Positions 1 through 46,499 of a DNA stretch of 46,499 bases are shown piece by piece. Positions within the stretch are counted from its first letter, which is position 1, and the number at the start of each line of letters is the position of its first letter. This DNA comes from a virus. Under the pieces are notes generated by a model, which worked only from the letters and a program-made list of their open reading frames with translations, was not told where the DNA came from and did not search any database. The stretch covers positions 1-46,499 of IMG/VR virus record IMGVR_UViG_3300014839_000012, one strand, 5' to 3'. The translations under genes were made by a program, and so were the position numbers.

Positions 1-307
1 CCTTGACGAAGGTGGGGTTTTACACGACATCAACGACTTGGGCGATTGACAACCTAGCCGTGTCTCCGATTGCAGAATTGCCAGTTGTTCCGGCTTACCC
101 GTCGAGCGTGACAGCGACCAATGCAACTAGCCCACTCGTCACTCCTAGTTATGATGGGAACGGGCAGTGTATGCACCCATCCGTCGTTTACGTTGCGGTG
201 GGATGGGGTTGGAACGCCAGCAAATACTGGATGGCCTGTACGATGTTCACTGGAGGATCTTCAGCGCTAGAAAACCCGCAAATCTTCGCGAGTGCAGACG
301 GTACAAC
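1..307 (+). repeat. Left copy of terminal repeat (matches 46193-46499)
   Basis: Bases 1-103 are identical to 46193-46295. From 104 on the copies diverge, almost entirely at third codon positions, while the encoded protein stays the same except for about three residues (T/A, V/A, A/S). The reading frame is continuous in both copies. This fits contig ends overlapping within one gene of a circular or terminally redundant genome sampled from a mixed population; a true tandem duplication within the spike gene is the alternative. Confidence 0.85.
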
Positions 308-992
308 GTGGGTAGTTCCGACGGGGTTTACGAATCCGCTGGCCCCCAAGCCAGCTTGGACTCTTGGTTATAACTCAGACACAGAGTTGAGGCTAGGTCC
401 AGACAATGTATTATATGCTTTTTACCGAGAAATAGGGACCGGAAACGTCGAAATCATCCGCTACAAAACGACATCGGACGGCGTGACGTGGAGTGGAGCA
501 AAAACCCTTTTGAGCGGATTGCAGCTTACATCCCCCACCATATTATGGGATGGGCAATGGCGCATGTGGAGCGTTGACTTAACCATCACTGGTGGGAATG
601 CCATTGTTTACCGAACAGCGTCAACGCTCTCAGGTCTGGCAACCGCACAGCCCATTTGGTGCAGTTTTGATAAATTGATTGTTGGCGCAGTGCCCAACCT
701 TTGGCATTTATACGTTACTCGGGACGGAAACAAGTATGTTTCTATACCAATGACGATTGGCACAGGTAATAACTACGCCCTTAATTATGCGGTATCTTAC
801 GACGGTATCTATTGGGCAACCAGCGCCACTCCGTTCTTGCAGAAAACGTCGGCGGGGCACTGGGATGATACGGAGTTGTACCGATCCTCCATCCTGCCCA
901 TTGCTGGTGGGAATTACGACCTGTTCTACTCAGCCGAGAATTCATCGAGCGTCTGGCATATCGGGCGCACGACGATCAACGTCGCGCCATAG
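3..992 (+). CDS. Tail-spike / receptor-binding protein, C-terminal part (sialidase-like propeller)
   Basis: This is a partial gene: the frame is open at the window edge and the first codon shown is internal. The 329 residues contain several Asp-box-like SxDGxxW motifs (SADGTTW, TSDGVTW, SYDGIYW), as in BNR/sialidase-type beta-propellers of glycan-binding or glycan-degrading enzymes. The frame continues that of the gene starting at 45493; joined, the product would be about 563 residues with a signal-like N terminus, a lectin-like middle and this propeller. The segment is visibly richer in GC than the neighbouring genes and has only one TGGCGCGA-type word, at its last codons, suggesting transfer from elsewhere. 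A role in host-surface glycan binding or cleavage is inferred from fold signature and position. Confidence 0.7.
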   Translation: MTKVGFYTTSTTWAIDNLAVSPIAELPVVPAYPSSVTATNATSPLVTPSYDGNGQCMHPSVVYVAVGWGWNASKYWMACTMFTGGSSALENPQIFASADGTTWVVPTGFTNPLAPKPAWTLGYNSDTELRLGPDNVLYAFYREIGTGNVEIIRYKTTSDGVTWSGAKTLLSGLQLTSPTILWDGQWRMWSVDLTITGGNAIVYRTASTLSGLATAQPIWCSFDKLIVGAVPNLWHLYVTRDGNKYVSIPMTIGTGNNYALNYAVSYDGIYWATSATPFLQKTSAGHWDDTELYRSSILPIAGGNYDLFYSAENSSSVWHIGRTTINVAP

Positions 993-1001
993 GCAACGTT
1001 T

Positions 1002-1079
1002 ATGTCCTCGAAGATACCAATGCGCACTCTCATCATTCTCGCCTTCCTCGCACTCCCGGCGCTAATCCACTTGAATTAA
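1002..1079 (+). pseudogene. Remnant ORF resembling a truncated signal peptide (25 aa)
   Basis: The short ORF encodes a basic start followed by a hydrophobic run (MRTLIILAFLALPALIH) and then a stop. It has the GC-rich composition of the preceding spike gene up to about 1070, where the sequence becomes AT-rich again. It looks like the beginning of a secreted protein cut off at a recombination junction. It could also be a real small membrane peptide; there is no strong ribosome binding site. Confidence 0.35.
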
Positions 1080-1096
1080 ATTAATAGGATAAATAA

Positions 1097-4060
1097 ATGG
1101 GAAGTCTTAGTAGAAAATCCTGGAGTTCTGGATGGGAACCAAATGCTGACCCAATTGGAGGATCTCCTAATGCCCTTTTGCGCATGGATAATTTAACTCT
1201 GGAGCAAACTGGTTCTGTGAGTTTGATGCGTGGATCTGCAAAGATAAGTGACTCAGGATTCTTCGAAACTATTAATAGATTGTATTCTAGAGTAACGGAT
1301 GGCGCGAATTTGGGAGTCAGTGGATTTCCTACTTCAGCTAAACTGCGCTATGTGAGTTGTGCTGGAAGTGTTTTTAGGAATTACTCTCCAGGGACTAAAT
1401 CTCTTACTACTTTTGATTTAACTTTATTCACAGGTGGTGATACAAGTTGGGCTGCATTTGGAACAATGTATGGTCAGAATATAGTATGTAGTGGTACGAA
1501 GAAATTTAAAGACGATGGCGCGAATCAGCGAGTATTGACGATTCCAGCAAATGCTGCCCCTACTGTAAGTGTTGGCGCGGCTCAAATTATAGACGCAGCT
1601 GCTACAACTTGGAATACTTGGGTTGCAATTAGTGGTGGAGTTGTTAATACTTCTACTCATGTAGGGCTCGCGCCAGACGCTACTGATCCTTCTTCTGGAG
1701 GAAGACAAGGTGAAATTCAGTGGCCTGCAAATGCTACAGTAGCTACAATAGACACTACAAACTTTGGTGGAGTTACTCATTCTGACGATGATGGGGATAT
1801 CTTCAATTTAGTAGTGAGTGGAAGCGCCATTTCATATTGCACTTCTATTACAGTTAGATTTCTCCTAATTACTCCCCCCTCCTCCAGTCCTTCCTTAGTT
1901 ACAGATTACTATGAGACATTCTTTGGATTAGAACTTGGCACGTTACCAAATACAGATGCTACTACAAGTACATTAACTTGTTTCCGTAGAGACTTCACAC
2001 GTGCTGGAACTAATCCCTCTTTAGATTGGAGTACAGTTAAGGGAATTCAGGTTATACTTGAAGCAGGTCATAAGGGTAGCGGAATTTCAATATATAACAT
2101 GGATTTTTGTCGCGCCCTTACTGGGAAGTATCAATACTATCAGGTGGATGTACGACGCGACCCAAATTACTTAGAAATAGGTTTGCCATCCCCAGTTAGT
2201 GCTGAATATACTCTTAGTCAAGCAATGGCAACTGTTACAGCACATGCTCCAGATGCTCAAGCTACCGAAGTTTGGATATTTAGAATTAATCAATATGGTC
2301 CCACTGCAACTACTACTCCATTTAGAGTTATGGTACTTACAAGTGCATTTACTACCCCATTCTTAGATACTTTATCAGATTCACTTGTAACTCAGGATGC
2401 GATTTCGGATCCTACAGCGGTAATGCGCCAGTATGCAGTTGCAGTTCCAGATAACATACAACACATTGTCGCTCCTATATCAGATCGGTGTCTTTACTTT
2501 GATAAAGATACAATGTATGTAAGTTATCAACTTGACTTTGGATCAATTGATTCGCGCCACGAGTTCACAATTTGCGCCAATGCTTCTGAGAAGATACTCT
2601 GGGTACGAATGGTTATTGACGGCTATGTTCTAGTCGGAACTACTAAAGATATCTATCGTATAATTAGTACCTATGAAGAAGACTCCAATGGTTTAATCAC
2701 AATTGATATTCGAGGAATGGGTTTAACTCAACCTCCAATTTCAAGTGCTTATACTATGTGGGGAACTTTCTTGGTTTACTTAAGTTCTGAGGGATGGAAA
2801 TATCTGGCAGGAAGTGTCACAGATACTTTTAGTGGCCAACTGAGTTTACTCTACAGGGGATTCTCACGCCAAGGATTGAATGGAATTAATGCTCCGCAAG
2901 GTAACTCACCTTCATTCTATTGCGCGTCAGCATCAAATAGAATATATTGTACAGTGGTAGATAGTGCTGGAAATGGACTTATTCATTGCTATGACTTTCT
3001 ACTCAAAACTTGGACAATGTGGAGTTGTCAGGATAACCAACCTGGAGTAATTTATGCTGAGGAAGATGGGACTATTATCTATGGTACGAACTCTTCTGGG
3101 GATGACTTCCTTCGCCAGTTTGATGTTGGTACATTGTTAGATGGCGCGACTGCACAAAGTTTCAAATTTACTACAATTTTTGATGATAATGAAGTGGCGC
3201 TTCAGCGTAAGGAAGTTCAAGATTTTAAGATTGATCTTGTTGCAGATGGACTTACTGGAACTATTACTTTAAATGGAATTAACTATGATGGAACTACTTC
3301 TGCTGTCGCGCTTGCTATCACATTGACTGGCACTAAGCAATTTATTCTAGATGCTTCAGCATTAGGTAGTCCTACTAGAATTCAAGTCGACTTTACTGGT
3401 ACTGCAACTACTTTACATGTGACTGGGTTTGAAGTTACTTATGCAGACCATACTTCACTTCTGACTACTCTAGTTGTTCCTCCTATGAATTATGGGATGG
3501 CGCAACGCAAGAGGATACGAATTCTTCCTCATGTTTTTGATACTCTGGGGAATACTATTACTATTACTCCTTTTGCCGATTCAGTAAGTCTCGCGCCATT
3601 CTCCTTCAGTTCAACTGAAAAACGTACTGCACTAGTTCAAATTACAACTGATGCTTACGCAGTAGATTGGGGAATTAGAGTTAGTGGTGGACCATTTGAA
3701 TACTATGGCGCGATTAATCCTGCTATCGCACAGACAATCCCAGTAGAAACAACTTACTGGCAAATTGGTCCGATTGAACTTAATCAGCGAGGAACTTTTA
3801 GAAAACTTCGTATTAGAATGTTTCCTAATGGCGCGTCACTTGATGTAAGGATCTTTGCACAGGATAATACTATTTATGATAAAATAGTCACTACAGTTCC
3901 TTACAATGAGGATAATTATACCTTAGAATTTCCGATGGGAATAGGTGCTTCTATTAGTCGTATAGAGTTGAGAATGTCAGAAGGTTTCTCATACTACTAT
4001 GCTGAACTCTGGACTAAGGAAACTGGTAATCAGACTGAGTGGGAGAAAAAGAGAGTATGA
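1097..4060 (+). CDS. Large tail protein, nozzle/stabilisation-like (987 aa)
   Basis: A long beta-rich protein without signal peptide. The N terminus (GWEPNADPIGGSPNALLRMDN then a short LMRGSAKI segment) is of the type seen in podoviral tail nozzle or stabilisation proteins, which open with a declaration of coordinates and a repeat beta fold. It lies directly between the spike gene and a collar-like fibre gene, and overlaps the next start by an ATGA junction, so it is probably translated together with it. Codons are strongly AT-biased except at the TGGCGCGA words, of which there are at least eight exact copies. Function as part of the tail tube tip is inferred from position, size and N-terminal pattern, not from a recognised catalytic motif. 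Confidence 0.55.
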   Translation: MGSLSRKSWSSGWEPNADPIGGSPNALLRMDNLTLEQTGSVSLMRGSAKISDSGFFETINRLYSRVTDGANLGVSGFPTSAKLRYVSCAGSVFRNYSPGTKSLTTFDLTLFTGGDTSWAAFGTMYGQNIVCSGTKKFKDDGANQRVLTIPANAAPTVSVGAAQIIDAAATTWNTWVAISGGVVNTSTHVGLAPDATDPSSGGRQGEIQWPANATVATIDTTNFGGVTHSDDDGDIFNLVVSGSAISYCTSITVRFLLITPPSSSPSLVTDYYETFFGLELGTLPNTDATTSTLTCFRRDFTRAGTNPSLDWSTVKGIQVILEAGHKGSGISIYNMDFCRALTGKYQYYQVDVRRDPNYLEIGLPSPVSAEYTLSQAMATVTAHAPDAQATEVWIFRINQYGPTATTTPFRVMVLTSAFTTPFLDTLSDSLVTQDAISDPTAVMRQYAVAVPDNIQHIVAPISDRCLYFDKDTMYVSYQLDFGSIDSRHEFTICANASEKILWVRMVIDGYVLVGTTKDIYRIISTYEEDSNGLITIDIRGMGLTQPPISSAYTMWGTFLVYLSSEGWKYLAGSVTDTFSGQLSLLYRGFSRQGLNGINAPQGNSPSFYCASASNRIYCTVVDSAGNGLIHCYDFLLKTWTMWSCQDNQPGVIYAEEDGTIIYGTNSSGDDFLRQFDVGTLLDGATAQSFKFTTIFDDNEVALQRKEVQDFKIDLVADGLTGTITLNGINYDGTTSAVALAITLTGTKQFILDASALGSPTRIQVDFTGTATTLHVTGFEVTYADHTSLLTTLVVPPMNYGMAQRKRIRILPHVFDTLGNTITITPFADSVSLAPFSFSSTEKRTALVQITTDAYAVDWGIRVSGGPFEYYGAINPAIAQTIPVETTYWQIGPIELNQRGTFRKLRIRMFPNGASLDVRIFAQDNTIYDKIVTTVPYNEDNYTLEFPMGIGASISRIELRMSEGFSYYYAELWTKETGNQTEWEKKRV

Positions 4061-4749
4061 TAGCTTCACTTCGAGATGCCGAGATTGCAGTTAATGATCT
4101 TCAGTTAAAGTTAGCTTCAGTTACTAGAAAATTAGCTATAAGCACTGGAGCTTCTGGAAATGGGAGAACTTTCTCTAATAATACTCCTACTCAGTATGTT
4201 CCTACAGATGTATATGATACTTCTTCTACTTTAGCTCATCTTCCAACTGGACTTAGCGTGGCTGATACTGGCCAACGTTATTATAATTCATACTTCAAAC
4301 GTTGGTGGTTTTGGGATGGTGCGAATTGGCACTATCTTGATTCCGGGTTTGGAGCTGGTGCGCAATGTTCTACTTCTAGTTCTGCTGTCGCGCCAGAAGG
4401 TGGACTTTGGCAAGCATGTGATGGATCTGTTGTAAGTTGTGCATTGGATAATGCTACAATTGCAAATAGGACTGCAAGTCCAGCACAAGCAACTGGTGGA
4501 AATAATCCAATAATTCAAGGTGGTGCTGGTGATACTACACAACATGCTGCAACTGCTCCTACATTTACTGGTAGTTCGATTACTTCTGGAGTAGATTCAG
4601 GAGGTGGAACAGTTGTACTATCTGGAGTAGGTACGACAGTTGCATCGCATACCCACACTCACGATACTAATGTGGGAGTTATAAACGCGCCAACAGATGC
4701 AGTTGGAACTGGACTTCGAATTTCAATGGCATGGTGGATGAGGAGATAA
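4057..4749 (+). CDS. Tail fibre / collar-like protein (230 aa)
   Basis: I chose the ATG at 4057, which overlaps the stop of the preceding gene (ATGA); a longer frame upstream has no ribosome site. Residues 1-25 form a short coiled coil, the middle is rich in Gly, Ser and Thr, and the stretch GLWQACDGS around residue 120 resembles the conserved tail-collar pattern (W.xCDGs). The C terminus has a His-rich HTHTHD segment typical of metal-binding trimeric fibres. The likely role is a short fibre attached near the nozzle; assignment is by motif and neighbourhood. Confidence 0.55.
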   Translation: MIASLRDAEIAVNDLQLKLASVTRKLAISTGASGNGRTFSNNTPTQYVPTDVYDTSSTLAHLPTGLSVADTGQRYYNSYFKRWWFWDGANWHYLDSGFGAGAQCSTSSSAVAPEGGLWQACDGSVVSCALDNATIANRTASPAQATGGNNPIIQGGAGDTTQHAATAPTFTGSSITSGVDSGGGTVVLSGVGTTVASHTHTHDTNVGVINAPTDAVGTGLRISMAWWMRR

Positions 4750-4750
4750 C

Positions 4751-5398
4751 ATGGCAACGGCAATACTACCCTTTCTTCCCGAAATTATTTCAGGAATATC
4801 AGGAGTAGCTGGTGGACTTCTAAATCAGAATAAAACAGATACTACTGGTCCAACTGGATCTGCGCTTGACTTATATAATACTCTTAAGAATTATTATGGT
4901 CAAGCAATGAGTAATACTCCCAACTTCATGCAAGGGTATGAACAGGGGGGATTAAATAGTATTCAAAAGGGAACACAAGCTAACGAACAAGGAGCGATGA
5001 ATGCAAATGCATCCCATGGTGTTCGTGGCGCGGCTGCGGCATATGCTTCTACTGTTCCAACTGTAGCAGGACAATCTCAGACAGCTAACTTAGAGACAAG
5101 TTTACCTATGGTTCGTTCACAATATCAGAATAATATTATGCAGCAAGCATTGCAAGGAGTTCAAGCTGGGCCTAAAGCAACTACATATCAGGGACAACCT
5201 GCTGGTGGCGCGTTTGCAGGACTCGCTAATTCTCTTGCAGGAATGTATGGGATGAATCAGATGAGTAATATGATGGGAAGTGGATCGGGCCAAACATTTC
5301 CAGCAACTACTGGATTTGGTGGAGGTCCCGGAATAAGTACAGCTACTACTGATGCACTCCCAACTAATAATGGTTATTATGTAAGTCCTACTCCCTAA
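4751..5398 (+). CDS. Ejection / internal virion-like protein (215 aa)
   Basis: The N terminus is hydrophobic and glycine-rich (LPEIISGISGVAGGLL), followed by Gln/Asn/Ala-rich, Met-rich sequence without enzymatic motifs. This composition, with a predicted membrane-active helix, is usual for small podoviral DNA-ejection proteins. It begins two bases after the fibre gene stop and is followed by two further proteins of the same style (5410 and 6793), matching the common three-gene ejection cassette. Function is inferred from composition and order. Confidence 0.5.
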   Translation: MATAILPFLPEIISGISGVAGGLLNQNKTDTTGPTGSALDLYNTLKNYYGQAMSNTPNFMQGYEQGGLNSIQKGTQANEQGAMNANASHGVRGAAAAYASTVPTVAGQSQTANLETSLPMVRSQYQNNIMQQALQGVQAGPKATTYQGQPAGGAFAGLANSLAGMYGMNQMSNMMGSGSGQTFPATTGFGGGPGISTATTDALPTNNGYYVSPTP

Positions 5399-5409
5399 GG
5401 AGAAATAAA

Positions 5410-6783
5410 ATGCCAGTACCTTATGTAGATGTCGGTTCAGACATAATGAAATCCTGGATGGCCGGACGCCAAATGGCTATGTCCATGCAGAATATGCAAA
5501 TGGAGCGAGCACGTCTGGCTGAAGAACAAAGAATGCATGATATGGAGAATGTGCATTTTCTTCAACAGCAAGCTAATACTGCTAAAGCTCTTGCTCAGAC
5601 TCATGAATATCAGATTGCAGAAATGAAGAATATGCAAGCTGAGAGGGAATTGAGACAATCTCAAGCTGCTGCTGGTCAAGTTACGAGCACTCTGACAGGA
5701 ATGAAAAGTGGGGATGTTCCTATCCCAACTTCAGTACAGCCAACTCCAGATACTGGCGCGAATGATCTTCAATTTGCTCAAAATGCTGCGAATACTCCTG
5801 CTCCTCAGAATGCACCAATTGATCTTCCCACAATGCCTGGAGTAAGTCCAGCGGATCAAACTCAGCAGACTATTAATCAAGCACCAACTTCTGCTGGCGC
5901 GATTAGTGGGAATGGTCCACAAATTGGTCCCCAATTACCTGTCGCGCCACCAATTCCTCAAGGTGCTGCTCCAGTAACTAATCAAATGGCGCCTGGGCAG
6001 GATATTAAACTTAGTCTTGGTGGAATTATTCCCGCGAGTCAAGCTGCTGCTATTCAACCTAATCCTAGTTGGACTCAACAGAAAGAAATTGAACAGAAAA
6101 ATACTCTTGCAACTAAAGCTGTTGAACAGCAAGGAAGAATGGAAGAGGAAAAGGCAAGAGAGGCTGCTGCATTAACTAGAACAACTATGGAAGTTAATGC
6201 TCAACTTCAAAATGCGGCTGCTACTCGTGCATTAACTAAAGTTTCTTTAGATAGGCAACAAAATCAGTATGATCGTGCCGGGCTTGAAACTGCTTTGAAA
6301 TTTACCGAAGAACCCTTGAAGGATAAGTATTTAGGTATAACTCTTCCACTGTATTCAATTCTAAAAGATAATAGTGATGCAGTAATGAGTGGTAAACCTA
6401 TTTCTGGTATGAGAGCTGTTATGTGGGCTGATGCAGTTTCTAAAGGAGTAACTGGAGTTGCTCTTCCAAATTTAACTAATTTTACTGAGTTGGAAAAGAA
6501 AACTAATTCTTCAGTAGCTAATTTAGTTAAAGCAATTAAAGGAATCAAGGATCCTAATGCTGTAGTTTTCGATGCTGGTCAGCTAAGAGATATGGTGGAT
6601 ACCAGTAAAGGAATCATGAAAACTACGTTGGCGCGACTGGATGAGGTAGATAAGACAGCTTATCAAAAAGCTCATGATGTTGCTCCAAATGTTGTAGATC
6701 CCCAATGGTGGGATCAACGTGAACCTTATTCAGGATTGACTAAAAGAAATAGAACTCCTCAAGGTTTAACTCCTGCCCAATAG
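5410..6783 (+). CDS. Ejection / internal virion-like protein (457 aa)
   Basis: Residues 15-90 form a Met/Gln-rich alpha-helical coiled coil, residues 100-200 are Pro/Gln/Ala-rich and low complexity, and the C-terminal half returns to helices with no catalytic motif. A good ribosome site (AAGGAGAAAT) precedes the ATG. Placed as second gene of the presumed ejection trio, it probably lies inside the capsid and is released with the DNA. The function is an inference from position and composition. Confidence 0.5.
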   Translation: MPVPYVDVGSDIMKSWMAGRQMAMSMQNMQMERARLAEEQRMHDMENVHFLQQQANTAKALAQTHEYQIAEMKNMQAERELRQSQAAAGQVTSTLTGMKSGDVPIPTSVQPTPDTGANDLQFAQNAANTPAPQNAPIDLPTMPGVSPADQTQQTINQAPTSAGAISGNGPQIGPQLPVAPPIPQGAAPVTNQMAPGQDIKLSLGGIIPASQAAAIQPNPSWTQQKEIEQKNTLATKAVEQQGRMEEEKAREAAALTRTTMEVNAQLQNAAATRALTKVSLDRQQNQYDRAGLETALKFTEEPLKDKYLGITLPLYSILKDNSDAVMSGKPISGMRAVMWADAVSKGVTGVALPNLTNFTELEKKTNSSVANLVKAIKGIKDPNAVVFDAGQLRDMVDTSKGIMKTTLARLDEVDKTAYQKAHDVAPNVVDPQWWDQREPYSGLTKRNRTPQGLTPAQ

Positions 6784-6792
6784 GAAAATTAA

Positions 6793-8802
6793 ATGCCAGT
6801 TAAAAAATTCAAAGATGCAAATGGTAAACTTTGGTGGCAGGGAGACGATGGGGAATATACTGATATAGATCCCTCACTCGCGCCACCTAGAGTTGCGTCT
6901 AATACTAATTCTCAGATGATGGCTCCCTTAGTCTCAGACTCAGATGTAGGAATAACTAAAGAACCACAACCTTTTACTGGTGGCGCCAGAATGTTACTTA
7001 AAACTTTAGGTAATATTCCTTCTTCATTTATTAATGGAACTACTGGCGCGATTAATACAGTCGGTTCAGCAGCTAGTGATGCTTATGATACTGGCTCAAA
7101 ACTATTTTCAGATGAAGGTAGAAAAGAGTTACTTAGTCGTGCCACTTCTGCTCTTTCCAAGCAAATTACTCCAGATCCAGCAGATTTACTTGGTCCAGGG
7201 GGAAGACTTCTAGTTAATACAGTTAAGGGGATGGCACACAAGTATAGTGTTGTACCCCAAACTCAAGACGATCCCAGAACTGCTCCTATTTATAAGCAAA
7301 TAACTGAAGATCCCGTTGGGACTGGAATGGATGCTTTGAGTGCTAAGGCTCTCCTGAACGGTGGCGCGAAAGCAGCGGTAGGAGATATAATAGATGCCAC
7401 TAAATCTTTGAAAGCTATTACACCTTCTTCATACTTGGAGCGTCAGGTTCTTAAAGCCTTGGATGCAAATAATCCCGGAGGGTTTAGATTAAACTTAAAG
7501 GATACTCCTACACTTACTAAAGCAGATTTAATTAAATCTAATCCTGATTTGTCTGTAAGTGAAGTGGGTGGAATTCCTCATTACTTACAAGTAGAAGCCG
7601 AGCAACCTGGAGCGATTCATCGTGCCGCTATAATAGATCAGACTACTGAACAGTTGGCGCAAAAGTTTCTGGACAAATCCGGACCCTTGAAAGTAGCATA
7701 CAACGAAGATCCTCAAGCAGTATCTGGAATTCTAAGGCAGAAAATTAAGGATGCTATCAGCACTCTTCCAGAGGATGCGTTCGCACCAGTATTAGTTCCA
7801 GGAGTTCCAGCTACTAAGGCTATTCCTCCAGTTACTAAAACAGTAGTTACTCAAGCCTTGCCCCCTACTACTGCGCTTAAAGGCCCAGCACTTAAAGAAG
7901 CTCAGGCTCAACAATTACTAGATCAAACCAGAAAAACAATTCCTCAACAGAGTTTAGAAGATAATACCATTACTCCTGGAACAACTCCAGCAAGTCAGTC
8001 TGGGTATGTAGATCCTACGCAACCTTATCAGCCAATTAAATTTGGGCAGAAAGAAATTGCGCCAGGAGTTCCAGCAACTCCTGCAATTCCTCCAGTTCTT
8101 GGCGCGCCAGTAACTCCTAGAACTGACGCAGTTAAATGGCTTAGGGGAGGAATGAAAGCTCTTGCAGATGATTCAGACGTAGACTTGGTGCAGAATATTA
8201 CTAAAAACTCTACTACATTTCAGGGAACTTTTGATAAAACTGGTATAGACCCTACGCTCGCGCCACAACTTCTTGTTCGTAAAGCTATGTATGCAGCTAA
8301 CACTACAGGAAGTTTTGATGCTAGTAAGTTTATTTCTACTATCAATCAGGATAGGGAATTATGGAACTCCCCAGTAGTTAGTAGTCTTCCTGATGCTTCT
8401 GAAACTAAAGCTGGACTTAATCAATTCGCTTATCGTCTTGAAGCACTTTCAAAACGTCCCGAAGCCCTTAAAGCTCAGTCTGCATTACAACTGGGGGATA
8501 TGAAGGCGGGAATGGATATTGTAATAGGCGGGGGAATGAAGGAACTTACTAATACTAAGTTTGGACTTCTTCGGGCAGTGAGTGGTGGCGCGAAAAAACT
8601 TCTCAATATAAGTGATACTGCACTTGCTAAATTAACAACTAATAAGGATGCTAATTGGATACTGAGTAAGTTAGCAGACATGAATCAAACTAATCCAGCA
8701 CTTCCTAGTGTAACTCAAAAGCTAATGAGGGTAATGGGAACAATGAATATTCCAGTTACCCTCAAGAATGCCGACGGAACTACTTCTCAGGTGGGGCAGT
8801 AA
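6793..8802 (+). CDS. Large internal virion / ejection-like protein (669 aa)
   Basis: The last gene of the rightward block. The first 30 residues (KKFKDANGKLWWQGDDGEY) look like a small beta domain; the rest is helical with Pro-rich linkers, including a repeated PGVPAT.AIPP motif near residues 335 and 425. I see no lysozyme or transglycosylase active-site motif. Gene order and size suit the largest ejection protein of a podovirus. It contains about eight TGGCGCGA-type words, several encoding LAP or GAI. Function is inferred. Confidence 0.5.
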   Translation: MPVKKFKDANGKLWWQGDDGEYTDIDPSLAPPRVASNTNSQMMAPLVSDSDVGITKEPQPFTGGARMLLKTLGNIPSSFINGTTGAINTVGSAASDAYDTGSKLFSDEGRKELLSRATSALSKQITPDPADLLGPGGRLLVNTVKGMAHKYSVVPQTQDDPRTAPIYKQITEDPVGTGMDALSAKALLNGGAKAAVGDIIDATKSLKAITPSSYLERQVLKALDANNPGGFRLNLKDTPTLTKADLIKSNPDLSVSEVGGIPHYLQVEAEQPGAIHRAAIIDQTTEQLAQKFLDKSGPLKVAYNEDPQAVSGILRQKIKDAISTLPEDAFAPVLVPGVPATKAIPPVTKTVVTQALPPTTALKGPALKEAQAQQLLDQTRKTIPQQSLEDNTITPGTTPASQSGYVDPTQPYQPIKFGQKEIAPGVPATPAIPPVLGAPVTPRTDAVKWLRGGMKALADDSDVDLVQNITKNSTTFQGTFDKTGIDPTLAPQLLVRKAMYAANTTGSFDASKFISTINQDRELWNSPVVSSLPDASETKAGLNQFAYRLEALSKRPEALKAQSALQLGDMKAGMDIVIGGGMKELTNTKFGLLRAVSGGAKKLLNISDTALAKLTTNKDANWILSKLADMNQTNPALPSVTQKLMRVMGTMNIPVTLKNADGTTSQVGQ

Positions 8803-8819
8803 GCTACCAATACTTATCA

Positions 8820-8873
8820 TAGAGTTTCAATAGTAACTCTACAATTATCCAACCTAGTAAGCATCCTACTAGG
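8820..8873. terminator. Two hairpins between converging blocks
   Basis: TAGAGTT (8820-8826) pairs with AACTCTA (8835-8841), and CCTAGTA (8853-8859) pairs with TACTAGG (8867-8873). They lie in the 100-bp gap where rightward structural and leftward replication genes meet. Neither is followed by a clear T tract, so bidirectional termination is plausible but not proven. Confidence 0.45.
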
Positions 8874-8904
8874 GTAGCGCTTAACCAGTGAAAGAATTCA
8901 AACA

Positions 8905-10119
8905 TCAATTAGGTTTCCCCTTTCCATTAATTGCAAGCTGACCAAATATCTTATCTTTTCCATTTTGTGAGAGTTGGTAGTAAGGGTCTGAAGTGCCGCT
9001 AATTTCAATGAATTTGCTTTGATCGAGTGTGATGATTGCTTTGTCAAAAGATTCTGTATCAACTCTTCCGAATAGGGCGCGCATAATTTCGGACTTTGGA
9101 AGTGCTTTCTCCATATTGTTGAAGAGGATTAGTGTTATATCTTTGACTGCCTGCACGGTGTTGTTTTGTGACATTCCAACTGTTGCAACCATCTTATGAT
9201 AGTTTCCACGAAGTCCTGTCACGATGTCAACTGCTTGCGTAATGTGTTTGAGTTCAATACTTCGATCAAATGATTCTTCTGCTGACGCAAGAATTAGCGC
9301 CAATTTCATAGCGTGAGTATGTGCACGATGTTCATAACCTGTCTTTGATTCAAATTTTGCAAAGTCTGTTGTATTATACCAATTCTCAATAAAATCAAGT
9401 GCATCGGACTTGATTATCACTTCCCCTTCCATCATACTCAGTTTTCGTAAGTGATTGACTAGTGGTTCCCAATCTTGCTCTGTTGCTGTGTCTCTTAATC
9501 CCAAGTCTTTCTGTCTGGCACGTTCTTCGATAATAAAGAATGTTCTACCCACCAATCCCCCGAAGAGATCCTGCTTATTGAACATATCTTGTAAGAAGGC
9601 CGCATTAGTCGCACTGAATAAATTAATGCAAACTTTAGTAAGCTTAAGAGTATCTTCAGTTTTAAGGATAATGTTATGTTCGTCGTGGTAGTCGTAAAGG
9701 TCTGTAAGTATTCCAGTGACACTCGGATCTTTGACGATCGAAGCTGCAAATTCTTCGGAGTAAAGTAGACAACTTGCATCCTTGATAATTCTTTTTTCGA
9801 TTCTTTGTACACTAGCTAACTCCTTTAATATCCCCTGAATACTCGCGCGTCCTTCAATTAATTTCGTATTACCTATTTGCTTTAGTAGAAAATTGCAAAT
9901 TTTCAATGGCGTTGACTTTCGAGTCGCGCCACTATCACCCACTAGAATCACATATAAGTTTGGACATACTTTAGTCTTTCTTGCTGGAAAGTTGTAATAA
10001 ATGTTATGGCGCATCACACTACTGAGAGTAATGTAAGCACTCCAAACTAAGTAAGAAGTTGGAGACTCAATAATCTTTGTGAGTTCCAAAAACTTACTAA
10101 TGAAATTAAAGGCTGGCAT
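8905..10119 (-). CDS. DUF3987-like replication ATPase (404 aa)
   Basis: The P-loop reads VGDSGATRKST (about residues 58-68), the RKS/T variant typical of the DUF3987 family, followed by an acidic Walker-B-like segment (LLYSEEF) and a sensor-like INLFSATN. DUF3987 proteins are associated with primase/helicase functions of mobile elements and phages. It is the last gene of the leftward block, three kilobases downstream of the polymerase. No primase (TOPRIM or archaeo-eukaryotic) domain is visible, so it may be only the helicase half. Confidence is good for the ATPase family, moderate for the role. Confidence 0.72.
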   Translation of the reverse strand: MPAFNFISKFLELTKIIESPTSYLVWSAYITLSSVMRHNIYYNFPARKTKVCPNLYVILVGDSGATRKSTPLKICNFLLKQIGNTKLIEGRASIQGILKELASVQRIEKRIIKDASCLLYSEEFAASIVKDPSVTGILTDLYDYHDEHNIILKTEDTLKLTKVCINLFSATNAAFLQDMFNKQDLFGGLVGRTFFIIEERARQKDLGLRDTATEQDWEPLVNHLRKLSMMEGEVIIKSDALDFIENWYNTTDFAKFESKTGYEHRAHTHAMKLALILASAEESFDRSIELKHITQAVDIVTGLRGNYHKMVATVGMSQNNTVQAVKDITLILFNNMEKALPKSEIMRALFGRVDTESFDKAIITLDQSKFIEISGTSDPYYQLSQNGKDKIFGQLAINGKGKPN

Positions 10120-10317
10120 TTACTTTTCATTCCCATCCTCATCTATCCTCTGAAAGAAATCTCCTGTTAGGATACCAGTACGATGGAGATCATAATACTT
10201 TTTCTGTCGCGCCCTATTCTTACATTTCTTACATTTCCCACACTCACATTGAGGTTTCGGTCCAAAGGAGATTATAATCTTTTTTTCCTCACTCTGGTTT
10301 CGTATGGGTAAGGGCAT
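10120..10317 (-). CDS. Small zinc-binding protein (65 aa)
   Basis: Contains CECGKCKKCKNRARQ, a compact cysteine cluster that is shared with the 14822-15022 product (CACGKCRTCKMR). The two look like paralogues. A DNA- or RNA-binding zinc finger is likely; no function known to me. It abuts the ATPase gene directly. Confidence 0.6.
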   Translation of the reverse strand: MPLPIRNQSEEKKIIISFGPKPQCECGKCKKCKNRARQKKYYDLHRTGILTGDFFQRIDEDGNEK

Positions 10318-10498
10318 CTCTCAATTCCTCTTCTTTCTTCCTATAACTCAGCAAGTCCCATTCTGGATATTCTAAGTTCATCCCTTCATGTGACCATAAA
10401 GTTGACTTTGGCCCAGTGGGAGTTAAAACACTCCCTTCTAAGTACAATTTAGTTTTGTCGTACTCAACTTTGAGACCCGATACTGTTCTGGATTGCAT
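10289..10498 (-). CDS. Hypothetical protein (69 aa)
   Basis: A small soluble protein with no recognised motif. It starts with ATG and overlaps the following zinc-protein gene by 29 bases, as is usual in this leftward train. Confidence 0.5.
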   Translation of the reverse strand: MQSRTVSGLKVEYDKTKLYLEGSVLTPTGPKSTLWSHEGMNLEYPEWDLLSYRKKEEELRDALTHTKPE

Positions 10499-10502
10499 CT
10501 TG

Positions 10503-10727
10503 TTACCTTACATCTACTAATTCATAAAAACAAGCACAAAAGTCTTCTCCATTCAGTTTTCCTGATAAGTAGTGATCTTTTTTCTCAAATACTCCCCTTT
10601 TAGGGAAGATGGAAGCTGTAAATCTACTCATGTCTAATTGCATAGAGATAGTAGGGGGTAAATTCCCTGGCCAATCCATTACTTCACTTCTAAGTTTATC
10701 CTGAAATGCTGATAGAATTACTTTCAT
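10503..10727 (-). CDS. Hypothetical protein (74 aa)
   Basis: A soluble mixed alpha/beta protein without recognised motif; four bases separate it from the next gene and its start lies 32 bases inside the preceding one. Confidence 0.5.
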   Translation of the reverse strand: MKVILSAFQDKLRSEVMDWPGNLPPTISMQLDMSRFTASIFPKRGVFEKKDHYLSGKLNGEDFCACFYELVDVR

Positions 10728-10989
10728 AAGTTGTCCTTCCTTCTACAAATCCCAATGGCGCGAATGAGTCGTAAATCAGTGGCGCGAATAGTAACTCAGC
10801 TATTCGTATTAATTCTTTATCCCCCACATAGCGCCAACTATGTTCTAACCAAGGATATTCGTGCCAACTGGGATGACCTCTAAGTGTATTCTCCATTCTT
10901 GCACATAGTAACTTAAGTCCATCTTCTTCAATTAAATAAATCTCAGCTACAAGAGGATGGGGAGTTATTGGAAATTTAGTAACTGTCAT
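10696..10989 (-). CDS. Hypothetical protein (97 aa)
   Basis: No recognised motif; aromatic-rich centre (HPSWHEYPWLEHSW). ATG start overlapping the stop of the coiled-coil gene upstream (ATGA), supporting translational coupling. Confidence 0.55.
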   Translation of the reverse strand: MTVTKFPITPHPLVAEIYLIEEDGLKLLCARMENTLRGHPSWHEYPWLEHSWRYVGDKELIRIAELLFAPLIYDSFAPLGFVEGRTTYESNSISISG

Positions 10990-11222
10990 TCATTCTCATC
11001 ATGTCCTGTAAGATATCTAATCTGTTTTATAGCAGACTTATAAGTTTCCAATTCTGCTATAAGTCTCTTAATCTTCTCTCTAAGTTTATTATTTTCAAAA
11101 TGATCTGGATAGTTAGAAAGCTGTTCTAGTTTTTCTACTTGTTTTGAAATTTCATCTAATTTCCTATTATGGTCACTTATATTGTTCATAAGATACTCAT
11201 AGGTACTCTGTGAAAGTTCCAT
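10986..11222 (-). CDS. Small coiled-coil protein (78 aa)
   Basis: I chose the ATG that overlaps the polymerase stop (TGATG); the frame extends upstream only to a TTG inside the polymerase. Heptad-like leucine spacing through residues 10-65 predicts a coiled coil. Function unknown. Confidence 0.55.
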   Translation of the reverse strand: MELSQSTYEYLMNNISDHNRKLDEISKQVEKLEQLSNYPDHFENNKLREKIKRLIAELETYKSAIKQIRYLTGHDENE

Positions 11223-13657
11223 CAATGTGTCCCCCAATTATTTTGGTAAATAGTCATCTCGCCCGGAATTGTGAGCAGTATGTCACGAGGCAAACTACAA
11301 TTGTTAAAATCAATAGAGATATTGCATACTTCAAGGTAGTCTCTACAAAAAACTTCGACAAGATCGTTTCTAACTTCCCACGTAAGTGAGTCATGCGCCT
11401 CCGAAATCGGTCGCGCCATCGGGAATGGATACTTCGCATACATTATTCTTAGAATAGTTAGTTTATTGTGGTCTGAGACCGTTGCTTGAGGAATTGTTGA
11501 GAAGGCTTGTTTGAACATATCTTCGCTAACTCTTCCAAAGAAATCTCTCCTACGCCCATGTGGAGAAACCAAGTATCGTTGATTCTCAATCTGTTGCCTA
11601 ATTTCAGCATGAAATATACCTCTAATCTTTGGATTACCAGAATGAAACTTATCAAGAATTTCGACACAAATCCTATTAGAGAAATGTGTGAGTATTGCAA
11701 GCATCCCTGAACCCATGTTATAATTTCCAGCGTGTCTTGGCTTCTTTCCACGCTCCTGTCTATCATCTGGTGTAATTTCATCGAATTCCTTTCCTGTTAT
11801 TAGGCAAGCGGTAAGTGTGTGACGGTCATCTTTCAGTCCATACTTGTTACGTTTGAATTCTTTCTTTTCTAGAAGTTGTAACCCGTCAAAATCCTGAGCG
11901 AGAACACAAACAACGCGATCCTCTGCCTGACTGAGATCTCCTTCAACGAAAGTATAACCAGGAGTTGGGACAAATATAGTTCTGAGGTCCGATCCAATTC
12001 GCTCAGAACCAAATTCAAATCCGTGTTTGGGTATGGTTTGGAAACTTCCTCCACATTCTCCTTCTCGGATTCTTCCCTTGTCGTTAACGAGGAAGAAAGG
12101 TTCAATAGACTTTCCAGCGCTAGTTCTACCTGTTTCGGTTCCTTGCAGTTTATAGCTAGTTCGCATATACCCATCGGGGCTAATGTTTGCCTCCAAAAAT
12201 TGAATAACTTTATTGAGTTTTCTGGCCCTAATGACAGAGTGGAGTAGGGTTTTCCGACCTGTGTCTGTAACCTTATTAACATACAAATCCTCTAATGTTT
12301 CTTCGTCAGTACTGTAAATCATTGCTCCACTTGGAGTTTGATGTCTTTTGGGTGGGCATTTTAAGATATCATACACGAAGCGCCCAACTTGGGCCGGACT
12401 ACTTATATTGACTTTCTCTTCTGCTACCAGCGAGATTGTTTGTTCAATTTCTTCGAGTTGGGGGTAGTATTTGGCCTTGAGTTTGTCTCGCGCCAACTGG
12501 TCCACTCGCATCCCGAAGTCATCCATCTTTTTATAAATGTAAAAAACTGGATGCACTTTCTCATGAAAAAACTCATAAACTTTGAATGCCTTCGCGTCAT
12601 CTTGTTGGAGCTTCCAGATTTGCCAGGTTACAAGAGCGTCTCGTGCATTGTATTTGAGGAGTCTGTCCACATTATGTAATCGGGGATCGAATTTTTTCCC
12701 TTCGTCCTTATAGTAGGGATGATCTGTATAGATTGATGCCAAAAAATCCAGTCCCTTCGGCAACTCAGGATAGATGCAATGCGCCATGAGCATCGTATCA
12801 CCCACAATGTTCTTAAAATCCAACCCGTAAGTTTCATATACTTTCCAGTCGTACTTGATGTTCTGATTAACTATTGGGATTCCACTTTCGATCACTTCTC
12901 GGATGACGCGATATTTGTCTCCGGCTGCTGAATAATCCACTTTGCTTCCAACAAGTAATGGTATAGAGAATGCCTCCGCTCCATCATGAGAAAATCCAGT
13001 GCAGGTAATGAATCCATGATGGGTCTCAATATCATTTGTAATGAATTCCGAGTTTTTGGCTCTTTTCCACCATTCTCGAATTCCATTCGCAGTATTACAT
13101 ATCCATATCGTTTCGATAGGCGAATATCGTTCGTTATAATCTTTGATTTTAGCAACTCGTCCACAATCCCACTGAGTATAGACAAAAGGTTTGTCGTCAC
13201 TTTGCCAAATCTCCCTTGGTGAATAAATTGGTACGACTTTAATTTTCTCCATTTCAAATCTGGGATGCAGATGTAAAATGGAACCTCTCCACTTCTTGAG
13301 TCCACTTTCTTCTGTCAGAAACTTAAGCGCCACTTCTCCACAACTTACAATAACATTGGGCGCGATTGCAGCAATTTCCTCACGTATTAAAGAGTCCCAG
13401 TTCTCAGCTTCTAATGCTACTTGGAGAGCCTGGGCGCGAATTTTCTTTGCAGGGGAACTCATTCCTGGAACTGGAATTTTGATGTAATGTGTTTTATAAA
13501 GTTGATTAGTTTTAACTCCGAATGGCGCGAATAGATTTCCCAGAAGACTTCCTGATGAGCCACTAAATGAGTTCCCCAAATTATACTCAGCCATTGTGGG
13601 ATAGTCGCCTACTATCATTATTGAAGAAGGAGAACCACTACTGTTAATCATCTTCAT
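11222..13657 (-). CDS. DNA polymerase I-type with N-terminal UDG-like domain (811 aa)
   Basis: Three parts are visible. Residues about 12-160 resemble the uracil-DNA-glycosylase superfamily (VGDYPTMAEYNLGNSFSG; VSCGEVALKFL). Residues 205-345 are a 3'-5' proofreading exonuclease with the acidic residues in DIET (209-212), NQNIKYD (264-270) and YNARD (336-340). The polymerase part has motif A as DLSQAEDR (574-581), motif B as GKKPRHAGNYNMGSG (637-651) and motif C as AHDSL (754-758), so all carboxylates are kept. It is the replicative enzyme of the leftward block. In the UDG-like part the usual HPS motif is replaced by YSPRE, so glycosylase activity is doubtful. Fusions of this kind occur in other phages such as SPO1-like ones. 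Confidence 0.92.
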   Translation of the reverse strand: MKMINSSGSPSSIMIVGDYPTMAEYNLGNSFSGSSGSLLGNLFAPFGVKTNQLYKTHYIKIPVPGMSSPAKKIRAQALQVALEAENWDSLIREEIAAIAPNVIVSCGEVALKFLTEESGLKKWRGSILHLHPRFEMEKIKVVPIYSPREIWQSDDKPFVYTQWDCGRVAKIKDYNERYSPIETIWICNTANGIREWWKRAKNSEFITNDIETHHGFITCTGFSHDGAEAFSIPLLVGSKVDYSAAGDKYRVIREVIESGIPIVNQNIKYDWKVYETYGLDFKNIVGDTMLMAHCIYPELPKGLDFLASIYTDHPYYKDEGKKFDPRLHNVDRLLKYNARDALVTWQIWKLQQDDAKAFKVYEFFHEKVHPVFYIYKKMDDFGMRVDQLARDKLKAKYYPQLEEIEQTISLVAEEKVNISSPAQVGRFVYDILKCPPKRHQTPSGAMIYSTDEETLEDLYVNKVTDTGRKTLLHSVIRARKLNKVIQFLEANISPDGYMRTSYKLQGTETGRTSAGKSIEPFFLVNDKGRIREGECGGSFQTIPKHGFEFGSERIGSDLRTIFVPTPGYTFVEGDLSQAEDRVVCVLAQDFDGLQLLEKKEFKRNKYGLKDDRHTLTACLITGKEFDEITPDDRQERGKKPRHAGNYNMGSGMLAILTHFSNRICVEILDKFHSGNPKIRGIFHAEIRQQIENQRYLVSPHGRRRDFFGRVSEDMFKQAFSTIPQATVSDHNKLTILRIMYAKYPFPMARPISEAHDSLTWEVRNDLVEVFCRDYLEVCNISIDFNNCSLPRDILLTIPGEMTIYQNNWGTH

Positions 13658-13663
13658 AGAAGA

Positions 13664-13861
13664 TCACTTTTTAATCACTTCAATTTCTTCTTGAACGCAA
13701 ATCTCGCGCCCACATTCCTCACACGCTGTCTTATAGAGTTCAAGTGGAAACCATATTCGGGATTCACTACCATGGATATGTAACCCACAATTAGGACAAT
13801 TGAATGAGGGACCATCTGGGTACAAATAAGCTTTAGGTTTTACTTTCTTTGGTAGTGGCAT
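13664..13861 (-). CDS. Zinc-ribbon protein (65 aa)
   Basis: Two cysteine pairs, CPNC near residue 22 and CEEC near residue 47, form a classic zinc ribbon. It ends six bases before the polymerase gene and is probably co-translated. No specific function recognised. Confidence 0.6.
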   Translation of the reverse strand: MPLPKKVKPKAYLYPDGPSFNCPNCGLHIHGSESRIWFPLELYKTACEECGREICVQEEIEVIKK

Positions 13862-14084
13862 TGTTTTCTTCCTCTATAGCAATCCATCCTAAAAGTTCTA
13901 TTCCACAAATTCCAGAATACCAAGGTTCTCTTATTCCCCTAGTTTCAAATAGTTCCTTAGCTTTTTCAAAAGTAGAAGCCTTTACTAAGATAGATTTAGT
14001 GTCTACAAAATATTCTATCATCTCCATGGTTTGCTTACGTTTATTAGGATTACAAATTTGATAAGTAATTTTATAGATGTTCAT
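13833..14084 (-). CDS. Hypothetical protein (83 aa)
   Basis: A small protein resembling phage proteins with a central aromatic/acidic segment and LLGWIAIEEE near the C terminus; no family recognised with confidence. It overlaps both neighbours (29 and 14 bases). Confidence 0.5.
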   Translation of the reverse strand: MNIYKITYQICNPNKRKQTMEMIEYFVDTKSILVKASTFEKAKELFETRGIREPWYSGICGIELLGWIAIEEENNATTKESKT

Positions 14085-14319
14085 CTAACTTTCTCCTATG
14101 CAATTCCTCATCAATCTCATTTATTTTATCCTGCCAAATTCGTGCAACTAGTTCTGTTGACGCGCCCCATGTTCTCTTCAATTCTTCTATGAGAATTTTA
14201 GTGTCACTCGAAATGGGTTTGAGATTATTAATTCGTGTTTCCCATTCTAGCAAAATGGCGCGAATACTCATTAGGATTGAGTCTGCACTTTTGGGACGAC
14301 CATGAACTTGGAAACTCAC
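14071..14319 (-). CDS. Hypothetical protein (82 aa), GTG start
   Basis: The GTG start overlaps the previous stop (GTGA) and is preceded by AGGAGGATAA, an ideal ribosome site, which decides the start. Helical, no recognised domain. Confidence 0.55.
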   Translation of the reverse strand: MSFQVHGRPKSADSILMSIRAILLEWETRINNLKPISSDTKILIEELKRTWGASTELVARIWQDKINEIDEELHRRKLDEHL

Positions 14320-14555
14320 TTATCCTCCTGACATCCAAGCTCAATAAAACCAAGCTCAATAAAATTTGGTTGAATAGATGTTGTCTTTCTTAATACAAAT
14401 TCAGTGAATTGAATTCTAATTTTATTATCCCCATTACGGATTATAACTGGATTCACATTAGTTTCGTAGCACATCTTTATAAGAGCTTCCTCCTTAGGAG
14501 ATTCAGGAGTTAAAGTTATCTCTACCGTCGTACCAAAGTTAAAATCTACTTTCAT
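14316..14555 (-). CDS. Hypothetical protein (79 aa)
   Basis: Beta-rich with no recognised motif. The C terminus repeats an FIELGFIELG segment, seen at DNA level as two adjacent copies of CCAAGCTCAATAAAA near 14336-14362, a small tandem duplication. Confidence 0.5.
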   Translation of the reverse strand: MKVDFNFGTTVEITLTPESPKEEALIKMCYETNVNPVIIRNGDNKIRIQFTEFVLRKTTSIQPNFIELGFIELGCQEDK

Positions 14556-14691
14556 TTAGTTTCCTCTCCCATATATGCAACCAATCATCTGATATTACAT
14601 AACCATAATTTTGTATTTCCTGATGCTTTTTACTAGCTTGATAGTAATGTAAAACTGAGTAATCTCCTAGCCACTTATCCCATACGCTCAT
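14539..14691 (-). CDS. Hypothetical micro-protein (50 aa)
   Basis: Begins MSVWDKWLGDYSVLHYYQ and is preceded by the strong ribosome site GGAAGGAG. It overlaps the upstream gene by the ATGA junction and the downstream one by 17 bases, so the spacing supports a real gene. Rich in Trp and Tyr; function unknown. Confidence 0.55.
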   Translation of the reverse strand: MSVWDKWLGDYSVLHYYQASKKHQEIQNYGYVISDDWLHIWERKLNESRF

Positions 14692-14816
14692 TTTCGTAAC
14701 TCCTTCCCACAAATTCTACAAATATGAGAAACATAAGTTACCTTATCTCCTGAATGGAGCTTCAGAAATTGTACCTGCCAGCAATGACCAAAGATCCAAC
14801 AGAATAGTTTTGCCAT
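14688..14816 (-). CDS. Zinc-finger micro-protein (42 aa)
   Basis: Starts MAKLFCWIFGHCW and ends HICRICGKELRK, giving two cysteine/histidine pairs spaced as in a single zinc finger. GAGGT precedes the ATG and the stop overlaps the next start. Likely metal-binding; role unknown. Confidence 0.6.
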   Translation of the reverse strand: MAKLFCWIFGHCWQVQFLKLHSGDKVTYVSHICRICGKELRK

Positions 14817-14821
14817 TATAA

Positions 14822-15022
14822 CTACCTCAAATGAATCCTCAGCCAAGGAAACTTCTCTTCCAATTTCTTACAATCTTCTTCCACAGTTGTTAGAACTAAG
14901 TCTGTACGATTATACACACAATGATTCTTCTTTTCATGAAAGACTCCACGATACCTATGTTGGTATTCGCGCATTTTACATGTACGGCATTTACCACAAG
15001 CGCATTTAAGTGGTCGCGCCAT
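14822..15022 (-). CDS. Small zinc-binding protein (66 aa)
   Basis: MARPLKCACGKCRTCKMR carries the same CxCGKCxxCKxR cluster as the 10120-10317 product. The start codon lies in a TGGCGCGA word (ATGGCGCGA). Probably a nucleic-acid-binding zinc finger. Confidence 0.6.
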   Translation of the reverse strand: MARPLKCACGKCRTCKMREYQHRYRGVFHEKKNHCVYNRTDLVLTTVEEDCKKLEEKFPWLRIHLR

Positions 15023-15158
15023 CTTTCTTCACCTTAAAAGAGAATTTTACAGCTTTCAAACACGGTCTACAAATATGTTCACCTTTAGGGTGAAGTCCGG
15101 GACCTTCTATATCCTGACAAATTCTTCGTTTACCACATCTATCACACAGACTTTTCAT
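15006..15158 (-). CDS. Zinc-ribbon micro-protein (50 aa)
   Basis: Two CxxC pairs (CDRC at residues 5-8, CRPC at 30-33) with a third Cys between. The ribosome site GAGGAAAA precedes the ATG. It overlaps the genes on both sides by 17 bases. Function unknown. Confidence 0.6.
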   Translation of the reverse strand: MKSLCDRCGKRRICQDIEGPGLHPKGEHICRPCLKAVKFSFKVKKDGATT

Positions 15159-15321
15159 TGGAAGTTTTCCTCACAATTGTAACTTGAATTGTAAAGCCAT
15201 CAATCATTTCTTCAATTGACTTCTGTAGTGCGGGCACAACAATTTGCGCCAACTGATCCTCAAATTGAGTAATCAGTGGCGCGAATGCGGTGGCTAGATC
15301 TTTTGGATCAATTAAGTTCAT
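15142..15321 (-). CDS. Hypothetical protein (59 aa)
   Basis: Starts MNLIDPKDLATAFAPLITQ; the ATG overlaps the upstream stop (ATGA). Helical with an acidic middle; no recognised motif. Both flanks are tightly coupled genes, which supports it. Confidence 0.55.
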   Translation of the reverse strand: MNLIDPKDLATAFAPLITQFEDQLAQIVVPALQKSIEEMIDGFTIQVTIVRKTSNEKSV

Positions 15322-15587
15322 TGTGTGATCTCCTCGTAAGTTTTATCTACTAAATCTGCAGAACATTTAGCCAATCTTCTAGATTCAATAATAGATATGT
15401 ATACCCTATTCATAATTGAGTAGTAAGATTGACTACATACTAATTGCTCCGTAAATGTATTACTACAGTCTACCATAATAGCTTTAGCAAAAAATACTTT
15501 CTCATTCAAATTGGATGCCTCTATTAGATTTGCTATTACTCGTTTCAGCAGATTCATATCTTCAATAGGAACTTTCAGGTAAGTCAT
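15318..15587 (-). CDS. Hypothetical protein (89 aa)
   Basis: A helical protein with no recognised motif; ATGA-type overlaps on both sides place it in the coupled leftward train. Confidence 0.5.
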   Translation of the reverse strand: MTYLKVPIEDMNLLKRVIANLIEASNLNEKVFFAKAIMVDCSNTFTEQLVCSQSYYSIMNRVYISIIESRRLAKCSADLVDKTYEEITQ

Positions 15588-15916
15588 TTCACTTCTCCTT
15601 CACTAAGTCTTGCAATCACATAATAGTACTTATCAAAAGGAAATTCTATGCGAGTGTATCCTTCTGCATTGGAGCGAATAAATTCGTTGGCAGTTTTAAA
15701 ACATTCCTCTAACGACGCGCCATCCTTTGGTTTTGTCTTGAATGTTTTAGACTGAGGCTTAACTTGGAATGAGTTAGATAGAAATTCTAAAGGGAGTTGG
15801 GTTGACATTTGGTTTATTCCACATACACATCTTAAGCAAACTGGTATACTCTGACACTCAAAGGAGTAAAATCCTCTCCCACAGTTAGTACAGATATAAG
15901 TATAGGGAAAATTCAT
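15584..15916 (-). CDS. Zinc-ribbon protein (110 aa)
   Basis: An N-terminal ribbon with CTNC (residues 9-12) and CLRC (28-31) pairs followed by a helical tail ending in an alpha/beta segment. It could be a small transcription or replication accessory factor; role unknown. Confidence 0.55.
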   Translation of the reverse strand: MNFPYTYICTNCGRGFYSFECQSIPVCLRCVCGINQMSTQLPLEFLSNSFQVKPQSKTFKTKPKDGASLEECFKTANEFIRSNAEGYTRIEFPFDKYYYVIARLSEGEVK

Positions 15917-16016
15917 AATTACTCCAATAGTCCAATCTACGATTTCTAGAACGAGATTGGGAGAGATCTAGGTTATTAAGGAGATCCCGAACTCCCTTTG
16001 GATAGGAACCAGTCAT
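15885..16016 (-). CDS. Possible micro-gene (43 aa, start uncertain)
   Basis: The frame remains open further upstream to a stop near 16108 (including ANKAKAILLQGSNFGALYS), but no ATG, GTG or TTG lies in frame there, so either translation starts at the ATG at 16016 without a clear ribosome site or a start was lost. The stretch GVRDLLNNLDL is partly repeated as a degraded copy near 16625. Confidence 0.35.
   Translation of the reverse strand: MTGSYPKGVRDLLNNLDLSQSRSRNRRLDYWSNYEFSLYLYLY
15981..15994. repeat. GAGATCCCGAACTC repeat, copy 1
   Basis: This 14-mer recurs exactly at 16626-16639, with similar flanks (ATCTAGGTTATTA versus ATCCAAGTTATTA). In both places the flanks allow a small hairpin. 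The pair looks like a duplicated and decayed segment. Confidence 0.6.
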
Positions 16017-16116
16017 TACTGAGTAAAGTGCTCCAAAATTACTCCCTTGTAAGAGAATAGCTTTAGCCTTATTCGCTCCTATTCGGCAAACACTTCCTGG
16101 TTCCTAATATAAAAAA

Positions 16117-16539
16117 TTAGACGGCCGGAACTGCCTCGCTATCATCATCATCTTCTTCTGTGTCAGGCTCATTAGCTTCAAAAACACTAACAGCCTTCCT
16201 ACCACGTGTTGGCGCGTCAGTAGGAACCAAATCAGAAAGTGGAATAACAAAAGTAGTCTGAACTTCAGTCAAATATCCACTGACCTTGAAAAATGCATCG
16301 ACAGTTTCAGGAGTGCCCAAACCTGCCTTCAGCATATTATCGCGCATTTGAATATTAGCCGCAATTGCAGGCTCATTGGCATTCAACTGAGTCTGCACAA
16401 AGTTTCGCGCCTTAGTTTTGAGATAAGATTCAGCAAGACGATGCAACTGATCTGTATTCAGTTCATCAAGAGAACCACTTACAGAATAAGTAACTGCATA
16501 CTCAGTCCCAGACTTAACAGACATTTTGCTAACAGGCAT
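16117..16539 (-). CDS. Hypothetical protein with acidic tail (140 aa)
   Basis: A helical core followed by an acidic C terminus (EPDTEEDDDDSEAVPAV). The core pattern L.rL.ES, vAAN.Q....M and TPE.v.AF is shared with the 26530-26970 product, suggesting paralogues. Acidic C tails are usual for phage SSB-like and scaffold-like proteins, but no OB fold is evident. It sits just downstream of the SSB-like gene. Confidence 0.55.
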   Translation of the reverse strand: MPVSKMSVKSGTEYAVTYSVSGSLDELNTDQLHRLAESYLKTKARNFVQTQLNANEPAIAANIQMRDNMLKAGLGTPETVDAFFKVSGYLTEVQTTFVIPLSDLVPTDAPTRGRKAVSVFEANEPDTEEDDDDSEAVPAV

Positions 16540-16682
16540 CTTTTTTCCTTATTTACAATCAAATTTGGGTTTCAATGATTTACGGAACATCAAACCGTTT
16601 AAGCAATCCAAGTTATTATTTGAGTGAGATCCCGAACTCACTTTAGTTTACTGGATTCAAATCCAATATCCAGTCAATCCAA
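16540..16682. other. Gap with hairpin and decayed repeat
   Basis: Contains GAGATCCCGAACTC copy 2 (16626-16639) inside a perfect 6-bp stem AGTGAG/CTCACT with an 8-base loop. Possibly a regulatory hairpin or weak terminator for the leftward SSB-like gene; no gene found. Confidence 0.4.
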
Positions 16683-17114
16683 TCAAAAGGGAATAGCAGT
16701 AGAAGGTGAAATCTGCTTAAACTCAGGATATTTCTTACCTTCATTCACTCTGAAATCGACGTTAACCCAAATTGACTTTCCTACGATTGCCTCGTCAGGA
16801 ATATCTTTCCCAACAATATCCTTGCCAGCGAGTCCAGTGAGTCCACTTATTGTTCCATAATAAGCGTCGCACACTTCTGCAATTCCTGCTTCAAGTCCCG
16901 CGCCAGAAATCATAAGGGTAACATGGCGCCCCTTATTTTCCTCGGTATTCCCTGGACCAGTCTGGGCTTCAAATTCAAAGAAGTAATTAACTCCCTTTTT
17001 ATCACCCTTTCCAGATTGTGCGCGAGGTGGCGCGATTAGTGTTAGAAGTGACCATCCAGGATTGAGAATCTTAGATGCGTTAATAATTGCGTCTGTAATT
17101 TTAGGTAGCGGCAT
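16683..17114 (-). CDS. Single-stranded DNA-binding-like protein (143 aa)
   Basis: A compact beta-rich protein starting MPLPKITDAIINASKILNPGW and containing a central beta-barrel-like pattern (YFFEFEAQTGPG, HVTLMISG, IWVNVDFRVNEGKKYPEF). The last phrase is like the terminal strand of DUF669/SSB-like phage proteins. It lies between a RecA-like ATPase and an acidic-tail protein, the usual place for a phage SSB. Assignment is by fold impression and context. Confidence 0.5.
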   Translation of the reverse strand: MPLPKITDAIINASKILNPGWSLLTLIAPPRAQSGKGDKKGVNYFFEFEAQTGPGNTEENKGRHVTLMISGAGLEAGIAEVCDAYYGTISGLTGLAGKDIVGKDIPDEAIVGKSIWVNVDFRVNEGKKYPEFKQISPSTAIPF

Positions 17115-17120
17115 TTTTCC

Positions 17121-17348
17121 TCAGAGATAAGCTGTAATCGGAACTTCGTGTTTAGTTACTGAGTATTCAGTAATGTGTTTGTTATTATTCAGAAATGCAA
17201 GGACTTCTGTTTTGGATTGATGAAAACTAACTTCTCCATTATTCTCATTCAGAAGAACAAATGCAGTAGTTACTTCAAACAACTTAGTTTTAGGTTCATA
17301 GCTAGGAACTACAGGTGATTTAGCCTTAGTGGTTTTTTGTTTAGTCAT
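17121..17348 (-). CDS. Hypothetical protein (75 aa)
   Basis: I use the ATG at 17348 (MTKQKTTKAKS), which overlaps the end of the acidic gene upstream; the frame extends further into that gene. A Lys-rich N terminus precedes a small alpha/beta domain. Function unknown. Confidence 0.5.
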   Translation of the reverse strand: MTKQKTTKAKSPVVPSYEPKTKLFEVTTAFVLLNENNGEVSFHQSKTEVLAFLNNNKHITEYSVTKHEVPITAYL

Positions 17349-17520
17349 CTTCTTCCTCTTCGTCATCTTCGAATTCATCATCAAATTCTTCTTCTGGTTC
17401 ACTTTCATGTGGAGGAATTTCAGATTGTATGAATTGCGACTTATCTACGTTGTCAATTTCAAAAGGATCATTTGGATCTGTAGGATCTGTTGGTTCAGTT
17501 TGAAATGGATTTGACATCAT
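17341..17520 (-). CDS. Very acidic micro-protein (59 aa)
   Basis: ATG ATG overlaps the stop of the ATPase gene (ATGA). The product is rich in Asp, Glu and Pro (TDPTDPNDPFE; ending EDDEEEDD), disordered and strongly negative. It may be a DNA mimic or a partner of the neighbouring ATPase or SSB; this is speculation from charge alone. Confidence 0.6.
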   Translation of the reverse strand: MMSNPFQTEPTDPTDPNDPFEIDNVDKSQFIQSEIPPHESEPEEEFDDEFEDDEEEEDD

Positions 17521-18371
17521 TTAACTCCAGTTCCCAAAGTTTCATTAACTTTCTCGGTCCAGAACTGATAAAAGTTCTTGTTAGTAATATCATGTCTACC
17601 AATGGGTAAACCTAAGGCGGACTTCGCAAACGCGCCATTAAACTCCACAGTAAATTTAGGTGCAATACCTTCAATTCCTGTAGTCTCCTTTCTAAAGTAG
17701 TATTGCTCATCGAAGTAACCTGTAAATTCCTCTACAGCATTACCTGGTCCGAGAATTCGCTCCCCTGTTACAATTGCAGGATCATATTCTGACTTTGCTT
17801 TTGGGTCCTTGCCCCATTTGTCAGCTACCCATGCGGAGAATATCGTTGTTACTCCCAATTCATTTAGTGGGAATATCCTGTCAAACATTATGAGACGCAA
17901 TGCGGTACTCACATAGTTGTAATCATCCGGATGCAGGAAATGTACCTTGCCTCTCACTTTCCCAGAGAAATCTTTATTGATCCCACGTAGTCGCTGAGAA
18001 TCAAGAGCCAGACAATATACGAGAGCACCAACACTATCAGTGATAAGTGTAAGATACTTGCCTTTTCGTTTCTGACTGCTCTCCAGAAACTCTCCGAGCT
18101 TGTCATCATAACCACTAAAACCATCTGAAGGGTTAAAGAAATCAAAATCAATGGTTCGAAATTTCTCATCTCCTAACCAGCTCCTAGAAGAAATCGCGCC
18201 ACGCATACGGTTATCAAAATCAGCAGTGTAAGAAGGTCCAGGGAAACTAACTTCGGCATTAGTTTTTCCAGAACCACTTCTCCCTACAAATAACAATCGC
18301 TGTCCTTTATCTAACTTGGGAGAGAAAGTTCCATCAGAGTTTTTAGTTAGCAAATCAAGAATATTGGCCAT
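17517..18371 (-). CDS. RecA-like P-loop ATPase (284 aa)
   Basis: Walker A is GRSGSGKT at residues 30-37 and a hydrophobic-Asp Walker B candidate (TLITDSVGAL) lies near residue 109. The pattern is that of phage AAA/RecA-type ATPases (AAA_24-like) found beside single-strand-binding and recombination proteins. It probably acts in replication or recombination loading. Start chosen at the ATG after ATTAGTC. Confidence 0.7.
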   Translation of the reverse strand: MANILDLLTKNSDGTFSPKLDKGQRLLFVGRSGSGKTNAEVSFPGPSYTADFDNRMRGAISSRSWLGDEKFRTIDFDFFNPSDGFSGYDDKLGEFLESSQKRKGKYLTLITDSVGALVYCLALDSQRLRGINKDFSGKVRGKVHFLHPDDYNYVSTALRLIMFDRIFPLNELGVTTIFSAWVADKWGKDPKAKSEYDPAIVTGERILGPGNAVEEFTGYFDEQYYFRKETTGIEGIAPKFTVEFNGAFAKSALGLPIGRHDITNKNFYQFWTEKVNETLGTGVK

Positions 18372-18373
18372 AA

Positions 18374-18574
18374 TTAGTCAGCCTCATACCACGAAATCAA
18401 AGCACATCTAATGGATTCTTCTATCGTCGCGCCATATCCGTTGGCATACTTTGCATGAAAAGATAGTTTGATCCAAAATCCGTTAGGTTCATTAGTAATG
18501 ATAACTGAACCTGTAGGTGATTCTTTAAACCATAAATTAAGTTCCGGAAGAATCAGGTTTGGCTGTTCCTTCAT
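18374..18574 (-). CDS. Hypothetical protein (66 aa)
   Basis: I start at MKEQPN, preceded by AGGGA, rather than an upstream methionine lying deeper in the preceding gene. A small alpha/beta protein with C-terminal TIEESIRCALISWYEAD, resembling small phage accessory proteins. Function unknown. Confidence 0.5.
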   Translation of the reverse strand: MKEQPNLILPELNLWFKESPTGSVIITNEPNGFWIKLSFHAKYANGYGATIEESIRCALISWYEAD

Positions 18575-18731
18575 TCCCTGTAGTCTCTGAAAGGGAGTTG
18601 GTGAGAGCTGCGAAGATGACATTTTGTAATTCCTCTTTCTCTTTCTCGAATTTAAGTTCTTCTTCTGACTTACCTTTAACTTTGGGGTCTTTAACTTTAA
18701 CTTCTTTAACTTCCTTAACTGGTCGCGCCAT
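18537..18731 (-). CDS. Candidate internal-start product of the 18537-19226 gene (64 aa)
   Basis: The in-frame ATG (MARPVKEVKEVK) has a strong ribosome site directly upstream, unlike other internal methionines. This could produce a separate Lys-rich protein. The start overlaps a TGGCGCGA word. Confidence 0.4.
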   Translation of the reverse strand: MARPVKEVKEVKVKDPKVKGKSEEELKFEKEKEELQNVIFAALTNSLSETTGNEGTAKPDSSGT

Positions 18732-19226
18732 TCTCTTCCTTATGTTGTGAAGATGAATTAGTTCCAAAATTCGTTTCTTGAAGTGTTTGAGTCTTTCCTC
18801 AGTCTCAATTAACTTTACAGCTTTGGCGTTAAGTTCTTTTTCAAAAACTTCAAGCGCCAATTCATGAGATTGGAGTTCTACTTGCTTTCTCTTAAATTCA
18901 TTCTCAAGTTCTTCTACTACTGAGAGATTGTATGACTTAACTTCTCGCGCCAAGAGTATTTGCTCTTGCTCCAAAGTCATGCCAATACTTGTCGCGCCAG
19001 ACTTCTGACATTTCCAGCAAAGGATTTTAGTCTCTTTAGTATTGTAGTTATAGTTGTCAGCATCAAAAAGAAAATGATCGAAGCATTTCTCACACTCAAG
19101 TAATTTGCGGTGAAGTTGTTCAACTGGACAAGAAAATGCGCATCGAGGTTGAATGCAGTATGCCTTTTTACCCCTGAGGGTACTAATTACTCGAATGCTG
19201 TGAAAGTGATCTTCTTCTTTTTTCAT
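18537..19226 (-). CDS. Zinc-ribbon plus coiled-coil protein (229 aa)
   Basis: The N-terminal third carries several Cys pairs (CIQPRCAFSC, CEKC, CWKC), the middle is a long coiled coil, and the last 64 residues are Lys/Glu-rich with repeats of KEVKxK. An internal ATG at 18731 is preceded by AAGGAAGAG, so a shorter product may also be made. Probably a structural or nucleic-acid-binding factor; family not recognised. Confidence 0.55.
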   Translation of the reverse strand: MKKEEDHFHSIRVISTLRGKKAYCIQPRCAFSCPVEQLHRKLLECEKCFDHFLFDADNYNYNTKETKILCWKCQKSGATSIGMTLEQEQILLAREVKSYNLSVVEELENEFKRKQVELQSHELALEVFEKELNAKAVKLIETEERLKHFKKRILELIHLHNIRKRMARPVKEVKEVKVKDPKVKGKSEEELKFEKEKEELQNVIFAALTNSLSETTGNEGTAKPDSSGT

Positions 19227-19232
19227 TTACTA

Positions 19233-19415
19233 TCATCCCACCAAGTAATTCCTAAGCCAAAGTTCTTCCTCGTCCGTAATGAGTCTCGCCACTTTCATCT
19301 GTGCAAGCACACATCCGACAAACGTTTCAATTTCAATGTACGACATTTGGTCGCGCCACACGTTCATCTCACGTTTAATCACTAGCGCAATTTGTTTGAT
19401 TGTTATTGTTACCAT
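19233..19415 (-). CDS. Hypothetical protein (60 aa)
   Basis: A small helical protein; no recognised motif. It overlaps the next gene upstream by 41 bases. Confidence 0.45.
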   Translation of the reverse strand: MVTITIKQIALVIKREMNVWRDQMSYIEIETFVGCVLAQMKVARLITDEEELWLRNYLVG

Positions 19416-19635
19416 AATGTTTTAAATACCTCGCAATTCTCTTATAATTCATTGCCAATGATTTTCCTTCTGTACAACCTCTTCTTGTACCCTCCAGTGC
19501 CGAGGGATCTTCCAAATATCTAGTAACGTGATAGAGGATCTGCCAACTTAAAGCCTTCCCTCCAGGACTTTTAGGATGCCTCTTATCTCCATAAGAATTT
19601 ATTCTCAATTTATTAATAATATCAATAGCTTCCAT
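19375..19635 (-). CDS. Hypothetical protein (86 aa)
   Basis: A basic protein (KRHPKSPGGKALSWQ), no recognised family; overlaps the start of the gene below. Function unknown. Confidence 0.5.
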   Translation of the reverse strand: MEAIDIINKLRINSYGDKRHPKSPGGKALSWQILYHVTRYLEDPSALEGTRRGCTEGKSLAMNYKRIARYLKHYGNNNNQTNCASD

Positions 19636-19639
19636 AAAA

Positions 19640-20002
19640 TCACTTCCCTTGCTGCAATTTCTGAAATGCAGCGAATGAACTCAACATTGAAGCCATATCC
19701 ATTGTCTTAACAGTTGGCTTAACTTTCTTTTCCCTCGGAGGAGCTTTTACTGTAGGTATGCCATTCTCAGTATGCGCTTTTCCAATTCTTTCCTGGATTC
19801 CTAACTTGAGTTCATCCTTTATCAAATTGTAAAAAGTTTCGATTATATAAGCACTGAATGCCCAGTCAGCATCTGTCATCGCGCCCTTGAAAGTGTCTGT
19901 AAACATGGCGCGAGCTTTATTGATTGCATCTAATCTCTGCTGGACATCTTGCGAGCGCATTAAATCTATTAGGTGTTCAGCTTTTAGCTTTTCTAGAGGC
20001 AT
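19640..20002 (-). CDS. Hypothetical protein (120 aa)
   Basis: Mostly helical, ending with a basic segment (PPREKKVKPTVKTMDMASML). No recognised motif. It overlaps the upstream gene by ten bases. Confidence 0.5.
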   Translation of the reverse strand: MPLEKLKAEHLIDLMRSQDVQQRLDAINKARAMFTDTFKGAMTDADWAFSAYIIETFYNLIKDELKLGIQERIGKAHTENGIPTVKAPPREKKVKPTVKTMDMASMLSSFAAFQKLQQGK

Positions 20003-20223
20003 CCTATCATTACTCCTATCGAGTATTCCGCAATTCCAAGTGGAGTTGGGTGGTCCTTGATCAATGGCGCGAATTCTTCTGGAGTTAATACTAATTCATA
20101 GTCCAGAGGAAAGTGTGCCTTTGCATATTGCTTGGCAGTTTCCCGTTTCTCAAATCCTACCATCTCCAGAAAGTATCGCGCCAACGGTGAGTTATCCTTG
20201 AATGTTAGGAAGTAACTATCCAT
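19993..20223 (-). CDS. Hypothetical protein (76 aa)
   Basis: No recognised motif; tightly coupled to both neighbours. Confidence 0.5.
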   Translation of the reverse strand: MDSYFLTFKDNSPLARYFLEMVGFEKRETAKQYAKAHFPLDYELVLTPEEFAPLIKDHPTPLGIAEYSIGVMIGCL

Positions 20224-20529
20224 TTAGTTCTCCATCATATCAGGATTACCTGTCCCATGCGGGCCACTTAAGGCTAATTCGTTTCCAAACTTCTCAATAG
20301 CCTTCCTACCTTCTTCTATAAAATTAAGACCATCAATAGTGGGTAATGATCCTAATTGAGGAAGTTGTCGTAAGATTTCTTTCGAAGCAGTTTTCTGCAT
20401 TGCTGCTATTCCCAGCGTCATAATTCCTGGATAGAAATGATCCATTACTTCATAAACTCCATCCATAGTGTTCATTAGTCTTCCAGTATATACACTAAGG
20501 ACATCTAAAGTATTGAAATTTTTAATCAT
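20224..20529 (-). CDS. Hypothetical protein (101 aa)
   Basis: A helical protein with no recognised motif; its stop abuts the next start. The 70-bp gap upstream (20530-20600) shows nothing I can name. Confidence 0.5.
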   Translation of the reverse strand: MIKNFNTLDVLSVYTGRLMNTMDGVYEVMDHFYPGIMTLGIAAMQKTASKEILRQLPQLGSLPTIDGLNFIEEGRKAIEKFGNELALSGPHGTGNPDMMEN

Positions 20530-20600
20530 ATTAACCTCAATCTGAGCACAAATACTTAATTAGACATAGAATTATTAGAATTGATGCTAGGATTCCCACA

Positions 20601-20960
20601 TTACCAACCCTCCTTTACTGCTTCACTTATTTGAGTAAAAGTAATCCACCTTGGAATACTTCTGTATGACATTAAATCTTGAGTGTTTGCATTCAAATTT
20701 ATTCCAAATCTGATTTTATGAGGAAATTTTCCAATACAGTACCCAAGTTCCCACATAAAATCTTTCCCTGCATCAATAAAAATAGGAATAATTAACTCGG
20801 CCATACTAAGCAAAGTTAAATTATTACAATATAAGGGAGTTGGAGCTAATGTTTGATCTGTATACTTAGAAGCATATTTAACAGTGTCTGGGAGAAGTAA
20901 GTTATTAATTTGCTCAGCAATATCTACGTGCTTATTTGGTATAATTAAATAGATTTCCAT
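20601..20960 (-). CDS. Nucleoside deoxyribosyltransferase/TIR-like fold protein (119 aa)
   Basis: The stretch AELIIPIFIDAGKDFMWELGYCIGKF (given here only as its core, D.gkD.mWElGYc.G) matches the pattern of the catalytic helix in nucleoside 2-deoxyribosyltransferases and related flavodoxin-like NAD-cleaving folds, with Glu71 in the catalytic position. The protein is a bit short for the family. It overlaps the nuclease gene by one base. It could act on nucleotides or NAD; the assignment rests on one motif. Confidence 0.4.
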   Translation of the reverse strand: MEIYLIIPNKHVDIAEQINNLLLPDTVKYASKYTDQTLAPTPLYCNNLTLLSMAELIIPIFIDAGKDFMWELGYCIGKFPHKIRFGINLNANTQDLMSYRSIPRWITFTQISEAVKEGW

Positions 20961-21769
20961 TACCAGGATCTCCTAATTGGCTTCTGTTGAAATTGACTCT
21001 TAATTATGAAAAGCTGTTGCTCAATTTTAGTGCATTCACATATATTGTGAAACTCACAAACTCCATACTTTCCTGAGCAATTCCAACTTTTCAAATACTT
21101 TTGTGATTCGATGGCGCGAGCCACTCGAAAATACCATTCGATTGTGTCTTGCTTCCAAGCTTCAATTTGATCCTCAGTGAATGAGAATGTTTCTCTGGAG
21201 AAACTTGGAACATTAGTCAAGGTTAGAAAATTGTAGACAAATTTTGTCGCGCCAGTAGCCCACAAGTAGCCACGAGTTTGGTTATTGAATTCATAGATTG
21301 TATATTTTCCATTTCTACTCTTGTGGTCTACAACTAACTTGTCAGTGCCAGCCCATCCCATCCAATCTAAGCGCCCTTCATATATGAAGAGATAATTTTC
21401 ATCCTCATATAGAATTTTGGAGAAACCAACTTCAACTCCAATGGTTTTCCAGTTCTCATTCTTGTACTCATGTGAGTAAGATACAAGAACTCGATATAAC
21501 TCAAAGGCGCGATTAGCTGGAATTTTCCAACGTTTCATTGCTACACTTTGCCAGAGCATAGCATTTACTAGCACCTTGCGTCGCGCCACCGATGGCTTCT
21601 TTCTATTGTAGTAGAATAGACGTAACCAAGCATGAATGAAAGAACCCTCGTCGAAGGACTTCTTACTTACTAAAGGTTCCAAACTAACTAAATTAGCAAG
21701 TAAATGACGCTGCTCACACTGTTGGAAATTTCCAAGAGAGTGTGAGTTGAGGATTATTGTTTGTTTCAT
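20960..21769 (-). CDS. PD-(D/E)XK nuclease, RecB/Cas4-like with iron-sulfur cysteines (269 aa)
   Basis: Active-site residues: Asp135 in EGRLDWMG, Asp148 and Lys150 in VVDHKS, with Glu113 (VEVGF) and Gln164 (NQTRGYLW) as the upstream Glu and motif IV Gln. One Cys at residue 18 and three or four more near the C terminus (CSGKYGVCEFHNICEC) suit an iron-sulfur cluster as in Cas4/AddB nucleases. It lies between the NDT-like gene and a SNF2-type helicase and is probably a recombination or DNA-end-processing nuclease. Confidence 0.8.
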   Translation of the reverse strand: MKQTIILNSHSLGNFQQCEQRHLLANLVSLEPLVSKKSFDEGSFIHAWLRLFYYNRKKPSVARRKVLVNAMLWQSVAMKRWKIPANRAFELYRVLVSYSHEYKNENWKTIGVEVGFSKILYEDENYLFIYEGRLDWMGWAGTDKLVVDHKSRNGKYTIYEFNNQTRGYLWATGATKFVYNFLTLTNVPSFSRETFSFTEDQIEAWKQDTIEWYFRVARAIESQKYLKSWNCSGKYGVCEFHNICECTKIEQQLFIIKSQFQQKPIRRSW

Positions 21770-21843
21770 AGCACTCTCAAAACCAAGTAAGCAAATGCAA
21801 TTATTGCTGCAATTGTGAGAATATCAAGGATTGTTTCTCTCAT
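21766..21843 (-). CDS. Single-membrane-helix micro-peptide (25 aa)
   Basis: An ATGA overlap on both sides joins it to the helicase and nuclease genes. The sequence is an acidic start followed by a long hydrophobic helix (LTIAAIIAFAYLVL) and a basic end. Its tight fit in the operon favours a real gene; function unknown. Confidence 0.5.
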   Translation of the reverse strand: MRETILDILTIAAIIAFAYLVLRVL

Positions 21844-23600
21844 CTATTTACCCACTTCATCCGTCGCGCCACTACTTGTGTCGCGAGTTCTAACATAAAG
21901 TTATCATCTGGAACTTGTTCCTCATCCAGACTATCATCAATTGAATCCACAATCAATCCCTTGAGATGAATCATAGAGTCGAAGAATTCGTCGAAGGAGT
22001 CTTTGAGATTTGCGGTATATATGTGTACAGTATCGTTTGAGTCAAAAAATGTCCTGACTCTTCCATCCGAATCTCGCATGATGCGCCAAAATCGTTGGGC
22101 ATACTGCGATTCTTTAGATTTATTCCATTGGCGTTCAAGTATAATTGCATTTCTACAGAATTGAAGATTGCGTCCCACACCTGCTGACAAGATTGAGCAG
22201 ATAAGTAAACGTGATTTACTACTTCTGAATTGTTGTTCAATTTCATCTTTTACCTTTGCATTCTCATCTGACATTTGTAATGGTTTGTGATGACTTAGTA
22301 ATGCAGCTAATGTTTCACGGACAGCCTTGTGGTGGATTCCAACTGCAAGTTGCTCATTTGGATGGTCCATTAAAAAGCATTCAATCCATGCTGCCGCGCC
22401 AAGAATTTTCATCTTACCAGTATGATGGCGCAATTGTTGCATGTAGCCAATAATTGTACCAGCATCTAAATTGGGATGTTCTAGCTTATCCCTCAAATCT
22501 TTCAAGACTTGATTATAATCCCCTACAAATTGCTTATTAGCTTCAAATTCACTGACTTCAAATTCCAATTTATGATACTCAATCTTGGGTAATGGTATGT
22601 TTACTTCAGACTTCTTTCTACCAATCATATACTTAGAAGTCTTTTGGAAGAATCTATCTCTGAGATATGGAGCTATCCCAAGAGCCTTACCTTCTCGTGA
22701 ATGAGTACAAAATCTCTCAAGCACTTCCCAAGAATAGAAGTAATTAGGATCTAGTGCATTCAAGGCTACTTTCAATTCCATGATTCTATTCTCAACTGGA
22801 GTTCCAGTCAGGAATAAAAGTGGCGCTTGAGTTCCAGATTCTTGAATCAATTCAATGAGCGCTTTAGTTCGTGCCGCTTTCACATCTTTAAAGAAATGTG
22901 CCTCATCTACAATTAATGATCCTACTTTACCCTTAACTTGCTTTACAAAATGTGGATCAGATATACGACTCCAGGGAATAATAATTACTTTACTGAGTGG
23001 GGAGATATTCTGTCGCGCCACACAAACCACTTGGGGCGCCATTTGCAAATGCTCAAAAGAACTTGGATGTTCTAAATCGAGCCAGAATCTACATTCTTCT
23101 TCCCACTGATAAATTCCTCCAGTTGGAGTGACAATGATGCAAAATTTAGTAAAATTGTCGGTAAACTTTCTGGCGTTTTCACGTAGAACGGTAAGGGCTT
23201 CAACAGTTTTTCCGAGTCCCATTTCATCGCTACACAGAACTCGACATCCTGCATTTTCTGCAAATTCAACAAACTCTCGTTGGAAAGGCAACAAATTATC
23301 ATAAAGTAAATTCAGTTCCTGTTGTTTCTGGTATTCTTTCTTGAGAATGGTATCAAAATGCCCACAGGCAAAATGGCGCAAAATGTATGTTGTGCCATTC
23401 TCCCCAAACTCAGTTGTGTGAGTTACTTCAACAACTTTACCGCAGATTTCGAAATTGTGGGGAAATAAGCTGTCCCCATAATCCTCTCGCAAAGGTGATG
23501 ATAAATGTTGCCAATCATTATCTTTAGGTTTGATTTTAAGATTTGGTATTTCATGATAGCCACAGATTTCTTGGATTCTACGATTCATCTTTGTCACCAT
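21840..23600 (-). CDS. SNF2-type helicase (586 aa)
   Basis: Motif I is DEMGLGKT at residues 125-132, motif II is DEAH at 232-235, motif III is LTGTP at 264-268, and motif VI is QYAQRFWRIMR near residue 505. This is a SWI2/SNF2 ATPase core with no added domains visible, as found in many phages where it probably acts on DNA during replication or recombination. The first 20 codons overlap a small zinc gene. Linked to the nuclease and a membrane peptide. Confidence 0.88.
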   Translation of the reverse strand: MVTKMNRRIQEICGYHEIPNLKIKPKDNDWQHLSSPLREDYGDSLFPHNFEICGKVVEVTHTTEFGENGTTYILRHFACGHFDTILKKEYQKQQELNLLYDNLLPFQREFVEFAENAGCRVLCSDEMGLGKTVEALTVLRENARKFTDNFTKFCIIVTPTGGIYQWEEECRFWLDLEHPSSFEHLQMAPQVVCVARQNISPLSKVIIIPWSRISDPHFVKQVKGKVGSLIVDEAHFFKDVKAARTKALIELIQESGTQAPLLFLTGTPVENRIMELKVALNALDPNYFYSWEVLERFCTHSREGKALGIAPYLRDRFFQKTSKYMIGRKKSEVNIPLPKIEYHKLEFEVSEFEANKQFVGDYNQVLKDLRDKLEHPNLDAGTIIGYMQQLRHHTGKMKILGAAAWIECFLMDHPNEQLAVGIHHKAVRETLAALLSHHKPLQMSDENAKVKDEIEQQFRSSKSRLLICSILSAGVGRNLQFCRNAIILERQWNKSKESQYAQRFWRIMRDSDGRVRTFFDSNDTVHIYTANLKDSFDEFFDSMIHLKGLIVDSIDDSLDEEQVPDDNFMLELATQVVARRMKWVNR

Positions 23601-23772
23601 ACAAACATTTAGGACAGTAAATTATCCAATCATTAAGCAACATCCACATAGATTTCTGTTTAGTTCCACATTTGGGACAATTAGGAGGATCTAGAATTTC
23701 TAAAGTATTTTCTATAAATCGTTTCCTAAAATACTCTGTCGTTATTTTTGTTAACTTATCTAGTGGGTCCAT
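23578..23772 (-). CDS. Zinc-ribbon protein (64 aa)
   Basis: CPKC near residue 32 and CPKC near residue 54 make a zinc ribbon. I use the ATG at 23772; a TTG nine bases upstream sits closer to GGGAG and is an alternative. It is coupled to the helicase by overlap. Confidence 0.55.
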   Translation of the reverse strand: MDPLDKLTKITTEYFRKRFIENTLEILDPPNCPKCGTKQKSMWMLLNDWIIYCPKCLYGDKDES

Positions 23773-23781
23773 AACCAACAA

Positions 23782-24089
23782 TAGCTCCCAAAGCTAAATC
23801 CTCTTTCGAGAACTTAACTAAGGGAGCTTTGATTTGCTCTGTTCTGTATGTGATTACAATACTAATAGTTAATGCGTTCGTCGTGGGACTAACCACTAGC
23901 TACTTATTAAAGTAGGCACGCCATAGTTTCCCTTTCTATACTCCAAATGTGCTACGCTATTGATATTCAGATGCATTTAAAGAAGTTGTGCGGGTGAGAA
24001 TATTACCACTATAGTTGTGGCTCGGGTATTTGCCCTCTCACTTAGGCTCTATATCTATTGATATAGATTTGCCCTATCCGCACAATTAA
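23782..24089. other. Non-coding gap in the leftward operon
   Basis: This 308-bp gap, unusually long for this block, has no credible gene. It holds an AGCTCCC/GGGAGCT inverted repeat (23783-23828, 33-base loop) and the structured element at 23986-24085. A 5' leader of the zinc-helicase-nuclease group is possible. Confidence 0.6.
23986..24085. ncRNA. Candidate multi-branched structured RNA, about 100 nt
   Basis: A perfect 8-bp outer stem (TTGTGCGG/CCGCACAA) encloses at least four stems: GTGAGA/TCTCAC; CCAC/GTGG; GGG/CCC; and CTATATC/GATATAG capped by a four-base loop and flanked by GGC/GCC. ATTTGCCCT occurs twice within it. The strand is not settled, although the leftward operon would place it on the minus strand. 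It is not a tRNA (no T- or D-arm). It may be a cis-regulatory RNA or a phage small RNA. Confidence 0.55.
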
Positions 24090-24293
24090 TCAACATTCCT
24101 CAAATAATTCCTGATGATGGTAATTTAGGGAATGTGTGTGAGATCCGCATAGCTCACATTCATTTCCTAATTCACCATTAACTTCAAGTGCAAGTATTTC
24201 TGCATACTCAATGTCTGTTGGAGTTGGCGCGACAAGAAGTTCTCGCGCCATTTGGAAGTAATCTGGTGATTTTCCTAATCCCATTGGTAACAT
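24090..24293 (-). CDS. Hypothetical small protein with CxxC...HxxxxxHH (67 aa)
   Basis: C-terminal CELCGSHTHSLNYHHQE suggests a zinc site and resembles part of an HNH-type motif without the rest of the fold. Start at the ATG just after the KTSC gene stop. Function unknown. Confidence 0.5.
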   Translation of the reverse strand: MLPMGLGKSPDYFQMARELLVAPTPTDIEYAEILALEVNGELGNECELCGSHTHSLNYHHQELFEEC

Positions 24294-24551
24294 TCATAAC
24301 CTCTCAAATGAAAACAAATTTCGGAATCCATAGTTGAAATACTGGCCACTACTTGCAGAAGTAATGAGATCTAGTATCTTAAAGTCAGGCACTTCACTAT
24401 AATTATACACAGTTCCATCTGTGAAATGCACAGTTGCATCTTTGGTCAGAAGATTATACTCGATGTAATCAATGGCGCTTGATGCTAAGGTGAATGTAAG
24501 AATCCTAATATCAGGACTCAATTGCAATCCACTATTGTTGATTAGGGGCAT
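24294..24551 (-). CDS. KTSC-domain protein (85 aa)
   Basis: The pattern SSAID.I.YN...kdATVHFtDGTVYNYSEVPDF ending GQYFNYGFR is a KTSC domain, a small beta fold occurring alone in many phage and bacterial proteins. I prefer the ATG at 24551 over a TTG further upstream, because it reduces the overlap with the previous gene to about 20 bases. Molecular role unknown. Confidence 0.7.
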   Translation of the reverse strand: MPLINNSGLQLSPDIRILTFTLASSAIDYIEYNLLTKDATVHFTDGTVYNYSEVPDFKILDLITSASSGQYFNYGFRNLFSFERL

Positions 24552-24732
24552 AGTTTGAAGTTCCAGTGCAGTAATTAATTGCCTCTCTCCAAGAGTTGAA
24601 AGCTTTTCTAGCAGAACTTTCTGGTTCAATCCAATAATTACCTTGCTTAAGTAGTAAACTTACTACCCATTCTCCACAATATCTATACTTTTGAATTTTA
24701 TACTTCATTGGTATGAAGTGATTTTTCAGCAT
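24532..24732 (-). CDS. Hypothetical protein (66 aa)
   Basis: Preceded by AAAGGAGAAGT, a strong ribosome site. No recognised motif, Trp/Tyr-rich (YRYCGEWVVSLLL). Overlaps the KTSC gene. Confidence 0.55.
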   Translation of the reverse strand: MLKNHFIPMKYKIQKYRYCGEWVVSLLLKQGNYWIEPESSARKAFNSWREAINYCTGTSNYAPNQQ

Positions 24733-24808
24733 ACTTCTCCTTTATTGCTTTTAGCAATTCATTGGGTCTCGTCAATGACTCTCCATTCAATTCATTGACC
24801 AAGGGCAT
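24698..24808 (-). CDS. Micro-protein (36 aa), truncated paralogue of 25003-25185
   Basis: Carries RPNELLKAIKEKYAEKS, matching QLNELLKAMKEKYAQRA at the end of the product of the 25003-25185 gene. The DNA of both also matches over the run reading CTTCTCC TTTATTGC. A partial tandem duplication is likely. The overlap with neighbours is 17 and 35 bases. Confidence 0.5.
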   Translation of the reverse strand: MPLVNELNGESLTRPNELLKAIKEKYAEKSLHTNEV

Positions 24809-25019
24809 CTACTGGTTTCTCCAAGGATTCTCTTACTGATCTTAATTCAGTATTCAATTGCTCAATACAAATAAGATAACTTTGAATGAGACTTGTATTC
24901 ATTTTATCTACTTTAAACATTAAGTCTAGCAAAGTAGATAGAGTAACAAATCCTGCAACGTAGAATTCTGTTACTCTATATCTTTGAATTTGATTATTTA
25001 AATTAAGCTCTTTGGGCAT
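24792..25019 (-). CDS. Hypothetical helical protein (75 aa)
   Basis: Preceded by AAGGAGAAGT. Helical, with no recognised motif. Sits between the two related LNELLKAMKEKYA genes. Confidence 0.55.
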   Translation of the reverse strand: MPKELNLNNQIQRYRVTEFYVAGFVTLSTLLDLMFKVDKMNTSLIQSYLICIEQLNTELRSVRESLEKPVDALGQ

Positions 25020-25185
25020 ACTTCTCCTTCATTGCCTTAAGCAATTCATTTAGTTGATGTAAAGACTGGTGTGATAATTCTTCAGTCTGAGAATCTGTAA
25101 ATTTCAAACTTGTGGCGCGCCATACTTCAGTCTCTATTTTACTTATCAACTGATGTTTTAGAGTTTGAAGATCGAATTGACGCAT
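25003..25185 (-). CDS. Hypothetical helical protein (60 aa)
   Basis: I start at MRQFDLQTLK, preceded by AGGAAAG; an upstream in-frame ATG at 25224 would add 13 residues. C terminus LNELLKAMKEKYAQRA is duplicated in the 24698-24808 product. Confidence 0.5.
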   Translation of the reverse strand: MRQFDLQTLKHQLISKIETEVWRATSLKFTDSQTEELSHQSLHQLNELLKAMKEKYAQRA

Positions 25186-25375
25186 TCTGGTCTTTCCTGT
25201 AATACCATTTAATTCGTTGTTCAATGTTCAGATGCCAAATATGCAATTCTGGAATCCCACGGAAATAATACTCAGGAAAACCATTTGCATTCAAGTGATT
25301 TTCAAGATTGTCAATTGCTTCTTTTAACTTTCTGAGTAATTCTTTCTCAACTGAATTCTCAAATTCATATCCCAT
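25139..25375 (-). CDS. Hypothetical protein (78 aa)
   Basis: Coiled-coil-like N terminus, then an aromatic segment (FPEYYFRGIPELHIWHLN). No recognised family. Confidence 0.5.
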   Translation of the reverse strand: MGYEFENSVEKELLRKLKEAIDNLENHLNANGFPEYYFRGIPELHIWHLNIEQRIKWYYRKDQNASIRSSNSKTSVDK

Positions 25376-25381
25376 ATTAAA

Positions 25382-25609
25382 TTACTCCACAATATCCGGA
25401 GATCCTAAAGTGAATTCCCATTTGCCCCATAATTCTATAGAGCACACAAAGAATCCACTCTGTTCAATTTCAAATCTCAATCGTGCTGGTGTGTCACTAA
25501 ATGTGATGCAGCGTGTGGCAGTTAAAATTACTTGTGTACCATTAACTGTCAATTCATAGTCTTTCATTAAAATTGTCCCACTTCTTTCTAGGGATAAGTT
25601 TCGCGCCAT
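25382..25609 (-). CDS. Hypothetical beta-rich protein (75 aa)
   Basis: I use MARNLSLERSG; the longer frame (to 25786) crosses the tandem-repeat control element at 25700. Beta-rich with no recognised motif. The start codon lies in a TGGCGCGA word; the ribosome site is weak, so the start is uncertain. Confidence 0.45.
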   Translation of the reverse strand: MARNLSLERSGTILMKDYELTVNGTQVILTATRCITFSDTPARLRFEIEQSGFFVCSIELWGKWEFTLGSPDIVE

Positions 25610-25699
25610 ATGATTGACCCTACGCCCTTCTGAGGCAAAAGTCAAGCTGTACTTTAGCGTTATGTCCTTTGTTTTCAAGGGGTTACAGGTTTTTACCAA

Positions 25700-25725
25700 C
25701 TGTACACTTAGTGTACACTTATGTG
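25700..25725. repeat. 11-bp tandem repeat element, copy A
   Basis: TGTACACTTAG is followed directly by TGTACACTTAT, one helical turn apart. A 23/26 match in the opposite orientation occurs at 27389-27414. A protein binding site is plausible because both lie upstream of leftward genes. Confidence 0.6.
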
Positions 25726-25793
25726 AAGGCTTGTTAATGTATTCATTCTTAATCATACTATTACGAATATGATTAAAAATGAGCACAAAAATG

Positions 25794-25842
25794 CCACACC
25801 CTAGTATTGACTCCCAGTTAGAGAATCAGTACTAAAGTGTGG
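25794..25842. promoter_or_regulatory. Long imperfect inverted repeat
   Basis: CCACAC (25794-25799) pairs with GTGTGG (25837-25842), and the arms continue with TAGTA/TACTA and TTGA/TCAG (with one wobble and a two-base bulge) to an 11-base loop. It lies in the 260-bp control gap between 25610 and 25868 and is probably a terminator or regulatory hairpin for the gene below 25.87 kb. Confidence 0.45.
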
Positions 25843-25868
25843 CGATGGTTAGTTGTGTTACAAATATA

Positions 25869-26363
25869 TCACTTGTGTGATTCTAAGAAGCGGGCAAACT
25901 CATCCATAATACTCTTTTTGTATTCCTGCGGGAGTTTGCCAGTCTCTTTGTATAGCCTACGGTCTAGTCCTTTTAGAGACTTTGCTTGTTTTGTTCGCGC
26001 TTTCTCAATTTCTTTGTTCAGTCTCTCAGAACGCTCATGCGCGATGACTTCTGCCCATTGCTGTTCACGGCGACGCGCCGCTTTAATTCGCTCCACTGAG
26101 ATTCTCTTGTCATAAACTGAACAAAGTATGTTGAGTTTAGCTGACAGCATCCCAATGTCACGCGCCATTTGCGCTAGATCCATTCGTTGCAATTCATCGA
26201 AGGATGCAAATTCGCTACTTACTTCACTCAGGAAGTAAGAAGTGAATCCCAATGACTCGACTAACTGGGAATCCAATTTACACTTGGATTCAGTTATCTG
26301 TGTTTTACTCGCATCTATTAAAGATGGAGATTCATCTGGATGGAAGATCTTACGAGACCTCAT
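25869..26363 (-). CDS. Hypothetical coiled-coil protein (164 aa)
   Basis: Residues 30-75 helical, 90-130 a charged coiled coil (RIKAARRREQQWAEV). Starts with ATG after GGGAGAAGGA. No recognised domain. Confidence 0.55.
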   Translation of the reverse strand: MRSRKIFHPDESPSLIDASKTQITESKCKLDSQLVESLGFTSYFLSEVSSEFASFDELQRMDLAQMARDIGMLSAKLNILCSVYDKRISVERIKAARRREQQWAEVIAHERSERLNKEIEKARTKQAKSLKGLDRRLYKETGKLPQEYKKSIMDEFARFLESHK

Positions 26364-26422
26364 TCCTTCTCCCTTATAAACTCACATGAATCTGCGATTG
26401 CATTCATTAGTTGTCGCTCCAT
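26360..26422 (-). CDS. Possible micro-peptide (20 aa)
   Basis: Reads MERQLMNAIADSCEFIREKE and ends overlapping the next ATG. A TTG start 18 bases upstream would add six residues. It is a weak candidate because of its length. Confidence 0.25.
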   Translation of the reverse strand: MERQLMNAIADSCEFIREKE

Positions 26423-26444
26423 TTGAACAAATTCCCACAATAAG

Positions 26445-26516
26445 GTAGCCTACTAGGTTAACATACTAACTCCCATTTAATCCTGGGGGCGATAATATGT
26501 ATGGCTAGTAGGCTAC
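26445..26516. terminator. Perfect 12-bp inverted repeat, 48-base loop
   Basis: GTAGCCTACTAG (26445-26456) and CTAGTAGGCTAC (26505-26516) flank a loop between the acidic-tail gene and the coiled-coil gene. AGCCTACTAGGTTA from the left arm recurs exactly at 31835-31848 just before the large terminase. It may be a terminator, a processed RNA or a protein site; there is no T tract. Confidence 0.5.
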
Positions 26517-26529
26517 AGAGTTCTAGGAA

Positions 26530-26970
26530 CTAGTTCTCAGTCTCTCCCGACTCGCTTTCCTCAACATCTGGAATCTCACTATCGTCAATTTCATCGGTGG
26601 GCGCGACCGTAGAGTACTCCACTGTCAAGTCAGAACGAAGTGTGAACAAATTGGGCAGTTCAGTCACAAACGGCTTACCATCGTTTGACTGTTCTTGAAA
26701 CGTCATAAACGCACTGATTTGCTCGGGAGTAGCATGAAAGATTGTCTTCATGCTCTCCACAACCTGACAGTTAGCAGCCACGGAAGCAAACATTTCTTTG
26801 ATTGTCTGTTGTACCGTCTGGTACATATATTGTTTCCATTGACTCTCATAGAGCTTACGGAGTGATTCAACGTTCACTGATTCCACAGGGGCATGGTCAA
26901 CCGTCACCTTTACGATTGTCCCCTTGTCGTCTACCTTAACATTAATCGAGTTCGTCTTAGTTCTTGCCAT
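26530..26970 (-). CDS. Hypothetical protein with acidic tail (146 aa)
   Basis: A helical body (SLRKLYESQWKQYMYQT) and acidic C terminus (DSEIPDVEESESGETEN). It shares L.rLyES, vAAN.Q....M and TPE.i.AF with the 16117-16539 product. It precedes the large inverted repeat. Function unknown; an early regulatory or SSB-related role is conceivable. Confidence 0.55.
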   Translation of the reverse strand: MARTKTNSINVKVDDKGTIVKVTVDHAPVESVNVESLRKLYESQWKQYMYQTVQQTIKEMFASVAANCQVVESMKTIFHATPEQISAFMTFQEQSNDGKPFVTELPNLFTLRSDLTVEYSTVAPTDEIDDSEIPDVEESESGETEN

Positions 26971-27110
26971 AATCTTACCATCTTTCTACAGTTTATCGTC
27001 GTGTTATAGACGTGCTGGTCACGACACTAATGCACCCATAATTAGATCATGGATTAAGTGTCGCGCCACTGTTACACCCTACAATGTAAGATGTAACTGT
27101 GGAATACCAA

Positions 27111-27215
27111 TCATTCCGCCCATGCCATATCCGGAAATGTTGGGAAGTTATCAGGTATATGATTGAGCATACGTTCAATCAATTGTTCTAGTCGCTCCAA
27201 TTGTTCATCGGTCAT
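27111..27215 (-). CDS. Micro-protein (34 aa)
   Basis: Starts at the ATG overlapping the stop of the gene above (ATGA) and reads MTDEQLERLEQLIERMLN, a short amphipathic helix. Translational coupling supports it. Function unknown. Confidence 0.5.
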   Translation of the reverse strand: MTDEQLERLEQLIERMLNHIPDNFPTFPDMAWAE

Positions 27216-27370
27216 TTCATGTGCTCCATACCATCCTTTAGAAGTCTTGCAAGTACTTCTAATTCAGTCGCCCCAAGCCGTTCAATCGCGCCAATGAGTG
27301 CATTACGATACTCCATTGGCTCACAATTCCCTTGTAAGAAGTCTGTGGTGATTGACTCAATTGTTTTCAT
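27212..27370 (-). CDS. Micro-protein (52 aa)
   Basis: Reads MKTIESITTDFLQGNCEP and is preceded by TTGAAAGGACAAACAA. The same leader (TTGAAAGGACAAGACA) precedes the 27753-27902 gene, which supports both starts. Overlaps the next by ATGA. Helical, no recognised motif. Confidence 0.6.
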   Translation of the reverse strand: MKTIESITTDFLQGNCEPMEYRNALIGAIERLGATELEVLARLLKDGMEHMK

Positions 27371-27388
27371 TTGTTTGTCCTTTCAAGA

Positions 27389-27414
27389 CACTAAAGTGTA
27401 AACTAAGTGTACAG
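27389..27414. repeat. 11-bp tandem repeat element, copy B (inverted)
   Basis: On the minus strand TGTACACTTAG is followed by TTTACACTTTA; it matches copy A at 25700 in 23 of 26 positions. It lies 19 bases upstream of the 27370 start and could act as an operator or promoter element. Confidence 0.55.
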
Positions 27415-27456
27415 TTAGGCGCTGTCGCGCCAATGGAATGAGCGAGTTAGCGAATA

Positions 27457-27493
27457 TGAGTGTCCTAGACTCACCTTGAGTGTAAGTGACTCA
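27457..27493. promoter_or_regulatory. Two tandem TGAGT-N7-ACTCA sites
   Basis: Sites at 27457-27473 (TGAGTGTCCTAGACTCA) and 27477-27493 (TGAGTGTAAGTGACTCA), spaced 20 bp apart (two helical turns). Four more lie at 28194-28364. A dimeric regulator or origin protein would fit. Confidence 0.6.
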
Positions 27494-27503
27494 CATTTCA
27501 AGG

Positions 27504-27717
27504 GTACTAGTACTATTGGGGTGAAACGTCACTTTTAGGGGTGTGTCCTTATATACTATATATATTATGTATATATATGAATATAAAGGGCTTAGCAAAC
27601 TAGTACCCACTCTAACCTAGTACTAGTGTTAGGTAGGTGCTTTAGAGCTTTTTTGAGCTTTTCAGTTTTACTTTTTTAGTACCTAGTCTAGTACTGAAGT
27701 ACTAAAAGGTACTAGTA
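27504..27717. other. Candidate replication origin: CTAGTAC repeats and AT-rich tract
   Basis: Variants of GTACTAGTAC occur at 27504, 27599, 27617, 27688, 27699 and 27709, some as inverted pairs such as TTTTAGTAC/GTACTAAAA near 27674-27708. Between them lies a nearly pure AT stretch (27549-27587) and T runs (27649-27677). No gene is present. Iterons plus an unwinding element are typical for an origin; this remains an inference. Confidence 0.5.
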
Positions 27718-27752
27718 TGAGTAAGTGACTGAAAACAAAGGGAGAGTAGAGC

Positions 27753-27902
27753 CTAACGCTCCTGATTCAAGTCTTCCACACATCTGTCATAGATATGCAG
27801 CCATACCCTTAGCAGCATATTAAATGATGCGTCAGTGGTATCAGGAGCATCCTGTAATGACTCGATTAGGAGTAATGCTTCCCTATCAGTGTGATAGTTC
27901 AT
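27753..27902 (-). CDS. Micro-protein (49 aa)
   Basis: Reads MNYHTDREALLLIESLQD and is preceded by TTGAAAGGACAAGACA. Helical; no recognised motif. It lies directly after the 27919-28080 gene, 16 bases downstream. The shared leader with 27370 supports the start. Confidence 0.6.
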   Translation of the reverse strand: MNYHTDREALLLIESLQDAPDTTDASFNMLLRVWLHIYDRCVEDLNQER

Positions 27903-27918
27903 TGTCTTGTCCTTTCAA

Positions 27919-28080
27919 TCAAATGCAATCATCCCAATGCACGCGCCCATTAGTCATTTGTCTTACAGTATGTAAGAGCATGAGTGGATCTAGTGCATTG
28001 GAGAATAGCACTTGTTTGTCCCTGTTAATTACTGGCCAGCATTCAGTTGTCAAAGATCTTGTGGAGTAAACTAGCTCCAT
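27919..28080 (-). CDS. Small protein (53 aa), first gene of leftward block
   Basis: Reads MELVYSTRSLTTECWPVIN; an ATG three bases upstream is also in frame. No ribosome site precedes it, and the promoter candidate at 28085-28112 would place transcription start at the ATG, so the message could be leaderless. Function unknown. Confidence 0.5.
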   Translation of the reverse strand: MELVYSTRSLTTECWPVINRDKQVLFSNALDPLMLLHTVRQMTNGRVHWDDCI

Positions 28081-28084
28081 CATC

Positions 28085-28112
28085 AGTATAGCACGCGTGC
28101 AAGCGAGTACAA
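28085..28112 (-). promoter_or_regulatory. Sigma-70-like leftward promoter candidate
   Basis: On the minus strand TTGTAC, 16 bases, TATACT. The spacer contains the palindrome GCACGCGTGC (28091-28100) and ACTATCTTTAGATAGT lies just upstream (28114-28129). It would drive the leftward early block. Confidence 0.5.
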
Positions 28113-28193
28113 TACTATCTTTAGATAGTCATGTCTTAGTATCATAGTCCACATAACCTTATAAGTGCGCACTCACATTCAGTGCAGGGGATA

Positions 28194-28364
28194 TGAGTGT
28201 AACGTACTCACATAAGTGTGTTGAGTAATAGACTATTAACAGATGTGAGTGTCTGACACTCAACTATACTGAGCGTAGCGAAGTCACATAACATGAGTAT
28301 ACATTGTATCACTCAACAGATATGAGTGCGCGTGACTCAAAGAAATGTGAGTGTATCTCACTCA
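28194..28364. promoter_or_regulatory. Cluster of four TGAGT-N7-ACTCA sites
   Basis: Sites at 28194-28210, 28246-28262 (perfect palindrome around one T), 28323-28339 and 28348-28364, plus a 22-bp variant at 28294-28315. They lie between the diverging promoters. Probably operators, possibly an origin element. Confidence 0.6.
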
Positions 28365-28634
28365 TAGTACTCGACCCGGACCCGTACTCCCCAAATCAGA
28401 TTAGTACCTTTATATTATGGGCCCTTACCTCATTCACATAAATGTACTTTTATTCCCACTTAACTTATTCTAAGTGAAGAAAGGTGCCCTAAAATATCCC
28501 ATCCCGCCCAGAATGCATCTTCACCTTTTCTTCTTTTTAATATTTATTATCCTACTAATTAAAACTAAGTAGTGTTAGGTTCTACTATTCCATTCGCGCC
28601 ACCTATCCTGTTGATTCGATGGCGCGACTAGTTC
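28365..28634. other. Non-coding control region
   Basis: No gene on either strand. Contains CACTTA/TAAGTG hairpin (28457-28476), and TCGCGCCA (28594) facing TGGCGCGA (28620) as an inverted pair with 18 bases between. Confidence 0.6.
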
Positions 28635-28663
28635 TTGCATTCCATCGCGAAGTGTGTTAGACT
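28635..28663 (+). promoter_or_regulatory. Sigma-70-like rightward promoter candidate
   Basis: TTGCAT (28635-28640), 17 bases, TAGACT (28658-28663), about 34 bases ahead of the first rightward gene. Likely promoter of the structural block. Confidence 0.4.
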
Positions 28664-28696
28664 GTCCCTTCGTGAGTCAGAGGTTTACCTAAATAA

Positions 28697-28903
28697 ATGG
28701 AAGAAATACAAAAACTCTTGCCGTTATTTGGGTTTCTTGGTACAATCTGTTCAGCAATCATAGCGGCACTTCTTTGTAAGTCTATTACAGAAGATCTTAA
28801 ATTAACTATTAGAGACCTTAGCATAGAAGTACAAGAAATAAAGATTCAAATGACTGAGATAAAAACTATTTGTAGACTGACTCACTCAAGAAGCATTTTA
28901 TAA
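28697..28903 (+). CDS. Small membrane protein with coiled coil (68 aa)
   Basis: Residues 8-27 form one hydrophobic helix (LFGFLGTICSAIIAALLC), then a charged coiled coil. The size and shape suit a holin or spanin-like lysis accessory, being first in the rightward block with two other membrane proteins. Function inferred. Confidence 0.5.
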   Translation: MEEIQKLLPLFGFLGTICSAIIAALLCKSITEDLKLTIRDLSIEVQEIKIQMTEIKTICRLTHSRSIL

Positions 28904-28919
28904 GAAGGGAAGAAAGATA

Positions 28920-29111
28920 ATGCCTGTTATATCTGTGGTAATTACCTTAATCGTCCTGGGTGTTATACTATGGTTAGTTAACACCTACATTCCAATGGAC
29001 CCTAAAATTAAAACTATTCTCAATGTTGTCATTGTTATCATCGTAATTCTGTGGCTCCTAAACATGATAGGATTCCTCGGCGGAACAATGCCGATTTACC
29101 GAGTGCGATGA
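28920..29111 (+). CDS. Two-helix membrane protein, Thivi_2564-like (63 aa)
   Basis: Two hydrophobic helices (VITLIVLGVILWLVNTYIP and NVVIVIIVILWLL) separated by a short loop, a layout familiar from a small phage/bacterial membrane family. Candidate holin. Overlaps the next gene by ATGA. Confidence 0.6.
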   Translation: MPVISVVITLIVLGVILWLVNTYIPMDPKIKTILNVVIVIIVILWLLNMIGFLGGTMPIYRVR

Positions 29112-29419
29112 TCCTAACAACAGCATCTGATAATGTTCTTATTGCACTTATTACTATGATTGGAGTGGTAATTAGTGCAACAATGAGTGCTATTACAGCA
29201 TACATTGGAGGTAAGAACTCCCAACGAATTGCACAGAATACTATAGTCCTTCATGGTCAGAAAGAAACCATTGCACAATTGGAAAAGAATACTAATAGTA
29301 TGAAGGATGCGTTGGTTAAGGTTACTGGAGAGAGTCAGAAAGCTATAGGAAATTTAGAAGGTAGAGCGGAACTCACTGCTGAAACTAATGCTACTACTGT
29401 AAACAAGGAATCAAAATGA
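29108..29419 (+). CDS. Membrane protein, holin-like (103 aa)
   Basis: I use the ATG overlapping the previous stop. One hydrophobic helix (NVLIALITMIGVVISATMS) followed by a long coiled coil. Could be a holin, antiholin or spanin-like protein. No endolysin is recognised nearby. Confidence 0.5.
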   Translation: MILTTASDNVLIALITMIGVVISATMSAITAYIGGKNSQRIAQNTIVLHGQKETIAQLEKNTNSMKDALVKVTGESQKAIGNLEGRAELTAETNATTVNKESK

Positions 29420-29874
29420 CTAATTTAACAGAACTAATTCAAACTACCACTACTGAGTCTGAGGCGCGACTACGCACTGAGGAATCTCCGTTGGCGCGAC
29501 TGAACCGTGAAACAAAAGAATTGGTTGAAGAGAGTTTAAGTAAGTGGGAACAAAAAGGAAACGGGCAAGAAACTGCAACTGAGAATTATTATAAACAGGA
29601 TCATAGTATGGATACTCCTATTAGTGATGATCCAACAACTTGGACTCCTGAGTATAAAAGATTTTTTAGTTCAATGTTTCCAACTACTTATTCTATCCTT
29701 TTAGAAAAAACTAAGAGTGATTCTATTCCCAGAACTCCTTTGATGAGTATTGAAGAGTGTAGAGAAATCACTAAAGAAGACTATGACTCGATTCCCAGAC
29801 CCCCTTCTGGGGGTTTCTATACAATATTGATGCAAGTAAAGGAGGACAAAGATGCCCCTCCCACTGACAATTGA
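29416..29874 (+). CDS. Hypothetical protein (152 aa)
   Basis: Acidic and Thr/Glu-rich, with no recognised motif. ATGA overlap with the membrane protein gene and 23-base overlap with the next. Confidence 0.5.
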   Translation: MTNLTELIQTTTTESEARLRTEESPLARLNRETKELVEESLSKWEQKGNGQETATENYYKQDHSMDTPISDDPTTWTPEYKRFFSSMFPTTYSILLEKTKSDSIPRTPLMSIEECREITKEDYDSIPRPPSGGFYTILMQVKEDKDAPPTDN

Positions 29875-30187
29875 TTGCGCCGAAATCAGTCGCGCCGTTG
29901 AAACTGCTCTAGTTAAAGAGAAAGTAATTCCGGAGCGTCAAGAAGCAGTTCAGGGTCTGCGCGACGCTGAAATGACTCCTTATCAACTCTCAGTTTACTT
30001 AGCTAATCTGATTATGAGCGCGAAGGATTCTACTCGTTTAAATGCAATTAAGGCAGCATTTGGACTGTATGGAATAAATATCCTATCAGAATCAGTCGCG
30101 CCAATGATTCCCTCAATTACTTTTAATGTGATTGGAGAGAAAACGCAACTTAATAATTTGTTTGCTCCGGAAAGGAATCTTGATTAA
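29852..30187 (+). CDS. Candidate terminase small subunit (111 aa)
   Basis: Helical, with a DSTRLNAIKAAFGLYG segment that fits the DNA-binding helix-turn-helix area of phage small terminases. It is preceded by AAAGGAGGAC and lies upstream of the large terminase, separated by five small genes. Assignment by position and impression only. Confidence 0.35.
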   Translation: MPLPLTIDCAEISRAVETALVKEKVIPERQEAVQGLRDAEMTPYQLSVYLANLIMSAKDSTRLNAIKAAFGLYGINILSESVAPMIPSITFNVIGEKTQLNNLFAPERNLD

Positions 30188-30384
30188 TGTCTACTGAAGT
30201 TACTTTTGAAACTGAACTTACTTCTCTTATTAATAAATATAGTATGGAGAATGGTTGTAATACCCCAGACTTTATACTTGCTGGTTTTTTACAGGACTGT
30301 CTAAGAAGTTTTAATATTACAGTTCAACAGAGAGAAAATTGGTATGGAAGAACTATTGCTCAATGCTCCCCGGAGATTAAATAA
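30187..30384 (+). CDS. Hypothetical phage protein (65 aa)
   Basis: A small helical protein starting MSTEVTFETELTSLINKYS and containing FILAGFLQDCLRSF. Similar small proteins occur near phage packaging genes. Coupled to both neighbours by TAATG junctions. Confidence 0.55.
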   Translation: MSTEVTFETELTSLINKYSMENGCNTPDFILAGFLQDCLRSFNITVQQRENWYGRTIAQCSPEIK

Positions 30385-30650
30385 TGCCCACTGAAACTAC
30401 TATTAAACTTCCTTCAGTTCAAGTTAAAAGTGATGAACGGGAAATTGTAGCTGGACTTAGACTTTATGAACTTTCCTTTAAGAAGGGACTCATGACTCGT
30501 ACTCATTTTCAGGCTGCTGATAAGCAAAGTGCCATTGAAAAGGGTAAGGCATTCTGTGAGAAATATCATGCTACTTTTTGCGGAGTAGATGATTTTCTAG
30601 TTGACTTAGATGAATTTGGTAAAAAGTTAGATGAAAGACGAGGTTTGTAA
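30384..30650 (+). CDS. Hypothetical protein (88 aa)
   Basis: A mixed alpha/beta protein with a C-terminal acidic segment; no recognised motif. Confidence 0.5.
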   Translation: MPTETTIKLPSVQVKSDEREIVAGLRLYELSFKKGLMTRTHFQAADKQSAIEKGKAFCEKYHATFCGVDDFLVDLDEFGKKLDERRGL

Positions 30651-30880
30651 TGGGTGTTCTATTGCAGATTTTGCAGTTACTTCCTTTTATTATTCAAACT
30701 GTTCAGACTGTTGAGCAGGCAATTCCAATTGCTGGTGCAGGCCAACAGAAGTTGGATCTTGTACTAAATGCTATTCTTGCGGCTGATGCTGATGCAAGTA
30801 AGTTGATTCCAATTATCACTAAGATCATTGGGAACATTGTAGCAACTCTGAATGCTGTTGGCGTTTTCAAGAAAGCTTAA
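30650..30880 (+). CDS. Small hydrophobic helical protein (76 aa)
   Basis: Two amphipathic or membrane-leaning helices (VLLQILQLLPFIIQTVQTV and KLIPIITKIIGNIVATL). Possibly a membrane-interacting phage protein; function unknown. Confidence 0.5.
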   Translation: MGVLLQILQLLPFIIQTVQTVEQAIPIAGAGQQKLDLVLNAILAADADASKLIPIITKIIGNIVATLNAVGVFKKA

Positions 30881-30881
30881 T

Positions 30882-31328
30882 ATGAGTCTCTCTCCTATTC
30901 CTATTTCTTCAATATTTCTATTTCCAGTATTAGCATCTAGTTATTCCTGGAATCCAGCATTGCCTGCTAAGTTCTGGTCAATGGATCTAAGTGATCATAG
31001 TCATGATTCTGCTGAGGATCCAGACTTTGTAATCTTTGACTATGCAAATGTTGTTGCAGGTAACTTGGTTGTAGCAAAGAAAATGTTTTCTAGAGCTGAT
31101 GCAGTAGCAAGTAATGTTCCAGTAGGAACTTATCCTTGGCCTCCTGGTTCTGTTACTCCACTCCCAGTTATTACTCCGCTAGATCTTACAAAGATCCCTG
31201 CTGGATATGTAATTGGGTTAAATATAATGCAACAAGTTGAGTTAATGCCTCTTGTCAGCCCAACTATTCCCTTTACTCAGGCGATAAAGGATGCAATTTT
31301 CCAGATCCTAGCTAATACACAGAAGTAA
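30882..31328 (+). CDS. Hypothetical protein (148 aa)
   Basis: I start at MSLSPIPISS, two bases after the previous stop. A short hydrophobic N terminus, then a mixed domain with a Pro-rich middle. No recognised enzyme motif. Confidence 0.5.
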   Translation: MSLSPIPISSIFLFPVLASSYSWNPALPAKFWSMDLSDHSHDSAEDPDFVIFDYANVVAGNLVVAKKMFSRADAVASNVPVGTYPWPPGSVTPLPVITPLDLTKIPAGYVIGLNIMQQVELMPLVSPTIPFTQAIKDAIFQILANTQK

Positions 31329-31332
31329 CTAT

Positions 31333-31836
31333 ATGAAGTTGGCGCGAATTTTATTCATTATCTCATGTATTGGAACTTATGGATATGCCTCAAATCCAGT
31401 CCTGACTTCCTTGGATAATGCAATTGCAACCACTGATGCACTTTTAGTCTCATTATCTGCAACTTCACCCATGGATGGCGCGATTAAATCTGAGATAACC
31501 TCTGTGGTCGCGCCATTGCCTGGAATTTCATTAATGATAGTTACAGAATTGTCATTGAGTGAGACAGATGCGGCGCGAGCACAGCAAATTAATCAGTGGT
31601 TATCCCCCGTTCTTGCTCGTCTCTCTAATTTGTCTCCTACTGCTAAGTCGATTGTGGGGGCAACAGTTAGAGATTGGCAGACTTTTTTGAATTCTTATAC
31701 AGTCCCATTGGCAGCAACTGCTAATTCAAGAATGGGCGCGACGAAATTTCGCGCCAAGGACTTGAATAATATTCAAAAACATACAGTAATTCTCAACACA
31801 CATGCAACTAACATGGTTAGTATGCATTACCGTTAG
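31333..31836 (+). CDS. Secreted or membrane-anchored helical protein (167 aa)
   Basis: MKLARILFIISCIGTYGYAS has the features of a signal peptide (basic start, hydrophobic core, small residues before a cut near residue 19). The rest is helical. A signal peptide on a phage protein ahead of the packaging genes is unusual and may mark a periplasmic lysis or superinfection factor. The start lies beside a TGGCGCGA word. Confidence 0.55.
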   Translation: MKLARILFIISCIGTYGYASNPVLTSLDNAIATTDALLVSLSATSPMDGAIKSEITSVVAPLPGISLMIVTELSLSETDAARAQQINQWLSPVLARLSNLSPTAKSIVGATVRDWQTFLNSYTVPLAATANSRMGATKFRAKDLNNIQKHTVILNTHATNMVSMHYR

Positions 31837-31863
31837 CCTACTAGGTTATCTAAAGACTCAGCT

Positions 31864-33396
31864 GTGGAACTTCAATTTCAATTCTCCTCTTCAACAGCAG
31901 AGGAGTTTTTTAATTGTGGGGCGCGAAACATTGAGTGGATGTCCGGATACGGTGCAGGAAAAACATATGCCGCAATGCAAAAAGCAATTGCTCTTATGTG
32001 TAAATTTCCAGGATATCGTGTTGCAATTGGACGGTTTACCAATAAGGCACTACAACAGACTACTAAGAAAACTTTCTTCAAAGTGTGTCCTCCCGAATTG
32101 TATGCAGACGCAAATGGAGGAAGAAATGTACAGGAATCTTGTACATTATTTAATAAATCTGAAGCAGTTTGGATGCACTTTGATGACATGAGTGAGGGGG
32201 ATTTAAAATCCCTAGAAGTTAATATGGCTATCGTAGATCAAGCTGAGGAAATCTCAGAAAGTGTCTACTTAACCTTGGATAGCCGTGTAGGAAGGTGGGA
32301 TAAGGTTACAGTTCCTGGAGATATTCCCAATCCACCCATTAATGCATTCACTGGTGCTCCAATGGCGCCTTCCTACATGATTCTTTTAGCAAATCCCCCA
32401 GATGAGGGAGAGTATTCATACTTATGGCAAAGATTTCATCCTGAATCTCAAATTTGGCAAGAACAATACTCGACTACCCATAAGTATTTCGAGAGTGCAT
32501 CATTTGAGAATAAAGCACTACCTCCTGAGAACTTAAAAGTAATGTTAAGTCGTGATCCTGAATGGGTCCGACGATACGTTTATGGTAAGTTTAGTAAGGG
32601 TGAGGGAGCAATTCATGAGATTTCTCCACTTTCAATTCTGGAAGTTGATGAGGATTGGGTTAGGAATAACATACTTAAGAAAGGATCATTGGCGCGAGTC
32701 TTGGATCATGGCGCTAGTAGTCCTACAGCTTGTACTTGGTGGGCTGCTCTTAATGGGATCTATTTCTGTTATCGTGAATACTATCAACCTGATAAGGTTA
32801 TATCAGAGCATCGTCGCAACATTACTGATCTAAGTAGGGGTGAGACTTATAGCGTGAATCTGGCTGATCCGAGCATTTTTAGAAAAAGTAATGAAAAGTA
32901 TGGCGGATTCTGGTCTGTTGCAGATGAATACTTAGATCCTACTCTTGATTCTCCTCCAATTGGTTGGAGTCCTGCTGATAACAATGAATTTGCGACTAGG
33001 AATAGAATTAATGAACTTTTGCGTATTTCTGGTTCTATTACTCATCCTAATTTACTGGATCTCAATCAAGAACCAATGAAGGGCGCGCCAAGAGTTTACT
33101 TCATTAAGAAGACTAAGGATTATGCATTTGGATGCGATCATATCCTTCGCGAAACAGCAAGTCAGCGTAAGAAACTCCTGGATGAAGTGAATGGAAAGAA
33201 GATCTACAGTGACGAACGTGAAGCAAGTGTTTCAGATCATTCCTATGACACATTTAGATACTATTGTGCAAGTCACCTTGCAAGTAAGTCTGAGGGAAGA
33301 CCAAAACCCAAACCGGGTAGTTTCTTTGCTGCAAGAGATAGAATTAAAGCTGTCAAAATTGCTAGAGATATGTATGGAATGAGTTTTAATAACTGA
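31864..33396 (+). CDS. Terminase large subunit (510 aa), GTG start
   Basis: Walker A is GYGAGKT at residues 28-34 and Walker B is IVDQAEE near 123-129, so the ATPase is intact. The nuclease domain has DHGAS near residue 281, LADPS near 333 and DHSYDTF near 459, giving the three acidic positions of terminase RNase H-like nucleases. It drives DNA packaging at the portal, the gene 200 bp downstream. The GTG lacks a strong ribosome site. The upstream gap carries the repeat found at 26447. Confidence 0.88.
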   Translation: MELQFQFSSSTAEEFFNCGARNIEWMSGYGAGKTYAAMQKAIALMCKFPGYRVAIGRFTNKALQQTTKKTFFKVCPPELYADANGGRNVQESCTLFNKSEAVWMHFDDMSEGDLKSLEVNMAIVDQAEEISESVYLTLDSRVGRWDKVTVPGDIPNPPINAFTGAPMAPSYMILLANPPDEGEYSYLWQRFHPESQIWQEQYSTTHKYFESASFENKALPPENLKVMLSRDPEWVRRYVYGKFSKGEGAIHEISPLSILEVDEDWVRNNILKKGSLARVLDHGASSPTACTWWAALNGIYFCYREYYQPDKVISEHRRNITDLSRGETYSVNLADPSIFRKSNEKYGGFWSVADEYLDPTLDSPPIGWSPADNNEFATRNRINELLRISGSITHPNLLDLNQEPMKGAPRVYFIKKTKDYAFGCDHILRETASQRKKLLDEVNGKKIYSDEREASVSDHSYDTFRYYCASHLASKSEGRPKPKPGSFFAARDRIKAVKIARDMYGMSFNN

Positions 33397-33397
33397 G

Positions 33398-33595
33398 ATG
33401 ATTACTAATTTACAAGAGTGGATACTTAAACTTATTGTTAAGAAACTTGTCAGACAAGGCGAGTGGCATGAATATAATATAATAACTTATTATTCTATTA
33501 TGAGTAATGCCTTATACAATGAGTTTACTGAAGATAACCTAGTTACTCTGAAGAATTTTTCAGAGAATTGTTTTGATCTTGCTTGGAAATTATAA
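33398..33595 (+). CDS. Hypothetical protein (65 aa)
   Basis: A small protein between terminase and portal with helical N terminus. No recognised motif. Confidence 0.5.
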   Translation: MITNLQEWILKLIVKKLVRQGEWHEYNIITYYSIMSNALYNEFTEDNLVTLKNFSENCFDLAWKL

Positions 33596-33599
33596 CTAG

Positions 33600-35549
33600 A
33601 TGATCAAAAAGTACAGGGCCAAAAAGCAGTCGCGCCCAGTGGTTTCTTCACCCAGAAGTAATCAGAAGTCAGAAATGTATGACTCTGACTTACATACTGG
33701 TAAGATGTTTATGGCGCGAATTCGTCAGGCGCAGAAAACTAAAGAAAAGTGGGAAGACAAATTCAAATGTGCTAAGTTGGAAGAGTATTATGAGGGTAAA
33801 CAGTGGAAGGATATGGACAACTATACTCCATATGTTCTCAATCTGTTTTATAGTACCATCGAGATTAAGAATCCAGCTTTACTCTTTCGTAATCCTACTT
33901 TTTACTGCGCTCCTACTCCTGGTGGATATGATTTTGATCCTGAGACTGCATTCCATAAGGCAACTTTAGCCACAGATACAGTAAATACTCTCATTAGTAA
34001 TCCAAACACTGATCCTGGAATGGAGATTCAGCATTCTCTTCTAGAATCAATGTTTCGTTTTGGTATGATTGAAGTGGGGTATGGTGCGACTTGGATTGAT
34101 AATCCTAATGCGAACAAACCAGTTCATGAAGACCAATATGAGCCTGAACTGAAGAACAAAGATGATACCACAACTGAACCAGATAAAATTCCGGAAGAAG
34201 AACATATCTATCTCAAATCTATTCAGGCTCATCGAATTTTATTGGGAGGTTGGGCAGCAAAGACATTAGATAAGACCAATTGGGTGGCTTATTATGAGTA
34301 TATTCCTATGAAGGATATTCTAGATAAGTCCCTTGGTTTGCGCCATATTGAGGAGATGAGTATAAATGCTGCAAAGTCTCAAGACTATGTTCTTGATGAA
34401 GATGAGGATCTGGATCTTGGAACTGGTAAGATCAATGATAACTCTCAGAAAGGTGATCTGGCGAAATATTGGCACATCTTTGATAATCGTGCCAAGAAAC
34501 GTTACTTACTTCATGAGGGGACTGAATTAATTTGTAAAGAAGTTCCTTATCCTGGTCCTACTGGCAAGCAGCGTTTGCAACTCAAGGATCTTAGATTCTC
34601 ACTGAGAACAAAGGGATGGCTTCCAATTCCTTATACTTACAACTGGATGTCCTGCCAGGATGAACAGAATGAAGGATTGGAGCAAATTCGGGCGGCGCGA
34701 CGACGTACTAAGCGAGTTTTTACTCAAGTTGGAGAATCTGTAGAAGAAGAAGAACAACAGAAATTACTTTCTGGTCCTGATGGAGTTGTAGTTAAAACTT
34801 CTCAACAGAATGCACTTCAACCTCTGGAATTTGGTAGACTTGATCCTGTAATTGGTCAAGCACTCCAACTTTCAATGAACAACTTCCGCTTAGTAAGTGG
34901 CGCGACAACACAAGATCAGGGACTTGGGGATAGAACTACTGCAACTGAAGCGAATATTACTAATACAAGAGCAGGAATTCGTGAGAATAAAGATCGGGAA
35001 ATTGTAGCTCAGTGGCTTTGTGATATTGCACGAGAGGTTCTTCTAACTGCAATTGATAATTTTACACTTCCTACTTGGGTTATGATTAACTCTGACTCTA
35101 AGGATAGTTGGGGGCAGGAGTACGGAGACATTCAGCAAGAATGGAAGCAGATTAAGACTGATGAACTTGCTGGAATTGACTTCAAAGTATCTATTGAAGT
35201 AGATACTATGTCTCCAGTTGCTAATGACATTGAGAAGAATAAGTTTCTCAATTTCATGGCAGTAATGAATCAATTTCCCCAACTTTCACTCAATCCAGTC
35301 CTAATCAGGGAAGCAGCCTTCAGACTTGATTACCGGAATGAGAAAGTGATTAAAGCATTCCAACAGGCTGCAATGTTACAAATGATGGGACAAGCGGCAG
35401 CGCAAGGTGGACAAAGTGTTCCTCCTGGTGGAGTTCCACCACAACAAGCACCAAATACTCCGATGGCGCAAAGAACTGCAGAACAAATGATGCCTCCAGC
35501 ACAAGGGCAGATTGAAAATCAAATGGCCTCACAAGGAGTACCACAGTAA
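33600..35549 (+). CDS. Portal protein (649 aa)
   Basis: Size, position after terminase and the sequence patterns near residues 60-110 and 400-470 (TEANITNTRAGIRENKDREIVAQWL) suit podoviral portal/connector proteins. A C-terminal low-complexity Pro/Gln tail is also usual. It forms the dodecameric DNA entry ring at one capsid vertex and gives the site for terminase. No catalytic function. Confidence 0.8.
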   Translation: MIKKYRAKKQSRPVVSSPRSNQKSEMYDSDLHTGKMFMARIRQAQKTKEKWEDKFKCAKLEEYYEGKQWKDMDNYTPYVLNLFYSTIEIKNPALLFRNPTFYCAPTPGGYDFDPETAFHKATLATDTVNTLISNPNTDPGMEIQHSLLESMFRFGMIEVGYGATWIDNPNANKPVHEDQYEPELKNKDDTTTEPDKIPEEEHIYLKSIQAHRILLGGWAAKTLDKTNWVAYYEYIPMKDILDKSLGLRHIEEMSINAAKSQDYVLDEDEDLDLGTGKINDNSQKGDLAKYWHIFDNRAKKRYLLHEGTELICKEVPYPGPTGKQRLQLKDLRFSLRTKGWLPIPYTYNWMSCQDEQNEGLEQIRAARRRTKRVFTQVGESVEEEEQQKLLSGPDGVVVKTSQQNALQPLEFGRLDPVIGQALQLSMNNFRLVSGATTQDQGLGDRTTATEANITNTRAGIRENKDREIVAQWLCDIAREVLLTAIDNFTLPTWVMINSDSKDSWGQEYGDIQQEWKQIKTDELAGIDFKVSIEVDTMSPVANDIEKNKFLNFMAVMNQFPQLSLNPVLIREAAFRLDYRNEKVIKAFQQAAMLQMMGQAAAQGGQSVPPGGVPPQQAPNTPMAQRTAEQMMPPAQGQIENQMASQGVPQ

Positions 35550-35851
35550 TGTTTAATCCAGCACATCTCCTAAATGGAATTGCATTCGCTCATGCATTGA
35601 ATGGCGGATCTCCCCAAAATGTAAATCTTGGCGCGAATCCTCAGCAAGGAATGAGTAATACTCCCAGTGGTGGACAACAACCAAGTGGGAATCAACCTCT
35701 TAATATGAGCGCGAAAACAAGTCAACCTCAATTTCCTCCAGAAGCTCATGCTGCTATGCAGAAACTTCATCAGACCTTACTTGCTCATCATTTGAATGAA
35801 ATGACTAAGCACGCAAAGGCTGTACATATTCTGACAGGTGGAAAAGCATGA
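35549..35851 (+). CDS. Hypothetical protein (100 aa)
   Basis: Gln/Pro-rich N terminus and helical C terminus, starting on the stop of the portal gene. Possibly a capsid accessory; no motif recognised. Confidence 0.5.
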   Translation: MFNPAHLLNGIAFAHALNGGSPQNVNLGANPQQGMSNTPSGGQQPSGNQPLNMSAKTSQPQFPPEAHAAMQKLHQTLLAHHLNEMTKHAKAVHILTGGKA

Positions 35852-36051
35852 GTCCCAATCAACATTTAACTGATAAACAAGTAAAACTCGCTAATGAAAA
35901 AGGAGAGTGTCCAGTTTGTAATAAATTGGATGCTTTAGAAGAAGGACCCTACACAAATATAATATGTATAAAATGTGGGGCAGTATTTGTTAATAATCCC
36001 CAACTTGGTCATTATTATGTGGGTAATAAACTACTATTGAGGATAAAATAG
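35848..36051 (+). CDS. Zinc-ribbon protein (67 aa)
   Basis: CPVC near residue 21 and CIKC near residue 39 form a zinc ribbon. ATGA overlap with the previous gene. The only clear zinc ribbon of this sort in the structural block apart from the 43655 gene. Confidence 0.55.
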   Translation: MSPNQHLTDKQVKLANEKGECPVCNKLDALEEGPYTNIICIKCGAVFVNNPQLGHYYVGNKLLLRIK

Positions 36052-36052
36052 C

Positions 36053-36277
36053 GTGAGTCAACAATTTCATGGTACAATTTTCTCATTCCCACAAGTCCTA
36101 AAGTTCGACCTAGAAGTGGAAGAACGTAAGGCGCGAGTCAGACTGGAGCGAGATAAACTGTCAGATCAATTAACTAAAGAGGGATTTCATTTTCAAGGGA
36201 ATGATTGTATTCCTTATGTAAGTCCTAATGATCCCATTTATCGCGCCATCGAGAAAGCAATGGAGAGATTTGAATGA
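36053..36277 (+). CDS. Hypothetical protein (74 aa), GTG start
   Basis: Coiled-coil-like, acidic. GTG start one base after the previous stop. No recognised motif. Confidence 0.5.
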   Translation: MSQQFHGTIFSFPQVLKFDLEVEERKARVRLERDKLSDQLTKEGFHFQGNDCIPYVSPNDPIYRAIEKAMERFE

Positions 36278-36483
36278 CTTTTTACTACTCAGTTAGAGAT
36301 TCTACATACACTGTATGGATTGAATACCAGGGTACTAAGACTTATGAGGCTAGTGGAAACTCACTTGAAATGGCCTTAGGAAATTTAGTTTATGCACTCT
36401 CCCAAGGGGATGATCCCAATAGAAAACCATTGATTAAAGTAATTAAAAAGCAATCTTACTATCATGAGGGAGATAAAGTGTGA
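36274..36483 (+). CDS. Hypothetical protein (69 aa)
   Basis: A small beta-alpha protein; ATGA overlap with the previous gene. No recognised motif. Confidence 0.5.
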   Translation: MTFYYSVRDSTYTVWIEYQGTKTYEASGNSLEMALGNLVYALSQGDDPNRKPLIKVIKKQSYYHEGDKV

Positions 36484-36839
36484 ACATTCACGTATATTTG
36501 CATGTGGTCGAGTCGGAAGATTCCCAGCTCGATCAAATATTAACCACATTACAAGAAATTAAATTAAAGGAAGATCAATTTATGTCTCAGATTACCGATT
36601 GGGCAGCTGCTGAACAAGTTCAGTTGACTGCAATTAGTACTACTCTTGATGCTGTTGTAGTAGGAATTGCTGCTCTTGATGTGCTAATTACGAATTTCCA
36701 GAATTCTCCTGGAACTTTGTCTACTGCAGATCAGGCTGCACTTGATGGTATTCAGGCAGCTTCTGCTGCTTTGGTTACTAAAAGTGGCGCGATTTCTGTC
36801 ACTCCGCCAGTTTCACCCGTTCAGACTGTTGTTAGTTAA
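36480..36839 (+). CDS. Coiled-coil / fibre-like protein (119 aa), GTG start
   Basis: A helical, Ala/Thr-rich coiled coil with Pro-rich end (VTPPVSPVQT), like a short head or neck fibre. GTGA overlap with the previous gene. A strong terminator follows. Confidence 0.5.
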   Translation: MNIHVYLHVVESEDSQLDQILTTLQEIKLKEDQFMSQITDWAAAEQVQLTAISTTLDAVVVGIAALDVLITNFQNSPGTLSTADQAALDGIQAASAALVTKSGAISVTPPVSPVQTVVS

Positions 36840-36847
36840 CATAAGTT

Positions 36848-36863
36848 GGGGACTTCGGTCCCC
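36848..36863 (+). terminator. Rho-independent terminator-like hairpin
   Basis: GGGGAC and GTCCCC enclose a TTCG tetraloop and are followed by TTCTTC. It would separate the packaging genes from the capsid genes and perhaps raise expression of the latter from a second promoter. Confidence 0.65.
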
Positions 36864-36892
36864 TTCTTCACACTTTACTCAAGGAGAATTAA

Positions 36893-37222
36893 ATGCCTAT
36901 TAATAAGAAAATGATGGGTAACATGAGACGAGAGTATGGCGCGAAGAAAGGGACTTCGGTTTACTATGCTAAGGAAAATAAGGAAGGTAAATTGAATAAT
37001 AAGAATAAGGTTACTACCGAGGGATCTACTTCTAAGCCAACTTCAAATGATGGTGTGAAAGATCCTAAGGAAATTGAAGAGTCTGTTGGAGAAGAATCGA
37101 AGGAAAAGAAAGAATTCAAGACTAAGGGAAGCGCGAAAGCAGCTCTCCGTCATACTCTTTCTATGCAAATGGCTCCTAAGAAAGGTAAGTACGCAAAATC
37201 TGCTGGAAAGGCGTTGGATTAA
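36893..37222 (+). CDS. Lys-rich head protein (109 aa)
   Basis: Starts with MPINKKMMGNMRREYGAKKG and SVYYAKENKEG, a short motif seen in small phage head-associated proteins encoded beside scaffold genes. Basic and disordered; it could bind DNA or scaffold. AAGGAG ribosome site. Confidence 0.55.
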   Translation: MPINKKMMGNMRREYGAKKGTSVYYAKENKEGKLNNKNKVTTEGSTSKPTSNDGVKDPKEIEESVGEESKEKKEFKTKGSAKAALRHTLSMQMAPKKGKYAKSAGKALD

Positions 37223-37224
37223 TT

Positions 37225-38013
37225 ATGAGTGATTCAATTCTTGAAGCTGTTACTAAAGCTAATAATACTATAGTTGAGGAAGAAGGTAAAGCAACTCAAG
37301 TTGTCGCGACAACTTCTGAAACTACCACTGAACCAGTTACTGAAGAAGTTCCTGAAGAAAAGGAAGAGGAACTTAAACTTGATAAACGAACTACTGATGC
37401 ACTAGGAATTCTTGATCTTCTTGAAAATCCTGAGACAGCTTCTGAATTTATTCGCCAACTTGCTACTAAGGCTGGTTATAAATTAGATGCAACTTCAACC
37501 CCTAGTGAGGTTAAGAAAGCAGTAAAAAGTGCTGCTGAAGTCATTAAAGAGAAATTGGGAGATAATTACGAATTCTTATCAGGCCCAATTGGAGATGCAC
37601 TCACAGAAATTCTCGAACAACAGCGCGCAGAATTCCAGTCTGAACTGCAAAAACGCGACGTACAAGTTTTTGAAGCGAATTTTGCTAAAGAGTATGCTGA
37701 AACTATCTCTAATCTTAAGATTAATGAGTCAGAAGCTGCTGCATTAAATACTCTTTGTCAAGAACAACCGAATTATGGTACAGTTCCACTTAAAACTTAC
37801 TTGGCGCGAATGTTAACGATAGTTCGAGTGGAGCAAACTCAAAAATCTGAACGAATTAAAACTGCTCAAAAGCAGAAGGAAAATCTCAAAAATCGCTTAC
37901 CGAGTGGCACTGAGGTAACTGAAGTTCAGGAACAAACTAAGGTTGATAAGCACGGTCATATGACAGCAAAGGAAGCTGCATTGATGGCGCAAAAACAACT
38001 TCAGGGAAATTAA
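37225..38013 (+). CDS. Capsid scaffold protein (262 aa)
   Basis: Highly acidic in the first 60 residues, helical and charged beyond, with a basic region near the C terminus, as is typical of scaffolds. Located immediately ahead of the major capsid gene with no spacer. It is expected to guide procapsid assembly and then leave. Confidence 0.7.
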   Translation: MSDSILEAVTKANNTIVEEEGKATQVVATTSETTTEPVTEEVPEEKEEELKLDKRTTDALGILDLLENPETASEFIRQLATKAGYKLDATSTPSEVKKAVKSAAEVIKEKLGDNYEFLSGPIGDALTEILEQQRAEFQSELQKRDVQVFEANFAKEYAETISNLKINESEAAALNTLCQEQPNYGTVPLKTYLARMLTIVRVEQTQKSERIKTAQKQKENLKNRLPSGTEVTEVQEQTKVDKHGHMTAKEAALMAQKQLQGN

Positions 38014-39090
38014 ATGTCAATTACTTATGGGGCTTCAAGTCAGCCCCTCCAAACTACAACCAATTTTGATGCCCTATTTTCTGCATCACTTGCAAATTAT
38101 AGGAAAACACTAACCGATAACATTTCTACTTCCAATTTCTTCTTCAATAAGATGAAAGAAATGGGATTGTGGGAAGGGCGCGACGGCGGCCTTTATATGA
38201 TTGAAGACCTGATGTATGGTCTTTCTCCCGTCGATACTTATGATGGTTATGATGAATTGCCGCTGACTCCTACTGAGGGAATTACTCAGGCTCAGTATCA
38301 ATGGCGCCAAATTGCTGCTCCAGTTTCCATTTCTGAGAAGGAACGGAAAATGAATAAGCAGCGTATTATTGATTTAATTGCTTCGAAACTCAAGCAGTGC
38401 GAAATTGGAATGCAGGAAGCATTTCCTAAATTCCTTCTGCAAGGTTCCTTAGCAGGAAGTGGCGCGAGTTTAATTACTCCTTATTCTTCTCCCAAGAATG
38501 GTTCTGTTGCTTTTGATCCCTTGCCACTTTTAGTAGCACTTGATCCTACTGTTGCTGCTGCTATGGTTGGTGGAATTAGTCCTGTTGGTAATACCTGGTG
38601 GGAGAATCAGACTACTACTGCTGCTGCTACTGATTATACTCATTTCTTAAACGAAGTATTGCATCTTTACAATAATTGCTCCAAAGGTCCTGGTGGTCCC
38701 CCGAAGATTGCAATTTGTGACCAACAGACCTGGGAACTTTTCTCTGCTGCTTATTATTACAAGTATCGTACTGAAGCACCTGAAACTGGAGATTATCCAT
38801 TTCCAGTAATTAACTTCTTCGGTGTTGAAGTAGTTTGGGATCAGTATATGCCCGACGTATACTCCAATACTACTTCTACTACTACCTATGGGACTCTCAT
38901 GTTCTTGAATCCTGACTTCTTGAAAGTCGTTTATGAGAATGAGTCCAATTTTGTCGAGACTGAATTCATTCGCCCAGTAAATATGGATGCAAAGTTCAAA
39001 CACATCCTGTTTATGGGTGGAGTTACTATGAACAATCGTCGTAAACAGGGTGTTTACGGGAAAATCCCCCGCACTCTGACTGCTGCATAA
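38014..39090 (+). CDS. Major capsid protein (358 aa)
   Basis: HK97-fold-like size and composition. Features such as the N-terminal arm, the phrase QWRQIAAPVSISEKE in the E-loop/spine area, and the C-terminal FLNPDFLKVV and GGVTMNNRRKQGV fit major capsid proteins of podoviruses. Directly follows the scaffold and precedes a capsid-associated gene. Strong ribosome site AGGGAAATTAA. Confidence 0.78.
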   Translation: MSITYGASSQPLQTTTNFDALFSASLANYRKTLTDNISTSNFFFNKMKEMGLWEGRDGGLYMIEDLMYGLSPVDTYDGYDELPLTPTEGITQAQYQWRQIAAPVSISEKERKMNKQRIIDLIASKLKQCEIGMQEAFPKFLLQGSLAGSGASLITPYSSPKNGSVAFDPLPLLVALDPTVAAAMVGGISPVGNTWWENQTTTAAATDYTHFLNEVLHLYNNCSKGPGGPPKIAICDQQTWELFSAAYYYKYRTEAPETGDYPFPVINFFGVEVVWDQYMPDVYSNTTSTTTYGTLMFLNPDFLKVVYENESNFVETEFIRPVNMDAKFKHILFMGGVTMNNRRKQGVYGKIPRTLTAA

Positions 39091-39102
39091 GGAGATAATA
39101 CA

Positions 39103-39690
39103 ATGGCAAATTCACCCGTTGGAACTAAAAATCGTCCTTATCAGTCAGTTATTTCATTCAGAAACGCTGATGCTGCTGTAATTCCCGTTGGGAGTCCAGT
39201 AGTTTTGCAAGTTAATGGAGTTGGTGGAGTAGGGGATGGCTACTCAGTAGTTCTTCCTTCTTCTGCTACTGGCGCGATTGCAGCAAGTCTCGCACAGGGA
39301 ATTGCCTGCAATCCACAATCTTGGGCAGTTGGCGCTTACAATGATGTGATTGTCGGTGGTGTCGCGCCAAATGCGAAAGTTCTTATGCTCTCTAGAAGTG
39401 CCACAGGTGCAAATTGGGCTTCTTTTGCTGCAGGAGGACTTGGAGATGTTCTTACTGTAGACACTGTTAGAAATGCTTTGGCATGGAGCGCAACTTCTCC
39501 CGCTGGAGCATTAGCGCAATTTATTTTGATGGATTCTTGGGCATCGTATACTACTATTGCTTCTCAAACTGCAGATACTACTTTTACCTGGGTTAATACC
39601 CTGAATACTAATTTCACTGTAGTTACTTTGTCTGCTGCTTCAACAGTTGCAACTGTTAGTGCTCGTGTGTTTATTCGTAACATTGGCTAA
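39103..39690 (+). CDS. Capsid-associated / decoration-like protein (195 aa)
   Basis: Beta-rich with small residues (VVLQVNGVGGVGDGYSVVLP). Follows the capsid gene after 12 bases with AAGGAG. A decoration or head-fibre protein is likely; no motif proves it. Confidence 0.5.
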   Translation: MANSPVGTKNRPYQSVISFRNADAAVIPVGSPVVLQVNGVGGVGDGYSVVLPSSATGAIAASLAQGIACNPQSWAVGAYNDVIVGGVAPNAKVLMLSRSATGANWASFAAGGLGDVLTVDTVRNALAWSATSPAGALAQFILMDSWASYTTIASQTADTTFTWVNTLNTNFTVVTLSAASTVATVSARVFIRNIG

Positions 39691-39698
39691 TTAACTTA

Positions 39699-39778
39699 AG
39701 GGGTTGGTCCTAACTTATTCACTCCATTGTACTATACCTTAAAGACAATTAAGTAAGTGGAAAGTTGAACCAACCCCT
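39699..39778. promoter_or_regulatory. Inverted repeat with 60-base loop
   Basis: AGGGGTTGGT (39699-39708) pairs with ACCAACCCCT (39769-39778). Lies after the capsid cassette. A terminator or attenuator is possible; the loop has no ORF. Confidence 0.45.
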
Positions 39779-39794
39779 AATTCTAGGAGAATTG

Positions 39795-40061
39795 ATGCGT
39801 CCCAAACTTAGTTGTGAATTAAAATCTGATTCAGTTCTTAGACAGATTCGTGATTTAACTGCTGAAGAAATGGTAGATTGGTTAATAGAATTTAAGGGAT
39901 TAGAAAAATCTGGTCGGGATAATGTTATATCTAATTTAAATGAACAGTTTAAGTGGCATAGACTTAATGGTAGATTAGATAGATCTAATTTCTGGACTGT
40001 TATAGCACTTTTATTAAAGGTTAAATTATTTTCTACTACTGATTATGAGGTAATTAAGTAA
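39795..40061 (+). CDS. Hypothetical protein (88 aa)
   Basis: I start at the ATG at 39795 after AGGAG; an upstream TTG/ATG region lies inside the hairpin. Helical; no recognised motif. Overlaps the next start by one base. Confidence 0.5.
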   Translation: MRPKLSCELKSDSVLRQIRDLTAEEMVDWLIEFKGLEKSGRDNVISNLNEQFKWHRLNGRLDRSNFWTVIALLLKVKLFSTTDYEVIK

Positions 40062-40852
40062 TGTCTTCTAAAGTTTTAATTGGAACTAATGTACTTACTG
40101 CAGTGGACTCGGCAATCTACTGTAACCATATTAATTTCTATTGCCTTCTGGCGCGAAATAGGGATATCAAACTCGTTCATTGCGCCCCAGGAAGAATGGC
40201 AATTGATAGAATGAGGAATATGTGCGCTAAGGTTGCACTTGAAAGCGATTGCACCCATATCCTATTTCTTGACGATGACGTGATGGTGCAACCTGGGACT
40301 ATTGAAAGTCTCATTGAAACAGATCTTGATATTGTGATGGCCCATACATACATTCGTGGCTATCCTTATCACCCAATGTCGTTTAAGCGAAAAGAAGGTC
40401 CTACTGGAAGGTATGACCTGGAGCACTTTGATGACGTTATTGAAAAGTCTGAAAAAGGCGTGGCGCGATGTGAAGCAGTGGGATTCAGCTGCTGCCTTAT
40501 CAAAACTTGGCTCTTTAAAGAATTGGATCCTCCATATTTTGTAACTACTCCTAACTCAACTGAGGATGTTTATTTTTGCCTGAGATGCAAGAATGATATT
40601 CAGGGTTCTATGATTGTTGATGAAGCTGGAAATTGGCACCCAGAAGGTAAGGAAGTTAAAATAGGAGTTGATCTTCGAGTTCCTACTGGACATTTGCTGG
40701 ACAGACAGCCTGTATCAATGTTTAATGTTGACACTCTCAAACGTATTCATGAAGAGACTGATGGAGCGAATAAGGATAAGATCAAAGAAGTTGAGGCGGA
40801 GAAAAGTAATCGTGCCAATAATTACCTCAAGGAAGTTGAGGCGCTCCAATGA
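40061..40852 (+). CDS. Glycosyltransferase, GT-A fold (263 aa)
   Basis: ILFLDDDVMVQPG around residue 68 is the metal-binding DxD region of GT2-type enzymes, followed by MAHTYIRGYPYHPMSFKR. No signal peptide or membrane helix. With the next methyltransferase it forms a two-gene sugar-modification unit inside the structural block. It may glycosylate a virion protein, phage DNA or a host surface structure; the substrate is not evident. Confidence 0.7.
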   Translation: MSSKVLIGTNVLTAVDSAIYCNHINFYCLLARNRDIKLVHCAPGRMAIDRMRNMCAKVALESDCTHILFLDDDVMVQPGTIESLIETDLDIVMAHTYIRGYPYHPMSFKRKEGPTGRYDLEHFDDVIEKSEKGVARCEAVGFSCCLIKTWLFKELDPPYFVTTPNSTEDVYFCLRCKNDIQGSMIVDEAGNWHPEGKEVKIGVDLRVPTGHLLDRQPVSMFNVDTLKRIHEETDGANKDKIKEVEAEKSNRANNYLKEVEALQ

Positions 40853-41382
40853 AACTCAACTTAGGTGCAGGTAAGGCTAAGATTGAAGGTTACATAAATA
40901 TTGATATTAGTGAGGAGTGTAACCCCGACCTAGTATGTGACTTCAGAAAAGGTCTTCCCTATGCAAGTGGAACTATTGATGAAGTTGTAATGTTTCATGT
41001 GATTGAACACATTGAGAAGAAATTTCACGAACTTATCTTCTTAGAAGTTAAGAGAGTCTTGAAGTCAGATGGAGTATTCATTCTCACATTTCCAGACTTT
41101 GCCAAATGCGCGACAAATTGGCTAGTTAATAAAGCTGGAATCAGAGAATTCTGGGAAGCTACAATTTATGGTCGTCAGTTGTATCCTTCTGACTATCATG
41201 TATGTGTATGTACAGTAGATGGGATGGCGCGAAAATTGGCCCAAGTTGGATTTGACTCATTCTGGCAGGGATATGAGAATAATAGTCAAATAGGCATGGA
41301 TTGTAATGGAGTGATTAAATGTACTAAGGTTAAGGTGATAACCTATGAGGAAGCTTTGAGAGAAACAGTATTTGGAGATTAA
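40849..41382 (+). CDS. Class I SAM methyltransferase (177 aa)
   Basis: MKLNLGAGKAKIEGYINIDI is motif I with the glycine-rich loop, then VMFHVIEHIEK (the acidic/His region of motif III) and VKRVLKSDGVFILTFPD (motif IV/V). The fold is that of small-molecule or sugar methyltransferases rather than DNA methylases (no (D/N/S)PP(Y/F) motif). Overlaps the glycosyltransferase by four bases, so probably acts with it. Confidence 0.75.
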   Translation: MKLNLGAGKAKIEGYINIDISEECNPDLVCDFRKGLPYASGTIDEVVMFHVIEHIEKKFHELIFLEVKRVLKSDGVFILTFPDFAKCATNWLVNKAGIREFWEATIYGRQLYPSDYHVCVCTVDGMARKLAQVGFDSFWQGYENNSQIGMDCNGVIKCTKVKVITYEEALRETVFGD

Positions 41383-41386
41383 TTTA

Positions 41387-41545
41387 ATGTCAAAAGCACA
41401 TCCTGGTTTTGCTAAAGTTGCTTCTGGAATGGCAGCTAAACAAGGTATTAGTAAGCAAGCTGCAAGTGCAGAGCTAGCTGCAAGTACGCGTGGCGCGAGT
41501 GCAGGAGCTAAGAAAGCTAATCCTAATCTTAAAAAAGTGAAGTAA
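41387..41545 (+). CDS. Lys/Ala-rich small phage protein (52 aa)
   Basis: Reads MSKAHPGFAKVASGMAAKQG and ends KKANPNLKKVK, a pattern of small basic phage proteins. Its stop abuts the adaptor start. A nucleic-acid contact is conceivable. Confidence 0.6.
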   Translation: MSKAHPGFAKVASGMAAKQGISKQAASAELAASTRGASAGAKKANPNLKKVK

Positions 41546-42436
41546 ATGCCCCAGTCAATCTCAGATATTAAAGTCAAAGTTCGGGAGAATCTGGCTGATA
41601 ATGGAGTTACTTGGTATTCCAATATTAATGTAACTGACTCCATTCAGGACAGTTATAACTTATTTAGTGCACTTACTCGTCCGATCAATAAGACTACTTT
41701 CTTTCCCTTAATTGCTGGACCTCATTATGCACTAACAGATTCTATTCCCGATCTCTATATAGTTCAAGGGATTTACAATCCACTGACAAATCTTTGGCTT
41801 CAATATTGTTCTACTTCTGAATTATCTAAATCGCGCTGGGACTGGGAGCGATGGAATGGGACTCCTTGTTTTTGGAGTCCCCTATCCTTTCGTAGGCAGG
41901 TTATTGTTCCCTGGGATCCAAATCCATCTTCTGCACTATATCTTGCATACATTGCTCGCGCCAATGAATTAACTGATGCAGACATCCCACAGATTCCAGA
42001 GTCTTGTATCTCATTTATTGAGAATTACAGTACCTGTGATATGTTGGAACAGGCACGAGAATTTAAGAAAGCAGCAGCATGGTTTGAGCGATGGCAATCT
42101 AATTTAACTCTTGCAAAGCGAATTATACTAGACTTGGCGCGAATTCATAGGACCAAAGTATTTGAACCCTGGAATTTGATGGGTCGATACACTGGAAAAG
42201 GTTACAATATGACATTGGTAAATAATGAGACTCCTACTGGCGCGATTAATGGGGTCAATACGACTTATACCTTAGCACAGATTCCTAATCCTAGTTCTTC
42301 CTTAGCCCTATATAAGAATGGAGTTTTACTCTACCAGAGTGTGGATTATACTCTTGTTGCAAATACAATTACTTTAGGATCTGGATCTCTATGTAGTGGA
42401 ACTGATGTTCTTCTAGCTTGGTATCAAATGGCCTAG
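41546..42436 (+). CDS. Head-tail adaptor-like protein (296 aa)
   Basis: The first 220 residues are helical with Trp-rich patches (LWLQYCSTSELSKSRWDWERW) and resemble podoviral adaptor/connector proteins; the last 60 (TYTLAQIPNPSSSLALYKNG) form a small beta sandwich often seen at C termini of phage tail proteins. It would attach under the portal. Confidence 0.5.
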   Translation: MPQSISDIKVKVRENLADNGVTWYSNINVTDSIQDSYNLFSALTRPINKTTFFPLIAGPHYALTDSIPDLYIVQGIYNPLTNLWLQYCSTSELSKSRWDWERWNGTPCFWSPLSFRRQVIVPWDPNPSSALYLAYIARANELTDADIPQIPESCISFIENYSTCDMLEQAREFKKAAAWFERWQSNLTLAKRIILDLARIHRTKVFEPWNLMGRYTGKGYNMTLVNNETPTGAINGVNTTYTLAQIPNPSSSLALYKNGVLLYQSVDYTLVANTITLGSGSLCSGTDVLLAWYQMA

Positions 42437-42438
42437 TT

Positions 42439-43113
42439 ATGGCAACCGTCTGGTCGGACAATACAATTAATAGATTTGCTCAAGCTGTTGAGGAAGAGAT
42501 TTCTTCCAGTTTGAATGTAATCTTAGATAGATGGGCTATACCAATTCAAGTTGGAATTTATGATTATCAAATTCCCAATTACATCACATCTTTTCGTAGA
42601 GTAACTTGGATAGGATATGAACTCAATCCTAGGTCGCGCCAAGATCAAATAAGTTCTGCTACAACTCCTTTCTTAACGACAGAATCAATGCCCAGAGAAT
42701 ATCTCATCAGTGGGATGGGATTTAATACTATTAGGTTACTCCCTACACCAAATATCTCCTTGAGTTATACAACCGGAGACTTGTGGCTTCCAGTAAACTA
42801 CATGAATGCTTGTGTAATTGAGTTTTCTCGGCGCGCCGAAATTACTGATCCTACAATGAGAATTCCTGAGTTTCTGAGACGTTTGTTCTTCAGAGACGCC
42901 ATCCTTGCTAGATGTTTATCTCAGGAAGGGCAAGGTCAGGATTTGAAAGGTGCTGATTACTTTACAAAGAAGTCTAAGGTTATGCTGAAACTCCTAACTG
43001 AGATTAAGGATAATTTGTGGTTATATTGTCCAAAGAGTATGAGTCCTGATCCTTCAAAGACTCCTCACATTTCACATCCAGTGCTTCCTCCGAATTTTCC
43101 AGCTAGAGGATAA
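42439..43113 (+). CDS. Head-tail adaptor or neck protein (224 aa)
   Basis: I use the ATG at 42439; an upstream methionine overlaps the previous gene. Contains IYDYQIPNYITSFRRV and RLLPTP, patterns consistent with podoviral adaptors. Located with other neck genes. Confidence 0.5.
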   Translation: MATVWSDNTINRFAQAVEEEISSSLNVILDRWAIPIQVGIYDYQIPNYITSFRRVTWIGYELNPRSRQDQISSATTPFLTTESMPREYLISGMGFNTIRLLPTPNISLSYTTGDLWLPVNYMNACVIEFSRRAEITDPTMRIPEFLRRLFFRDAILARCLSQEGQGQDLKGADYFTKKSKVMLKLLTEIKDNLWLYCPKSMSPDPSKTPHISHPVLPPNFPARG

Positions 43114-43116
43114 GTT

Positions 43117-43422
43117 ATGCCAGCTATAGATTATATCAGACAATTAAAGAATCAACCTTTCGAGTCCTTTACTCTTACAATAGCTACTGGACAGACTACA
43201 GTAGCTCATAGTTTTACTTATCCTTGGACCAACGATCCAGTTGTGAGTTTGGGACTTATTACTCTTCCTTTGGTGGTAATGAGTGTGGGGAACATTAAGT
43301 TAACAGTTATTGATTATCCTATAATCTCAGCATTATCAACTACTGCAATGACTTTATCAATTCAGCAGATTCAAACTGTGGATATAGTAATTCATGTAAA
43401 TTGTCTGGGAAATCCCGACTAA
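43117..43422 (+). CDS. Hypothetical tail protein (101 aa)
   Basis: A beta-rich small protein, no recognised motif; coupled to the next gene by TAATG. Confidence 0.45.
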   Translation: MPAIDYIRQLKNQPFESFTLTIATGQTTVAHSFTYPWTNDPVVSLGLITLPLVVMSVGNIKLTVIDYPIISALSTTAMTLSIQQIQTVDIVIHVNCLGNPD

Positions 43423-43664
43423 TGTCTCCTGATGATTTGTATTATTATCGACGATGGTTGCAGGATACTGGATTAGTTAGTGATACTCTTCCAGACTATC
43501 CAGCACTTACTACATATCCACTTTGTGACTATCTGTGTTACATACGGGATTGGCTATGGCAACCTTGTTGTGTTCCTACAACTTATACTTTCACAGTTCA
43601 AGTTGTAGATAGTAATGGAATTTACAATACAGTTGAGTGCTCAATTAATCTGTTATGTATTTGA
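43422..43664 (+). CDS. Hypothetical tail protein with Ig-like end (80 aa)
   Basis: Starts MSPDDLYYYRRW and ends with YTFTVQVVDSNG, half of an Ig-like He_PIG strand pattern. Probably a small tail component. Confidence 0.45.
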   Translation: MSPDDLYYYRRWLQDTGLVSDTLPDYPALTTYPLCDYLCYIRDWLWQPCCVPTTYTFTVQVVDSNGIYNTVECSINLLCI

Positions 43665-43840
43665 AACTTTCAATTCCTCATCTGAAAAAGTCTGTAGGAC
43701 TAGGAGATGTAGTTGCTGGCGCGACGAAATCTGTAGGAATTAAACCCTGCGGAGGATGTAAGAAGCGGCAAGAAATACTTAATCGAGCAGTAGTATTCGC
43801 GCCAAAGGATTCTAAGGATGATAACATTAGTACAAAGTAA
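43655..43840 (+). CDS. Small CxxC phage protein (61 aa)
   Basis: Contains CGGCKKRQEILNR, a motif found in small phage proteins near tail genes. Overlaps neighbours by 10 and 23 bases. Function unknown. Confidence 0.6.
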   Translation: MYLKLSIPHLKKSVGLGDVVAGATKSVGIKPCGGCKKRQEILNRAVVFAPKDSKDDNISTK

Positions 43841-44465
43841 GATAGTTACTGGTGGGACAGTTACTTTTGATAGTCCAGTAACTGCTGGAAATACTATTAT
43901 TGCTGTGCTTACTTATACTGATACACTTGAAAGAGCTAATTATCCAGTTGATTCCCAAGGTGGTCTTGATACTTATACTTATAATAATCTTGGAACTATA
44001 TTTAATTCAGGTAAGGGATTAACTGTATTTGTAGGTTTTGCTCTCAGTAATGGACCCCTATCTCTTTCTTGGACTTTATTTGGATTTTCAGTAGCTAATT
44101 TTACTACAATTCTTGAATTCACTACTACTTTAGATTCGTCCTTTGATGTTCAAACAGGAACTACACTTACTCCAGTTTTATTTCCAGATGCAGTTGCTGG
44201 TGATCTATGTATTTGCGCCACGTCTTCAGATAGTGATACCTGTGTATTTACATTTCCGGAAGGAACTATAATTAATTCTTTAAATGGAACTGGAGAAGGT
44301 GCATTGGGATCTGCTTATACTATTGCAACTACAGGAGCTGGAACTTTGTATGGAGTATTTTCTAGCGGTAATACCCTGTATGTAGCTGGTAGATTAGAAA
44401 GTAGTCTTCCTCCAGGATTTAATATAACTTGCGGAACATTACATCAACGTCCTATTCCTGAATAA
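43818..44465 (+). CDS. Beta-rich tail-associated protein (215 aa)
   Basis: A Thr/Ser/Gly-rich beta protein with no enzymatic motif; typical of tail or head fibre jelly-roll domains. Overlaps the CxxC gene. Confidence 0.45.
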   Translation: MITLVQSKIVTGGTVTFDSPVTAGNTIIAVLTYTDTLERANYPVDSQGGLDTYTYNNLGTIFNSGKGLTVFVGFALSNGPLSLSWTLFGFSVANFTTILEFTTTLDSSFDVQTGTTLTPVLFPDAVAGDLCICATSSDSDTCVFTFPEGTIINSLNGTGEGALGSAYTIATTGAGTLYGVFSSGNTLYVAGRLESSLPPGFNITCGTLHQRPIPE

Positions 44466-44466
44466 T

Positions 44467-45105
44467 ATGCCATACTATGTTAGAGGTGCTCCAGGAGACG
44501 GGTACTTTACAGACCTTTTAGGTAATCCCTTGTCTGGGAGTGGGGGAATTTATGAACTTCCTCCCGATAATCATTGTATAGCAATTCCTCTTCCAGGTTA
44601 TGCGTTTGCTTGTTGGATTGGTGCTTACTGCTTAAATCCGGAAAGTGGAGAACTTACTGTTCTTAACTGGTGGGGTGGAAATTATGTAGAAGGACTTTTT
44701 ACTCAGATTTGGGATTATACTTGGGACATTACCAATGGAAGTCCTCCTTATACAGTTACAGTTGGTGATGGAGGTTATCCTCCTGGATTAACTCCTAATG
44801 AAGATGGTACTATTGCTTCTGGAGGTTTAATTGAAGGAGGAGATTATCCTATTACTGTTACTGTGACGGATTCAACTGGCGCGACAAGTTCTGTGAGTTG
44901 TGATATCAGTGTTCCCATAATTAATATTGGTTGTAATGATCCACCTGATGCTATATTCGGAGAACAGTATGACCATCAATTAATTGCAAGTGGAGGAACT
45001 CCTCCTTACTTATTTGGACTTGTAGGAGGGAGTGGACTTCCTCCGGGATTAAGAATAGATCCAATAACAGGAATTATAACTGGAATACCGACTATTAACA
45101 CTTAG
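44467..45105 (+). CDS. Ig-like (He_PIG) tail protein (212 aa)
   Basis: One full He_PIG module (NGSPPYTVTVGDGGYPPG ... DYPITVTVTDSTG) and a second that stops after GIITGIPTINT, before its final strands. These modules bind surface carbohydrates in other phages. The second copy is cut short by the stop codon. Confidence 0.55.
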   Translation: MPYYVRGAPGDGYFTDLLGNPLSGSGGIYELPPDNHCIAIPLPGYAFACWIGAYCLNPESGELTVLNWWGGNYVEGLFTQIWDYTWDITNGSPPYTVTVGDGGYPPGLTPNEDGTIASGGLIEGGDYPITVTVTDSTGATSSVSCDISVPIINIGCNDPPDAIFGEQYDHQLIASGGTPPYLFGLVGGSGLPPGLRIDPITGIITGIPTINT

Positions 45106-45112
45106 GATTGAA

Positions 45113-45496
45113 ATGAAACGATTTTTAGCAATCTTCACTCTTTGTCTTGTGTCATTCTCCCAATGGGCGCTTGGCGCGAATTCCTACTACGGAATTGTAA
45201 CTTGCACAACTGCTGCTGTGGCGTATCATGTCGCGCCATTGATAGGTTATACAGGAATTGCTTGTCTTCAGGTTATTGTAACAGCAGATCCAGCTAATAC
45301 TGGTACTTTATATCTCGGGATGAGTAATGCTGTTAGTTCATCTAACTACTTTGCTGCACTTCAAGTTAATGGATCTTTTAATTCAGGTCCTTCTGGAAGT
45401 GTTCCTAGTTTTCCTTGTCAGGATTTGTGGGTTACTGGATCTGTAAATTCTACTTTAGCTGATATTCTAATTCTCCCTGGAGTTATCTCCCAATGA
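45113..45496 (+). CDS. Beta-rich protein with signal peptide (127 aa)
   Basis: MKRFLAIFTLCLVSFSQWALGA is a clear signal peptide with a cut site near residue 21. The rest is a small beta domain. The end overlaps the next gene by ATGA. A signal peptide next to a spike gene that also has one suggests export or anchoring. Confidence 0.55.
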   Translation: MKRFLAIFTLCLVSFSQWALGANSYYGIVTCTTAAVAYHVAPLIGYTGIACLQVIVTADPANTGTLYLGMSNAVSSSNYFAALQVNGSFNSGPSGSVPSFPCQDLWVTGSVNSTLADILILPGVISQ

Positions 45497-46499
45497 GACT
45501 CCTATTTTTGAGTTTAATTAGTTTTAGTTTATTTGGACAAGTTTTTCCTAATGGACAATCCCAAGCTGTATGTAATAATGGTAACTGCACGTTCCCCGGG
45601 ACGCTTTCGGTGGGGACAACGATACCTCCAGGACTACCCGCAGGATCGCTGATTACGGGCGCGGCGGTGGTATCGAATTTGGCAATGACCGCGCATGGCC
45701 CAATGCTCGCCACCCCATCGGTGGCTAGTAATCTAGTCGCGTCTGACACTTTTACCGATGCTGACAATACCGCCATTGCCTCGCACGTAATGACACTTGG
45801 GCAGGGCTGGACTTTATCGTCTGGGGCTGGGCAAATACTGAGCAACCAACTCGTTGCTACCAGTTCTAGCGTTACGGCAACGACTGAGGCTGGAATCTCA
45901 GATTTAACCATATCGGCAAATATAGTAGCCAGTACGGCGAGTGGCAACGCGCACATGCAAATCAGGTATCAAGATACAAGCAACTATGTTAGTTGCTATT
46001 TACAGAGCACTGGGTATGTTTACCTGCGCAAGTTCGTGGCTGGAGTAGCTACCATTTTTTCAGGGGAGTTGCTGTCTCCAGCGATGGTCAATGGACAATC
46101 GTATAGCATGTCCCTGTCTGCATTTGGTCCGTGGCTCTCCTGCTCAATTAATGGGCGCGTATACGCCACTGCTTACGATACTGCGTTTCAGACCTTGACG
46201 AAGGTGGGGTTTTACACGACATCAACGACTTGGGCGATTGACAACCTAGCCGTGTCTCCGATTGCAGAATTGCCAGTTGTTCCGGCTTACCCGTCAAGCG
46301 TGACGGCGACCAATGCGGCCAGCCCGCTCGTTACCCCAAGCTATGACGGTAACGGGCAGTGTATGCACCCATCCGTCGTTTACGTTGCGGCGGGGTGGGG
46401 CTGGAACTCCAGCAAATACTGGATGGCGTGTACGATGTTCACGGGCGGAAGTTCAGCCTTGGAAAACCCGCAGATATTTGCGAGTGCAGACGGTAGTAC
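45493..46499 (+). CDS. Tail-spike / receptor-binding protein, N-terminal part (lectin-like)
   Basis: This gene runs off the window; its frame continues at position 3. MRLLFLSLISFSLFGQVF is a signal-like N terminus in AT-rich sequence; from about 45590 the composition becomes GC-rich. Residues about 75-235 (DTFTDADNTAIAS to FQTLTKVGFYT) resemble a concanavalin/LamG lectin domain and are followed by the start of the propeller. The gene joins the 3-992 part to give about 563 residues. It is likely the host-recognition protein, with an imported lectin-propeller attached to a native N terminus. Confidence 0.75.
   Translation, partial: MRLLFLSLISFSLFGQVFPNGQSQAVCNNGNCTFPGTLSVGTTIPPGLPAGSLITGAAVVSNLAMTAHGPMLATPSVASNLVASDTFTDADNTAIASHVMTLGQGWTLSSGAGQILSNQLVATSSSVTATTEAGISDLTISANIVASTASGNAHMQIRYQDTSNYVSCYLQSTGYVYLRKFVAGVATIFSGELLSPAMVNGQSYSMSLSAFGPWLSCSINGRVYATAYDTAFQTLTKVGFYTTSTTWAIDNLAVSPIAELPVVPAYPSSVTATNAASPLVTPSYDGNGQCMHPSVVYVAAGWGWNSSKYWMACTMFTGGSSALENPQIFASADGS
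46193..46499 (+). repeat. Right copy of terminal repeat (matches 1-307)
   Basis: Identical to 1-103 over its first 103 bases, then diverged mainly at synonymous sites. See the entry at 1-307. Confidence 0.85.

Follow-up and report, generated by a model that had tools for sequence, protein, structure and literature searches.

The stretch of DNA analysed here, referred to as the window, is the 46,499-base IMG/VR virus record IMGVR_UViG_3300014839_000012 in its entirety. It derives from a tailed phage that encodes its own polymerase, helicase, terminase and major capsid protein. Rightward structural genes occupy the right part and the far left of the window, and a leftward operon of replication-type genes and small unknown genes extends from 8.9 to 27 kb. 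The operon includes a family A DNA polymerase gene (11222-13657, minus strand), the product of which carries an N-terminal domain of the uracil-DNA-glycosylase superfamily and a 3'-5' exonuclease domain. A preliminary description of this DNA placed a multi-branched RNA in a 308-bp gap between two listed open reading frames of the operon and called the gap otherwise unexplained. The gap (23782-24089) is indeed 308 bp long, but much of it is taken up by a 46-codon ORF that is a probable small gene, and a ribosome-binding site is buried there in a hairpin. The features of the locus, in the order in which the operon is read, are as follows.

24090-24293, minus strand: gene of 67 amino acids, the upstream neighbour, its stop codon 4 nt before the RNA domain
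23986-24085, minus strand (the sense strand of the leftward operon): folded RNA domain of 100 nt with two junctions, from minimum free energy compared with shuffles
23907-23924, minus strand: 5-codon ORF (MACLL) behind AAAGGG, read from the sequence, ending about 11 nt before the start of ORF B
23756-23896, minus strand: ORF B, 46 codons with a GTG start, running through hairpin C and overlapping the zinc-ribbon start
23783-23828, minus strand: hairpin C, a stem of 19 bp interrupted by a single 2x2 internal loop, -30.2 kcal/mol
23578-23781, minus strand: gene for a zinc-ribbon-like small protein (CPKC...CPKC, from the sequence), downstream of the RNA domain
21840-23600, minus strand: DNA helicase gene (phrog_62 DNA helicase, E = 4e-44), its start overlapping the zinc-ribbon gene

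Relatives of the 67-aa gene were searched for and none were found, and all Pfam zinc-ribbon matches of the zinc-ribbon gene were below threshold.

The minus strand of 23986-24085 has a minimum free energy of -40.0 kcal/mol, compared to a mean of -18.6 (sd 3.1, z = -6.8) for dinucleotide shuffles, and none of the 6000 shuffles reached the native energy. The plus strand gave -39.2 kcal/mol against a shuffle mean of -21.8 (z = -5.5), a value likewise reached by 0 of 6000 shuffles; the minus strand thus folds better against its shuffles than the plus strand (z of -6.8 versus -5.5). When 928 windows of 100 nt per strand were scanned across the genome, a single window outranked the domain on the minus strand and none did so on the plus strand. 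Its ensemble diversity was 1.9, indicating that the domain is practically one structure, and the predicted fold was unchanged from 20 to 45 C. These results indicated that the RNA fold is real as a prediction and lies far outside chance. The structured-RNA proposal of the preliminary description passed this energy test by a wide margin and is, overall, partly supported: the element is real and strongly structured, and its strand and role are what we infer. Other strong hairpins occur in the window at 26436-26535, 27600-27760, 28590-28649, 15230-15289 and 24121-24174, and strongly folded 100-nt windows are more numerous in this phage genome than in three of its relatives, G026, G029 and G001.

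The closing stem of the domain, P1, is a perfect 8-bp helix in which TTGTGCGG (23986-23993) pairs with CCGCACAA (24078-24085), and it opens into a three-way junction with arms P2 and P3. Read 5' to 3' on the minus strand, the domain consists of P1 (UUGUGCGG), the junction AUA, P2, AA and the P3 strand GUGAGA, followed by P3a, GA, P3b, AAUAU and the 3' strands of P3 and P1. Within a 416-nt context, the inner P1 pairs that were checked kept a pairing probability near 1, and the outermost pair had a probability of 0.72. Four inner helices were counted, or five if the bulged arm is split into P2a and P2b, in agreement with the at least four inner stems described previously, and the word reported to recur in two hairpins was found at both places (ATTTGCCCT at 24028-24036 and 24067-24075). 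The parts of the domain are listed below.

24044-24074, minus strand: arm P2, predicted as GGGC, an AAA bulge, an 8-bp stem with an AAUA loop, and GCCU
23994-24041, minus strand: arm P3, predicted, 6 bp, abutting P1 directly and enclosing a second junction with P3a and P3b
24035-24024, minus strand: hairpin P3a, predicted, GGG-CAAAUA-CCC
24021-24005, minus strand: hairpin P3b, predicted, GCCAC-AACUAUA-GUGGU
24067-24075, minus strand: first copy of the repeated sequence AGGGCAAAT (ATTTGCCCT on the plus strand), in P2
24028-24036, minus strand: second copy of the sequence AGGGCAAAT, in P3/P3a
24041-24076, minus strand: candidate 11-nt receptor for a GAAA tetraloop, close to the consensus and located where P2 begins at its base, UAGGG (24076-24072)/CCUAAG (24046-24041), from sequence and fold

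On one side, P1, P3 and P3a follow one another with no linker between them, so that a long coaxial stack of these helices with two side arms is plausible. Since both strands fold nearly equally well, the inverted repeat might instead work as double- or single-stranded DNA, for example as a replication, recombination or packaging site. Such a DNA-level role is improbable for an element that lies inside a long operon with no recombinase or terminase gene recognised nearby, and whose GAAA loop and CCUAAG receptor are specific to the minus strand.

The statement that the domain fits no known family was borne out by searches of Rfam 15 (riboswitches, ribozymes, sRNAs and introns), which gave 0 matches in the window at the gathering threshold, and by ARAGORN, which gave 0 tRNA or tmRNA genes. 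A relaxed Rfam search (E <= 10) of 23750-24320 returned only chance microRNA and ROSE matches far below threshold. Resemblances to self-cleaving ribozymes, pRNA and TPP-like RNAs were dropped, as none had an Rfam match. The c-di-GMP-I (GEMM) riboswitch has a AGGGCAAA...GCCUAA arm and a contact between a GAAA loop and its receptor. The domain has a similar arm and, with hairpin C, may form a similar contact, but no Rfam match to this family (RF01051) appeared even at E up to 10 and the rest of the fold differs. There was no minus-strand terminator-like site in 23500-24900, and the closing stem is followed by CTTCTTTAAA with no T-run, so the domain is not a simple terminator.

Two further functions were also weighed. 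Antitermination by the HK022 put RNA works through the zinc-binding domain of the RNA polymerase beta' subunit. The put RNA is about 70 nt long with two stem-loops, lies near early promoters and works without phage proteins (PMC9378689). Like put, the domain is a compact RNA between genes of an early-type phage operon and would affect, in cis, the transcript that carries it; unlike put, it is 100 nt long with two three-way junctions, lies about 3 kb into the operon and has no sequence similarity to put, and no similar sequence was found in the phage collection. A put-like function is extremely unlikely given this different architecture. The compact, autonomous fold would also suit a small RNA that the phage makes as a discrete species, acting in trans or as an RNA decoy, yet no convincing minus-strand promoter or terminator was found around the domain, where promoter-like sites were fewer than in shuffles, and we regard this explanation as highly improbable.

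The major capsid protein served as query in two profile searches that gathered related viral records, the nearest having 55% capsid identity, and a covariance model, R1, was built from the single sequence. R1 found no homologue in 74 related viral records, a single-sequence model being weak for distant relatives, and no match in the two best-covered relatives, G026 and G029. It likewise found no homologue in 80 helicase loci, where one match, at 7716-7821 of L209, was rejected because it is within a 308-aa ORF and has a broken closing stem. Besides the domain itself, R1 also matched 35967-36100 of the window (16.7 bits), which was discarded as it lies in a coding region and has many broken pairs. 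Nothing similar to the domain was found by blastn against phage and plasmid collections, and pattern scans of viral and genome contigs revealed no homologue. DNA patterns built on the repeated GGGCAAA arm had two viral matches that proved to be coding sequence in two near-identical contigs, five genome matches and 21 looser viral matches were scored as nothing by the covariance model, and a stricter scan gave zero matches. Gaps in MW202489.1 that seemed to be noncoding on the map read as unannotated coding sequence.

The nearest syntenic phage, G026, has a helicase of 55-59% identity and a KTSC-domain gene of 42% identity. Its gene order is KTSC gene, one small ORF and helicase, without the 67-aa gene, the RNA or the zinc-ribbon gene. 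Given the absence of the element from G026 and the searched records, it would either be restricted to a narrow lineage or have relatives outside the searched collections. That the P0002-RNA-zinc-ribbon segment is missing from G026, and that no relative was found, would suit a functionless chance fold or the remnant of a recently inserted segment. Pure chance is unlikely because 0 of 6000 shuffles reached the energy and the domain has the lowest or second-lowest z in the genome scan; a decaying insert is conceivable, and absence of function is on the whole hardly probable. Elsewhere in the two phages, homologous genes are closely followed by a strong hairpin with TTTTT after it, at 25795-25847 (minus strand) after 25869-26363 of the window and at L191 13593-13622 after 13038-13478 of G026. 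These two hairpins, which have unrelated stem sequences, are probably a position-conserved terminator. About 60 nt before the terminator-like hairpin of G026, a 3-codon ORF (MTW; L191 13500-13535) lies behind a perfect AAGGAGG and could encode a leader peptide.

A separate feature of this genome is the octamer TGGCGCGA/TCGCGCCA, present in 80 copies genome-wide (for example at 24226, 24243, 31735 and 31749) versus 0.3 expected from dinucleotides. Its density of about 1720 per Mb is within the range of cyanobacterial HIP1, 1000-2000 per Mb (PMC4390886). The octamer is non-palindromic and occurs on both strands and in several reading frames, mostly within genes; 90 of 98 GGCGCGA heptamers lie inside genes, and no one-base variant of the octamer exceeds 11 copies. 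The related phages G001 (L092, L093; 29 copies versus 1 expected), L011, L123 and L239 carry an iterated word that is similar but not identical, GGCGCGG/CGGCGCG, and there was no such word in G026 and G029. The iteration of the octamer may be more unusual than the RNA.

Between the domain and the zinc-ribbon gene, ORF B has a codon score of 0.13, which equals the median of real genes and is near the 99th percentile of non-coding frames (95th and 99th percentiles, 0.05 and 0.14). No homologues were found when searched for. From its gene-like codon use, ORF B is a probable small gene; any function of the 5-codon ORF is putative. Hairpin C carries a GAAA tetraloop at 23807-23804. Within its 3' arm lies GGGAG (23789-23785), presumably where ribosomes bind for the zinc-ribbon gene and the sole good site of this kind for that gene. 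Opening the hairpin was calculated to cost 16.4 kcal/mol for a start at ATG 23772 or 19.3 kcal/mol at TTG 23781, which made the zinc-ribbon start the most occluded of 34 starts examined (next gene, 9.9; median, about 5.6 kcal/mol). An opening cost of 16-19 kcal/mol makes translational coupling or regulated opening likely at this start. The arrangement resembles Shine-Dalgarno-sequestering hairpins with translational coupling, in that GGGAG is enclosed by a 19-bp hairpin through which an upstream, overlapping ORF runs, and differs from them in that ORF B has no good ribosome-binding site of its own. Under a riboswitch reading, the buried site would be a possible expression platform.

The canonical GAAA-specific 11-nt receptor is UAUGG/CCUAAG, and it tolerates variation (PMC10004510). 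The candidate at the base of P2 matches 10 of 11 positions with the CC/GG pairs in place. It has G instead of U as its third base and lies at a three-way junction, not in an internal loop, and its formation would cost one P3 pair. Among 3200 shuffles of the leader, the receptor appeared in 19 and a stable GAAA hairpin in 28, and both together in 0, the co-occurrence having been noticed post hoc. The GAAA loop of hairpin C and the junction receptor are a lead, not a result. In the most far-reaching version, which we consider very improbable, the 310-nt leader would be a new kind of phage RNA switch, in which the two-junction domain would bind, through its receptor, the GAAA loop of hairpin C, where the ribosome-binding site is hidden, and a ligand, a protein or the passage of a ribosome would free the lock and so time helicase production.

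The reading that we favour, with modest confidence, is that the domain is not a separate gene but a compact part of the leftward polycistronic mRNA that acts in cis, ahead of the zinc-ribbon and helicase genes. The near-single structure far outside chance argues for it, as do the better z on the sense strand of the operon, the lack of a T-run or terminator call, the wide margin by which the zinc-ribbon start is the most occluded, and the co-occurrence of the GAAA hairpin and near-consensus receptor in the gap. The domain also fills 100 of the approximately 110 nt from the stop codon of the 67-aa gene to the next possible start. Against it stand the lack of a homologue, the plus strand that folds almost as well, and a spacing of about 158 nt between domain and hairpin C, which is long for a joined aptamer and expression platform. 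Moreover, translation of ORF B would make hairpin C part of a coding sequence, with no need for the domain to take part, and the other strong hairpins of the genome may be structural for unrelated reasons.

An element with no role in translation control has also to be considered. As a nuclease barrier or RNase III site, the domain would split the KTSC/67-aa message from the zinc-ribbon/helicase message and protect an end. It begins 4 nt past a stop codon and is complete before the next start is reached, and several other long intergenic hairpins lie in the same operon, but a simple hairpin would be enough for a barrier, which has no need of two junctions and specific bulges; we regard this as a possible though rather unlikely explanation.

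Under the favoured cis-acting reading, the domain and hairpin C together would set the amounts of zinc-ribbon protein and helicase. Hairpin C would block the zinc-ribbon start until it was opened by ribosomes that translate ORF B or by RNase III cleavage, and the junction domain, a short distance before the start of ORF B, would be a regulatory or protective 5' part that shields the message end or binds a protein or ligand. Our guess for the role overall is that it is most likely the control or protection of neighbouring messages.

As predicted, the domain is a clean orphan fold that is well supported, and its role is putative. Were it transcribed and functional, the domain would be a compact structured RNA without a described family, placed ahead of the replication genes in a group of phages represented by metagenomes only.
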